Source of the DNA: Bacteroidales bacterium
GTDB taxonomy: Bacteria > Bacteroidota > Bacteroidia > Bacteroidales > UBA932
Assembly: GCA_017548505.1 (NCBI GenBank)
Contig: JAFYZX010000064.1
Location: forward strand, 1-39,940
Reading direction: 5' to 3'
Length of the DNA: 39,940 nt
Position numbers and translations under genes: made by a program. A model generated the notes under the pieces. The model ran no database searches and had not been told where the DNA came from. It saw only the letters and a list, made by a program, of their open reading frames with translations. Shown piece after piece: positions 1 through 39,940 of the stretch; the stretch's first letter is position 1, and each line of letters opens with the position of its first letter.

Positions 1-35
1 CTAAGGGGCGATGGTACCCGGTAATTGTTATCGCG

Positions 36-836
36 TTACTTGAACGTTACAGGGAAATCAAAGTAGGTGTTTGGATAAGGCTCGTCGCGGAGGGTGAAAT
101 GCCACCACTCTGAATACAGCGGCTTAAAGCCGTGACGCATCATTGCCTGCCTTAAAAGCTGGCGGTTGGCTATCTGCTCGGGAGTGAGGTCTCCCTTGTA
201 GTCCGGATGTGAACAAGGATCCAGCATATCGAATGTTCCGCCCATATCCACTTCCTTTCCGGTTCTCATGTCAAACAAAGTGAGGTCCACGGTGCTGCCG
301 CGGCTGTGTCCGGACTTGGTGGCTATGTAGTCCTGCTTGAAAAGATTGGCCTTGTCAAGATTAGGATAGAAGGCTCTCTTCATTGTGGTGTCCTTGTCTT
401 TTGCCCAGCGGCAGAAATGGGCCACTGCCCTTGCCGGACGGTAAGCGTCATAGATCTTCAGGCGGTATCCCTGAGCCTTTACATCATCGCTGACAGCCTT
501 CAGGGCCTTTGCGGCCTCCTTTGTCATTAGGGCTACAGGCTCTTCATAACCGTCTATTCTTGTACCTACAAAGTTGTAGGTTGAATAATATCTGATCTCC
601 AGGATTACATCAGGAACAGCCTCTGAAATAACCACAAAGCCGCTTCTGATCATGTTAGCAGGAACTTTCTTCACGACATCCTTAGTAGCAGGGTTTCCGA
701 AACCGGAATCAGAAGATTCATCCACAACCGCTAAGGTATCAGCGGTGGTTTTTACTTGAGCCTGAGATTTCTTGCCGGCACAGCCTAGAAGGCACATCGC
801 CAGGGCTGCCGATAAAACAACAAAGTATCTTTTCAT
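36..836 (-). CDS. D-Ala-D-Ala dipeptidase, VanX/DdpX family (M15D) lipoprotein
   Basis: This is a zinc D-alanyl-D-alanine dipeptidase. It would cleave D-Ala-D-Ala in the cell envelope, most simply for recycling of wall material. With the start at 836 it has 266 residues. A lipoprotein signal ends at LLGC (Cys19). The family zinc ligands are visible as SGHSRGSTVD (His177, Asp184) and EWWH (catalytic Glu243, His246), and the substrate-side YRP motif is at about 132-134. The open frame continues upstream to 1328, but that stretch overlaps the divergent gene. The start at 836 is supported by the lipoprotein signal and by a TAnnTTTG promoter match at 863-870. Domain and active-site residues look intact. 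No vanH or vanA gene lies nearby, so glycopeptide resistance is not implied. Confidence 0.88.
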   Translation of the reverse strand: MKRYFVVLSAALAMCLLGCAGKKSQAQVKTTADTLAVVDESSDSGFGNPATKDVVKKVPANMIRSGFVVISEAVPDVILEIRYYSTYNFVGTRIDGYEEPVALMTKEAAKALKAVSDDVKAQGYRLKIYDAYRPARAVAHFCRWAKDKDTTMKRAFYPNLDKANLFKQDYIATKSGHSRGSTVDLTLFDMRTGKEVDMGGTFDMLDPCSHPDYKGDLTPEQIANRQLLRQAMMRHGFKPLYSEWWHFTLRDEPYPNTYFDFPVTFK

Positions 837-862
837 ATCTTTTGACTTGAACATTGCGTAAA

Positions 863-870
863 CAAAATTA
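863..870 (-). promoter_or_regulatory. -7 promoter element, TAATTTTG, for the dipeptidase gene
   Basis: This matches the Bacteroidota consensus TAnnTTTG, 26 bp upstream of the ATG at 836. A clear -33 TTTG was not identified. Confidence 0.45.
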
Positions 871-881
871 CAAAAAAGATG

Positions 882-889
882 TATTTTTG
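882..889 (+). promoter_or_regulatory. -7 promoter element, TATTTTTG, for the BPL_N lipoprotein gene
   Basis: This matches TAnnTTTG and lies 19 bp upstream of the ATG at 909. It forms a divergent pair with the element at 863-870, so the two polymerase footprints would overlap. Confidence 0.45.
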
Positions 890-908
890 AAGTATAATCC
901 TTAAAGAT

Positions 909-2051
909 ATGACCAAGAGATTCTTTATTCTGTTTGCTGCACTTCTGTGCGCTATTTCCTGCAATAAAAAAACCACTACGGACCCAACTCTTAGGGTTGG
1001 AATGCTTGACGGCCTTGGAAGCGGCCACACCAATATGACGGAGGCCTTTGCCGCCGCCCGGCTGGACAGCCGCATTTCCATCCGCTACATAACCAGCGCC
1101 AACATTGCATTCGGAGTGCTGGACAGCCTGGATGTTCTGATCATCCCAGGAGGTGGCGGCAGCATGCACACTTTCAGCCTCGGGCAGACAAACATCAATC
1201 TCATAAAGAAATACGCCGAGAACGGAGGAGGTATTCTCTGCATCTGTGCAGGAGCCTACGCCCTGAGCCACACTCCGGACTATGCCTGCTTCGGCATGAA
1301 CGGAGCCCAGGTCTATGACCTCGACCATTCATCAAGAGGCCAGGGACTTTGCTCCGTAGCCCTTACGGAAGAAGGAAAGAAACTCTTCCCGGAACTGAAA
1401 GACACAGACACTCTTCACATTCTCTCTGAAAACGGACCTATGCTTGTACCTGCCGATTCAGCTGTCCTGGCCGAATCTCCGGCAACTGAATACACCCCTA
1501 TCGCACTTATGCTCAGCGATGTTCACGTTGGAGAAGAGTTCCAGCCGGGCATCAGCCCCGGCAAGCCGTTCTTCCTCGCAAACAACTACGGAAAGGGAAG
1601 GATATTCACATCCATCGGGCATCCTGAAGGTTCCGCTTCCTTCTCCTGGATGATTCCGAGAATCCTCTGGTGGTGTGCCGGAAAGGAGGACCAGGCTTTG
1701 CCGATAGAGTACAAAACTCCCTACAACGACAGGGAAATCATAATGTCAAACGAGGATCTAGAGAAAGAGGGCTCTCTCTACAGGACATTTGTCTATGGCA
1801 CCAAGGAAGAGAAACTTGAAGGCATGGCGTGGATGATAGCCCATCCTTCCTGGAGCATGAAAACCTGGGCTACCGGCCTTCTGTATGACAAGGACCCTGA
1901 GGTAAGGATCGCAGCCGCTAAATACATTTCTGAATCAGAACTTCTTACTGCCAAGAAAGATCTCGAGGCAGCATGTGCCCTGGAAGAAAACGAAACCGCA
2001 AAGGCAGAAATGCAGAAAGCAGTGAAGCATATCCAGTCTCTCTACCGGTAA
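909..2051 (+). CDS. Lipoprotein with BPL_N (class I glutamine amidotransferase-like) domain
   Basis: The product has 380 residues and a lipoprotein signal ending near Cys18 (CAISC). Residues from about 29 to 250 resemble the BPL_N domain, a class I glutamine-amidotransferase fold found at the N-terminus of eukaryotic biotin-protein ligases and in free bacterial proteins. Visible motifs are VLIIPGGGGS and GILCICAGAYA, where the second Cys sits at the nucleophile elbow. The last 100 residues are helical, charged and HEAT-like (for example DPEVRIAAAKYI). No ligase domain is present. An export signal on an amidotransferase-like fold argues against a biosynthetic amidotransferase role. The substrate is unknown. 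The gene has its own promoter candidate and is transcribed away from the dipeptidase. Confidence 0.75.
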   Translation: MTKRFFILFAALLCAISCNKKTTTDPTLRVGMLDGLGSGHTNMTEAFAAARLDSRISIRYITSANIAFGVLDSLDVLIIPGGGGSMHTFSLGQTNINLIKKYAENGGGILCICAGAYALSHTPDYACFGMNGAQVYDLDHSSRGQGLCSVALTEEGKKLFPELKDTDTLHILSENGPMLVPADSAVLAESPATEYTPIALMLSDVHVGEEFQPGISPGKPFFLANNYGKGRIFTSIGHPEGSASFSWMIPRILWWCAGKEDQALPIEYKTPYNDREIIMSNEDLEKEGSLYRTFVYGTKEEKLEGMAWMIAHPSWSMKTWATGLLYDKDPEVRIAAAKYISESELLTAKKDLEAACALEENETAKAEMQKAVKHIQSLYR

Positions 2052-2060
2052 AACTCAAAA

Positions 2061-2153
2061 TTGAGGATTTCTTGATAGAATTTTGATGTGTTTTTGAGGG
2101 TTCCTTGATGAAGAATTGAGGATTCTCAACATTGATAATTTATTGATACACAT
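2061..2153 (+). repeat. Helically phased TTGA array, 11-bp period, upstream of the TonB-like gene
   Basis: TTGA occurs at 2061, 2072, 2083, 2094, 2105 and 2116, exactly 11 bp apart six times. After a break of 16 bp it occurs again at 2132 and 2143, once more 11 bp apart. An inverted TCAA lies at 2126-2129, inside the break. The other seven bases of each unit vary, so this is not a simple tandem duplication. The array ends beside a near-consensus -7 element. It could be a set of protein sites on one face of the helix, or T-tract-driven curvature. Confidence 0.75.
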
Positions 2154-2160
2154 TTCTTTG
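2153..2160 (+). promoter_or_regulatory. Possible -7 element TTTCTTTG for the TonB-like gene
   Basis: This has one mismatch to TAnnTTTG. It sits immediately after the TTGA array and 77 bp before the ATG at 2238, leaving a leader of roughly 70 nt. The assignment is tentative. Confidence 0.3.
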
Positions 2161-2237
2161 CAACCGCACGTCTTGAGATGATATTTGCAATGGAAACATT
2201 AGCGGATATCATTTCAAACCATATAAAACTTAATATT

Positions 2238-2930
2238 ATGGAAGCAAAGAAAAACAGCAGAGCCAGCCTGGAAAACAAAAGGACACTGTTCTTTGAGATC
2301 GGGCTTATCGCAGCACTTGCGGTTGTACTGACCTCCTTCGAGTGGAACACCGCCACCAAGGAAGTAGCATCTATTTCTGCCGGAAGAATTTCTCTTATCG
2401 ACGACGAGACCGTCCCAATCACCCAGCAGGAAACTCCCCCTCCTCCGGAGAACATCAAGGAGCCTGTAATCAGCGAGGATCTCCAGATCGTGGAAAACGA
2501 CGTAAAGGTCAACACTGAATTCATCAGCTTTGAGGACAAGGACGAGCCAATCAAAATCGTTCCTTATATCGAGCAATCCAACAAGACTGAGGAAGAGGAG
2601 GTTGAAGAGTTTATTCCGTTTGCCATCGTTGAGGACAAGCCTACCTTCCAGGGTGGAGACGCAAACACCTTCACCAAGTGGGTTTACAGCAACATCGTTT
2701 ACCCCGAGCTTGCCATCGAGAACGGCATCCAGGGAAGAGTCACAGTACAGTTCACCATAGACAAGGACGGCAGTGTAAAGGATGTTCAGGTATTGAGGGG
2801 AGCAGACTCCACTCTCGACAAGGAGGCGGTAAGGGTAATCAGCCAGTCTCCAAAATGGAGTCCCGGACGTCAAAGAAACAAGGCGGTAAAGGTAAAGTAC
2901 ACCTTCCCTATTATCTTCCAGATGAGGTAA
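2238..2930 (+). CDS. TonB family energy transducer
   Basis: The product has 230 residues from the ATG at 2238. An earlier in-frame ATG at 2178 would add 20 residues ahead of the cytoplasmic tail and is unlikely. The N-terminus is short and basic, followed by one membrane helix at about 18-36 (FFEIGLIAALAVVLTSFEW). Next is an acidic, proline-containing periplasmic linker, and then a TonB C-terminal domain from about 140 (FQGGDANTFTKWVYSNIVYP, ending in KVKYTFPIIFQMR). It would couple the inner-membrane proton motive force to outer-membrane receptors. No exbB or exbD gene is nearby, as is common for the several TonB paralogues of Bacteroidota. The unusual TTGA array upstream suggests specific regulation. 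Confidence 0.88.
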   Translation: MEAKKNSRASLENKRTLFFEIGLIAALAVVLTSFEWNTATKEVASISAGRISLIDDETVPITQQETPPPPENIKEPVISEDLQIVENDVKVNTEFISFEDKDEPIKIVPYIEQSNKTEEEEVEEFIPFAIVEDKPTFQGGDANTFTKWVYSNIVYPELAIENGIQGRVTVQFTIDKDGSVKDVQVLRGADSTLDKEAVRVISQSPKWSPGRQRNKAVKVKYTFPIIFQMR

Positions 2931-2940
2931 CTCTCAATTG

Positions 2941-3038
2941 GCACTGTCTATCCGCTGCAACGGATAGTGCTGAAAATCAGCCAATAGCGCAATATCCCTC
3001 GGCTGTTTTCGACCGAGGAATATTGTTTAATAGGCTGA
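2941..3038 (+). other. Structured intergenic element with nested inverted repeats
   Basis: Hairpin 1 pairs CTATCCG (2948-2954) with CGGATAG (2961-2967) across a 6-nt loop. Hairpin 2 pairs 2990-3002 with 3013-3025, 12 of 13 positions, across a 10-nt loop. An outer TCAGCC (2977-2982) pairs with GGCTGA (3033-3038) and encloses hairpin 2. The run of T after hairpin 2 is weak. It may be a terminator for the TonB-like gene, a small structured RNA, or a DNA-level cruciform or operator. Confidence 0.55.
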
Positions 3039-3083
3039 CTGTCAGGCATTAACATTGCAGCCTCTTTTTTGTCGAGATTTGAG

Positions 3084-3091
3084 TACCTTTG
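3084..3091 (+). promoter_or_regulatory. -7 promoter element, TACCTTTG
   Basis: This is an exact match to TAnnTTTG, 19 bp upstream of the ATG at 3111. Confidence 0.45.
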
Positions 3092-3110
3092 AGATATAAT
3101 TCAACGATAT

Positions 3111-3983
3111 ATGAAAAGAACGGTTTTTCTTCTTGTAGTGCTCTTCGTGAGCAGCATAGCATTTTCTCAGGTTAAGATAAAGGATGCGGGCAAGGTTCCG
3201 CTTAGTCAGCAGCTGATTGCAGATTTTGCGGACTGGACCCCGGAGGATGTGGAGATCAAGGGCTCCACGCAGGGGCTAGCAATGTATAAGAATTATGCGG
3301 TGGTGCTTCACGACAAGGGGATGTGCTGCATCTACGATATGAAGAAAAAGGCTCTGGTTGCGGCATATATGATGGAAGGAAACACTTCGCACTGTAACAA
3401 CGCTTTCTTCGGAAAGGAGAAATATTCCCGCAAGTCAAAGTTCCCGCTGCTATACGTTTCTGAATGCAGAGGGAAGCACGCCTGTCTTGTCACCGACATT
3501 ACCCTGGAAGGCAGCAAGATAGTGCAGAAGATCTATTATGAGGGAACGGATTATCCAGGCTCGATCGACTGGTGCGCTGATGTGAAGAACGGTTTCATAT
3601 ACACGTATGGCGGAAGGAACGGAGACTTCAAGCTGCTGAAGAAATTCAGGATGCCGAAACTCTCCGATTCAGACGAGAACGGGGAGGTGCATCTCAAGGA
3701 CTCGGACGTGCTGGATGTTACGAGAATAGAGAGCGGAATCAATATCTGGCAGGGGAGTTTCGTGATGGGAGACTATGCTTTTCTGCCGGACGGCTATCCT
3801 CCTCATGACAGGCTTCTGCACATAGTCAATCTGAAGACAAAGCAGATAGAAAGAACAGCCAATCTCAACGACTTGAATGACGAGCCAGAAGGAATAGACA
3901 TACACGGAAAATGGGCGTATGTCATTTTCCATACGCCCAAGCAACCGCGACATTCCAAATTGTGGAGATTCTCCCTAAAGTAA
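3111..3983 (+). CDS. Secreted protein of unknown function, probable beta-propeller
   Basis: The product has 290 residues and a cleavable signal peptide (hydrophobic to about residue 18, then AFSQ). The body has short repeated strands of the kind YAVVLHDKGMCCIYDMKKK, then YVSECRG, FIYTYGG, IVNLKTKQIERTANL and EGIDIHGKWAYVIFHTP, which suggests a WD40/PQQ-like propeller. No catalytic signature was recognised. It has its own promoter match and is convergent with the next gene, with only 2 bp between the two stop codons. A 9-bp perfect inverted repeat lies in its last codons (3913-3921 with 3930-3938). Confidence 0.7.
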   Translation: MKRTVFLLVVLFVSSIAFSQVKIKDAGKVPLSQQLIADFADWTPEDVEIKGSTQGLAMYKNYAVVLHDKGMCCIYDMKKKALVAAYMMEGNTSHCNNAFFGKEKYSRKSKFPLLYVSECRGKHACLVTDITLEGSKIVQKIYYEGTDYPGSIDWCADVKNGFIYTYGGRNGDFKLLKKFRMPKLSDSDENGEVHLKDSDVLDVTRIESGINIWQGSFVMGDYAFLPDGYPPHDRLLHIVNLKTKQIERTANLNDLNDEPEGIDIHGKWAYVIFHTPKQPRHSKLWRFSLK

Positions 3984-3985
3984 AG

Positions 3986-4762
3986 TTATCTCGACTGGGA
4001 GAAGAGCCACTGAAGACGGGTGGATGTGTAGCTCTGCTTGCAGGTCTGATCGTGAGTCCAGCCTGTTACCACATCAAGCTTCGTCTTGCCTCCGAGTTTA
4101 TCCAGCTCAGCGATGAAAGTTTGAACAGTTTCCACGCTCATTATGTTGTCAGACGTTCCCATTACGGCATAGACGGGAGTCTTGGCCACGTTTGACGAAT
4201 TGCACTTGGACGGATTGCCGGCACAAGGCATAGCTGCAGCAAAAAGAGTAGGATAAGCGTTTACCAGTGCCCAGGTCCCTGTTCCTCCCATTGAACCGCC
4301 CAAAACAAAAATTTTGGAGGAGTTCACATTGGAACCTGCTGCCACATTGTCTACTAGAGTCTTGACTGCAGGTAGTATTGATGCCCCGTCCCAATTGCCG
4401 GAAGATGTACATTGCGGAACTATCATCACTGCTTTAACTCCAGCATTCTTAAGGTATTCAGAAATGGATGTTACGCCAGGCTCCGCAATCTGCTTCTCGT
4501 TATCGGATCCTTTGGCAGAACCTCCGTGGAGGTAAAGAACGAGTATGTTCTTCCCCTCTTTACCGCTATTTATCAAAGCCTTGCGATAAGGAAGGGCGGT
4601 ACCCGCAAAAGTACCGCTCTCCTTTGAAAAAGTTATCTTCTGCGGAGTGTCCTCTTCCGGGGTTTCCTTTTCAGGCTCAATGGAGTTGCTGCTTTTGCTG
4701 CATGAAACCATTGCCAGGCAGAGGAAAAACGCTGCTATTTGATACCTTTTTCCCATAGACAA
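3986..4762 (-). CDS. Lipoprotein alpha/beta hydrolase (esterase/depolymerase-like)
   Basis: The product has 258 residues; an alternative start at Met3 removes two. The lipoprotein signal ends at MVSC. The mature part is a serine hydrolase. HGG (oxyanion side) is followed by the nucleophile elbow GGSMGG, an acid in GTSDN, and a His in GWTHDQT near the C-terminus. This order is typical of polyhydroxybutyrate-depolymerase and feruloyl-esterase-like enzymes and of phospholipase/carboxylesterase relatives. The substrate cannot be told from sequence. It starts 8 bp after the Spy-like gene stops, so it is probably the last gene of the ECF sigma operon, which suggests an envelope role. Confidence 0.8.
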   Translation of the reverse strand: MSMGKRYQIAAFFLCLAMVSCSKSSNSIEPEKETPEEDTPQKITFSKESGTFAGTALPYRKALINSGKEGKNILVLYLHGGSAKGSDNEKQIAEPGVTSISEYLKNAGVKAVMIVPQCTSSGNWDGASILPAVKTLVDNVAAGSNVNSSKIFVLGGSMGGTGTWALVNAYPTLFAAAMPCAGNPSKCNSSNVAKTPVYAVMGTSDNIMSVETVQTFIAELDKLGGKTKLDVVTGWTHDQTCKQSYTSTRLQWLFSQSR

Positions 4763-4770
4763 ATCATCTC

Positions 4771-5367
4771 TTACTCGGTGGTCTGAGGTTCGTCTGCAGG
4801 GCGAGGACCTCTTGGAGCAGGACGCTGTCCCTTGCCCGGGCGAGGGCCGTTACCCGGACGCATGCCCTTGCCATTGCGTGCCCCCTGCTGCTTTGCCCTG
4901 AGCTTGTTCTGGATCTGAGCTTCCACATTGAAAAAGCGTGAGAGCTGCTTAGCGTCCAGCACCTTTGCAAACTCATCTATATACTTCATCTTGACGGCCT
5001 GGACTCTCTGCTGCCTTTCGGCCTTTTCCTTTTCCATTTTCACAACCTCCTCGGTTGAGAGCTGCTTGTGCTCTGGCTTTGCCTCTGCCTGGTTTGCCTG
5101 AGGCTTTTCGCCTTTCTTCATACCGCCTTTCGGAGGCATAGGACGGTTTGGCATTCCCTGGCCAAAAGCCTCTCTCATTGCATCCGTGTATGCCCTGTAA
5201 ACCTTTACGAACTCCGGTTTCTGCTCGTCTGTAATATCCAGACGGTAAACCATTTCCTTAACCTTGGCCTGGAAGAACTTCTCCTTCATGTCTTCCTTCT
5301 TGCCATCCTGGGCTGCCATAGTGAATGACACCAGCAGCATCGCGATAAAAATCAAACTCTTTTTCAT
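4771..5367 (-). CDS. Periplasmic Spy/CpxP-like protein
   Basis: The product has 198 residues from Met at 5367; a longer frame starts at 5388. A signal peptide ends near TMAAQ. The mature protein is very basic and helical. It has an LxxT-type segment (LDITDEQKPEFVKVYRAY), a low-complexity Lys/Pro/Met spacer, a second helical pair, and a Gly/Pro/Arg-rich tail (repeats of RPGNGP and RPGKGQ). The pattern recalls Spy/CpxP envelope-stress chaperones, and many Bacteroidota carry similar proteins after an ECF sigma factor. It is placed between the anti-sigma and the esterase. Function as an envelope chaperone is inferred from shape and context only. Confidence 0.65.
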   Translation of the reverse strand: MKKSLIFIAMLLVSFTMAAQDGKKEDMKEKFFQAKVKEMVYRLDITDEQKPEFVKVYRAYTDAMREAFGQGMPNRPMPPKGGMKKGEKPQANQAEAKPEHKQLSTEEVVKMEKEKAERQQRVQAVKMKYIDEFAKVLDAKQLSRFFNVEAQIQNKLRAKQQGARNGKGMRPGNGPRPGKGQRPAPRGPRPADEPQTTE

Positions 5368-5396
5368 AATAACCATATTTTTAATCAAACAAATAA

Positions 5397-5720
5397 TTAA
5401 TACTCAATCTGATATGCATCCGCTTCTTCCCACTCTTCAATCTCGTAGGAGGAGAGCTGCAACAGTTCTTCGTCAGAAAGGCTTGCCAGATACTTGTCTA
5501 TAGGGCCTTCCGTATCCTCCCCTCCTCGACCTATGAATACGAACAGGAGTACAGCAGCGGCGGCAACGCTTGCGGCTAACCACAGCGGACCTCTGAGGGA
5601 TTTTTTGGGGGTCCTCCCCTCTTCCACAGCCTTTTCTGTAACCCTGGAAACCAGAGCGTCAAGATATTCCTCTTTCTCGGAGTAAGGCATCTGTACTGAT
5701 TTGTTTTCCATCTTTTCCAT
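5397..5720 (-). CDS. Small single-pass membrane protein, probable anti-sigma factor
   Basis: The product has 107 residues: a cytoplasmic N-terminal half of about 47 residues, one membrane helix (LWLAASVAAAAVLLFVFIG), and a short acidic periplasmic tail. The ATG overlaps the sigma-factor stop by one base (TAATG), so translation is likely coupled, giving a fixed ratio of the two proteins. That arrangement and the topology are the grounds for calling it the anti-sigma. No zinc-binding anti-sigma motif (HxxxCxxC) is visible, so it is not a standard ZAS-domain protein. Confidence 0.65.
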   Translation of the reverse strand: MEKMENKSVQMPYSEKEEYLDALVSRVTEKAVEEGRTPKKSLRGPLWLAASVAAAAVLLFVFIGRGGEDTEGPIDKYLASLSDEELLQLSSYEIEEWEEADAYQIEY

Positions 5721-6271
5721 TATATGTTCTCCTGTAGATATTTCTTTACTTTCTCGTATGCGTAGTGATAGTTGACCTTTAATGTGCCTACACTTTTTCC
5801 GGTTGCCTCGGCGATTTCCTCATAGCTCAGGTCATCGTAGTATCTCATGTTGAAAACTATTCTCTGCTGGGCCGGAAGAGCTATCAGAGCCTTCTGCAAA
5901 GCCACCACCGCCTTGTCTGCTTCCAGGGAAGACTGGGCTTCCAGTGTGGAAAGGAGTTGCGGACTCAGGGAATCTATGCTGTGGAAGATTCCAGCCTTTT
6001 TCCTAAGAATCTGAAGAGCCTCGTTTGTTGCTATCCTGTAGATCCAGGAAGAAATCTTTCCCTCTCCCCTCCAGGCATCTATGCTACGGAACACCTTTAT
6101 GGCAGTCTCCTGGAGAGCATCCTCAGCATCATCGTGATCCACCACGATCCTCCTTATATGCCAGTACAAAGTCTTGCCGTAAGTCTGCATCAACAAACGG
6201 AATCCCTTCTCCTTTCCAGAAGGATTACCCAGCAATGTCCTGATTTCTATTTCCTGGTCTGAAAGTGCCAT
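5720..6271 (-). CDS. ECF-type RNA polymerase sigma-70 factor
   Basis: The product has 183 residues with both ECF regions. Sigma-2 covers about 25-90, including DDAEDALQETAIKVFRSIDAWRG and the WIYRIATNEALQILRKK DNA-melting/-10 segment. Sigma-4 covers about 125-180, including LPAQQRIVFNMRYYDDLSYEEIAEATG and a helix-turn-helix. It heads a four-gene minus-strand operon with the anti-sigma, the Spy-like protein and the esterase. Such factors respond to envelope signals through their partner. The signal here is unknown. Confidence 0.92.
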   Translation of the reverse strand: MALSDQEIEIRTLLGNPSGKEKGFRLLMQTYGKTLYWHIRRIVVDHDDAEDALQETAIKVFRSIDAWRGEGKISSWIYRIATNEALQILRKKAGIFHSIDSLSPQLLSTLEAQSSLEADKAVVALQKALIALPAQQRIVFNMRYYDDLSYEEIAEATGKSVGTLKVNYHYAYEKVKKYLQENI

Positions 6272-6351
6272 TTTCCTGTCTTGTTCCGATATTAAGATTC
6301 ATCTGGAGGCAAAAGGTTAAATCGGAGACAGAATTTTTTGCACGATTATGC

Positions 6352-6359
6352 TAAATTTG
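6352..6359 (+). promoter_or_regulatory. -7 promoter element, TAAATTTG
   Basis: This is an exact match to TAnnTTTG, 19 bp upstream of the ATG at 6379. Confidence 0.45.
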
Positions 6360-6378
6360 CATCACCGAGAAAGAAATT

Positions 6379-6783
6379 ATGAAAGCAAAGAAGACCAAAC
6401 TGGTATTGTGCGCAATCCTGGTAATAGCAGTTGCAGCATTGCTTATTACATGCCCGGGAAGAAGAGCCCATAGGGAAGCTCTGATAGATGCAGTCGGAAA
6501 CTCACTGGCCGAGAAAGCAAACCTGAATCTTCAGGGCGATGCGGCAAAATCCTTCAAGGAGGTTAATTATGAATTCTACAATAATGCCGTAAATCCATGC
6601 CTCAAGGTTATGGGATATGGTCTTTTCAGCATAGGTTACATACCGGAAGAGCCAGAAGAACCTCAAAAGAGGATTTTGTGGAAGAGGGTTTCTTTTGGCA
6701 TTCTCGGACATGTTTATGTCAAGGACAAGGAAAACATTTATCGCAGGTTCCCGCTGCTTGCAGAACCCAAACCTGTAATCTAA
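6379..6783 (+). CDS. Small membrane-anchored protein of unknown function
   Basis: The product has 134 residues. Five basic residues precede one membrane helix (LVLCAILVIAVAALLITCP, about 8-26), so the rest is probably periplasmic. The outside part begins with an amphipathic helix (HREALIDAVGNSLAEKANL) and ends with a beta-rich stretch (VSFGILGHVYVKD). It resembles small Bacteroidota proteins of the DUF4359 type, but I am not sure of the family. It has its own promoter match and is followed 1 bp later by the acetyltransferase gene. Confidence 0.7.
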   Translation: MKAKKTKLVLCAILVIAVAALLITCPGRRAHREALIDAVGNSLAEKANLNLQGDAAKSFKEVNYEFYNNAVNPCLKVMGYGLFSIGYIPEEPEEPQKRILWKRVSFGILGHVYVKDKENIYRRFPLLAEPKPVI

Positions 6784-6784
6784 G

Positions 6785-7285
6785 ATGGCTTCCGGCAGAA
6801 ACATACTCCAGGCCCGTGCTTCCCGGCTTCCACGGATAATGGAAGTTCTTTCCGCCGCCAAGAAGATAATGCGCTCGGCCGGCAACCTTAACCAGTGGAC
6901 CGGAGGCTATCCGTCAGAAGAAGCAATACTTGGCGATATTGAAAAAGGATGCGGATATGTGGTTGAAGACGAGGGAAATGTCGTGGGATACTTTGCCTTT
7001 GTCCCCTCTCCTGAACCTACCTACAAAAGCATCTATGAGGGAAAATGGGTGGACGACAGCCTGCCCTACCACGTTATCCACAGGATTGGAAGTTTCCCGG
7101 AAGTACACGGAGTTTTCAAGTCCATCATGGACTGGTGTTTCTCACAGGATCCAAACATCAGGATCGACACACATCGTGACAACAGGATAATGCAGCACCT
7201 TATCCTCAAGGAAGGATTCACCTACTGCGGCATCATCTATCTTGCAAACGGAGACGAACGGCTCGCCTACCAGAAGATTCTATAG
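6785..7285 (+). CDS. GNAT family N-acetyltransferase
   Basis: The product has 166 residues. The N-terminus (ILQARASRLPRIMEVLSAAKKIM) is the first strand and helix of the GNAT fold, which supports the start at 6785. Later elements are GYVVEDEGNVVGYFAF (strands 3-4), SFPEVHGVFKSIMDWC (cofactor-binding helix region) and DTHRDNRIMQHLILKEGFTYCG, the usual NxxMxxxxxKxGF end of acetyltransferases. The Q/RxxGxG/A cofactor loop is degenerate. The gene begins one base after the upstream stop, so it is co-transcribed with the small membrane protein. The acceptor substrate is unknown. Confidence 0.85.
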   Translation: MASGRNILQARASRLPRIMEVLSAAKKIMRSAGNLNQWTGGYPSEEAILGDIEKGCGYVVEDEGNVVGYFAFVPSPEPTYKSIYEGKWVDDSLPYHVIHRIGSFPEVHGVFKSIMDWCFSQDPNIRIDTHRDNRIMQHLILKEGFTYCGIIYLANGDERLAYQKIL

Positions 7286-7288
7286 GAA

Positions 7289-8857
7289 TCAGAAGCCGTT
7301 GAGATTCATATAGACGGTAGGCATCAGAAGCAAAAGGCCTATCAGCATAAACACCAGCAGAACTTTCCACCACCATTTGAGCCAGATATCGTAAGGTATC
7401 CTGGCAACTCCAAGCACTCCCATCAGCACTGCAGATGTAGGGGTAATCATGTTGGTGAATCCGTCGCCGAACTGGTATGCCATTACAGTTGCCTGGCGGC
7501 TGAGACCGATTACATCGGAGAACGGAGCCATAATAGGCATAGTGAGAGCAGCCTTGGCAGTTCCTGACGGAATGAAAAGGTTCAAGGCAGTCTGTATGCC
7601 GTACATAATTGAAACTGTTCCTCCCTGGCTGGTTCCGTGCATCGTATTGGCCAGAGCATAGAGGATAGTGTCCATAACCCTTCCGGCTGTAAGCACCTCG
7701 ATGATGCCGCCGGCAAGGCCCACAATCAAAGCGGCGGACAATATGTCCTTTGCACCGCCGATGAACTCGATGGCTATCTTGTTGGCGGAACTGCCCATCG
7801 CAACGCCGGAGATTATTCCCATTCCAAGGAAGAGGGCGCAGATTTCCTTTACATACCAGCCATAGCCCAGCACTCCGATTATCAGGAAGATAATCGTGAA
7901 GGCAAGAACGCTTAATATGAAGTACAGATAAGACTTCCGGAGCGTAAGTATTCCGAAAATCACATAAAGGGCACTGGCTATCGGGAAGCAGACAAAGGTG
8001 ACCTCATTGCCACCGAAACTTACTGTTGTCTTCGGGTAGAGAATAGAGGCAATGACAAGCACGGCGGAAGAAAGGATGAAGATAACCCAGGCGCTTGCGG
8101 GAGTCTTCTTCTCAAACCCCATCGCAGAGCTTTCAGCTTCTCTTTTTCTCCAGTATTCGTCGATCTTGTATGTAGGGCTGAGTTGAGGATTCTTCTTTAC
8201 CCTGGCTGCATACCAAAGTGTAAAAGCGATAATCAGAAGAGTCAGGATAACCCATACGACCACCCTGTACTCGAAGCCCGAGAACAAAGGCAGTCCGCTG
8301 AGGCCCTGGGCGATTCCTATTGTGAAAGGATTGAAGACGGCTCCGCTCAAGCCTATGTGAGCCGCCACGTAAACCATAAGCAGTCCCGTAATGGAATCAT
8401 AGCCCATGGATATTGCCATCGGGACAAAGATTATTATGAATGCAATCGTTTCCTCGCTCATGCCGAAGACGGCTCCGAATATGCTGAAGATCAGCATCGT
8501 GATTACAATGATAACCCAATGTTTGCGGGCTTTCTTGAGGAACGACTGAATTCCGAAGTCTATGGCGCGGCTGCTGTTCAGGATCTGAAAAGCCCCGCCG
8601 ATTATAAGCACAAAGGCAATTATGGCAGCCTGCCTTTTGAATCCGTCTACAATGGCTCCCAGAATCTGCCAGCTCTGGGGATTGCTTTCTACCCGGTGAT
8701 AAGAGCCGTTGACTATGACGTCTCTTTCCGCCCCGTTCACGGTGATGGTCTGATGGTCAAACTCTCCGGACGGGATAATCCAGGTGAGTATTCCGCACAG
8801 CAAAAGTACGGAACCAATTATCACAAAAGTATGCGGAATCTTTTTGCCTGCTGCCAT
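7289..8857 (-). CDS. YfcC family (DcuC/ArcD superfamily) inner-membrane permease
   Basis: The product has 522 residues with roughly 12 membrane helices. The N-terminal block KIPHTFVIIGSVLLLCGILTWIIPSGEF is characteristic of the YfcC/ArcD group in the C4-dicarboxylate/short-chain fatty acid carrier superfamily. GMSEETIAF and the C-terminal GFTNMITPTSAVLMG loop are also typical. Members move dicarboxylates, basic amino acids (arginine/ornithine exchange) or aminoacyl compounds. It is the last gene of the run that starts at 18281, 14 bp after the cyanophycinase-like gene. Carriage of arginine, aspartate or dipeptides released by the peptidases is an inference. Confidence 0.85.
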   Translation of the reverse strand: MAAGKKIPHTFVIIGSVLLLCGILTWIIPSGEFDHQTITVNGAERDVIVNGSYHRVESNPQSWQILGAIVDGFKRQAAIIAFVLIIGGAFQILNSSRAIDFGIQSFLKKARKHWVIIVITMLIFSIFGAVFGMSEETIAFIIIFVPMAISMGYDSITGLLMVYVAAHIGLSGAVFNPFTIGIAQGLSGLPLFSGFEYRVVVWVILTLLIIAFTLWYAARVKKNPQLSPTYKIDEYWRKREAESSAMGFEKKTPASAWVIFILSSAVLVIASILYPKTTVSFGGNEVTFVCFPIASALYVIFGILTLRKSYLYFILSVLAFTIIFLIIGVLGYGWYVKEICALFLGMGIISGVAMGSSANKIAIEFIGGAKDILSAALIVGLAGGIIEVLTAGRVMDTILYALANTMHGTSQGGTVSIMYGIQTALNLFIPSGTAKAALTMPIMAPFSDVIGLSRQATVMAYQFGDGFTNMITPTSAVLMGVLGVARIPYDIWLKWWWKVLLVFMLIGLLLLMPTVYMNLNGF

Positions 8858-8871
8858 AACTGTCTGTAATG

Positions 8872-9738
8872 TTAAATGTTATACTTGTCTCCCGGATAGA
8901 GGACGGTTAGCTTGAAGCTGTGTGCGTTGCTTCCGTCTTCCCCTTTCTTGTAAGGCTCGAAAAGCATTGCGCATCCAGTACCCACAATCTCGATGGTCTT
9001 GTCCGGATTAACCACAACCGCACATTCCTCATCGATACCGATTCCCCTGTATCCAGGGTTGTCGAGCAGCACGTTTATCAGCCTGACCTGACGGCGGCGG
9101 GCTATAAAATGCTGGTCGATGATAATGTTGTCCAGGAATCCGAAGCCTTCCTTGGTCTCAACCCAGTTGCTCTTTATCTCGTTGAAAGTCGGGGATTCTT
9201 CATCAGGTCCGACATTCGCAGCCCTTCCTGTCAGCATTATGCGGCTCTGGATGGCTGCTCCTGCGCTTGTTCCGCCAATCACTCCTCCATCCTTGTAAAT
9301 CTGCAGCATCTTGTCGAAGAACTTGGTGCCGTTAAGGAAATCCTTCAGGCGGCTCTGGTCTCCTCCAGACAGGAAAATAGCGGTTACGCCGTCCAATTTA
9401 GAGAGATTTTCCGGATTATCTATAGAATCCTTAGGGCAGAGGATAAAGTCTGCATTCTCGCAGCCCAAGGCCCTGAATTCAGCGGCCTGTCTTTCTCCTG
9501 TATCCTCAACCTGGCTGGCAAACGGAATCACGAGAAGCTTGCACTTCTCAGGTCCTCCGCCTTTTTCTATGATCTTGTTGAGAATCGGAGCGATACGGTC
9601 TCCTCCTCCCTCAATAACCAGAGTTCCCTTGGCGGTGATGTTCTCTGGCAGGAATTCGAGCTGCTCTCCCTTGTCGCACTTGCAAGAATAGGTCAAGAGC
9701 ATTGTAATGGCACCAAGTGCCAGAAATATCTTTTTCAT
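8872..9738 (-). CDS. Lipoprotein cyanophycinase-type peptidase (family S51)
   Basis: The product has 288 residues from Met at 9738; a start at 9750 adds four residues and overlaps the upstream gene. The signal ends at YSC (Cys19), so the enzyme is a membrane-anchored lipoprotein. The S51 serine nucleophile motif GGTSAGA is at 155-161 (Ser158). IIIDQHFIARRRQVRL at about 205-220 and GIGIDEECAVVV at about 233-243 are the segments that, in cyanophycinases, form the basic substrate-binding side and the core strand. Aspartyl dipeptidase PepE lacks the DQHF...R block, so the cyanophycinase branch fits better. The known reaction is cleavage of multi-L-arginyl-poly-L-aspartate to beta-Asp-Arg. Activity on other beta-aspartyl peptides is possible. 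It begins 1 bp after the M20 peptidase stop. Confidence 0.8.
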   Translation of the reverse strand: MKKIFLALGAITMLLTYSCKCDKGEQLEFLPENITAKGTLVIEGGGDRIAPILNKIIEKGGGPEKCKLLVIPFASQVEDTGERQAAEFRALGCENADFILCPKDSIDNPENLSKLDGVTAIFLSGGDQSRLKDFLNGTKFFDKMLQIYKDGGVIGGTSAGAAIQSRIMLTGRAANVGPDEESPTFNEIKSNWVETKEGFGFLDNIIIDQHFIARRRQVRLINVLLDNPGYRGIGIDEECAVVVNPDKTIEIVGTGCAMLFEPYKKGEDGSNAHSFKLTVLYPGDKYNI

Positions 9739-9739
9739 T

Positions 9740-10840
9740 TTAATCTTCAAGAGTTGTTGTCATCAACCCGTAGGCTATCCGGGCAGTCCTCGTGAAATCC
9801 TCGTACAGGATGAACTCGTCATTCCCGTGAGGATTCTGGGCACCCACTCCCAGGTTGATGGTTTTAATTCCTTTCTTGTTCATTGCATTGGCGTCGCTGC
9901 CGCCCATAGACTTCATAGGGAGTGGTTCCAGCCCCATTTCCTTTACCACTTTGGCAAAGTGGCGGTAAGGTTCATCCTCCGGATGTATGTGGTACGGGGT
10001 GAAATCCCAAGCGCTGCGGTATTCAAGGGTGGCTCCGTGTTTTCTGCACACTTCCTCAAAGTCTTCGACGACCTTACGGAAGCGCCTTTCCCCTTCTTCC
10101 CGGTTGCCGCTCCGGATTTCTCCGGATACCTTAACCTCGTCGCATACCACGTTGGTTGCGGTTCCTCCGCTGATCCTTCCTATGTTTCCGGTATCCTTCT
10201 CTCCAAGTTTCCCGTACGGGAATTTGGTAATGGCCTCACAGGCAACCTGGATGGCGCTGATTCCCTTTTCAGGGGCAATGCCGGCGTGGGACGAGCGTCC
10301 GTGGAAAACGAAGTCAAATTCCAGCAGCCCGCAGGTCTCGCTAACCAGGGCCGGAGGGCTCATATAGGAGTCGAAAATGAAGCCGTAGCGGATTCCCGGA
10401 TCCGGAGTATAGAAGGTGGAACCGGCCAGGGAAGTCTCCTCGCACACCGTGAAAACCAGGGTGCAAGGCTTGATGTTGCCGTCAGCGACAGCCTTTTCCA
10501 AGGCATAGAGGATAGATGAAAGGCCTCCGCGGTCGTCGATTCCGAGCGGAGTGGTTCCGTCGGAAGTTATCCTGTCTTCCAGATAGAGCCTTTTGAGCCC
10601 TTCGATCGAACGAGGTGTGTCCATGTGGGATGCGAGGAAATGGTTTCCTCCGCCTTTTATCCTCACGATGGCGTTTCCGCTGTTTCCGCCGGAAAGCGTG
10701 GCAGCCCCGTCCATTTCGAAATCAAGTCCCAGCCTTTCGGCAAAAGCCTTTATGTATTCAGCCACAGGCGCTTCGTGTCCGGAAGTGGCGTTTATCGCTG
10801 TCAGATCCTCAAAGATCTGGCGTAGTCTTTCATCTATCAT
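9740..10840 (-). CDS. M20 family metallopeptidase, tripeptidase/dipeptidase-like
   Basis: The product has 366 residues and no signal peptide, so it is cytoplasmic. Metal ligands of the PepT-like M20 enzymes are visible: SHMDTP (His72, with Asp74), GIDDRGG (Asp102/Asp103), CEETS (Glu134 catalytic, Glu135) and a C-terminal NPHGNDE His. The lid/dimerisation domain lies at about 175-285 (HGRSSHAGIAPEKGISA). These enzymes hydrolyse short peptides, and some act on isoaspartyl dipeptides. Placed 24 bp after the surface lipoprotein and immediately before the cyanophycinase-like gene, it could finish digestion of dipeptides inside the cell. Confidence 0.85.
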   Translation of the reverse strand: MIDERLRQIFEDLTAINATSGHEAPVAEYIKAFAERLGLDFEMDGAATLSGGNSGNAIVRIKGGGNHFLASHMDTPRSIEGLKRLYLEDRITSDGTTPLGIDDRGGLSSILYALEKAVADGNIKPCTLVFTVCEETSLAGSTFYTPDPGIRYGFIFDSYMSPPALVSETCGLLEFDFVFHGRSSHAGIAPEKGISAIQVACEAITKFPYGKLGEKDTGNIGRISGGTATNVVCDEVKVSGEIRSGNREEGERRFRKVVEDFEEVCRKHGATLEYRSAWDFTPYHIHPEDEPYRHFAKVVKEMGLEPLPMKSMGGSDANAMNKKGIKTINLGVGAQNPHGNDEFILYEDFTRTARIAYGLMTTTLED

Positions 10841-10864
10841 CTTTCCTTGTATTCAATGCTTAAA

Positions 10865-11890
10865 CTAAATTCCAAATACCTTCAGGTTCTTGATCCTGAT
10901 ATAATACTGGTCTGTGCAGTTTCCGTGAACGAGGGCTATGTAGACGGTCTTGCCCTTGTAGGCGCTGATGTCAACCGTAACGGTAACCCAGTCATTTACT
11001 TCCGTTACCTGCCAGTCCAAAGCAACGTCTGCATCACGGCAGTTTGCCTCGGTTATCGGAGAAGTGGAAATCATCAGCCTGTAACCCTCGTCGTACTTGG
11101 CACGTACATCGAAGCTTACACTGGCGGTCTTCATCTTGGTTCCGATCTCGATAGCAGGAGTTACCAGATAGTTCTCAGGAGTAAGAGGGCCGATTCCGCC
11201 GCTCTTCCAGGAGTCTGAAGTAGCCTCTCCGCTGTACCACTCCCAGCAATATCCGTCACCGTCCTTGTCTATGATGGTGAAGGTAGAAGGAATCTCGCTG
11301 GCGAAGCTTTCCTCGAAGTAGGTTATCATATCAGGCATGGAAACGTAGTTGAGGATACTGCTCGGTTTGTTGGCCTTGGTATCAGGAGAATCCACGAGCA
11401 CGATGTAGAAATTGTTTCCGCTCTTGACCTTCATGTCTACAGTTATATAGCCGAAATACTCTCCGGCCGGAATGGTAACAGTACCGCTCATGGAAGATGT
11501 GTTGAAGGTGCTGCCGCTACCTGGAACGATCTCGTAATCGGTTCCATATTCCGCTGTTGAAGGCAATATCTCATAATCCTCAGCAGGTTTTCCGGCAGGA
11601 AGTTCTGCAGAAAGACGGCTCTCGTCTTTCAGATAATAAACCTGGTCGACGATCTTGTAAGCTACCGTAACTGGAGCGTCTGAATGCTTTACGAGCTGTA
11701 CACAAACCTTGGAAAGGCCAATCTCTCCGTTCTCCTTGGTGTACACACCGTTGGAAGCCGTCTGCCCCTCCTCGTATGCGCTGAACTCGAAGTACTGCGG
11801 TCCCTTGTAGGTCCAGTCCTCCTTCTGGCAGGAGAAGAGAGCCAGTATCGCCGCAAGAGCTATCGCTGATTTAAATATTATTGTTTTCAT
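10865..11890 (-). CDS. Surface lipoprotein with choice-of-anchor J / cleaved-adhesin domain
   Basis: The product has 341 residues. The signal ends at FSC and is followed by QKED. This resembles the lipoprotein export signal QK(D/E)(D/E) described in Bacteroidota, which predicts surface exposure. The N-terminal part (about 25-190) is a beta-rich DUF4843-like region. The C-terminal part (about 200-341, from FEESFASEIPSTFTIIDKDGD) is a jelly-roll domain of the cleaved-adhesin family, with CWEWYSG, YLVTPAIEIG and YIALVHGNCTDQYYIRIKNLKV. It occupies the SusE/SusF position, 19 bp after susD, so it is probably the surface ligand-binding partner of the SusCD pair. The cleaved-adhesin domain is more at home in peptide- and protein-binding systems than in starch ones. 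Confidence 0.8.
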   Translation of the reverse strand: MKTIIFKSAIALAAILALFSCQKEDWTYKGPQYFEFSAYEEGQTASNGVYTKENGEIGLSKVCVQLVKHSDAPVTVAYKIVDQVYYLKDESRLSAELPAGKPAEDYEILPSTAEYGTDYEIVPGSGSTFNTSSMSGTVTIPAGEYFGYITVDMKVKSGNNFYIVLVDSPDTKANKPSSILNYVSMPDMITYFEESFASEIPSTFTIIDKDGDGYCWEWYSGEATSDSWKSGGIGPLTPENYLVTPAIEIGTKMKTASVSFDVRAKYDEGYRLMISTSPITEANCRDADVALDWQVTEVNDWVTVTVDISAYKGKTVYIALVHGNCTDQYYIRIKNLKVFGI

Positions 11891-11909
11891 CTCGATCTTG
11901 TATTATCTG

Positions 11910-13352
11910 TTAGTAACCAGGATTCTGTACCAGCATCTTGTTGACATCCAGTTCGGTTGTACCGATGGCTGCCACAACCCTGTAGTCTGAATAAGGCACG
12001 GTAGGAAGACCCTCCGGACGGAGAATATCCAGGCCAAGCCTCTTGCGGTCGAAGTACCTGTGGCCTTCGAAAGCGAGTTCGAGCCTTCTCTGGAGAAGGA
12101 TTTCATCAAGCAATCCGGAATCCGGAACATCAGTGTCGCCGATGCCTCTCTTGCCCCTGAAATCGTTGATGTCCTTTCTGGCCTGAGTCATGTTGTTAAG
12201 GTGAGCATAAGCCTCAGCCCTGTTGAGAATCATCTCGGAGATTCTGATCAGAGGAACGTCATCCAGACCGAAGAGGTCCGCTTTCTTCCAGGAGTTGAAC
12301 TTGATTGTCCACCACAGTTTCAGTCCTGAGAATTTAACTTTTCTCAAGGCGCCGAAGCGGATGTCTTTTTCCTGGTCCAGCAGAGCCACGAAATCGTCTG
12401 TTACAGAAAGGACAGCGTCTCCTGTTCCCTTGCCGTTTCCATAGCCTTCATCATCCCTGTAACCATCGTCCTTTGTTCCGTAAGCGGAGTGCAAGGAGGA
12501 TGAAAGCAGGTTCTCGGCTTCAGTGTAATGAAGTTGCCATATACTTTCGCTTCCGGAGGAGAACACGCTTGTGTACTGGGTTCCGGAATAGATCTTTACA
12601 GATGCATTGTCAAGAACGTAACTTGCGGCTGCGGCAGATTCTGTCCACTTGCCCATATAGAGATATACTCTGGAAAGCAGAGCTTTTGCTGCAATAGCTG
12701 AACCCCTGTTAGGGAAATTGCCCTTGTCGTTTCCGTTCATGTATTCGAAAGCGTCGTTGAGGTCCTTCACTATCTGGGCCCAAACCACGTCAACCTTGTC
12801 TCTCGGCACGGAAGCCTGTTCAGTGATGTTTCCACCATTGTTGAAGAAAGGCTCCAGAACCAGAGGAACGCAGAGATCGAAACCGTCTACCAGGTGACCC
12901 GGCATACGGCCGTAGATGCTGGCCAGATAGAAATAGTCATAAGCCCTGAGGAAGAGAGCCTCTCCCTTGAGCGCCTTTACAGAAGCGGTCTCTTCAAGTT
13001 TGCCCAGGTAATACAGAGCCTCGTTCAGGGATACTATCTGACGGTAGGCATCTCCCCAGATATCTATGTTGTAGTACGGAGTGAACTGATACTGACGTGT
13101 GTATCTGGTTGCACCCGGGTTGAGTTTCACGTTATCGCCGAGAACATCAGGAAGAGTGAGAAAATCTCTGCCCGCGTAAGTCGGTTCCTGCATGCGGTCA
13201 TATACGCCTATGATAAGGCTCCTTGCTCCATCCTCATTTTCCATTTCGTCCTGAGGAAGAGCGTGCTTTGTCTCTACATCAAGGAGAGAATCACATGCGC
13301 AAAAGCCAAAGGCCAGAAGCAGTATAATTGATATGTTCTTTAATGTTTTCAT
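11910..13352 (-). CDS. RagB/SusD family nutrient-binding outer-membrane lipoprotein
   Basis: The product has 480 residues, a normal SusD size. The lipoprotein signal ends at FCAC followed by DSLLDVE. The N-terminal SusD region carries GVYDRMQEPTYAGRDFLTLPDVLGDN. The tetratricopeptide helices are visible (LNEALYYLG, ALFLRAYDYFYLASIYG), and the C-terminal RagB block includes PLIRISEMILNRAEAYAHLNN and LLDEILLQRRLELAFEGHRYFDRKR. It forms the lid over the SusC barrel and captures the ligand. It starts 13 bp after susC. RagB relatives can bind peptides, which fits the peptidases downstream. Confidence 0.94.
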   Translation of the reverse strand: MKTLKNISIILLLAFGFCACDSLLDVETKHALPQDEMENEDGARSLIIGVYDRMQEPTYAGRDFLTLPDVLGDNVKLNPGATRYTRQYQFTPYYNIDIWGDAYRQIVSLNEALYYLGKLEETASVKALKGEALFLRAYDYFYLASIYGRMPGHLVDGFDLCVPLVLEPFFNNGGNITEQASVPRDKVDVVWAQIVKDLNDAFEYMNGNDKGNFPNRGSAIAAKALLSRVYLYMGKWTESAAAASYVLDNASVKIYSGTQYTSVFSSGSESIWQLHYTEAENLLSSSLHSAYGTKDDGYRDDEGYGNGKGTGDAVLSVTDDFVALLDQEKDIRFGALRKVKFSGLKLWWTIKFNSWKKADLFGLDDVPLIRISEMILNRAEAYAHLNNMTQARKDINDFRGKRGIGDTDVPDSGLLDEILLQRRLELAFEGHRYFDRKRLGLDILRPEGLPTVPYSDYRVVAAIGTTELDVNKMLVQNPGY

Positions 13353-13365
13353 TTCTCTCTCGTTT

Positions 13366-16300
13366 TTAGAAGTTCAACTTCAGACCGAAACTAATGCTCT
13401 TGGATTGAGGGTAAAGACCTCTGTCGTTACCGATCGACTCAGGGTCATAGCCCTGGTATGGTGTTGATGTCCAGATATTGTATGCATTTACGAACAGCTG
13501 CAGTCCCTCGAGACCGATCTTGCGGATCGTAGCCTTAGGGAAGTCATAGCTGAGGTTGATATTCTTCAGCTTGATGAAGTCTGTTTTCTCGTAAATCAGG
13601 CTCATACCCGGATCTGTGTTGGAGTCGTATGCCCTAGGGCTTCCAGGATAGCTTCCGTTGTAGAATGGAAGCGGAACCCAGGTAACGTCACCCGGATTTC
13701 TCCAGTAGTTATAGTACATTTCCTGGAAGAGGTTGTTGTCTGCGGCCTGACCGATAAGCACGGTCTTGTCGCTCCAGTACTTGACGGCTCCTGCCTGGAA
13801 CTGGAAGAAGAAGGACAGGGTGAAGTTTTTCCAGGTAATGGTATTGAGCATACCGCCATACCATTTAGGATCTCTTCCCCTTACCCAGTATCTGTCTGCC
13901 AGGTTTGGATTATAGGTTATGTAACCATCCTTGTCATAATACATCGGACGGCCATCAGAAGCATTGACACCAGCCCACTTGTATATATATTCAGCCGTGA
14001 TAGGCTTTCCTACCTTCAGGTCTCCGATCTGGTCAAGACCATCCTGAAGCTTGGTGATGGCGTTCCTGGTATAGGAGATGTTGAAATTAGTCTCCCACCT
14101 GAAGTTTTCCATGTCGATATTGACGGTATTAAACTGGAAGTCGAATCCCTCGTTCTTGACGCCACCCATATTGGATGAAATGGAGCCGAATCCGGTAGTT
14201 ACTGGAATACTTCTGGAATAAAGCAGATTCTTGGTATCATCGCGATATACATCAAAGTCGAAAGTTATTCTGCCTTTGAAGAAGCCGGCGGTAACACCCA
14301 CATTCTTTGAGTGCTTCTTTTCCCAGGAGAGTTTAGGGTTTCCGATGGAAGAAGCAACCAGTCCGGTCATTCCGTCGTATGCATATCCGCCGGAATACAG
14401 TCTTACTGCTCCATAGTTGGATATGCTTGAGTTTCCGGTTACTCCGTAGCTTGCCCTGAGCTTGAGGTCGCTGAGCCAGTCAACATTCTTCAGGAAATCC
14501 TCTTCCTTGGCTCTCCATGCAAATGAGAATGAAGGGAACCAGCCCCAGCGGTTGTCCTTTCCGAATCTTGAGGATCCGTCATAACGGAGAGTTCCGGTAA
14601 AGATGTATTTATCTCTGAGTGTGTAGCTTAATCTTGTGAAGAAACCGGCCATCTTGCTCTCTGAGAAACTCTCGCCTGTCTCCTGTGGAGTTGGAGCGCT
14701 GTCGAGCAAATGGAGGCCTGGGGTTGCGGCTCCGATAGCGGAAGCGGTAATGCTGTGGAAGCGGGAATCCCTGTAGGAGAAACCGGCAACAGCGGTGAAG
14801 CGGTCTTTTCCGAAATCCGTGTTGTAGGTCAGAACCTGGTCTGTCTGGAAGATGCTCTCGTCCGTGTCGTGAGCAGTTACCACTCCGTTCTGGCGGTTGC
14901 CGAGTCTTGTGCGAGGGTCGCTGTACTGGTGCTCGTTTATCCAGGTGTAGTTGACATTGTAGCTGCTCTTGAATTCAAGGCCTTCCATGAATTTGAAGGT
15001 AAGGTCGTTAGAAGAAATCAGGTTGTTGACCTTTGCGTTATACTCGTTGAGTTCCAGCATCTGAGGAATGTTGTAAAGAGGATATCCGTAAGGAAGATCC
15101 ATCACCCAGTTGCCGTCCTCGTCTCTTGGAGAAACGCCAGGGTTGAGGAACATTGCCGCTCTGGAAGGATTGGCTGCAGCCACCGTTGAAGCCTGATCGT
15201 AGTTGTTGCGGCTGAATGTGTTCTTGGTGCTGAAGTTCAGCCACTTGGTCAAATCGTGAGCAAGGTTCACCCTGCCAGTGGCTCTTGTGTAGCCGGTATG
15301 CCTTATTACACCGTCTGTCTTGTTGTAGTTGCCGGAGATATAGAAACGTGTCTTCTCGTTTCCGCCGGAAACGCCCAACTCGTAGTTGTGGGAGATTGCA
15401 GTGCGGAAAATCTCCTTGTACCAGTCTGTTGTCTGGGCTTCGGAATATCCGTCGTCTCCCCATCCGAAACTCTTGAAGAGTTCCTTGTGCTGGTCATAAT
15501 AGTTGGTGCCGTAAACCTTGTCGTAGTTCTTGTACTCCTCCAAAGCGAACTCAGCCCACTGAGGTCCGGTCATCAGCTTAATCTTGCGGGCCAGTTTCTG
15601 GGCTCCGACAGAAGCGCTGAAAGAAACGCGGGTCTTGCCTGCTGCACCCCTCTTTGTAGTGATGATAACTACACCGTTGGCTGCCTGGGCTCCATAGATG
15701 GATGCTGAAGCACCGTCTTTCAGGACTGTGATGGACTCGATGTCGTTAGGGTTGATACCGCCCATAACGTTGGCGCTCTCGACTACGCTGGTAGACTGTC
15801 CGCCGTTTGTCATCTGCACTCCGTCTATGATATACAGAGGCTGGGTGCCGGCATTGATGGATCCCCTACCGCGGATGTTGATGGAAACCGTACCGCCAGG
15901 AATACCTGAAGATGAAATGATCTGGACACCGGAAACCCTTCCCTGGAGAGCTTTCTCGAAGGTTGGATTGTTGGTCTCGGAGATCTGGTCAGAAGTAACA
16001 TTCTGTACGGAACCGGCGATGTCTTTCTTTCTGACAGTACCGTATCCTACCACGACGATCTGGTCGAGCTTGTTGTACTCTTCCCTCATCGTGACATCGA
16101 TTACGGAACGCCCGCCTACATTGATTTCCTGCTCCTGCATTCCTACAAAACTGAATACCAGAGTCTTGTCAGTAGAAAAATCTGAAATTTTAACCCGGTA
16201 GTTTCCGTCTGCGTCTGCAGTAGCTCCGGCGGTCGGTTCTTCCTTGACCTTAACGTAAGTTCCAGGAAGCGGATCCCCGTTTATATCGGTTACCTTTCCT

Positions 16301-16698
16301 GTGATGTAGCCCTGCCTTGACTGCTGGCTCTGGGCCTGATTTGATTGAGTCTTGTCAGAAGGACTGTCCTGCTTGGCTGCCTTCCTGATGTAGACATTCT
16401 TCTTGCTTATTTGGTATGTCAGGCCTGTGCCCTCAAGACATCCGGAGATAATCCGGTCGATTGGGCTTTGCTTGAACTCCTTTGTAATTCTTGGAGTTCC
16501 AGCCAGATCTGCATCCTCATAAACAAAGTAGTACCCACATTGCGTGGAGATTTTGACCAGCGCTTCCTTGAGAGAGAGGTTGTTGATACTCACATCATAC
16601 ACCCCTTTCTTTGACTGGGAAAAACCTGCTGTTGTAACCAGCAGGCCCAAACCCGCCACCAGAAGCATCAAAAAGGATCTTGAATCTCTTTTCTTCAT
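13366..16698 (-). CDS. SusC/RagA family TonB-dependent transporter with STN domain
   Basis: The product has 1110 residues. After the signal peptide there is an STN signalling domain (about 33-108, VYDVSINNLSLKEALVKIS), used for contact with a FecR protein. Next is a carboxypeptidase-regulatory-like domain (about 130-205, ITGKVTDINGDPLPGTYVKV), the SusC landmark VVVGYGTVRKKDIAGSV, a plug domain with LQGRVSGVQI and IRGRGSINAGTQPLYIIDG, and a 22-strand barrel ending in ISFGLKLNF. The STN domain with the adjacent FecR and sigma genes predicts that substrate binding at the surface switches on the operon. It is 12 bp after fecR and 13 bp before susD. Confidence 0.95.
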   Translation of the reverse strand: MKKRDSRSFLMLLVAGLGLLVTTAGFSQSKKGVYDVSINNLSLKEALVKISTQCGYYFVYEDADLAGTPRITKEFKQSPIDRIISGCLEGTGLTYQISKKNVYIRKAAKQDSPSDKTQSNQAQSQQSRQGYITGKVTDINGDPLPGTYVKVKEEPTAGATADADGNYRVKISDFSTDKTLVFSFVGMQEQEINVGGRSVIDVTMREEYNKLDQIVVVGYGTVRKKDIAGSVQNVTSDQISETNNPTFEKALQGRVSGVQIISSSGIPGGTVSINIRGRGSINAGTQPLYIIDGVQMTNGGQSTSVVESANVMGGINPNDIESITVLKDGASASIYGAQAANGVVIITTKRGAAGKTRVSFSASVGAQKLARKIKLMTGPQWAEFALEEYKNYDKVYGTNYYDQHKELFKSFGWGDDGYSEAQTTDWYKEIFRTAISHNYELGVSGGNEKTRFYISGNYNKTDGVIRHTGYTRATGRVNLAHDLTKWLNFSTKNTFSRNNYDQASTVAAANPSRAAMFLNPGVSPRDEDGNWVMDLPYGYPLYNIPQMLELNEYNAKVNNLISSNDLTFKFMEGLEFKSSYNVNYTWINEHQYSDPRTRLGNRQNGVVTAHDTDESIFQTDQVLTYNTDFGKDRFTAVAGFSYRDSRFHSITASAIGAATPGLHLLDSAPTPQETGESFSESKMAGFFTRLSYTLRDKYIFTGTLRYDGSSRFGKDNRWGWFPSFSFAWRAKEEDFLKNVDWLSDLKLRASYGVTGNSSISNYGAVRLYSGGYAYDGMTGLVASSIGNPKLSWEKKHSKNVGVTAGFFKGRITFDFDVYRDDTKNLLYSRSIPVTTGFGSISSNMGGVKNEGFDFQFNTVNIDMENFRWETNFNISYTRNAITKLQDGLDQIGDLKVGKPITAEYIYKWAGVNASDGRPMYYDKDGYITYNPNLADRYWVRGRDPKWYGGMLNTITWKNFTLSFFFQFQAGAVKYWSDKTVLIGQAADNNLFQEMYYNYWRNPGDVTWVPLPFYNGSYPGSPRAYDSNTDPGMSLIYEKTDFIKLKNINLSYDFPKATIRKIGLEGLQLFVNAYNIWTSTPYQGYDPESIGNDRGLYPQSKSISFGLKLNF

Positions 16699-16710
16699 AG
16701 GTAAACAGAT

Positions 16711-17664
16711 TTATTTTATAATAATGGTGTCAGATTCAAACGATATGTGCCCCGGAAGGAACTCCTGGAACACTTCAATTATCACGTCCGAGCTGTCGCT
16801 CATCTTTAGCCTTCCGCTCAGCACCTTGTTCTTGATATCCTCGTCGGCGATAATCAGATTGTAGCCGTAATAGCGGCATATTTCCTTCATTATATTCTCA
16901 AATCTCTCTGACTCGAAGGAATAGACTCCCCCTATCCAGGAAGAATAGATAGAGGTGTTCGCCTTCATGATGGAATTGCTGCGGCGAACCTTGTCGAATA
17001 TGGCAAGTTCCCCAGTGTGCATATTATCCCTGCATTCATTTCCTGTACTGTCTGCATAACGGATTGAAATCTCTCCGTCCATAAGCGCCGCATAGGCCCT
17101 GGACTCATCGCGATATGCCTTAATATCGAACTTTGTTCCGGTTGCAACAACCTCAAAATCACCTGCATCCACAATGAAAGGGCTGCTCTGCGATGCCGCT
17201 ACCTCAAAATAACCCTCACCATTGAAAGACACGGTCCTTTCCTTTCCCCTGAAGCGTTCCGGATATGTTATGCTGGATGAAGATTTCATCCACACCCTGC
17301 TGCCGTCCGGAAGAAGAAGGTGCGTTATTCCTTTCTGCGGTGCCGTTACCGTCTTCATCTGAGGTCTCAGAAAACCCGGCAGTATCAGAGCCAGCAGCAC
17401 AACTGCCGCCGCTGCCAGAATACCCCAGCGCCACCAGATGTGGCCGGAAGATTTCTTCCCCTTGGCCGCGGCATAGGTTGCCTTCGTGAAATCGCTGTAA
17501 CGTTTTTCCAGATATGCCGGATCGGACATTCTCTGATAAAGATCCTCGTTGAGAGTTGAGAGGTTTCTCCACTTCTCAAGCTCCATTGACTCATCCTCCG
17601 TAAGATCCCTCATAAGATGCTTTGCCAGAAGATGTTTGATCCTGTCTTCGTTGAAACTATCCAT
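16711..17664 (-). CDS. FecR family anti-sigma factor
   Basis: The product has 317 residues. The N-terminal sigma-binding helices are cytoplasmic (LLAKHLMRDLTEDESMELEKW). A membrane helix follows at about 75-95 (WWRWGILAAAAVVLLALILPGFL). The periplasmic FecR domain has the diagnostic TVTAPQKGITHLLLPDGSRVWM, SSSITYPERF, FNGEGYFEV and VVATGTKFDIKAY. The C-terminal DUF4974 region (FENIMKEICRYYGYNLI) resembles STN and is thought to contact the transporter. It sits between the sigma gene and susC, as in signal-transducing Bacteroidota loci. Confidence 0.94.
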   Translation of the reverse strand: MDSFNEDRIKHLLAKHLMRDLTEDESMELEKWRNLSTLNEDLYQRMSDPAYLEKRYSDFTKATYAAAKGKKSSGHIWWRWGILAAAAVVLLALILPGFLRPQMKTVTAPQKGITHLLLPDGSRVWMKSSSSITYPERFRGKERTVSFNGEGYFEVAASQSSPFIVDAGDFEVVATGTKFDIKAYRDESRAYAALMDGEISIRYADSTGNECRDNMHTGELAIFDKVRRSNSIMKANTSIYSSWIGGVYSFESERFENIMKEICRYYGYNLIIADEDIKNKVLSGRLKMSDSSDVIIEVFQEFLPGHISFESDTIIIK

Positions 17665-17732
17665 ACAGATTGCCTGCAGAGCCTGTATGCTCTGCTACTA
17701 TAAAGACAATCCAGACGGAAAAAAGGATGGAA

Positions 17733-18281
17733 TCAGAGCCCGAAAAAAACAGCCGCTAAGGCAAAAAGATCCTTGAGAGACTCCCTAAGCAGTTCCTTTG
17801 AGCGTGCTTTCTGGCTTTTTACGGTATTGACGGAGATGCCCAGCCTGTCTGCAATCTCGATATTGCTCAAACCATCCAGATAGCTCATCTTGAACACCTG
17901 GCGGCAGCCCTCCGGAAGATCTTCTATCCTTGAGAAAACCTCCCACAGTATCTCAGTCTCTATACGGGAGTTGACATAGCCGCCTTCATCGGAAGTCTCG
18001 GCTTCTTTCAGCCATGCGGAAACATATCTGCTGTGCACTTCCTTTCTCGACAAATGGTTCAGACAGGAGTTCCTTACCGCACTCAGAAGATAGGAATTCA
18101 CGGACTTGGCGTCTTCAAGTTCCACATTCCTGGAAAGCACTTTCTCAAACACGGAATGCACTATATCCTCAGCCTCCTGAAGAGACTCCACGAACCTCAG
18201 TGCATAGAAGCACAGGAAAGACCTGCTCTTTCCGTAGATTTCGGAAATAATCGCTGAGATATAGTCGGGGCCTGATTCCAT
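17733..18281 (-). CDS. ECF-type sigma-70 factor controlling the SusCD/peptidase operon
   Basis: The product has 182 residues from the ATG at 18281; an in-frame TTG at 18299 is an unlikely start. The sigma-2 region is FLCFYALRFVESLQEAEDIVHSVFEKVL through VNSYLLSAVRNSCLNHLSRKE. Sigma-4 is LPEGCRQVFKMSYLDGLSNIEIADRLGISVNTVKSQKARSKELL. It is the first gene of the run of eight that ends with the YfcC permease, with 68 bp before fecR and 12-24 bp or less between the later genes. The ATG lies only 5 bp after a TAnnTTTG promoter match, so the message may be leaderless or nearly so. Confidence 0.93.
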   Translation of the reverse strand: MESGPDYISAIISEIYGKSRSFLCFYALRFVESLQEAEDIVHSVFEKVLSRNVELEDAKSVNSYLLSAVRNSCLNHLSRKEVHSRYVSAWLKEAETSDEGGYVNSRIETEILWEVFSRIEDLPEGCRQVFKMSYLDGLSNIEIADRLGISVNTVKSQKARSKELLRESLKDLFALAAVFFGL

Positions 18282-18286
18282 TATAA

Positions 18287-18294
18287 CAAAGATA
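18287..18294 (-). promoter_or_regulatory. -7 promoter element, TATCTTTG, for the sigma/SusCD operon
   Basis: This is an exact match to TAnnTTTG, ending 5 bp before the sigma ATG. No obvious -33 element was seen. It lies in the 24-bp gap after the fic gene, so read-through from fic is an alternative source of transcript. Confidence 0.4.
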
Positions 18295-18305
18295 AGCAAA
18301 TAATG

Positions 18306-19187
18306 CTAATACTTTATTCTGAAGTAATCCAGAAGTTTCTTGTAATTATCCTGTGCCGCGAGGCAGGTATCGGTAAGAAAACCATTGACTCTTCCCCATT
18401 CCCGGAGTCCGCGGTAATAGTAGAATTTCAGATCATCTGTAATGATGAACGGAACTATTCCGCAAGCCAGACACTCTTTGAACATAACAAGCCTCCCCAC
18501 ACGCCCATTCCCGTCCTGAAACGGATGGATGGCTTCAAACTTCTGGTGGAAATCAATAATATCCTCAAGGTTCTTCTCCTTTTTTGATTTGTATGCAAAG
18601 AGTAATGCTTTCATCTGGGAATGAACCTGTTCCGGAGGGCAGGTTTCATTTCCTCCAACTTCGTTTGGCAACTTCTTGTAATCACCAACGACAAACCATT
18701 TTTTCTGACTGTCCGAAGTTCCGGTTTTCAGGATCCTGTGCAGTTCCTTGATGAAACTCTCAGACAGTTGTTCCTCAGCTCTGTTAATAATAAGGTCTAT
18801 GCAACGGAAATGATTTGCCGTTTCAACGATATCGTCAACATTGACACTTTCATCTGTAATGCCAATGGTATTCGTTTCATAGATAAAGCGTGTCTGCTCG
18901 TGAGTCAAACGGCTGCCTTCTATATGATTGGAGTTATAAGTAAGATCTATCTGGGTATGGTGATAAATGCCTCCACTGACCTTCCCTTCCTTTTCTTCCC
19001 TTAGCCTCTTCAACAGAGGAGATATCCGGCTCTTTCCCCTTCTGGGAATAACGGCATCTGCCGGGAGAATCCAAGTCTTACCGGAAAGGACGGCTCCCTC
19101 AATCTTCCCGACAGCACACCAGTTTCTTACGGTGCGCTCAGAAATACTATGGGACTCGGCGAATTGGCTGACTGTTACTAAATCCAT
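18306..19187 (-). CDS. Fic family protein with N-terminal helix-turn-helix
   Basis: The product has 293 residues. The catalytic Fic motif is HPFQDGNGRVGR at 221-232, with His221 in place, so it should transfer AMP or another nucleotide moiety. An inhibitory motif SNHIEG (Ser86, Glu90, Gly91) matches (S/T)xxxE(G/N) and lies before the Fic core, the class II arrangement of self-inhibited Fic proteins. The first 50 residues (VSQFAESHSISERTVRNWCAVGKIEGA) look like a MerR/excisionase-type winged helix. A 24-bp palindrome overlaps its promoter, and a half-site sits just before its ATG, which suggests autorepression. No separate antitoxin gene is adjacent. It could be a toxin-like regulator or a target-modifying enzyme. 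Confidence 0.9.
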   Translation of the reverse strand: MDLVTVSQFAESHSISERTVRNWCAVGKIEGAVLSGKTWILPADAVIPRRGKSRISPLLKRLREEKEGKVSGGIYHHTQIDLTYNSNHIEGSRLTHEQTRFIYETNTIGITDESVNVDDIVETANHFRCIDLIINRAEEQLSESFIKELHRILKTGTSDSQKKWFVVGDYKKLPNEVGGNETCPPEQVHSQMKALLFAYKSKKEKNLEDIIDFHQKFEAIHPFQDGNGRVGRLVMFKECLACGIVPFIITDDLKFYYYRGLREWGRVNGFLTDTCLAAQDNYKKLLDYFRIKY

Positions 19188-19191
19188 ATTT

Positions 19192-19201
19192 TATCGGCAA
19201 G
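19192..19201 (-). promoter_or_regulatory. Half-site CTTGCCGATA upstream of the fic start codon
   Basis: This repeats one full arm of the palindrome at 19231-19254 and sits 4 bp before the fic ATG. The repetition argues that the sequence is a protein-binding site rather than a terminator. Confidence 0.6.
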
Positions 19202-19218
19202 TTTTGCTTATACAAACA

Positions 19219-19226
19219 CAAATATA
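19219..19226 (-). promoter_or_regulatory. -7 promoter element, TATATTTG, for fic
   Basis: This is an exact match to TAnnTTTG, 31 bp upstream of the fic ATG. A TTG 21 nt further upstream (19248-19250), a plausible -33 element, lies inside the palindrome. Confidence 0.55.
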
Positions 19227-19230
19227 GCAT

Positions 19231-19254
19231 TTTCTTGCCGATATCGGCAAGAAA
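19231..19254. promoter_or_regulatory. 24-bp perfect palindromic operator
   Basis: The core CTTGCCGATATCGGCAAG with three more matching bases on each side is a perfect palindrome without a spacer. It covers the likely -33 region of the fic promoter and begins 2 bp after the stop codon of the leucine-rich-repeat gene. Occupancy by a dimer would block polymerase. Confidence 0.7.
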
Positions 19255-19256
19255 TA

Positions 19257-20186
19257 CTATCGTTTATTGTAGCCGATAAGCTCCACGTCTTTATCGGCCA
19301 TCGCCAAACTGATTTTCGGGTTGTTTGTAAGGTCAACGCTGGTAAGTTTGTTTCTATCGCACATCAGCCATTCCAGTTTAGGATTCTTGCTAACATCCAG
19401 AGAAGTAAGCTGGTTGCCTTCGCAATTCAGGGTGAAGAGTTCCGGAAGGTTGGTCAAATCCAAAGCTGTAAGCAGATTGTTGACGCAATACAACTGCTCC
19501 AGTTTAGGGTTATTGCTTAGATCCAGGGTGGCGACCTGATTTGTAGATAATGCAAGAGAAGAAAGATCCGGGCACTTGGTTACATCCAGGCTCGGGATTT
19601 GGTTATCGTTGCATCCTAAATTGAACAGCTTGGTGTTCTTGGTTACATCCAGGCCGGTCAACTCGCAAGATGAGCATGTCAGTTCCCTTAATTCTGTATT
19701 CCTTCTAACGTCCAGATTGCCGATTGGATTGCTGGAGCAATACAACTGCCTGAGTTTGGTGTTATTGCGTATATCAAGGCTGTTAACCTGGTGATATTCG
19801 AAAACAAGTATTTCCAGATTCGGAAAGTATTCAATACCCTTTAAAGAATGCAGAGGCTCGTCATATTCCCATCTTGATTCGGATTCTTCGCTTGCAAAAG
19901 GAGGCTCGAACACAAGTTCAGTTACCGCTGCCGCTTCAGCCATGGAAATCTTGCCGTCTTTGTCGGTGTCAAAATTCTTCTTGCATAATGCTATGAATGA
20001 AGGGTCATCCATTACGGAGCAAACATCATCAACTTCCGCAAGAACAATCGGTTCCTCAACGGGTTCTGTAACTTCAGGAGTCTCAGGATTTTCTGTATTC
20101 CCCGCATTCTCTCCGTTATTTTTGCAGGACAGTACAGTAAGGCACATCGCTGAGATAAACAGGGATGCAAAAACAAGTTTTTTCAT
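19257..20186 (-). CDS. Lipoprotein with EF-hand and leucine-rich repeats
   Basis: The product has 309 residues. The lipoprotein signal ends at VLSC. A Pro/Glu/Thr-rich linker follows. One EF-hand-like calcium loop DTDKDGKISMAE lies at about 73-84. From about 125 there are eight 21-residue repeats of the form LxxLxCxxNxLxxLDVSKNPK (for example LRQLYCSSNPIGNLDVRRNTE). Cys recurs at the same repeat position in most units. Similar proteins of Bacteroidota are surface or secreted, with roles in adhesion, but no partner can be inferred here. It is followed by the fic operator and is on the same strand as fic. Confidence 0.85.
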   Translation of the reverse strand: MKKLVFASLFISAMCLTVLSCKNNGENAGNTENPETPEVTEPVEEPIVLAEVDDVCSVMDDPSFIALCKKNFDTDKDGKISMAEAAAVTELVFEPPFASEESESRWEYDEPLHSLKGIEYFPNLEILVFEYHQVNSLDIRNNTKLRQLYCSSNPIGNLDVRRNTELRELTCSSCELTGLDVTKNTKLFNLGCNDNQIPSLDVTKCPDLSSLALSTNQVATLDLSNNPKLEQLYCVNNLLTALDLTNLPELFTLNCEGNQLTSLDVSKNPKLEWLMCDRNKLTSVDLTNNPKISLAMADKDVELIGYNKR

Positions 20187-20272
20187 ATTAAATAATGATT
20201 AAGATTTTTCTTTGTGGCAATCACAATTATAGCAAAAAAACGGCAGAAATGCAATAATTGCCTTGCTTTGAG

Positions 20273-20280
20273 TATATTTG
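20273..20280 (+). promoter_or_regulatory. -7 promoter element, TATATTTG
   Basis: This is an exact match to TAnnTTTG, 16 bp upstream of the ATG at 20297. It supports that start over the in-frame ATG at 20258, which would lie upstream of the element. Confidence 0.5.
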
Positions 20281-20296
20281 TACAAAAGGATTTGAG

Positions 20297-21577
20297 ATGA
20301 AAAAGCTTCTTGTTTTAACGGCATTATTATTTGTATTCTGTGCCTCTTATGCTCAGACAGGAACCTGGAGCGGTAAGCTGGATGTGTTCGGAACCAAGAT
20401 CACATTGGTCTTCCATTTGGATGACGAGGCCTGCACTATTGATTCTCCCGATCAGGGGGTAAAGGGCATACCGGCCCAACTTGAAAGGACTCCGATAGGA
20501 GTAAAGGTTACAATTCCATCCATAAATGCCGTTTACGAAGGGCTTTACGCAATCAAGACCATAACCGGAACCTTTACCCAGAATGGGCAGCAGTTCCCTC
20601 TGGCCCTTGTTCCTGGAGAGCCTAAGAGAAACCGTCCCCAGACTCCTGTGGGACCATTCCCATACACAACGGAGGAAGTGAGTTTTACCAACGGAGATGC
20701 TGTCCTGAGCGGAACGCTTGTCCTTCCGGAAGAATATTCCCGCAAAACGCCTGTTCTTATTATGGTAACCGGCAGTGGTCTCCAGAACAGGGACGAGGAG
20801 TTGTTCGAGCACAAGCCTTTTGCCGTAATCGCCGATGCTCTTGCAAGACAGGGCATTGCTACTCTTCGATATGACGACAGGGGATTCGGGAAGTCTACCG
20901 GAGATGTGATAAACTGCACTACAGAAGACTTAAAGGATGATGCTCTTTCTGGTATAGCTCTTCTCCGCGACCGCTTTGAAAAGGTGGGTATTATCGGGCA
21001 CAGCGAAGGAGGAACCATTGCCTTTATGCTGGCTGCGGAAGGCAAGGTGGATTTTGTGGTAAGCCTGGCCGGATGCGTGGAAAACGGAGGAGAAGTTCTT
21101 CTGAAGCAAAACAGGAGCGCCCTTGCCCAGGCAGGCCTGCCGGAAGAAATAGTTGACAACTATGTGTCTGTCCTCAAGAATGTATTCGACGAAATAAAGG
21201 CCGGAATGACTCCCGTAGTTGCAGGAGGTGGCCTTCCGGAACCTCTGGAGAAAAACCTTCAGGATGCCCTTCCTGCTCTCAGAACGCCGTATATGAAATA
21301 TTTCATCGCTATGGATGTAGCCCCTCTGTTGAAGAACATTACCTGCCCTGTGATGGCCCTCAACGGCACGCTTGACAGCCAGGTGGAATGCGGTGCAAAC
21401 CTTGGAATCATCAGAAAGGAGATCACATCGCCGAAGAAAGTTGTGGCGGTAGAAGGTGTAAACCATCTGTTCCAGCACTGCACAACCGGAGATGTATCTG
21501 AATACAAGGAAATCGAAGAGACTTTTGCTCCGGAAGCTCTCCGGATTATCATAGAGTGGCTTCAGGGACTGGAATAA
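20297..21577 (+). CDS. Secreted alpha/beta hydrolase
   Basis: The product has 426 residues with a signal peptide ending near SYAQ. Residues 21-110 form a beta-rich N-terminal domain (GTWSGKLDVFGTKITLVFHL) that is often fused to this hydrolase type in Bacteroidota. The hydrolase domain has SGLQNRDEEL, RYDDRGFGKSTG and the nucleophile elbow GHSEGG at 234-239 (Ser236). A C-terminal acid lies around LNGTLDSQV, and GVNHLFQ provides the His. It is probably a periplasmic esterase or peptidase-like hydrolase with unknown substrate. Its stop is only 2 bp from the 3' end of the convergent tRNA-Ser gene. Confidence 0.87.
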   Translation: MKKLLVLTALLFVFCASYAQTGTWSGKLDVFGTKITLVFHLDDEACTIDSPDQGVKGIPAQLERTPIGVKVTIPSINAVYEGLYAIKTITGTFTQNGQQFPLALVPGEPKRNRPQTPVGPFPYTTEEVSFTNGDAVLSGTLVLPEEYSRKTPVLIMVTGSGLQNRDEELFEHKPFAVIADALARQGIATLRYDDRGFGKSTGDVINCTTEDLKDDALSGIALLRDRFEKVGIIGHSEGGTIAFMLAAEGKVDFVVSLAGCVENGGEVLLKQNRSALAQAGLPEEIVDNYVSVLKNVFDEIKAGMTPVVAGGGLPEPLEKNLQDALPALRTPYMKYFIAMDVAPLLKNITCPVMALNGTLDSQVECGANLGIIRKEITSPKKVVAVEGVNHLFQHCTTGDVSEYKEIEETFAPEALRIIIEWLQGLE

Positions 21578-21579
21578 GG

Positions 21580-21665
21580 CGGTGAGTGAGGGATTCGAAC
21601 CCCCGTTGCATTAACTGCAAACCTGTTTTCGAGGCAGGCTCCTTAAACCACTCGGACAACTCACC
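21580..21665 (-). tRNA. tRNA-Ser(CGA)
   Basis: The acceptor arms GGTGAGT and ACTCACC pair fully, and the discriminator is G. The anticodon loop reads CTCGAAA, giving anticodon CGA for codon UCG. The long variable arm (TTTGCAGTTAATGCAAC) is typical of serine tRNAs, and the T-arm contains GGTTCGAATCC. The closing pair of the anticodon stem is a C-A mismatch. The 3' CCA is not fully encoded. Confidence 0.93.
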
Positions 21666-21715
21666 TGGAAATAATTCTCTCCTGGATTCCGTCGGGCTTA
21701 CGCCCTCCGGCTTCC

Positions 21716-21737
21716 CTGCCCGCCTGCGGCGGGGCAG
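21716..21737. repeat. GC-rich hairpin between the two serine tRNAs
   Basis: CTGCC plus CGCC (21716-21724) pairs with GGCG plus GGCAG (21728-21737), with one bulged G and a TGC loop. It lies in a GC-rich block (about 21687-21740) unlike the AT-rich flanks and resembles dispersed intergenic repeats of Bacteroidales. No second copy was seen in this window. Confidence 0.5.
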
Positions 21738-21753
21738 TGCAACCCTTCATAAA

Positions 21754-21784
21754 TAATGGCGCTCAAGCAAGCTTGGCGCCATTA
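21754..21784. repeat. Long inverted repeat between the two serine tRNAs
   Basis: A 9-bp arm (TAATGGCGC, 21754-21762) pairs perfectly with 21776-21784. A further CAAG/CTTG pair lies inside, closing a CAAG loop. It is a candidate RNA-processing structure in a joint tRNA transcript, or a repeat element. Confidence 0.55.
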
Positions 21785-21798
21785 CTTATTCAGTCTTG

Positions 21799-21883
21799 CG
21801 GAGAGACAGGGATTCGAACCCCGGGAGGCTTTCACCTCAACAGTTTTCAAGACTGCCGCAATCGACCACTCTGCCATCTCTCC
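21799..21883 (-). tRNA. tRNA-Ser(UGA)
   Basis: The acceptor arms GGAGAGA and TCTCTCC pair fully, with discriminator G. The anticodon loop CTTGAAA gives anticodon UGA for codon UCA. The anticodon stem CAGT/ACTG is intact, the variable arm is long, and the T-arm is GGTTCGAATCC. The 3' CCA is not encoded. It is upstream of the other serine tRNA on the same strand, 133 bp away. Confidence 0.95.
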
Positions 21884-21937
21884 TGATTGGGCTGCAAAAA
21901 TAACGGATTTTTGTCAATTGCCAAAAAAAGTTACTGT

Positions 21938-22582
21938 CTAAGCCTCTTTATTCTTGTCTGACCTGGCAAAATATTTTCTCTGGAAGAGGATCATATAGAT
22001 CACTCCACAGGTTATGCAACTGTCCGCAAAGTTGAAAATCGGACGGAAGAACTCAAAGTCGTTTCCACCTACCCATGGCATCCATTCAGGCCAGGTCCAA
22101 TGAGCCATCGGGAAATAGAACATATCCACAACCTTGCCCTGGAGGAAAGGAGCGTAGCCCTGTCCGAAAGGAACCATAGTGGCAACGGTTCCGTAGTTGG
22201 ACTCGCTGAATATCAGGCCGTAGAAAGCACTGTCTATCATATTTCCTATTGCTCCTACAAGAACCATTGTCATGCCGATGACAACTCCCCACGGAGCCTT
22301 GCCCCTATTGATCAGGCGGTTAATGTACCAGATCAGGACGCCGATAAGGATAACCCTTAGGCTGGAAAGGAGAATTTTGCCCAACACACCGCCAAGCTGC
22401 ATGCCAAAGGCCATGCCGTTGTTCTCTATGAACAGCAGCTGGGCCCACTTGCTGTGGCCGAACAGCTCAAAACCCTGACCGTACGCGAAATTCAGCTTGA
22501 CATAGAACTTTATTGCCTGGTCTATGGCAAGCAGAATAATCGTGATAAGGACAATGGTCCACTTCCTGCTGCGGGTACTCAT
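21938..22582 (-). CDS. lspA: Lipoprotein signal peptidase (signal peptidase II)
   Basis: The product has 214 residues with four membrane helices. It is the aspartic protease that removes signal peptides from prolipoproteins. Motifs are [18 protein letters not shown] (family GNxxD), KVVDMFYFP (first catalytic Asp) and FNFADSCI (second catalytic Asp). The extra loop between GNMID and VVDM ([13 protein letters not shown] to FLQGK) makes it longer than the enterobacterial enzyme, as in other Bacteroidota. It starts 4 bp after the DksA-like gene stops and is the third gene of the ileS operon. It would serve the many lipoproteins seen in this window. Confidence 0.95.
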
Positions 22583-22586
22583 AAGA

Positions 22587-23411
22587 TTACCTGCTCTCCT
22601 TGTCCTCTACGTTAAGGGTTGCGTGAGGAACCAGAAGAAGCCTTGCCTTTGGAATGAGTTTTCCTGTCTTGCGGCTGATGCCGTAGGTCTTGTTCTCGAT
22701 TCTTACCAGAGCTGCCTCAAGGTTCTGGATGAACTTGTACTGGCGGTTTGCCAGCTGGCTGCTCTCCTCCTTAGAAAGGGAGAATGCACCCTCCTCGATT
22801 ACCTGGAACGAAGGGGAAGTGTCTTCCACGTCGTTGCTGGTGCGGTGGGTAATTGCAGAACGCAGCATCTCGTAATCATCCTTTGCCTTGGCAAGTTTCT
22901 CGAGAATTATCTTCTTGAACTCCTGAAGGTCAGCGTCGCTGTAGCGTACCTTCGGAACCTCAGGAACATTTACAGGGGCCGGGGCTTTTGGAGCTACCTT
23001 CTGGGCAGGAGCTTTTGGAGCCTCTTTCTTTACCGGAGCCTTGGCAGGGGCCTTCTTTACCGGAGCTTTGGCAACGGCCTTCTTGGCTGGAGCCTTTGCA
23101 ACGGTCTTCTTTACCGGAGCCTTTGAAACAGCTTTCTTTGCTGGAGCTTTTGCAACGACCTTCTTGGCAGGAGCTTTCTTTGCAGGGGCCTTTGCAACAG
23201 CTTTCTTTACTGGAGCCTTTGCAACAACCTTCTTGGCTGGGGCCTTTGCTGCAACCTTCTTTGGAGCAGCAGCCTTTACGGGCTTCTTGGCAACAGCTTT
23301 TGCCGCAGAAACCTTAGGCTCTGCTTTTTTCACAACGGCTTTCTTTGCTGCCGGCTTCGGGGCAGTCTTCTTTGGAGCCACTTTGGCTGCCTTCTTCACT
23401 TTTGTTGCCAT
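22587..23411 (-). CDS. TraR/DksA-like regulator with histone-H1-like Lys/Ala/Pro tail
   Basis: The product has 274 residues. Residues 1-150 are almost only Lys, Ala, Pro and Val and contain about nine copies of a nonapeptide KKxVAKAP(A/V). Residues 155-274 are a Bacteroidota DksA/TraR-type domain ([68 protein letters not shown]). I see no cysteine in the whole protein. The position usually occupied by Cys in the zinc-finger remnant (YGIC) is Ser246. The domain should act at the RNA polymerase secondary channel, and the basic tail should bind DNA or RNA. It lies between ileS and lspA, the order common in Bacteroidota, where the protein is usually near 125 residues. Confidence 0.85.
23001..23261 (-). 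repeat. Degenerate 27-bp tandem repeats encoding KKxVAKAPx
   Basis: This in-gene tandem array encodes residues about 51-137 of the DksA-like protein. Unit changes are mostly Ala/Val/Thr swaps and one five-residue partial unit. The array could expand or contract in frame. Confidence 0.75.
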
Positions 23412-23441
23412 AATCGGATGTTTTTATCTGTTATAATTTGT

Positions 23442-26400
23442 TTATCTCTCAACTTTAATTTTCAATGTCTTGCCGTCTTCCCACTCTACCTCGGAGGCAC
23501 CTTCAAGTTCAGGAGCGGAAGTATCTGCCAGAGAGAGGCTGTTTGCCAGAGTCTGCGCGCATACGTATGCGGAGAAGCCTCCATCTATTGCCTCGGCGAT
23601 GTCCGGCTGGGACTCGACAACAACGGATATCCTGTCCGTAACCTCGAATCCGGAATCCTTCCTGAGGTTCTGGATGCGGTTGACAAGTTCTCTTGCTGTT
23701 CCTTCTCTTCTCAGTTCATCCGAAATCTGGATGTCCAGAGCCAGAGTCAGGGAGCCTTCTGAAGCAACCAGCCATCCCGGCATATCCTCTGAAGAAATCT
23801 CGTAGTCACCCTTTTCCAGCACCACGTCTCCACTTGGAAGATGCATGGTGTATTCCCCGCTGCGCTCGATTTCCGAGATATCTTTCTGTGTAAAGTTAGC
23901 AAATGCTGATGAAATCTCCTTCATCTGGCGGCCATATTTTTTGCCCAATGTTTTGAACATAGGCTTTATCTTCTTTGTAATCAGGCCTTCAGTATCGGTG
24001 ATATATTCAATCTCCTTTACGTTTACCTCGCTGAGAATGATGTTCTGGATCTTTTCCAGCTGTTCCTTGACCTTGGAATCGATAACTGGAATCATAAGTC
24101 TGGACAGTGGCTGGCGCACCTTGATGTTGACCTTGCGCCTGAGAGCCAAAACCATGGAAGTGCTCTTCTGGGCAAGTGCCATACGGTCTTCCAGATCCTT
24201 GTCTATCAGGCCAGTGTCCTCCTGAGGCATAAGAGTCAGATGGACAGAGGATTCAGTGTGACGGCCGGAAACTGCGTTCAGGTCAAGGAACAGGCGGTCC
24301 GTGTAGAAAGGAGCAATAGGAGCGGACAGGATGGCCACAGTCTCAAGACAGCTGTAAAGAGTCTGGTATGCAGCCAGCTTGTCGGCATTCATCACTCCAC
24401 CCCAGAATCTCTTGCGGTTAAGGCGCACATACCAGTTGCTGAGGTGGTCGCAGACAAACTCCTGGATCTTTCTGCCGGCGGTGGTCACATCGTAATCATC
24501 GTAGCAGGCCTTGACGTCCCTTATCAGGGAATTGAGGTAGGACATTATCCAGCGGTCAATCTCAGGACGCTGGGCAACAGGAACTTCCTCTTCCTTTCCG
24601 GTAAAACCGTCCACATTGCTGTAGAGAGCAAAGAAGGAATATGTGTTGTAGAGAGTTCCAAAGAACTTTCTTCTTACTTCGTCTACACCGGCCTCGTCGA
24701 ACTTGAGGTTATCCCAAGGCTGGGCGTTGGTAAGCATATACCATCTGAGAGCATCGGCTCCCTGCTTTTCCAGCTGCTCGAAAGGATCCACGGCGTTGCC
24801 GAGTCTCTTGCTCATCTTCTCACCCTTCTTGTCCAGCACCAGACCGTTGGAAACCACGGTCTTGAAGGCAGGAGTGCGGGAAACCATCGTATGGATAGCA
24901 TGCAGGGTGTAGAACCAGCCTCTTGTCTGGTCAACTCCCTCAGCGATAAAGTCTGCAGTCTGGCCGAACTCCGGAGTGCCCAAAGCCTTCAAGGTCTCCT
25001 GTGCGTAAGGCATCGCGCCGGAATCAAACCACACATCGATAAGGTCGCTCTCGCGATGCATTGGCTTTCCGCTGTCGGAGACAAGCACAATCTCGTCTAT
25101 GTAAGGCTTGTGGACATCTATCTTGGCATAGTTTTCATCGCTGAAGTCACCAGGAACGAATCCCTTGTCCTTTAGAGGATTGCTCTTCATAATACCGGCA
25201 GCGACACTTTTTTCAATCTCATTGTAAAGCTCAGCGACACTTCCGATGCACTTTTCTTCTTTCTTGTCTTCGGTTCTCCAGATAGGAAGCGGAGTTCCCC
25301 AATATCTGCTTCTGGAAAGGTTCCAGTCCTGGAGATTCTCCAGCCATTTGCCGAAGCGGCCGGTTCCGGTACTCTCAGGCTTCCAGTTGATCTGCCTGTT
25401 GAGCTCGATCATCTCGTCCCTTACGGCAGTGGCCTTGATGAACCAGCTGTCCAGAGGATAGTAGAGGACAGGCTTGTCCGTTCTCCAGCAATGAGGATAG
25501 GAGTGGACGTGCTTCTCGATCCTGAAAGCCTTGCCTTCCATCTTCATCTGAACGCAGATATCAACGTCAAGAGTCTCGGCATCAGGAGCGAGCGATGCGT
25601 CATACGCGTTTTTGACATACCTTCCGGCATACTTCAGGTACTCGTCCTTCACACGTGTCTTGACGAACTCTTCGTCCAGGTCTTCGACCTTGAAGAACTT
25701 TCCGGTACGGTCCACCATAGGACGCCATACTCCTTCCTTGTCCTTGAGGGTGAACGGAGCAATGTTGTTCTGCTTTCCTACGCGGTCGTCATCAGCACCG
25801 AAAGTAGGAGCGATGTGGACGATTCCGGTACCTTCCTCAGTGGAAACGAAATCTCCGCAGATAACTCTCATCGTGTTCTCTTCCGGAAGGATCCAAGGCA
25901 GAAGCTGGCAGTATCTTACGCCTTCCATCTCCTTGCCCTTGAAAGTATCAAGCACCCTGTAAGGCACGAGCTTGTCGCCCAGTTTGTAATCTTCCAGAGG
26001 AATGTTTGCGGCCTTAGGGTTGAAATTGGCCGGGATAAGATCCTTTGCCACAATGTAAACCGCCGGCTTCCCGCTGTACGGGTTGAAGGATTCTACTCTT
26101 GCATATTCTATGTTCGGGCCAACGCAAAGCGCCACGTTTGAAGGAAGTGTCCAAGGAGTTGTAGTCCATGCTATGAAGAAAAGCTGGCCTTCTTCCAGTC
26201 CCTTGAACAGGAACTCGCTCTTCTCGTCCTTCTTAACCTGGAACTGGACGGTTGCGGTAGTGTCTTTTACATCGCGGTAGCAGCCAGGCTGGTTGAGTTC
26301 GTGGGAGCTAAGGCCAGTTCCTGCAGCCGGAGAATAAGGCTGGATTGTATAGCCCTTGTAGAGCAATCCCTTGCTGTAAAGGTCCTTGAGAAGATACCAA

Positions 26401-26876
26401 AGAGTCTCGATATAGCGGTTGTCGTATGTGATGTATGGATTGTCCATATCCACCCAGTAGCCGATCTGCTCGGTCAGGGCCACCCACTCCGCCGTGTATT
26501 TCATAACCTCCTTGCGGCAGGCAAGGTTGTATTCGTCTACGGAAATCTTCTTCCCGATGTCTTCCTTTGTAATGCCGAGCATCTTCTCCACACCCAGTTC
26601 CACAGGAAGCCCGTGGGTATCCCAACCGGCCTTTCTTGGAACCTGAAAACCTCTCTGAGTCTTGTAACGGCAATAGGCGTCTTTGATGCTTCTTGCCATA
26701 ACGTGGTGGATGCCAGGCTTTCCGTTAGCGGAAGGAGGCCCCTCGAAGAACACAAACCTTGGAGCGCCCTCCCTGGCCTTGGTTACATTCTCAAAACACT
26801 TTTCTTCCTTCCATTTGGCGAGAACTTCCTTTCCGATTTCTACCGGATCGAATTTCTTGTACTCTGCAAAACCCAT
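23442..26876 (-). CDS. ileS: Isoleucyl-tRNA synthetase, type 2 (IleRS2)
   Basis: The product has 1144 residues, the long eukaryote-like form. The first ATP-binding signature reads GIHH at 55-58 (after PPSANGKP) in place of the canonical HxGH. The second signature is KMSKR at 687-691 followed by LGN, typical of IleRS2. An editing domain (CP1) occupies about 200-400, with WTTTPWTLPSNVA and EGTGIVHIAPTFGADD. The anticodon-binding and C-terminal domains complete the protein. It charges tRNA-Ile with isoleucine and is the first gene of an ileS-dksA-like-lspA operon. IleRS2 is naturally tolerant of mupirocin, and the swapped GxHH form is reported to be extremely resistant. Confidence 0.97.
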   Translation of the reverse strand: MGFAEYKKFDPVEIGKEVLAKWKEEKCFENVTKAREGAPRFVFFEGPPSANGKPGIHHVMARSIKDAYCRYKTQRGFQVPRKAGWDTHGLPVELGVEKMLGITKEDIGKKISVDEYNLACRKEVMKYTAEWVALTEQIGYWVDMDNPYITYDNRYIETLWYLLKDLYSKGLLYKGYTIQPYSPAAGTGLSSHELNQPGCYRDVKDTTATVQFQVKKDEKSEFLFKGLEEGQLFFIAWTTTPWTLPSNVALCVGPNIEYARVESFNPYSGKPAVYIVAKDLIPANFNPKAANIPLEDYKLGDKLVPYRVLDTFKGKEMEGVRYCQLLPWILPEENTMRVICGDFVSTEEGTGIVHIAPTFGADDDRVGKQNNIAPFTLKDKEGVWRPMVDRTGKFFKVEDLDEEFVKTRVKDEYLKYAGRYVKNAYDASLAPDAETLDVDICVQMKMEGKAFRIEKHVHSYPHCWRTDKPVLYYPLDSWFIKATAVRDEMIELNRQINWKPESTGTGRFGKWLENLQDWNLSRSRYWGTPLPIWRTEDKKEEKCIGSVAELYNEIEKSVAAGIMKSNPLKDKGFVPGDFSDENYAKIDVHKPYIDEIVLVSDSGKPMHRESDLIDVWFDSGAMPYAQETLKALGTPEFGQTADFIAEGVDQTRGWFYTLHAIHTMVSRTPAFKTVVSNGLVLDKKGEKMSKRLGNAVDPFEQLEKQGADALRWYMLTNAQPWDNLKFDEAGVDEVRRKFFGTLYNTYSFFALYSNVDGFTGKEEEVPVAQRPEIDRWIMSYLNSLIRDVKACYDDYDVTTAGRKIQEFVCDHLSNWYVRLNRKRFWGGVMNADKLAAYQTLYSCLETVAILSAPIAPFYTDRLFLDLNAVSGRHTESSVHLTLMPQEDTGLIDKDLEDRMALAQKSTSMVLALRRKVNIKVRQPLSRLMIPVIDSKVKEQLEKIQNIILSEVNVKEIEYITDTEGLITKKIKPMFKTLGKKYGRQMKEISSAFANFTQKDISEIERSGEYTMHLPSGDVVLEKGDYEISSEDMPGWLVASEGSLTLALDIQISDELRREGTARELVNRIQNLRKDSGFEVTDRISVVVESQPDIAEAIDGGFSAYVCAQTLANSLSLADTSAPELEGASEVEWEDGKTLKIKVER

Positions 26877-26909
26877 ATTCTATTATCCTCTCTGAATTTT
26901 TTAAGGTGA

Positions 26910-26917
26910 CAAATTTA
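26910..26917 (-). promoter_or_regulatory. -7 promoter element, TAAATTTG, for ileS
   Basis: This is an exact match to TAnnTTTG, 33 bp upstream of the ileS ATG. It is back to back with the cvpA element, with one base between them. Confidence 0.5.
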
Positions 26918-26918
26918 C

Positions 26919-26926
26919 TATATTTG
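26919..26926 (+). promoter_or_regulatory. -7 promoter element, TATATTTG, for cvpA
   Basis: This is an exact match to TAnnTTTG, 28 bp upstream of the cvpA ATG. Its TTTG is also the left arm start of an inverted repeat TTTGTAC-TTAG-GTACAAA at 26923-26940. Confidence 0.5.
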
Positions 26927-26954
26927 TACTTAGGTACAAAAAAATCGTTGAGGT

Positions 26955-27464
26955 ATGAACATAATAGACATTGCAATCATCGTAATAGGAGTAGTCGCAC
27001 TCATCTGGGGAGCCTGGAAAGGATTCATTGCACAGCTGATTTCCATACTCGGTGTTTTCGTGGGAATCTGGGGAGCATCCAAGTTCACGCCCTACCTTAC
27101 CGGCATAGTATCCGGCTGGCTTGGAGAAGGCCAGAACGAGTCTGTTGTCAAGGTGGTTGTCTTCATAGTTCTTGTAATTGTCATAATCCTGATCTGCCAC
27201 CTCTTGGGCAAAGCGCTGGAGAAAGTCCTCGGGCTTACGGTTCTGGGCGGAGTGAACAGGCTGTTCGGCGCAATTTTCTGCGTCCTTAAGATCGCGCTTC
27301 TGCTGATTGCCTTAGCATCGCTGACAAAGAGTTCTCTTGAGGCAATGCAGATTCCGGTTCCGGAGTATCTTGCGCAGAGCAAAATCTACGCTTTACTGCT
27401 ACAGGCCTCAGAGCAGATTCTGCCGTTCGTTAAGGAGATGTTCGGCAAGATTACCGCCGCTTAA
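26955..27464 (+). CDS. cvpA: CvpA family membrane protein
   Basis: The product has 169 residues with four membrane helices: about 4-24, 28-46, 64-86 and 100-120. MNIIDIAIIVIGVVALIWGAWKGFIAQLISILG is the typical CvpA N-terminus (D near residue 5, then the G-KG-I pattern). The family is named from colicin V production in E. coli, where it affects purine synthesis and envelope properties. Its molecular role is not settled. It is a housekeeping gene in Bacteroidota, so its place before the peptide-export locus may be coincidental. The two are separated by 128 bp with three inverted repeats. Confidence 0.88.
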   Translation: MNIIDIAIIVIGVVALIWGAWKGFIAQLISILGVFVGIWGASKFTPYLTGIVSGWLGEGQNESVVKVVVFIVLVIVIILICHLLGKALEKVLGLTVLGGVNRLFGAIFCVLKIALLLIALASLTKSSLEAMQIPVPEYLAQSKIYALLLQASEQILPFVKEMFGKITAA

Positions 27465-27497
27465 ACCCCTTGAACCGAAAAAAAGTTGCTCATTTCC

Positions 27498-27549
27498 GTA
27501 CGATTCCAGAATCGTACAGGGTAAATTTTACCGGATGGTTTTGAAAACC
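27498..27549. promoter_or_regulatory. Three consecutive inverted repeats upstream of the peptide-export operon
   Basis: GTACGATTC-CA-GAATCGTAC occupies 27498-27517. GGTAAA-T-TTTACC occupies 27520-27532. GGTTTT-G-AAAACC occupies 27537-27549. All arms are perfect, and the centres are about 17-18 bp apart. The first could also be a terminator of cvpA, but no T run follows it. The three together lie just upstream of a near-consensus -7 element and are candidate operators. Confidence 0.6.
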
Positions 27550-27563
27550 CTCCCTCCTGCCTT

Positions 27564-27571
27564 CATATTTG
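27564..27571 (+). promoter_or_regulatory. Possible -7 element CATATTTG for the peptide-export operon
   Basis: This has one mismatch to TAnnTTTG, 21 bp upstream of the ATG at 27593. Confidence 0.35.
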
Positions 27572-27592
27572 CATCGTCAAAAACAACCGGCG

Positions 27593-27769
27593 ATGAAAAG
27601 AAAAAGGAAACGGGAGGAGGGCATTCTTGACGGCTTTGCCAAAGACCTGGAGCGCAGCCCCGAATGGGCGGCGGACGGTCCGGGACGAGGCTCCCTTCTT
27701 CTTTATATCTTTCTCATTGCAGCCGGGATTTGTCTTTGTCTTGGAACATTGGCGGTATTGCTGGGATGA
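27593..27769 (+). CDS. 58-residue single-pass membrane protein, first gene of the peptide-export locus
   Basis: The product has 58 residues from the ATG at 27593. The N-terminus is strongly basic (MKRKRKRE), followed by a charged cytoplasmic segment and one membrane helix at about 35-57 (LLLYIFLIAAGICLCLGTLAVLL). It has no double-glycine leader, so it is not an obvious export substrate. Its stop overlaps the start of the ABC exporter (ATGA), which shows coupling. By size and place it could be an immunity protein or an accessory of the exporter. Both are guesses. I recognise no family. Confidence 0.65.
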   Translation: MKRKRKREEGILDGFAKDLERSPEWAADGPGRGSLLLYIFLIAAGICLCLGTLAVLLG

Positions 27770-29895
27770 GAAGGAAAATCCACATAAGGCAGACTGATTC
27801 ATACGACTGCGGGGCGGCTAGCCTTGCAGCCGTGGCGGCCTGGTGGGGAGTGAGGCTTCCGCTTGCCCGCTTAAGGCGGGAATGCGGATGCTCAACCGAT
27901 GGGATAACCCTGCGTGGAATTGCAGACGGAGCCGCCGCCATCGGACTGAACGCCAAGGCGATGAAGGCACAGGACTTTGACAGGTTGGATCTGGAGGGGA
28001 GGGTGTCTCTTCTCAGAAATCTTAAGGAAGCCGGCGGACCTGTCATTATCCACACGGTTTCCAAGGAAGGATTGCTGCATTATATGGTCATTTATAAAGT
28101 GGGGAGGAAAAGTGTGGAAATTATGGACCCTGCCAGGGAAAGGATCGGGAGGGTGAATATTGCGGATCTTGCAGGAAGATGGAGCGGTTATGTCGTGCTT
28201 GTTGGCCCGGGAGAAGGATATCGTGAAGAAGACCGGACCGAAGGCAGAAGACTGAGGCTGCTTCGTCTTTTTACTATGCACCGTAGAGAAATAATCCTTG
28301 CCCTGGCCGGCTCCATAGTGCTCTCAGCAATGGGAATATGCAATTCCCTACTGATGCAGATGCTCATAGACAGGGCCATCCCGGGGCGCAATCTGACATA
28401 TCTCATCGCCCTGGCCGCTGTAATTATCGCGATGATACCACTGTCTCTTGTTATCGGATATCTCAGAGACCTGTACCTTTTAAAGGGAGGACTTTCCATA
28501 GACAACTCGCTGATTATAGGCTTTATGAGAAGAATCCTCAAGATGGACGAGAGATTCTTCAGCGATTATTCCAAGGGGGAACTTGAAAGCAGGCTTTCCG
28601 ATACCGTGAAGATAAGGATGTTCATCTGCGAAGGAGTGGTGAGCTTCAGTGTCTGCGCCGCAACTTTAACCGGAGTCTGCACCCTGATGTTCACTTTTTA
28701 CAGCCGGCTGGCGGCGATGCTGATGGCCTGCATACCGGTTTACGCCATTTTGGTGGGTGTGGCGGACAAGGTTAACCGCAGGATGAGCCGCAAGGTTATG
28801 GGCGCTGCGGCAGACTTTGAAAGCGACGTGATGGATTCCATAGAAGGACAGGCGGATATCAGGCATTTTGGAACGGACACTTCCAGTCTGGCTTTCAACG
28901 GCAGTTACTCCGGACTGTTGTTTGCAAGATTCAGGGCCGGACGGGTTTCCGCTTTGCTGGGAGGTCTTTCCAATGCTCTGAACCAGATTATATTGGGAGC
29001 GGTGCTTATAATCGGGGGAGCAGCCGTGCTGGGTGGAAAAATGAGCCTTGGAGAACTGGTGAGTTTCTGGAGCCTGAGCGCATTCTTCATTTCTCCGGCA
29101 AGCACTCTGGTCCATTTTGACTCGCTTATGAACGAGGCTCTCGTGGCCTCGGACAGAATCTACGGGATAACCTCTTTCTCCGATGAGAATCCGGACAGTA
29201 CCGTAAGGATGCCGAAAGGCCTGGCAAAAGACCTTGTCCTGGATAACGTATGCTTCCGCTATCGCGGAGGAAAACCATTGATAAAAAATTTCAGCTGCAC
29301 ATTCTCCCCTGGCGGGATTACCGGAATAACCGGCCCGAACGGATGCGGAAAGAGCACTCTGGCCTCTCTGATTCTCAGAGACTTTACTCCCGACAGCGGA
29401 AAGATAACCTATGGTGGCATTGACATATCTAGTATTAATTCTACTTGCTGGAGGAGTCTTCTTTCTTCTTTTCCTCAAAACTCTCACCTTTTCAATGCCA
29501 CCATCTTCGACAACATCGCGATGTCCCCGGGAAGAAGGGACTCAAGCATAGATATAAAGGATGTTGAACGGGCTACTGCCGCCCTTGTGGCTGCAGGCGG
29601 ACAAAACATTGTCAGCAGGACGGACAAGGGTCTGCTTTCCTCTTTGGGGAAAGGAGGCCTGAGGCTGTCCTCCGGAGAAAAACAGATGGTCCTCATTGCC
29701 AGGATGCTGTACGCGGACCCGGATGTAATGGTCTTTGACGAAGCGGCTTCCAATATGGACGAAAAGACTCTGGAACACTTTAAGAAACTGCTCCTATCCC
29801 TGAAGGCAAGAGGCAAGTGCATAATTCTCATAACACACGATGAGAGAATTGCCTTGTGCTGCGACAAGATAATTGATATGACCGGTCTATCATAG
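27766..29895 (+). CDS. Peptidase-containing ABC exporter (C39 bacteriocin-processing, PCAT type)
   Basis: The product has 709 residues from the ATG at 27766; a longer frame begins at 27664 but overlaps the upstream gene. The order is C39 cysteine protease (1-140: Gln9, Cys15 in DCGAAS, His105 in LLHYMVIY, Asp121 in MDP), six-helix ABC membrane domain (about 165-440), and nucleotide-binding domain. The last has Walker A GPNGCGKST at 523-531, signature LSSGEKQ at 634-640, Walker B VMVFDEA with Glu659, and ITHDE. Such proteins cut precursor peptides after a double glycine and export the mature peptide. Two genes with such leaders follow directly, and a TolC/adaptor pair lies further downstream. 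Confidence 0.95.
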   Translation: MRRKIHIRQTDSYDCGAASLAAVAAWWGVRLPLARLRRECGCSTDGITLRGIADGAAAIGLNAKAMKAQDFDRLDLEGRVSLLRNLKEAGGPVIIHTVSKEGLLHYMVIYKVGRKSVEIMDPARERIGRVNIADLAGRWSGYVVLVGPGEGYREEDRTEGRRLRLLRLFTMHRREIILALAGSIVLSAMGICNSLLMQMLIDRAIPGRNLTYLIALAAVIIAMIPLSLVIGYLRDLYLLKGGLSIDNSLIIGFMRRILKMDERFFSDYSKGELESRLSDTVKIRMFICEGVVSFSVCAATLTGVCTLMFTFYSRLAAMLMACIPVYAILVGVADKVNRRMSRKVMGAAADFESDVMDSIEGQADIRHFGTDTSSLAFNGSYSGLLFARFRAGRVSALLGGLSNALNQIILGAVLIIGGAAVLGGKMSLGELVSFWSLSAFFISPASTLVHFDSLMNEALVASDRIYGITSFSDENPDSTVRMPKGLAKDLVLDNVCFRYRGGKPLIKNFSCTFSPGGITGITGPNGCGKSTLASLILRDFTPDSGKITYGGIDISSINSTCWRSLLSSFPQNSHLFNATIFDNIAMSPGRRDSSIDIKDVERATAALVAAGGQNIVSRTDKGLLSSLGKGGLRLSSGEKQMVLIARMLYADPDVMVFDEAASNMDEKTLEHFKKLLLSLKARGKCIILITHDERIALCCDKIIDMTGLS

Positions 29896-29945
29896 GCGGA
29901 ATCCGGCGCGCCAACTCTGCCGGAAATCAAACACTGTTGACAAAA

Positions 29946-30158
29946 ATGGAAGAAAAGAGAATGAAAGTGAGCGGATTTGTCGATGCAACAGACGACGAGC
30001 TCGCCGTGTGCGGGGGAATTAACCCCGAGACAATCAGGAAGATCGCAAAGATCCTCGGAATCATCGTAGACTTCGTGATGAGCTATGGCGAAGACTTCTA
30101 CAAGGGCTACAAGAAAGGGGTCGAAGGCAAGCCTCTGTTTGTGTTTTCTAACAGGTAA
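29946..30158 (+). CDS. Double-glycine-leader peptide precursor 1
   Basis: The product has 70 residues from the ATG at 29946; an in-frame TTG lies at 29937 and a second ATG at 29961. The leader reads GFVDATDDELAVCGG and ends at Gly23-Gly24, with Val at -4 and acidic residues at -7 to -9. The predicted mature peptide has 46 residues starting INPETIRKIAKILGIIVDF. It is amphipathic and then Gly/Lys rich, with GYKKG, a GxxxG motif. It lies 50 bp after the C39 exporter. It is probably a bacteriocin or signal peptide. The leader is less canonical than that of precursor 2. Confidence 0.75.
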   Translation: MEEKRMKVSGFVDATDDELAVCGGINPETIRKIAKILGIIVDFVMSYGEDFYKGYKKGVEGKPLFVFSNR

Positions 30159-30163
30159 GGAGG
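30158..30163 (+). promoter_or_regulatory. Strong Shine-Dalgarno AGGAGG before peptide 2
   Basis: AGGAGG lies 7 nt before the ATG at 30171. It decides for that start over the out-of-frame ATG at 30164, which directly abuts it. Such strong sites are uncommon in Bacteroidota and suggest high expression of the peptide. Confidence 0.65.
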
Positions 30164-30170
30164 ATGGAAT

Positions 30171-30365
30171 ATGAACGGATTCATTGAATTGTCCGCCTCC
30201 GAGCAGACTTTGGTCTTCGGCGGAAAGGATGCGGACGTATCCCGCCTGATGGAAGTTTTGGGATACGGAATCGGCGCTCTGGTAAGAGCTATCAAGAATT
30301 TCATCCAGAACAGGCAGAACCTGCAGAACATTCCTGTTGAACTCCTGAAGCTGTACGCCAAATGA
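30171..30365 (+). CDS. Double-glycine-leader peptide precursor 2
   Basis: The product has 64 residues. The 18-residue leader MNGFIELSASEQTLVFGG fits the classical consensus: Leu at -12, Ser at -11, Glu at -8, Val at -4 and Gly-Gly. The predicted mature peptide has 46 residues, the same as precursor 1. It begins KDADVSRLMEVLGYGIGALVRAIKNF, with GYGIG giving a GxxxG motif, and is cationic and helical. It follows precursor 1 by 12 bp with a strong ribosome site. The pair resembles class IIb two-peptide bacteriocins. A signalling or contact-toxin role is also possible. Confidence 0.82.
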   Translation: MNGFIELSASEQTLVFGGKDADVSRLMEVLGYGIGALVRAIKNFIQNRQNLQNIPVELLKLYAK

Positions 30366-30380
30366 AATGTATGGATTCAG

Positions 30381-30413
30381 AAAAGGAGGCTGGCATGCGT
30401 CAGCCTCCTTTTT
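30381..30413. terminator. Strong intrinsic terminator after the peptide genes
   Basis: A perfect 12-bp stem pairs AAAAGGAGGCTG (30381-30392) with 30401-30412 around an 8-nt loop, ending in a run of T. The stem carries A and T runs at its two ends, so it should work on both strands. It separates the peptide locus from the TolC gene. Confidence 0.9.
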
Positions 30414-30415
30414 AC

Positions 30416-30423
30416 TATATTTG
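30416..30423 (+). promoter_or_regulatory. -7 promoter element, TATATTTG, for the TolC/adaptor operon
   Basis: This is an exact match to TAnnTTTG, starting 3 bp after the terminator and ending 4 bp before the ATG at 30428. A normal start-site distance would make the message leaderless. Confidence 0.45.
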
Positions 30424-30427
30424 CGCG

Positions 30428-31759
30428 ATGAAAAAAATTTTGGTCATATACACCGTTCTCGCTTTGGCTTTCGGCACGGGAGCAAATGCCCAGGAATCAA
30501 GGCTTTGGACTTTGCAGCAGTGCATAGAGTATGCCAGGCAGAACAACCTGCAGGTCAAGATGGAAGAGATTGGCGTGGAGCAGGCTGAAGGAAACCTCAC
30601 ACAGTCCAAATGGGACCTGGCTCCAAGCATAAATGCCGGCCTTAGCCACAGCATGAGTTGGGGAAGAAGCGTCAATCTCCAGACTCTGGAGATAATAAAG
30701 AATAAGAGGAGCATGTCCACCAGCGGAAACCTCAGCGCTTCCGCCACCATTTTCTCAGGATTCGCAAAGTTGAATTCCATAAAAAGCAATTACACTTCCC
30801 TCCAGATAGCAAAAGAACAGGTAGAAAAGGTTAAGAACGATATCACGATTCAGATTACCAGAGCTTACCTTCAGCTGCTGCTGGCAAGGGAGATAGAGCG
30901 CAGCGCCATCGAAAGCTGCAACAGCACTGCCGAGCAGGTGGACCGTACAGCCAAGCTGGTGGATGCCGGAAGCCAGGCCTACAGCACTCTGCTGGAGGTT
31001 CAGGCCCAGTTGGCCAACGAAAAATCACAGCTGGTAAGCGCTTCTTCAGACGTGAGAACCAACCTTCTGACTCTGATGCAGCTTCTGGATCTGCCTGCCG
31101 AAATGCAGAAGGATTTCGACATTGCGGCACCGGACAGCACCCTTAGCGAAAACCTTCTTCCGGAAGGAACGGTGGACGGGATTTTCAGCCAGGCCCTCCA
31201 GCTTCCGCAGGTAAAAATCGCCGAGTACAATCTTGAAAAAAGCAAATACGATTTCAAGGCGATAAGGGCGAGAATGCTGCCTTCACTTTCCGTTCAGGCG
31301 GGCTACGGTTCCTATTATACAGACGGCCAGAGCGGGGCTTTCTTCACCCAGTTCGAGCATAACAAGAACCCTTCTGTGGGATTCTCCCTTAGCATTCCTG
31401 TTTTCAACGGCTTTTCTTCAAGGATTGCGGCCAGGAACGCAAGACTGGCCTCTGAAAACACGGCCCTGATGCTGGAAGTGCAGAAGCAGTCTCTCTACAA
31501 GGAAATCCAGACAGCATACAACGAGGCGTTCAATGCTCTAGAGAGGATGAAGGCGGCCAGGGAAAACATGAGAAGCATACAGGAATCTTTCACCTATACG
31601 GAAAACAAGTTCAACGTGGGAATGATGAACGCCACGGACTACAACATCGCCAAGACTAACCTGTTCAAGGCGGTAAGTGCCTATTACCAGGCCAAGTACC
31701 AGTATCTGTTCGAGGTTAAGATCCTGGATTTCTATAAAGGCAAGGCCATAAATTTATAA
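30428..31759 (+). CDS. TolC family outer-membrane efflux/secretion channel
   Basis: The product has 443 residues from the ATG at 30428; the frame is open upstream to 30362 but overlaps the terminator. The signal peptide ends near ANAQ. It has two outer-membrane efflux repeats: about 25-220 (WTLQQCIEYARQNNLQVKMEEIGVEQAEGNLTQSKWDLAPSINAG) and about 240-440 (LPQVKIAEYNLEKSKYDFKAIRARMLPSLSVQAGYG). Long coiled-coil stretches are typical of the periplasmic tunnel. It forms the outer-membrane exit for pumps and type I secretion. The adaptor gene follows 10 bp later. The nearest inner-membrane partner in the window is the C39 exporter just upstream, but it is on a different transcript. Confidence 0.93.
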   Translation: MKKILVIYTVLALAFGTGANAQESRLWTLQQCIEYARQNNLQVKMEEIGVEQAEGNLTQSKWDLAPSINAGLSHSMSWGRSVNLQTLEIIKNKRSMSTSGNLSASATIFSGFAKLNSIKSNYTSLQIAKEQVEKVKNDITIQITRAYLQLLLAREIERSAIESCNSTAEQVDRTAKLVDAGSQAYSTLLEVQAQLANEKSQLVSASSDVRTNLLTLMQLLDLPAEMQKDFDIAAPDSTLSENLLPEGTVDGIFSQALQLPQVKIAEYNLEKSKYDFKAIRARMLPSLSVQAGYGSYYTDGQSGAFFTQFEHNKNPSVGFSLSIPVFNGFSSRIAARNARLASENTALMLEVQKQSLYKEIQTAYNEAFNALERMKAARENMRSIQESFTYTENKFNVGMMNATDYNIAKTNLFKAVSAYYQAKYQYLFEVKILDFYKGKAINL

Positions 31760-31769
31760 ACACAGACCA

Positions 31770-32993
31770 ATGGCAAAGAAGAAGAAAAAGAGCATCTGGT
31801 GGATAGCGGCAGCGGTCCTGATCGTGATCCTGATGATTGCATCCAAGACGTGCAAGCAGGACAAGACTCCAGTAGTGGACACTTCCAAAGTGGAAAGGAT
31901 GACCATTACAGAAACAATACCGGCAAACGGCAAGATCCAGCCTGTTACGGAGGTAAAGATTTCCCCGGACGTTTCCGGAGAAATCGTGGAACTTCACGTA
32001 AAGGAAGGAGACAGGGTGAAGAAGGGAGACCTTATCATCAAGATCAAGCAGGACATCTACCTTTCTGCAGTTGACCAGGCAATGGCATCGGTTAACGCCG
32101 CAAGAGCTTCCTACAAGCAGCAGCAGGCACAGACTCTGCGTGCAAAGCAGAACTACGACCGCTATGCCAAACTCTATGAACTGAGGACAGTTTCCAAGGC
32201 CGAGTACGAAGCCGCCAGCGCGGAATGGGATGTGGCACAGCAGCAGCTGGATGGAGCCAAGTACAACATCTCCAGTGCGGAAGCCCGTTTGAAGGAAGCT
32301 CGGGAAAACCTGGTTAAGACCACTATCTACTCCCCTATGGACGGTATCATTTCCAAACTTAGCGTGGAACTCGGAGAAAGGGTTGTGGGAACAAGCCAGA
32401 TGGCGGGAACGGAAATGTTCCGCGTGGCTGACTTCAGCCAGATGGAGGTGCTGGTGGATGTCAACGAGAACGACATCATCCGCCTCAACCCCGGAGACAG
32501 CGCCCAGATTACCGTTGACGCCTATACGGACCGCACCTTCTACGGGGTTGTCACTGAGGTTGCAAACTCCTCCAAAAGCTCCACAACAACTTCTCTGGAC
32601 CAGGCCACAACCTTTGAGGTTAAGGTCAGGATTTCTCCTGAGTCATACATGGATCTTCTTTCCGAGAACTCGTCTCCGTTCCGTCCGGGAATGAGCGCTT
32701 CCGTCCAGATCCAGACCAGCAGGGCAGAGAATGTTCTTGCCCTTCCGGTTTCCGCAATAACCTCCAGGAGCGATCTTGGAGAAAGCGGAAAGGCATTTGT
32801 ATTCACCTATTCCGCCAAGGATCAGACCGTCCATCCTGTAGCCATAAAGACCGGCCTCCAGGATATGACTCACGTTCAGATAACGGATGGCCTTTCAGAC
32901 ACTTCCGTTATTGTGACCGGACCGTTTGCCGCAATCAGCAAGACTCTCAAGGACGGAATGAAGGTCAAGGTCTCACAGGCAAAGACAAAATAA
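31770..32993 (+). CDS. Periplasmic adaptor (membrane-fusion protein), HlyD/MacA type
   Basis: The product has 407 residues. A basic N-terminus (MAKKKKK) is followed by one membrane helix (IWWIAAAVLIVILMIAS). Next are a biotinyl-lipoyl half-domain (VSGEIVELHVKEGDRVKKGDLIIKI), a helical hairpin (about 90-185, AMASVNAARASYKQQQAQTLRAKQNYDRYAKL), the second lipoyl half (YSPMDGIISKLSVELGERVVGT), a beta-barrel domain, and a membrane-proximal domain ending in GMKVKVSQAK. It bridges an inner-membrane pump and TolC. No MacB or RND pump gene follows. The next gene is tsaB, an order I recall from other Bacteroidales, so its true partner is open. Confidence 0.92.
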   Translation: MAKKKKKSIWWIAAAVLIVILMIASKTCKQDKTPVVDTSKVERMTITETIPANGKIQPVTEVKISPDVSGEIVELHVKEGDRVKKGDLIIKIKQDIYLSAVDQAMASVNAARASYKQQQAQTLRAKQNYDRYAKLYELRTVSKAEYEAASAEWDVAQQQLDGAKYNISSAEARLKEARENLVKTTIYSPMDGIISKLSVELGERVVGTSQMAGTEMFRVADFSQMEVLVDVNENDIIRLNPGDSAQITVDAYTDRTFYGVVTEVANSSKSSTTTSLDQATTFEVKVRISPESYMDLLSENSSPFRPGMSASVQIQTSRAENVLALPVSAITSRSDLGESGKAFVFTYSAKDQTVHPVAIKTGLQDMTHVQITDGLSDTSVIVTGPFAAISKTLKDGMKVKVSQAKTK

Positions 32994-33005
32994 TTTTCCT
33001 CAGCG

Positions 33006-33710
33006 ATGGGCAAATTCATTCTTCTTGTAGAATCGGCCACGGACACCTGCTCGGCAGCTCTTTCTGACGGGGACATTCTCCTTGCCCAGAAAGTCTGCCG
33101 CATTGCCAGAAGCCACGATACGGTCCTGGCTCCACTGATTGACGGGATTCTTAAGGAAAATGGAGTAAAACCGGCAGACCTTGCCGCAGTAGCCGTAAGC
33201 GAAGGCCCGGGAAGCTATATGGGCCTGAGAATCGGTGTCTCCCTGGCTAAGGGAATTGCCTACGCCGCCAAGACCAATCTCATAGGTATCAGCACACTGG
33301 CGGTCATAGCGCGCTGTGCCTTAGAGGAAACGGGCAAAAAGTTCAGCCATATAATTCCAATGATCGATGCCGGAAGAATGGAAGTCTATACCGCCGTATT
33401 TGACGGAAACTGCAACCAGACTGAAAAGACAGAGGCAAAGATTCTGGACGAAAACAGTTTCAGGGACCTAATAAAAGAAGGCCCCGTCCTCTTTGCAGGA
33501 AACGGAGCCCCTAAATTCGGGCATCTTCTGGAAGAAAAGCTTGGAGCCCTGCCGGAAAACGTTATAATCATGGAGCAGACTCCACTTGCCTCAGGTCTTG
33601 TGACTGATGCCGCCAAGGCTCTGGAAAAAGGAAGGTTTGCGGACCTTGCCTATTTCCAGCCTTTCTATCTGAAGGATTTTATTCCTGGCAAACAGAAGAA
33701 ACTGCTTTGA
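33006..33710 (+). CDS. tsaB: tRNA threonylcarbamoyladenosine biosynthesis protein TsaB
   Basis: The product has 234 residues. It is an ASKHA-fold partner of TsaD in making t6A37 of ANN-decoding tRNAs. Diagnostic segments are the N-terminal LLVESATDTCSAALSDG, RSHDTVLAPLIDGILKENG and SEGPGSYMGLRIGVSLAKGIAYA (family GPGSFTGLRIG). It starts 12 bp after the adaptor gene, probably co-transcribed. Its last 32 bp overlap the end of the convergent lipoprotein gene. Confidence 0.94.
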   Translation: MGKFILLVESATDTCSAALSDGDILLAQKVCRIARSHDTVLAPLIDGILKENGVKPADLAAVAVSEGPGSYMGLRIGVSLAKGIAYAAKTNLIGISTLAVIARCALEETGKKFSHIIPMIDAGRMEVYTAVFDGNCNQTEKTEAKILDENSFRDLIKEGPVLFAGNGAPKFGHLLEEKLGALPENVIIMEQTPLASGLVTDAAKALEKGRFADLAYFQPFYLKDFIPGKQKKLL

Positions 33711-34812
33711 CCAGCCCTTTGTTGTCAAAGATATCCTTTCCCACAATCTCCCCTGCCTTGTTGAAAATGAACATGGCCGGAAGCTTTGTCACATTGTAGG
33801 AAACAAGTGAAGCGGCCTTGCTGTCGCAGACGTTTATCCAAGGGAAACGGTTCACTATGGAGTTCCAGTAAGCCTTGTCTGTCCCCACGCATACGGAGTA
33901 GATTTCCAGGCCGCGTCCGCTGAACTGGCTGTAAATCTTCTCAAGTTCTGCGTTGAACATCTTCTGGGTATTGTCTTCCGGATTCCAGAAAAGGAGGATA
34001 AACGGTTTCCCGGACAGGTCGGTCAGGTTCCTGATCTGCGCGTTGTTGTCCGCAAGCGCAATATTCGGGAAACTGATCTGGTTTACGTCCTTCATCCTGT
34101 AGGACAGTTCCATCTCGTTGAAAAGGGAGACGGCTTCCTTATCCAAAGCGGCCACGTATGGGGAATTCGGATAAATTGTCTGCAGGGAATCGGCGAGCTG
34201 ACGGTAGTAAACCCCGTCCGTCAGTTCGGAGAACAGCGGGAAGTTTTCGTTGAACTGCCTGTAGAGATTTCTCAGGTTGGTGAAGGAATAAGGGTTCTTC
34301 ACAAGATGCTTTACGGCTGCCTGCTTCTGCGCAACATAGAGTTTGCCCAGTTCCAAGCGGAGCCTCTTCACAGACTCCACATCGCCGGTTTCGTTGCAGG
34401 CAATGAGCTGTACGCTAAGGGAATCAAATGATTTCTGGCTCTTTGCGATGGCCTGGTCCACGCCCTGGAGAAGCTCGCTCTCCTTGCTGCCGGAAATCTT
34501 CAGACTCCGCCCGTTGGAATCCAACTCCACCTTGGCCCTGTCTCCAGGGGCAAGAAGCAGGGAGGCCACACGGATTCCGTTATAGTCCAGATAGTAGAAG
34601 TTAGGAGACTGGTACGGGAGGTCTATCTTGATGGAAGCCTTTCCTGCAGCGTCTGTCTTGAGGGTGTCCACTACATCCACCTTGTTGACATTAAGAACGC
34701 TGAGCAGGACATCCTTGTTGGCAGCCCCGTCTATCTTGAGTTTCAGTGATGCCTTGTCGCTTGAGCAGGCGCAGAATGCCAGCACTGCGGCCAGGTATAA
34801 AAGCTTTTTCAT
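33679..34812 (-). CDS. Lipoprotein with thioredoxin-like fold lacking CxxC
   Basis: The product has 377 residues. The lipoprotein signal ends at CAC followed by SSDK. An N-terminal DUF4369-like beta domain (about 20-110) and a helical middle precede a TlpA/AhpC-type thioredoxin-like domain from about 255. That domain has LTDLSGKPFILLFWNPEDNTQK, GLEIYSVCVGTD, WINVCD and LPAMFIFNKAGEIVGKD with the cis-Pro. At the position of the redox motif (WxxCxxC) it reads FWNPEDNTQK (275-284), without cysteines. So it cannot be a thiol oxidoreductase of the usual kind and may bind a ligand or act as a scaffold. It starts 18 bp after the HIT gene, likely the third gene of the greA operon. Confidence 0.85.
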   Translation of the reverse strand: MKKLLYLAAVLAFCACSSDKASLKLKIDGAANKDVLLSVLNVNKVDVVDTLKTDAAGKASIKIDLPYQSPNFYYLDYNGIRVASLLLAPGDRAKVELDSNGRSLKISGSKESELLQGVDQAIAKSQKSFDSLSVQLIACNETGDVESVKRLRLELGKLYVAQKQAAVKHLVKNPYSFTNLRNLYRQFNENFPLFSELTDGVYYRQLADSLQTIYPNSPYVAALDKEAVSLFNEMELSYRMKDVNQISFPNIALADNNAQIRNLTDLSGKPFILLFWNPEDNTQKMFNAELEKIYSQFSGRGLEIYSVCVGTDKAYWNSIVNRFPWINVCDSKAASLVSYNVTKLPAMFIFNKAGEIVGKDIFDNKGLVKAVSSVCQE

Positions 34813-34830
34813 AATCTGTCGCTGGGTAAA

Positions 34831-35226
34831 CTAAAGTTCCTTCCTTATCTTTTCTGCAATTTCCTCCATCTGCTCCGGAGTCGGATGCAGTTTCTTTGCA
34901 CCGTCGAAATCGAGGTCTCCCTCGTTGTTCATAGGAACCAGATGTATGTGTGCGTGAGGCACTTCCAGGCCAATCACAGCAACCCCTATCTTGCGGCAAG
35001 GGATAGCCCTCTTCTGGGCCTCGGCGATCTTCTTTGCAAACTTCCACAGGCCGGCATAGTACTCGTCTTCATAGTCGAAGATATAGTCCTTCTCGTCCTT
35101 AGGAACAACCAGGGTATGCCCCATCTGTACCGGAGAAATGTCCAGGAATGCAAAGTAGTCTTCTGTCTCGGCGATCTTGTAGCAAGGAATCTCTCCCGCT
35201 ATGATTCTTGAAAATATTGAAGCCAT
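34831..35226 (-). CDS. HIT family nucleotide-binding hydrolase
   Basis: The product has 131 residues. The N-terminus SIFSRIIAGEIPCYKIAETEDYFAFLDISPVQMGHTLVVPK is typical of HinT-like proteins. The catalytic histidine triad is HAHIHLVP at about 95-102. Members hydrolyse phosphoramidates of AMP or similar nucleotidyl bonds. It starts 18 bp after greA stops on the same strand. Confidence 0.94.
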   Translation of the reverse strand: MASIFSRIIAGEIPCYKIAETEDYFAFLDISPVQMGHTLVVPKDEKDYIFDYEDEYYAGLWKFAKKIAEAQKRAIPCRKIGVAVIGLEVPHAHIHLVPMNNEGDLDFDGAKKLHPTPEQMEEIAEKIRKEL

Positions 35227-35244
35227 CTTCTTATGATTTTGTGC

Positions 35245-35718
35245 TTAGAGTGAAATGTCCAGGATCTCGAACTTGATGATTCCGGCAGGAGCGTTGACGT
35301 CCACAACCTCGCCCTTCTTCCTTCCGAACAGAGCCTTGCCGATAGGAGTGGAAACGGCCAGCTTGCCCTGCGCCAGATTGGCCTCGCTCTCTCCCACCAG
35401 GGTGAACACCATCTTGGCTCCGGTCTTGAGGTTCTTGACCGTAACCTTGTTGAGCATTCCCACCTGATTGGTGTTTATCTGGGATTCGTCTATGATCTTT
35501 GCGTTAGCGATAAGATCCTGCATCTTGCTTATTTTCAGCTCAAGAAGTCCCTGTGCCTCGCGAGCCGCGTCATATTCCGCATTCTCTGAAAGGTCTCCCT
35601 TGTCTCTTGCTTCCGCGATTGCCCTTGATATGGCCGGCCTCTGGACGGAAATCATATCGTTGAGTTCCTCCCTGAGTTTCTCCAGGCCTTCCGCTGTTAC
35701 ATAATGTACTTTTGCCAT
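35245..35718 (-). CDS. greA: Transcription elongation factor GreA
   Basis: The product has 157 residues, full length. The N-terminal coiled coil (VTAEGLEKLREELNDMISVQRPAISRAIAEARDKGDLSENAEYDAAREAQGLLE) carries the acidic tip DLSENAEYDAA that enters the polymerase secondary channel and stimulates cleavage of backtracked RNA. The C-terminal domain has the typical GKALFGRKKGEVVDVNAPAG. It is the first gene of the greA-HIT-lipoprotein run. A hairpin lies in its leader. Confidence 0.97.
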   Translation of the reverse strand: MAKVHYVTAEGLEKLREELNDMISVQRPAISRAIAEARDKGDLSENAEYDAAREAQGLLELKISKMQDLIANAKIIDESQINTNQVGMLNKVTVKNLKTGAKMVFTLVGESEANLAQGKLAVSTPIGKALFGRKKGEVVDVNAPAGIIKFEILDISL

Positions 35719-35738
35719 AACATAAAAATTAAGAAGAA

Positions 35739-35750
35739 TCCCGGTCGGGA
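35739..35750 (-). other. Small hairpin in the greA leader
   Basis: TCCCG (35739-35743) pairs with CGGGA (35746-35750), leaving a 2-nt centre. It lies about 20 bp before the greA ATG in the predicted 5' leader. Its effect is unknown. Confidence 0.35.
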
Positions 35751-35775
35751 CTCCCCTGCGTTATCTTTAACAGTG

Positions 35776-35783
35776 CAAATCTA
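35776..35783 (-). promoter_or_regulatory. -7 promoter element, TAGATTTG, for greA
   Basis: This is an exact match to TAnnTTTG, 57 bp upstream of the greA ATG. It overlaps the last codons of ribF. Confidence 0.45.
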
Positions 35784-36668
35784 CAAAAAATACTTCAAAC
35801 AATTCTCCTTGTCCTTTTCAAGCTGGAGCTTAAGTTCAGACAAAGAGGAGTATTTCTTCTCGCTACGGATTCTTTCCACAAACTTCAATCCCAAATCCAG
35901 TCCGTAGATATCCTCGTTAAAATCAAGGATATGCGTTTCTATGGAGATATGCGTTCCATTGCTTACAGTAGGACGGGTTCCTATGTTGCATATTCCCTTG
36001 AAATGCCTTCTTCCCAGATTTACCTTCACGGCATATACTCCGTTTCCCGGAATCAGCTTCAAAGGGTCGTAGAGTTTGAGGTTTGCCGTTGGGAATCCGA
36101 TGGTTCTCCCCAGATGGTTTCCGGAAACAACCACTCCCTTGAGGGCATATTCCCTGCCCAAAAAGGCAGATGCTTTCTTCACGTCTCCCTTTTCCAGAAG
36201 CCTGCGGATCTTGGTTGAAGACGGAACCTGTCCGTCCAGGGTGAACTCCTCCACCCTTACCACTTCCAGAGAGCAGCGGCGGCAGATTTCCATCATCTCC
36301 TCCTGGCTCTTGCCCTGGTCGTGGCCTATGTGGTGGTCATATCCAATTACCAGAATTTTCACCCCGCATTGCCCTATCAGATATTCCTTTATGAATTCTT
36401 CCGTGGAAAGCAGGCTGAACTCCTTTGTGAACTCCAGCACCGTGACCTCGTCTATGCCAAGGCCCTTTATCAGCGCGCGCTTTTCCTCCAGGGAAGTCAG
36501 AAGCCTGAGATTATAGGCCTCCTGCTGGAGCACGCTGCGAGGATGAGGCCAGAATGTAACCACCTGGCTCTTAAGGCCTTTTTCCTCAGCGATGCTCTTT
36601 ACCTTCAGGATCACCTTGTGGTGTCCAAGATGCATCCCGTCAAAGAATCCTGTTGCCGCTACGCTCAT
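35781..36668 (-). CDS. ribF: Bifunctional riboflavin kinase/FAD synthetase
   Basis: The product has 295 residues. The N-terminal FMN adenylyltransferase domain has TGFFDGMHLGHH (family GxFDGxHxGH, residues 6-17), VIGYDHHIGHDQ and PSSTKIRRLLEKGDV. The C-terminal riboflavin kinase domain has GRTIGFPTANLKL, GVYAVKV and GTRPTV, with the nucleophilic Glu in SIETHILDFNEDIYG. It makes FMN and FAD from riboflavin. The ATG overlaps the xseB stop (ATGA). The protein starts close to the FAD-synthetase motif, shorter at the N-terminus than the E. coli form. Confidence 0.95.
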   Translation of the reverse strand: MSVAATGFFDGMHLGHHKVILKVKSIAEEKGLKSQVVTFWPHPRSVLQQEAYNLRLLTSLEEKRALIKGLGIDEVTVLEFTKEFSLLSTEEFIKEYLIGQCGVKILVIGYDHHIGHDQGKSQEEMMEICRRCSLEVVRVEEFTLDGQVPSSTKIRRLLEKGDVKKASAFLGREYALKGVVVSGNHLGRTIGFPTANLKLYDPLKLIPGNGVYAVKVNLGRRHFKGICNIGTRPTVSNGTHISIETHILDFNEDIYGLDLGLKFVERIRSEKKYSSLSELKLQLEKDKENCLKYFL

Positions 36669-36877
36669 TGCTCCTGAGAATTTTCGTCCATAATCGCGGA
36701 GATTCTCTCCTTGTAACCCCTGAGCTTTCCCTTGCAGAAAGCTATCAGTGCCATTCCCTTCTTGATGTCCTCTTCCAAACGGTCCAGCGGGGCGTTCTTG
36801 TCCTCCACTCTCTCCACTATTGCCTCAAGAAAGGCTATTGCCTGCTCATAGGTAAGATCTTCTTTCAATTCTTCCAT
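36665..36877 (-). CDS. xseB: Exodeoxyribonuclease VII small subunit
   Basis: The product has 70 residues. LTYEQAIAFLEAIVERVEDKNAPLDRLEEDIKKGMALIAFCKGKL is the family pattern (two helices that wrap the large subunit). It begins 1 bp after the xseA stop and overlaps the ribF start by four bases, so the three genes are translated together. Confidence 0.93.
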   Translation of the reverse strand: MEELKEDLTYEQAIAFLEAIVERVEDKNAPLDRLEEDIKKGMALIAFCKGKLRGYKERISAIMDENSQEQ

Positions 36878-36878
36878 A

Positions 36879-38141
36879 TTATTGTTCTGTTTTCTTTTCT
36901 ATAACAACATCCTTAGCTGTCAGGCTCACCTTGCCGTCTTTCATCATTATCACAAGCCTTGCCCCCTCAGCCACTGAAGATATATCCGTTACCTTCTGCC
37001 CGCCTATCGTAACTATTCCGTAACCGCGGTCCAGAATCCTCGACGGGTCCGCTCCCTGCAGCAGGGTAAGCACCCTGTCCAGAGAGTGAAGCCTTTCGTC
37101 TATGTTCCCCAGCGCCGCCTTCTCCAGCCTGAAGCGGAGGTTTGACAGCTTTTCTCCCCTTACTTCCGTGTAGTTTCTCAGGGAAGACGAGAATCTGGAA
37201 GATAGCCTTTCCAGTACATCCCCGCATCCGGAAAGAGCATCTTCCACTCCGGCAAACAGCCTGGAAGACACATCCTGCAGAGCCTCAAAGGCATCGGCGA
37301 ACCTTCCTATAATAAAATCCGCCGCCCCGGTCGGAGTCTTTACCCTGACGCTTGCCACCTCATCGCAGATATGGTTATCCCTTTCGTGCCCGATTCCGCT
37401 TATGACCGGAAGGGAACACAGGGCGATGCTTCTTGCTATCAGATAATCGTCGAAGCAGGCAAGGTCCAGGTTGCTGCCGCCACCCCTTATGAAAGCCACC
37501 GTGTCAAATTCCCCGGCCCTTTCCTCAATCAAGGAAAAAGCCTCAGCGATGCTCTCAGGAGCGCTTTCTCCCTGCATCGCAGCCTCAAACAGCTCTATCT
37601 CAAAGTCCACTCCGGAATCCTTAAGGTGCTTCAGGAAGTCTCCGTAGCCGGCCGCCCCCTCTGCGGAAACGATGGCAATCCTGTAAGGCAGAGCCGGAAC
37701 TTCCAGCTCCTTGTTCCTTTCAAGGAGGTCTTCCTCGGCAAGCCTCTTCAGAGTAGCCTGTTTCTTCGCCTCCAGGTCTCCGAGCGTATATGACGGATCC
37801 AAGTCCAGCACATTCAGGGAGAAGCCGTAAAGCTCGCTCATCTGGCTCTGGACATAGAGCATTACCTTGATTCCCTTCCTGAGCGGAGCACCGCAGCTAT
37901 CCTCAAAAGCCTGACTCAGAGCAGCCGCCCTGTAGGACCATATCGTACCCCTGGCCTTTGCCTCCACAACTCCTACGGCAGAGGTTTCCACCAGCTCCAG
38001 ATAGCAGTGCCCCCTGTTCCAGCTCACATTGGCTAGCTCGCACACAATCCACTGTGGAAGCCCTCCGGCATCCTCTATCAGACCTTTCACCTGAGAAATA
38101 TAGGCGGAAAGAGTCATATATTCCTGGCACATCTTTGGCAT
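36879..38141 (-). CDS. xseA: Exodeoxyribonuclease VII large subunit
   Basis: The product has about 420 residues with the start at 38141; ATGs at 38153 and 38117 are alternatives. The N-terminal OB domain (LSAYISQVKGLIEDAGGLPQWIVCELANVSWNRGHCYLELVE) is followed by the catalytic region. This has RIAIVSAEGAAGYGDFLKHLKDSG, FIRGGGSNLDLACFDD, PVISGIGHERDNHICDEVAS and RVKTPTGAADFI. A long C-terminal coiled coil comes next, and GYGIVTIGGQKVTDIS closes the protein. It degrades single-stranded DNA from either end together with XseB. Confidence 0.94.
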   Translation of the reverse strand: MPKMCQEYMTLSAYISQVKGLIEDAGGLPQWIVCELANVSWNRGHCYLELVETSAVGVVEAKARGTIWSYRAAALSQAFEDSCGAPLRKGIKVMLYVQSQMSELYGFSLNVLDLDPSYTLGDLEAKKQATLKRLAEEDLLERNKELEVPALPYRIAIVSAEGAAGYGDFLKHLKDSGVDFEIELFEAAMQGESAPESIAEAFSLIEERAGEFDTVAFIRGGGSNLDLACFDDYLIARSIALCSLPVISGIGHERDNHICDEVASVRVKTPTGAADFIIGRFADAFEALQDVSSRLFAGVEDALSGCGDVLERLSSRFSSSLRNYTEVRGEKLSNLRFRLEKAALGNIDERLHSLDRVLTLLQGADPSRILDRGYGIVTIGGQKVTDISSVAEGARLVIMMKDGKVSLTAKDVVIEKKTEQ

Positions 38142-38224
38142 AACAAAGTGCAAGGTACGAATAATTAATTGAAGAATCTTTTGCCGTTCATCTCAAAAAT
38201 CGTAACTTGCGAAAACATTTTTCC

Positions 38225-38749
38225 ATGAAAAAAACCTGGTACATAGTTTTCATTGTCCTGATCCTGATAATACTTGCACTGGTTATGATTTTTTATACCA
38301 AGGCAAGTCCGGACAATTTCGGCAAAAACCATCCTATTCCGGACGGACTGGAATATAATCTCCCGGTTACAGGGAAATCCCATAAGGCACCGGTAGACAC
38401 TCTCGATTCCAATTCCTGCCTGGTTCTCTGGAATGACATTCAAGGTGGCGTATACAAGTATGACTTCTTCTATGGTCCTCTCCCGGCCGGAGATATTTTC
38501 CTTAAGTGCTTTGAGGCAACCGAAAACATTCCGCTTTCCGTGAAGGAAATCCAGGAGCGCAGCAAAGTCCAGATCGATTCAACGGCGTCATTTACCCAAC
38601 TCGTCAATAAGCAGCAATTCTCTATCTATGAAGGAGATTGGGAGGATTATTACGCAGCCAGAATTGAAGTTTGGTTCAGGGACGCTGCTACAAATCAGGA
38701 GAGAAAACTTGTGGAGAAGATCTACCGTGTAGAAGGTTGGATGAGATAA
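38225..38749 (+). CDS. Membrane-anchored protein of unknown function
   Basis: The product has 174 residues from the ATG at 38225. One N-terminal membrane helix (WYIVFIVLILIILALVMIFY) is followed by a periplasmic domain of mixed strands. Notable stretches are LVLWNDIQGGVYKYDFFYGPLPAGDIFLKCFEATENIPLS and YYAARIEVWFRDAATNQERKLVEKIYRVEGW. No family was recognised. It is divergent from xseA and 15 bp before the formylglycine-enzyme-like gene, so the two are probably co-transcribed. Confidence 0.75.
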   Translation: MKKTWYIVFIVLILIILALVMIFYTKASPDNFGKNHPIPDGLEYNLPVTGKSHKAPVDTLDSNSCLVLWNDIQGGVYKYDFFYGPLPAGDIFLKCFEATENIPLSVKEIQERSKVQIDSTASFTQLVNKQQFSIYEGDWEDYYAARIEVWFRDAATNQERKLVEKIYRVEGWMR

Positions 38750-38764
38750 TAAATTAAAACTCAT

Positions 38765-39583
38765 ATGAAAAATTTGCATTACTATTTTCTTGTAGCTCTT
38801 ATAGCTTGCTCTGTCTTGTCATGCAAGTCAAACAGCGCTGCAAACCAGGAGCAAGAGGTTGGACTGGCACCTCAGGACAGCGTTGTCACCCTGACAGTCA
38901 ATGGAGTATCCTTCAACATGATTCTTGTTAAGGGCGGCACATTCACTATGGGAGCAACCGAGGAGCAGGGCGAGGATGCCGAGGACGACGAGAAACCGGC
39001 TCACGAGGTCACTCTATATGACTACTACATCGGCGAGACAGAAGTAACCCAGGCTCTGTATGAAGCAGTTATGGGTGAAAACCCGTCAGATAACGAGGGT
39101 GAGGACCTGCCTGTTGAAGCCGTTGAGAGAGAAGACTGCGAATTCTTTGCCGACAAGCTCAGCGAACTGACCGGCAAATCATTCCGTCTGCCTACAGAGG
39201 CCGAATGGGAATTCGCGGCCCGCGGAGGAAACAAGAGCAAGGGCTTCAAATACTCCGGAAGCGACAATCTTGAAGAAGTAGCCTGGTTCAACGATATAGA
39301 GGGCGGAACCCATCCTGTAAAGTGCAAGGCTCCAAACGAACTTGGCTTATTCGATATGAGCGGCAATGTAGACGAGTTCTGCATCGATGACTATGCCCCA
39401 TACAGCGCAGAAAGCCAGACCAATCCTCAGGTCGAGGACGAAAACTCCGAAGGACAGGTTACACGTGGCGGCAACTTCTGCACAGATGAGGCCACTTGGT
39501 GCAGGGTATCGCATCGCGGATATACAACCGGTTATTTATTCGGCAGCCTTGGCTTCCGTCTTGTTATGATCGTTGAAAAGTAA
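38765..39583 (+). CDS. Lipoprotein with formylglycine-generating-enzyme-like (SUMF1) domain
   Basis: The product has 272 residues. The lipoprotein signal ends at VLSC. The SUMF1/FGE-sulfatase fold covers about 50-270: MILVKGGTFTMGATEEQ, PAHEVTLYDYYIGETEVTQALYEAVMG, SFRLPTEAEWEFAARGG, LGLFDMSGNVDEFCID and TRGGNFCTDEATWCRVSHRGY, ending in LGFRLVM. The usual GNVWEW reads GNVDEF here. No sulfatase is in the window, and most bacterial lipoproteins of this type are binding or unknown-function members rather than true sulfatase activators. Confidence 0.85.
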   Translation: MKNLHYYFLVALIACSVLSCKSNSAANQEQEVGLAPQDSVVTLTVNGVSFNMILVKGGTFTMGATEEQGEDAEDDEKPAHEVTLYDYYIGETEVTQALYEAVMGENPSDNEGEDLPVEAVEREDCEFFADKLSELTGKSFRLPTEAEWEFAARGGNKSKGFKYSGSDNLEEVAWFNDIEGGTHPVKCKAPNELGLFDMSGNVDEFCIDDYAPYSAESQTNPQVEDENSEGQVTRGGNFCTDEATWCRVSHRGYTTGYLFGSLGFRLVMIVEK

Positions 39584-39597
39584 AGAATAGAACGATC

Positions 39598-39940
39598 ATG
39601 AAAAGGATTTTTTTGCTGACAACCTTGTTCTTCATAGGTTTGGCCGCAAGTGCCCAGACCTATGTCAATCCACCTCAAAACTCGAACGACAGGACTGTTA
39701 AAGTGTCTAAGGTGGAAAAATTCGCCAACTACACTATACTCTATCTGAAGTATTCTTCTCCGACAAGTAACAGTGCGGGCATGATAAACGCTTATCCCAC
39801 ACTCACAGACCAGGCCACAGGCAAAAAATACAAGGCTACGGCAGCCGTGAATTTCAAATGGGGAAATAAATATGCGGGAAATGTCACATTTAAAATCAAA
39901 TTCCCGCCGCTCCCAGCATCCGCTACAAAGCTAACTTTCA
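39598..39940 (+). CDS. Secreted protein of unknown function (cut by window end)
   Basis: The first 114 residues are present and the frame is open to the end of the window. A signal peptide ends near AASAQ. The visible part is beta-rich (TVKVSKVEKFANYTILYLKYSS, then NVTFKIKFPPLPASATKLTF), like small Ig-type or DUF-type exported proteins of Bacteroidota. It starts 14 bp after the FGE-like gene, so it belongs to the same run. Confidence 0.75.
   Translation, partial: MKRIFLLTTLFFIGLAASAQTYVNPPQNSNDRTVKVSKVEKFANYTILYLKYSSPTSNSAGMINAYPTLTDQATGKKYKATAAVNFKWGNKYAGNVTFKIKFPPLPASATKLTF

Follow-up and report, generated by a model that had tools for sequence, protein, structure and literature searches.

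The stretch of DNA analysed here (the window, 39,940 nucleotides of a Bacteroidales bacterium) contains a compact cassette that encodes a small hydrophobic protein, a peptidase-containing ABC exporter and two peptide precursors with Gly-Gly (GG) leaders, set between cvpA on one side and genes for an outer membrane channel and a periplasmic adaptor on the other. Its features are as follows:

26955..27464, + strand: cvpA, Colicin_V production family (Pfam PF02674, 92 bits), conserved left flank outside the cassette
27540..27571, + strand: promoter-like site of Bacteroidota type, TTTG-N20-CATATTTG, read from the sequence, 5' of p58
27593..27769, + strand: p58, 58 residues with a basic N-terminus and a single C-terminal hydrophobic segment, read from the sequence
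27766..29895, + strand: C39 peptidase ABC exporter (PCAT), 709 residues, assigned by Pfam
29946..30158, + strand: pepA precursor, 24-residue leader ending in GG and 46-residue core with GYKKG (alternative start at 29961)
30171..30365, + strand: pepB precursor, 18-residue leader ending in GG and 46-residue core with GYGIG
30380..30413, + strand: terminator-like hairpin 3' of pepB, 15 pairs, loop of 4, T tract
30428..31759, + strand: TolC-family outer membrane channel (Pfam OEP), right flank, possible export partner
31770..32993, + strand: HlyD/MacA-like periplasmic adaptor (Pfam HlyD_D23, NCBIfam RND_mfp above cut-off), right flank, possible export partner

Pfam families were scanned for seven proteins of the window, among them the exporter, which matches Peptidase_C39 with 87 bits (cut-off 22), ABC_membrane with 94 (28) and ABC_tran with 91 (25). 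A preliminary description of this DNA had p58 overlapping the start of a C39 exporter with an intact catalytic triad, and both points hold: the two reading frames share an ATGA overlap, and Cys15, His105 and Asp121 are identical in 95/95 orthologous exporters, that of the window included. The promoter-like site, found with what we take to be the Bacteroidota consensus, ends 21 nt upstream of p58, which fits a single transcription unit; such a site is present at 20/87 loci compared to 4.9 expected from shuffles and, among the 40 loci listed, falls in same-genus loci (e.g., L061-L075). The unit had also been described as closed by a strong terminator. The hairpin with its T tract is indeed there, but the number of terminator-like sites in the region does not exceed that of shuffles (2 observed, 3.5 expected), so that the scan alone is not significant. 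No RNA element reached gathering thresholds between 26700 and 31000. For pepA, position 29946 is probably the start rather than 29961 because relatives keep a leader of about 24 residues beginning with MEE or MED.

The leader of pepB carries Leu -12, Glu -8, Val -4 and Gly-Gly, i.e., the classical consensus that had been recognized in it. When conservation of the Gly-Gly was checked among relatives, it proved invariant in the alignments of both peptides (43 rows each), with AG in 4/91 of the pepB sequences picked by script. Each core of the window contains the GxxxG motif that had been singled out. In pepA this extends across the family (91/95 loci, GxxxA in the remaining 4), whereas the strict motif occurs in only 71/91 pepB cores. 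The script's pair rule itself required a GxxxG-like motif, which makes the invariant alignment columns the fairer evidence: these comprise the entire GxxxG in pepA and a single core glycine in pepB (Gly 35, the second of the motif). The equal length of the two cores is true of the window but fails as a hallmark of the family, as scripted core lengths among 91 pairs range from 28 to 56 residues for pepA (the value of 56 reflects an early GG picked by the script in L078, where the other reading gives 42) and from 30 to 49 for pepB. Both cores have 46 residues in 4/91 pairs, and we regard this as coincidence.

The window's cores lack cysteine and have a charge of about +2.8, and the neutral monoisotopic masses computed for the mature peptides are 5278.86 (pepA) and 5210.91 (pepB); across the family, the charge has a median of +1 for pepA (range -5 to +5) and of +3 for pepB (-4 to +6). 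Helical amphipathicity lies above that of shuffles (z>1.64) for 84/91 pepA and 62/91 pepB cores. The small frames were also checked for purifying selection in six species and show it, with median dN/dS values of 0.149 for pepA and 0.122 for pepB (15 pairs each) and 0.145 for p58 (13 pairs with finite dS), next to 0.123 for the exporter (15 pairs). We saw no diversifying selection, and the cores change no faster than the leaders.

pepA and pepB are an obligate pair. The two GG-leader genes downstream of the C39 exporter, first noticed in the window, are both present in the same order at 94/94 further orthologous loci with a readable 3' side, 90 of them called by script and 4 by eye. Co-occurrence was checked in 149 genomes of the family with profiles (A5 and A6) that had been built partly from genomes later searched; at E<=1e-6, pepA was found in 75 and pepB in 74 genomes, with both in 74, pepA only in 1 and pepB only in 0. 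Each profile finds a single strong copy per genome. Relaxing the threshold to E<=0.01 raises the counts to 77/149 and 82/149 through weak additional matches. The secondary weak matches of the pepB profile are mostly open reading frames of about 330-530 residues; they look like chance helix similarity, perhaps to polyprenyl synthases, three of which were among the matches in a known-structure search.

The cassette is near-core in the window's genus (37/39 genomes) and syntenic in 11/25 sampled genera of the family, where it sits between cvpA and tolC-hlyD-tsaB. One of the two genomes of the genus in which it was not found (G026) has a contig that ends beside tsaB, so that the cassette may be unassembled there. 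The other (G037) has a cvpA-tolC junction without cassette, and the profiles find neither pepA nor pepB in it; this junction is not pristine, as a 3-kb insertion with an open reading frame that we take to resemble an integrase lies between ileS and cvpA. The neighborhood also exists on its own: cvpA adjoins ileS in several genomes without a cassette there (e.g., G072, G077 and G059), and tolC adjoins cvpA in G037, G079, G043 and G044. The C39 exporter adjoins tolC-hlyD in most loci, but for four g14 loci and L087 no tolC was found beside the cassette. HlyD was found at E<=1e-40 in only 11 of 28 genomes picked because they gave no orthologous exporter match, and this scarcity could hint at a link between HlyD and the cassette.

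Exporters at other locations account for 15/112 family loci, some of them with HlyD upstream, and mostly form a separate clade. No pair of the pepA/pepB type was seen beside them, at some loci within short 3' flanks, with one exception, L137 (g17), where a pair-like couple is present. A further locus, L158, had passed the filter for synteny solely through a weak TolC match and is without the pair.

The exporter tree follows genera for the most part, with most genera monophyletic, and inheritance of the cassette is mostly vertical. This tree and synteny over 11 genera do not support a mobile or plasmid-borne bacteriocin; a tblastn search of 72,556 plasmid records gave 0 matches to the window's own pepA and pepB. 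Because nearly all close relatives carry the two genes at one and the same chromosomal position, a built-in weapon or signal is more likely than a passing mobile bacteriocin. All loci of the family come from draft genomes. At the sensitivity of our order-level searches the cassette is confined to the family; the profiles used there gave most weight to sequences from the window's genus, and each overlooked one family carrier in the draw. Nine relatives are Bacteroidales or Bacteroidia metagenome-assembled genomes, four of them from rumen or omasum and five of them RUG genomes, presumably a rumen series; the lineage is largely a rumen one.

pepA of the window has undergone exchange with a different species, whereas the DNA on either side has not. 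At the exporter, the window shares 261 sites with L061 and 53 with L062, compared to 7 and 25 at pepA (Fisher test against the exporter, 2e-12) and 18 and 16 at pepB (1.4e-4). An assembly chimera could imitate such an exchange at pepA; L062 is an independent assembly. Exchange of a peptide segment between species is what would be expected of loci for competition or signaling.

p58 had been proposed as a possible immunity gene, and in an obligatory form this proposal is not supported. A p58-like frame was found at 54/87 loci (compared to 1.6 expected from shuffles and 8 on the opposite strand) and is lacking in g10 (0/10), g14 (0/11), g12 (0/1) and g4 (0/1), where the pair is nonetheless present. 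With a laxer hydrophobicity limit all nine g5 loci gain such a frame and g10 gains one marginal one, and the absences in g10, g12, g14 and g4 otherwise stand. Since about a third of the loci have no counterpart, p58 is not an obligatory immunity gene, and across the 87 loci the cassette holds no constant candidate for a dedicated immunity gene beside the peptides. Immunity may nevertheless be encoded elsewhere, or be conferred by p58 in some lineages.

The peptides had not been recognized as a described Bacteroidota family. In scans of the window's pepA, pepB and p58, no Pfam or NCBIfam model scored above its cut-off. The best NCBIfam E-values among relatives are 0.00044 for pepA and 0.0085 for pepB, and their matches to BlpC, lactococcin G-beta and CTB all lie below the NCBIfam cut-offs shown: residues 22-56 of L096 pepA match the lactococcin G-beta model NF038034 with 19 bits (cut-off 37), and residues 9-34 of L082 pepA match the model of the pheromone BlpC with 20 bits (cut-off 70). 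No class IIb entry appeared among PDB matches at E<=10, and we found no convincing relative of known structure; pepB has its top match, at E 2e-4, to a designed coiled coil, and we attribute this to composition. A description of the pair was not found in the literature searched, mostly outside subscription papers, nor in the accessible part of a rumen culture-collection survey (PMC13289728).

One close likeness is to the class IIb two-peptide bacteriocins, such as lactococcin G and carnobacteriocin XY. They too have neighboring genes for two GG-leader peptides with GxxxG-like motifs, together with an exporter, and the operon can likewise include a small hydrophobic protein, which is p58 in the window; according to the available text of PMC6957408, known immunity proteins can be as short as 42 residues with one to four transmembrane segments. 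In contrast to these systems, the cassette has a function that is so far a predicted one, its host is Gram-negative, it is near-core and syntenic in the genus rather than accessory, its peptides vary in charge, and it has neither a constant immunity gene nor a profile match above cut-off. Bacteroidetocins share the order Bacteroidales, a GG leader, a C39-type exporter and, as far as the accessible portion of PMC6671954 goes, the apparent lack of an immunity protein. However, they are described there as singly encoded 42-residue peptides with 15-16-residue leaders and cysteines, next to a 5-TM protein and mostly also a thiol oxidoreductase. The window's peptides differ from them in number, leaders, core length, absence of cysteine and neighbor genes, and we do not count them as bacteroidetocins. 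The Cdz system of Caulobacter is likewise Gram-negative and has two small proteins with glycine motifs, exported by type I secretion, that its authors liken to class IIb (excerpts of PMC5380434); CdzC/D are 84-86 residues long, combine RTX-like N-terminal regions with extended glycine zippers and are accompanied by CdzI as a predicted 3-TM immunity protein, whereas the window's peptides are shorter, GG-led and have one GxxxG each. Finally, export of the colicin V type combines a C39 ABC protein, an adaptor and TolC (PMC10352776). All three kinds of export component lie in one neighborhood here, even beside cvpA, but tolC-hlyD is also present where the cassette is missing and follows the terminator-like hairpin, and a working link between them is putative.

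We give about even chances to a lineage-wide, chromosomal two-peptide bacteriocin system resembling class IIb. We infer how it might work: one promoter would probably drive p58, the exporter, pepA and pepB; the C39 domain would cut the leaders after Gly-Gly during export, for which the neighboring HlyD and TolC, or a different TolC, would be the probable route; and outside the cell two amphipathic helices would pair through faces with GxxxG-like motifs and jointly enter the envelope of related Bacteroidales in class IIb fashion, which would make the pair antibacterial. The amphipathic cores and their charge in the window, the obligate pairing, the GG and GxxxG motifs, the intact triad, the peptide exchange and the match of L096 all count for this reading. 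Bacteriocins are usually accessory and patchy, and near-core status (37/39) together with an exporter tree along genera therefore counts against it, as do the lack of a universal immunity candidate, of diversifying selection and, for the window's peptides, of any family match above cut-off, and the variable charge.

The same near-core, mostly vertical, single-copy distribution without a constant immunity gene would suit a paired peptide signal, i.e., a heteromeric autoinducer with species-own alleles and a receptor encoded elsewhere. Exchange limited to the peptides is also expected of pherotype loci, and L082 pepA resembles BlpC. We nevertheless consider a signal unlikely: in most loci the space that separates cvpA, exporter and tolC is too small for a receptor kinase (about 450-650 nt 3' of the exporter, although g21 has about 1.4 kb there), the BlpC match covers mostly leader and says little on the core, and to our knowledge known GG pheromones are single peptides. 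Glycine-zipper peptides can be surface-held, and a pair that covers or alters the surface of its producer as an envelope or colonization factor, neither killing nor signaling, would fit conservation in the genus, purifying selection, the missing constant immunity gene and a location next to cvpA and the genes for an outer-membrane channel and an adaptor. But it leaves the exchange confined to peptide genes without a reason, and at least one genome of the genus does without the cassette, and we rate it as probable as a signal. C39 exporters that process several GG precursors are known, so that pepA and pepB could be merely two clients among other cargo; one strong copy of each per genome and the absence of both from cassette-free G037 make this quite improbable. 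Taken more broadly, a near-core vertical system of class IIb architecture in which the obligate pair serves as signal or envelope factor among the producer's own kind, with species alleles open to exchange and without killing, is a possibility that we consider less likely than not, below the bacteriocin reading.

Two-peptide GG systems are known chiefly from Gram-positives, as accessory weapons. Here, a Gram-negative, largely rumen lineage keeps a GG peptide pair that is near-core in one genus and found in 11/25 sampled genera of its family; a cassette-free relative can serve as a comparison, and peptide alleles have been exchanged between species at least once. This makes it possible to test the role of unmodified peptide pairs in Bacteroidota, their route across two membranes and the survival of producers without a constant immunity gene, and it supplies many natural pairs for specificity tests in rumen communities.

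The four-gene cassette in the window sits between cvpA and a tolC-hlyD-tsaB block and comprises a gene for a 58-residue protein with a hydrophobic segment (p58), an exporter with C39, ABC membrane and ABC ATPase domains by Pfam, and two small precursor peptides with Gly-Gly leaders (pepA and pepB):

26955-27464, cvpA, left neighbour of the unit
27540-27571, Bacteroidota-type promoter TTTG-N20-CATATTTG, just 5' of p58
27593-27769, p58, first gene of the unit
27766-29895, C39 ABC exporter, overlapping p58 by ATGA
29946-30158, pepA
30171-30365, pepB
30380-30413, terminator-like hairpin of 15 pairs, closing the unit
30428-31759, tolC, right neighbour of the unit

The promoter follows what we take to be the Bacteroidota-type consensus, and similar sites occur at 20 of 87 loci (4.9 expected from shuffles), those among the 40 loci listed all being of the same genus. 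For p58, pepA and pepB of the window, neither Pfam nor NCBIfam gave a match above cut-off. The adjoining cvpA, C39 exporter, HlyD-like adaptor and TolC (26955-33710) are part types that owe their names to the production and export of colicin V. Elsewhere, two serine tRNA genes (cga and tga) are close neighbours on the minus strand (21578-21883), and 22587-23411 encodes a protein with a long, repeated Ala/Lys/Pro-rich N-terminus and a C-terminal end presumably of the DksA/TraR type.

Flanks were fetched for 40 exporter loci and 60 more, which together with earlier loci were reduced to 112, one per genome except for one genome with three; a script classed 95 of these as syntenic and readable and 15 as lacking synteny, the remaining 2 being cut off. 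The script found the pepA-pepB pair at 90 of the 95, and four more, with GYKKA where others have GYKKG, were recognized by eye. Locus L158, which has no pair, was rejected as an ortholog since only a weak TolC match had let it pass the synteny filter. The proposed co-occurrence of the two peptides is thus borne out at 94/94 true orthologous loci plus the window, across genera g1, g2, g4, g5, g10, g11, g12, g14, g15, g18 and g21. When 149 family genomes were searched whatever their exporter (E<=1e-6; family profiles A5 and A6, to which some of these genomes contributed rows), 75 proved to have pepA, 74 pepB and 74 the two together; G151 and G175, outside the set of exporter loci, had both. When genus-weighted profiles were run on 344 genomes of the order, the only matches outside the family were two weak ones (E 0.004 each); as each profile overlooked one carrier in the draw, this result is limited by sensitivity. 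The window peptides had zero plasmid matches. Across many genomes the pepB core profile also matched, repeatedly but weakly (E mostly 0.001-0.01), a stretch in ORFs of roughly 330-530 residues; a helix pattern shared with an unrelated enzyme is the probable cause.

At E<=1e-80, 36 of the genus's 39 genomes gave an exporter hit, as did 86 of 149 family genomes (18 of 25 genera), the latter count including exporters at other chromosomal places. The three genomes missed at this threshold were G004, with a diverged exporter (26%, E 4e-60) and both peptides, the cassette-free G037, and G026, in which no cassette was found and whose contig stops beside tsaB. The cassette is thereby present in 37/39 genomes of the genus. 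Nine named relatives are Bacteroidales or Bacteroidia MAGs, with rumen or omasum given for four. At L077 and L092, both in the window's genus, the exporter-peptides-tolC-hlyD-tsaB block has been turned round with respect to ileS-cvpA and ahpC. The family also has C39 exporters at different places (L130, L133, L171, L169, L176), some with HlyD upstream, which are followed by other Gly-Gly peptides, mostly one per locus; L137 (g17) has a HlyD-like ORF between cvpA and exporter and pair-like Gly-Gly peptides further 3'.

A tree built from 111 exporters shows g1 (36 tips), g5, g11, g14, g15, g18 and g21 to be monophyletic; g10 clusters with g12, and g17 and g2, the latter including extra exporters from other places, are not monophyletic. 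Patristic distances agree moderately with those of IleRS (Spearman 0.59, 73 tips). In G037, G079, G043 and G044, which have no cassette at this junction, tolC directly follows cvpA, with 107 nt between the two ORFs in G037; G072 has a gap of ~500 nt containing a small ORF, and two g22 genomes have the order ileS-cvpA-tsaB. G037 is not a pristine site, as ~3 kb with presumably integrase-like and ATPase-like ORFs (L198, 5458-8336) split ileS from cvpA. In four g14 genomes tsaB directly follows the cassette, L087 has a cassette and no tolC there, and HlyD was found in 11 of 28 genomes picked for having no orthologous exporter hit. In our reading, the cassette forms a unit of its own, adjoining a tolC-hlyD pair able to exist without it.

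The triad residues described as intact in the window exporter, C15, H105 and D121, are identical in 95/95 exporters. Of the Gly-Gly site and GxxxG motif ascribed to each precursor, Gly-Gly, G54 and G58 (the GxxxG) of pepA and Gly-Gly and G35 of pepB stand in 43/43 aligned rows, these rows having been picked by a GxxxG-like rule. Alignments predating that rule, including two GYKKA loci, conserve the same columns, with G58 nearly invariant. The equal 46-residue cores proved incidental: core lengths vary, and both are 46 in only 4 of 91 pairs. Computed as helices, 84/91 pepA and 62/91 pepB cores are more amphipathic than shuffles (z>1.64). Because leader and first helix are alike (hhalign probability 95.5%), pepA and pepB may be old duplicates. 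Purifying selection on the small frames is supported by median dN/dS across six species (pepA 0.149, pepB 0.122, p58 0.145; exporter 0.123, HlyD 0.051). Change in the cores is no faster than in the leaders (pN/pS 0.16 vs 0.40 in pepA and 0.23 vs 0.29 in pepB, over short stretches), which is evidence against diversifying selection on the cores.

Along the locus the window is nearest L061, yet its pepA matches L062, as examined also by sliding identity. The ratio of sites it shares with L061 to those it shares with L062 is 69:13 for cvpA, 23:1 for p58, 261:53 for the exporter, 7:25 for pepA, 18:16 for pepB, 99:36 for tolC and 84:24 for hlyD (Fisher tests with the exporter as reference: pepA 2e-12, pepB 1.4e-4). 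The pattern reflects one exchange event of the peptide segment alone or, less probably, an assembly artefact.

A p58-like ORF with a strong hydrophobic segment occurs in a similar place at 54/87 loci (1.6 expected from shuffles, 8 on the other strand), including 24/31 in g1 and none in g10, g12, g14 and g4. The immunity role suggested for p58 can therefore not be that of an obligatory gene. Immunity proteins as short as 42 residues are known (excerpt of PMC6957408), and bacteroidetocin producers seem to be without them (excerpt of PMC6671954).

Genome-wide surveys predict class II bacteriocins in Bacteroidota generally (PMC12648078, a commentary) and record that Bacteroidales have C39 exporters accompanied by Gly-Gly precursors (PMC10352776); literature searches gave no description of the pepA-pepB pair. 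The cassette is set apart from bacteroidetocins and Cdz by their published anatomy. It would work like class IIb two-peptide bacteriocins such as lactococcin G, but we do not file it there because two tested features, linked immunity in every locus and a match to a described family, are absent. In the most likely mechanism, the C39 domain would remove the leaders at Gly-Gly during export, the peptides would pass via the adjoining adaptor and TolC or via others, and the two amphipathic helices would act together on a membrane. Because the cassette is near-core and under purifying selection and has no constant immunity gene, we retain two further readings, both of them unlikely and about equally so: that the pair is a signal, or that it acts on the producer's own envelope. 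Given the architecture and the allele exchange, we put killing of relatives first, at about even chances.
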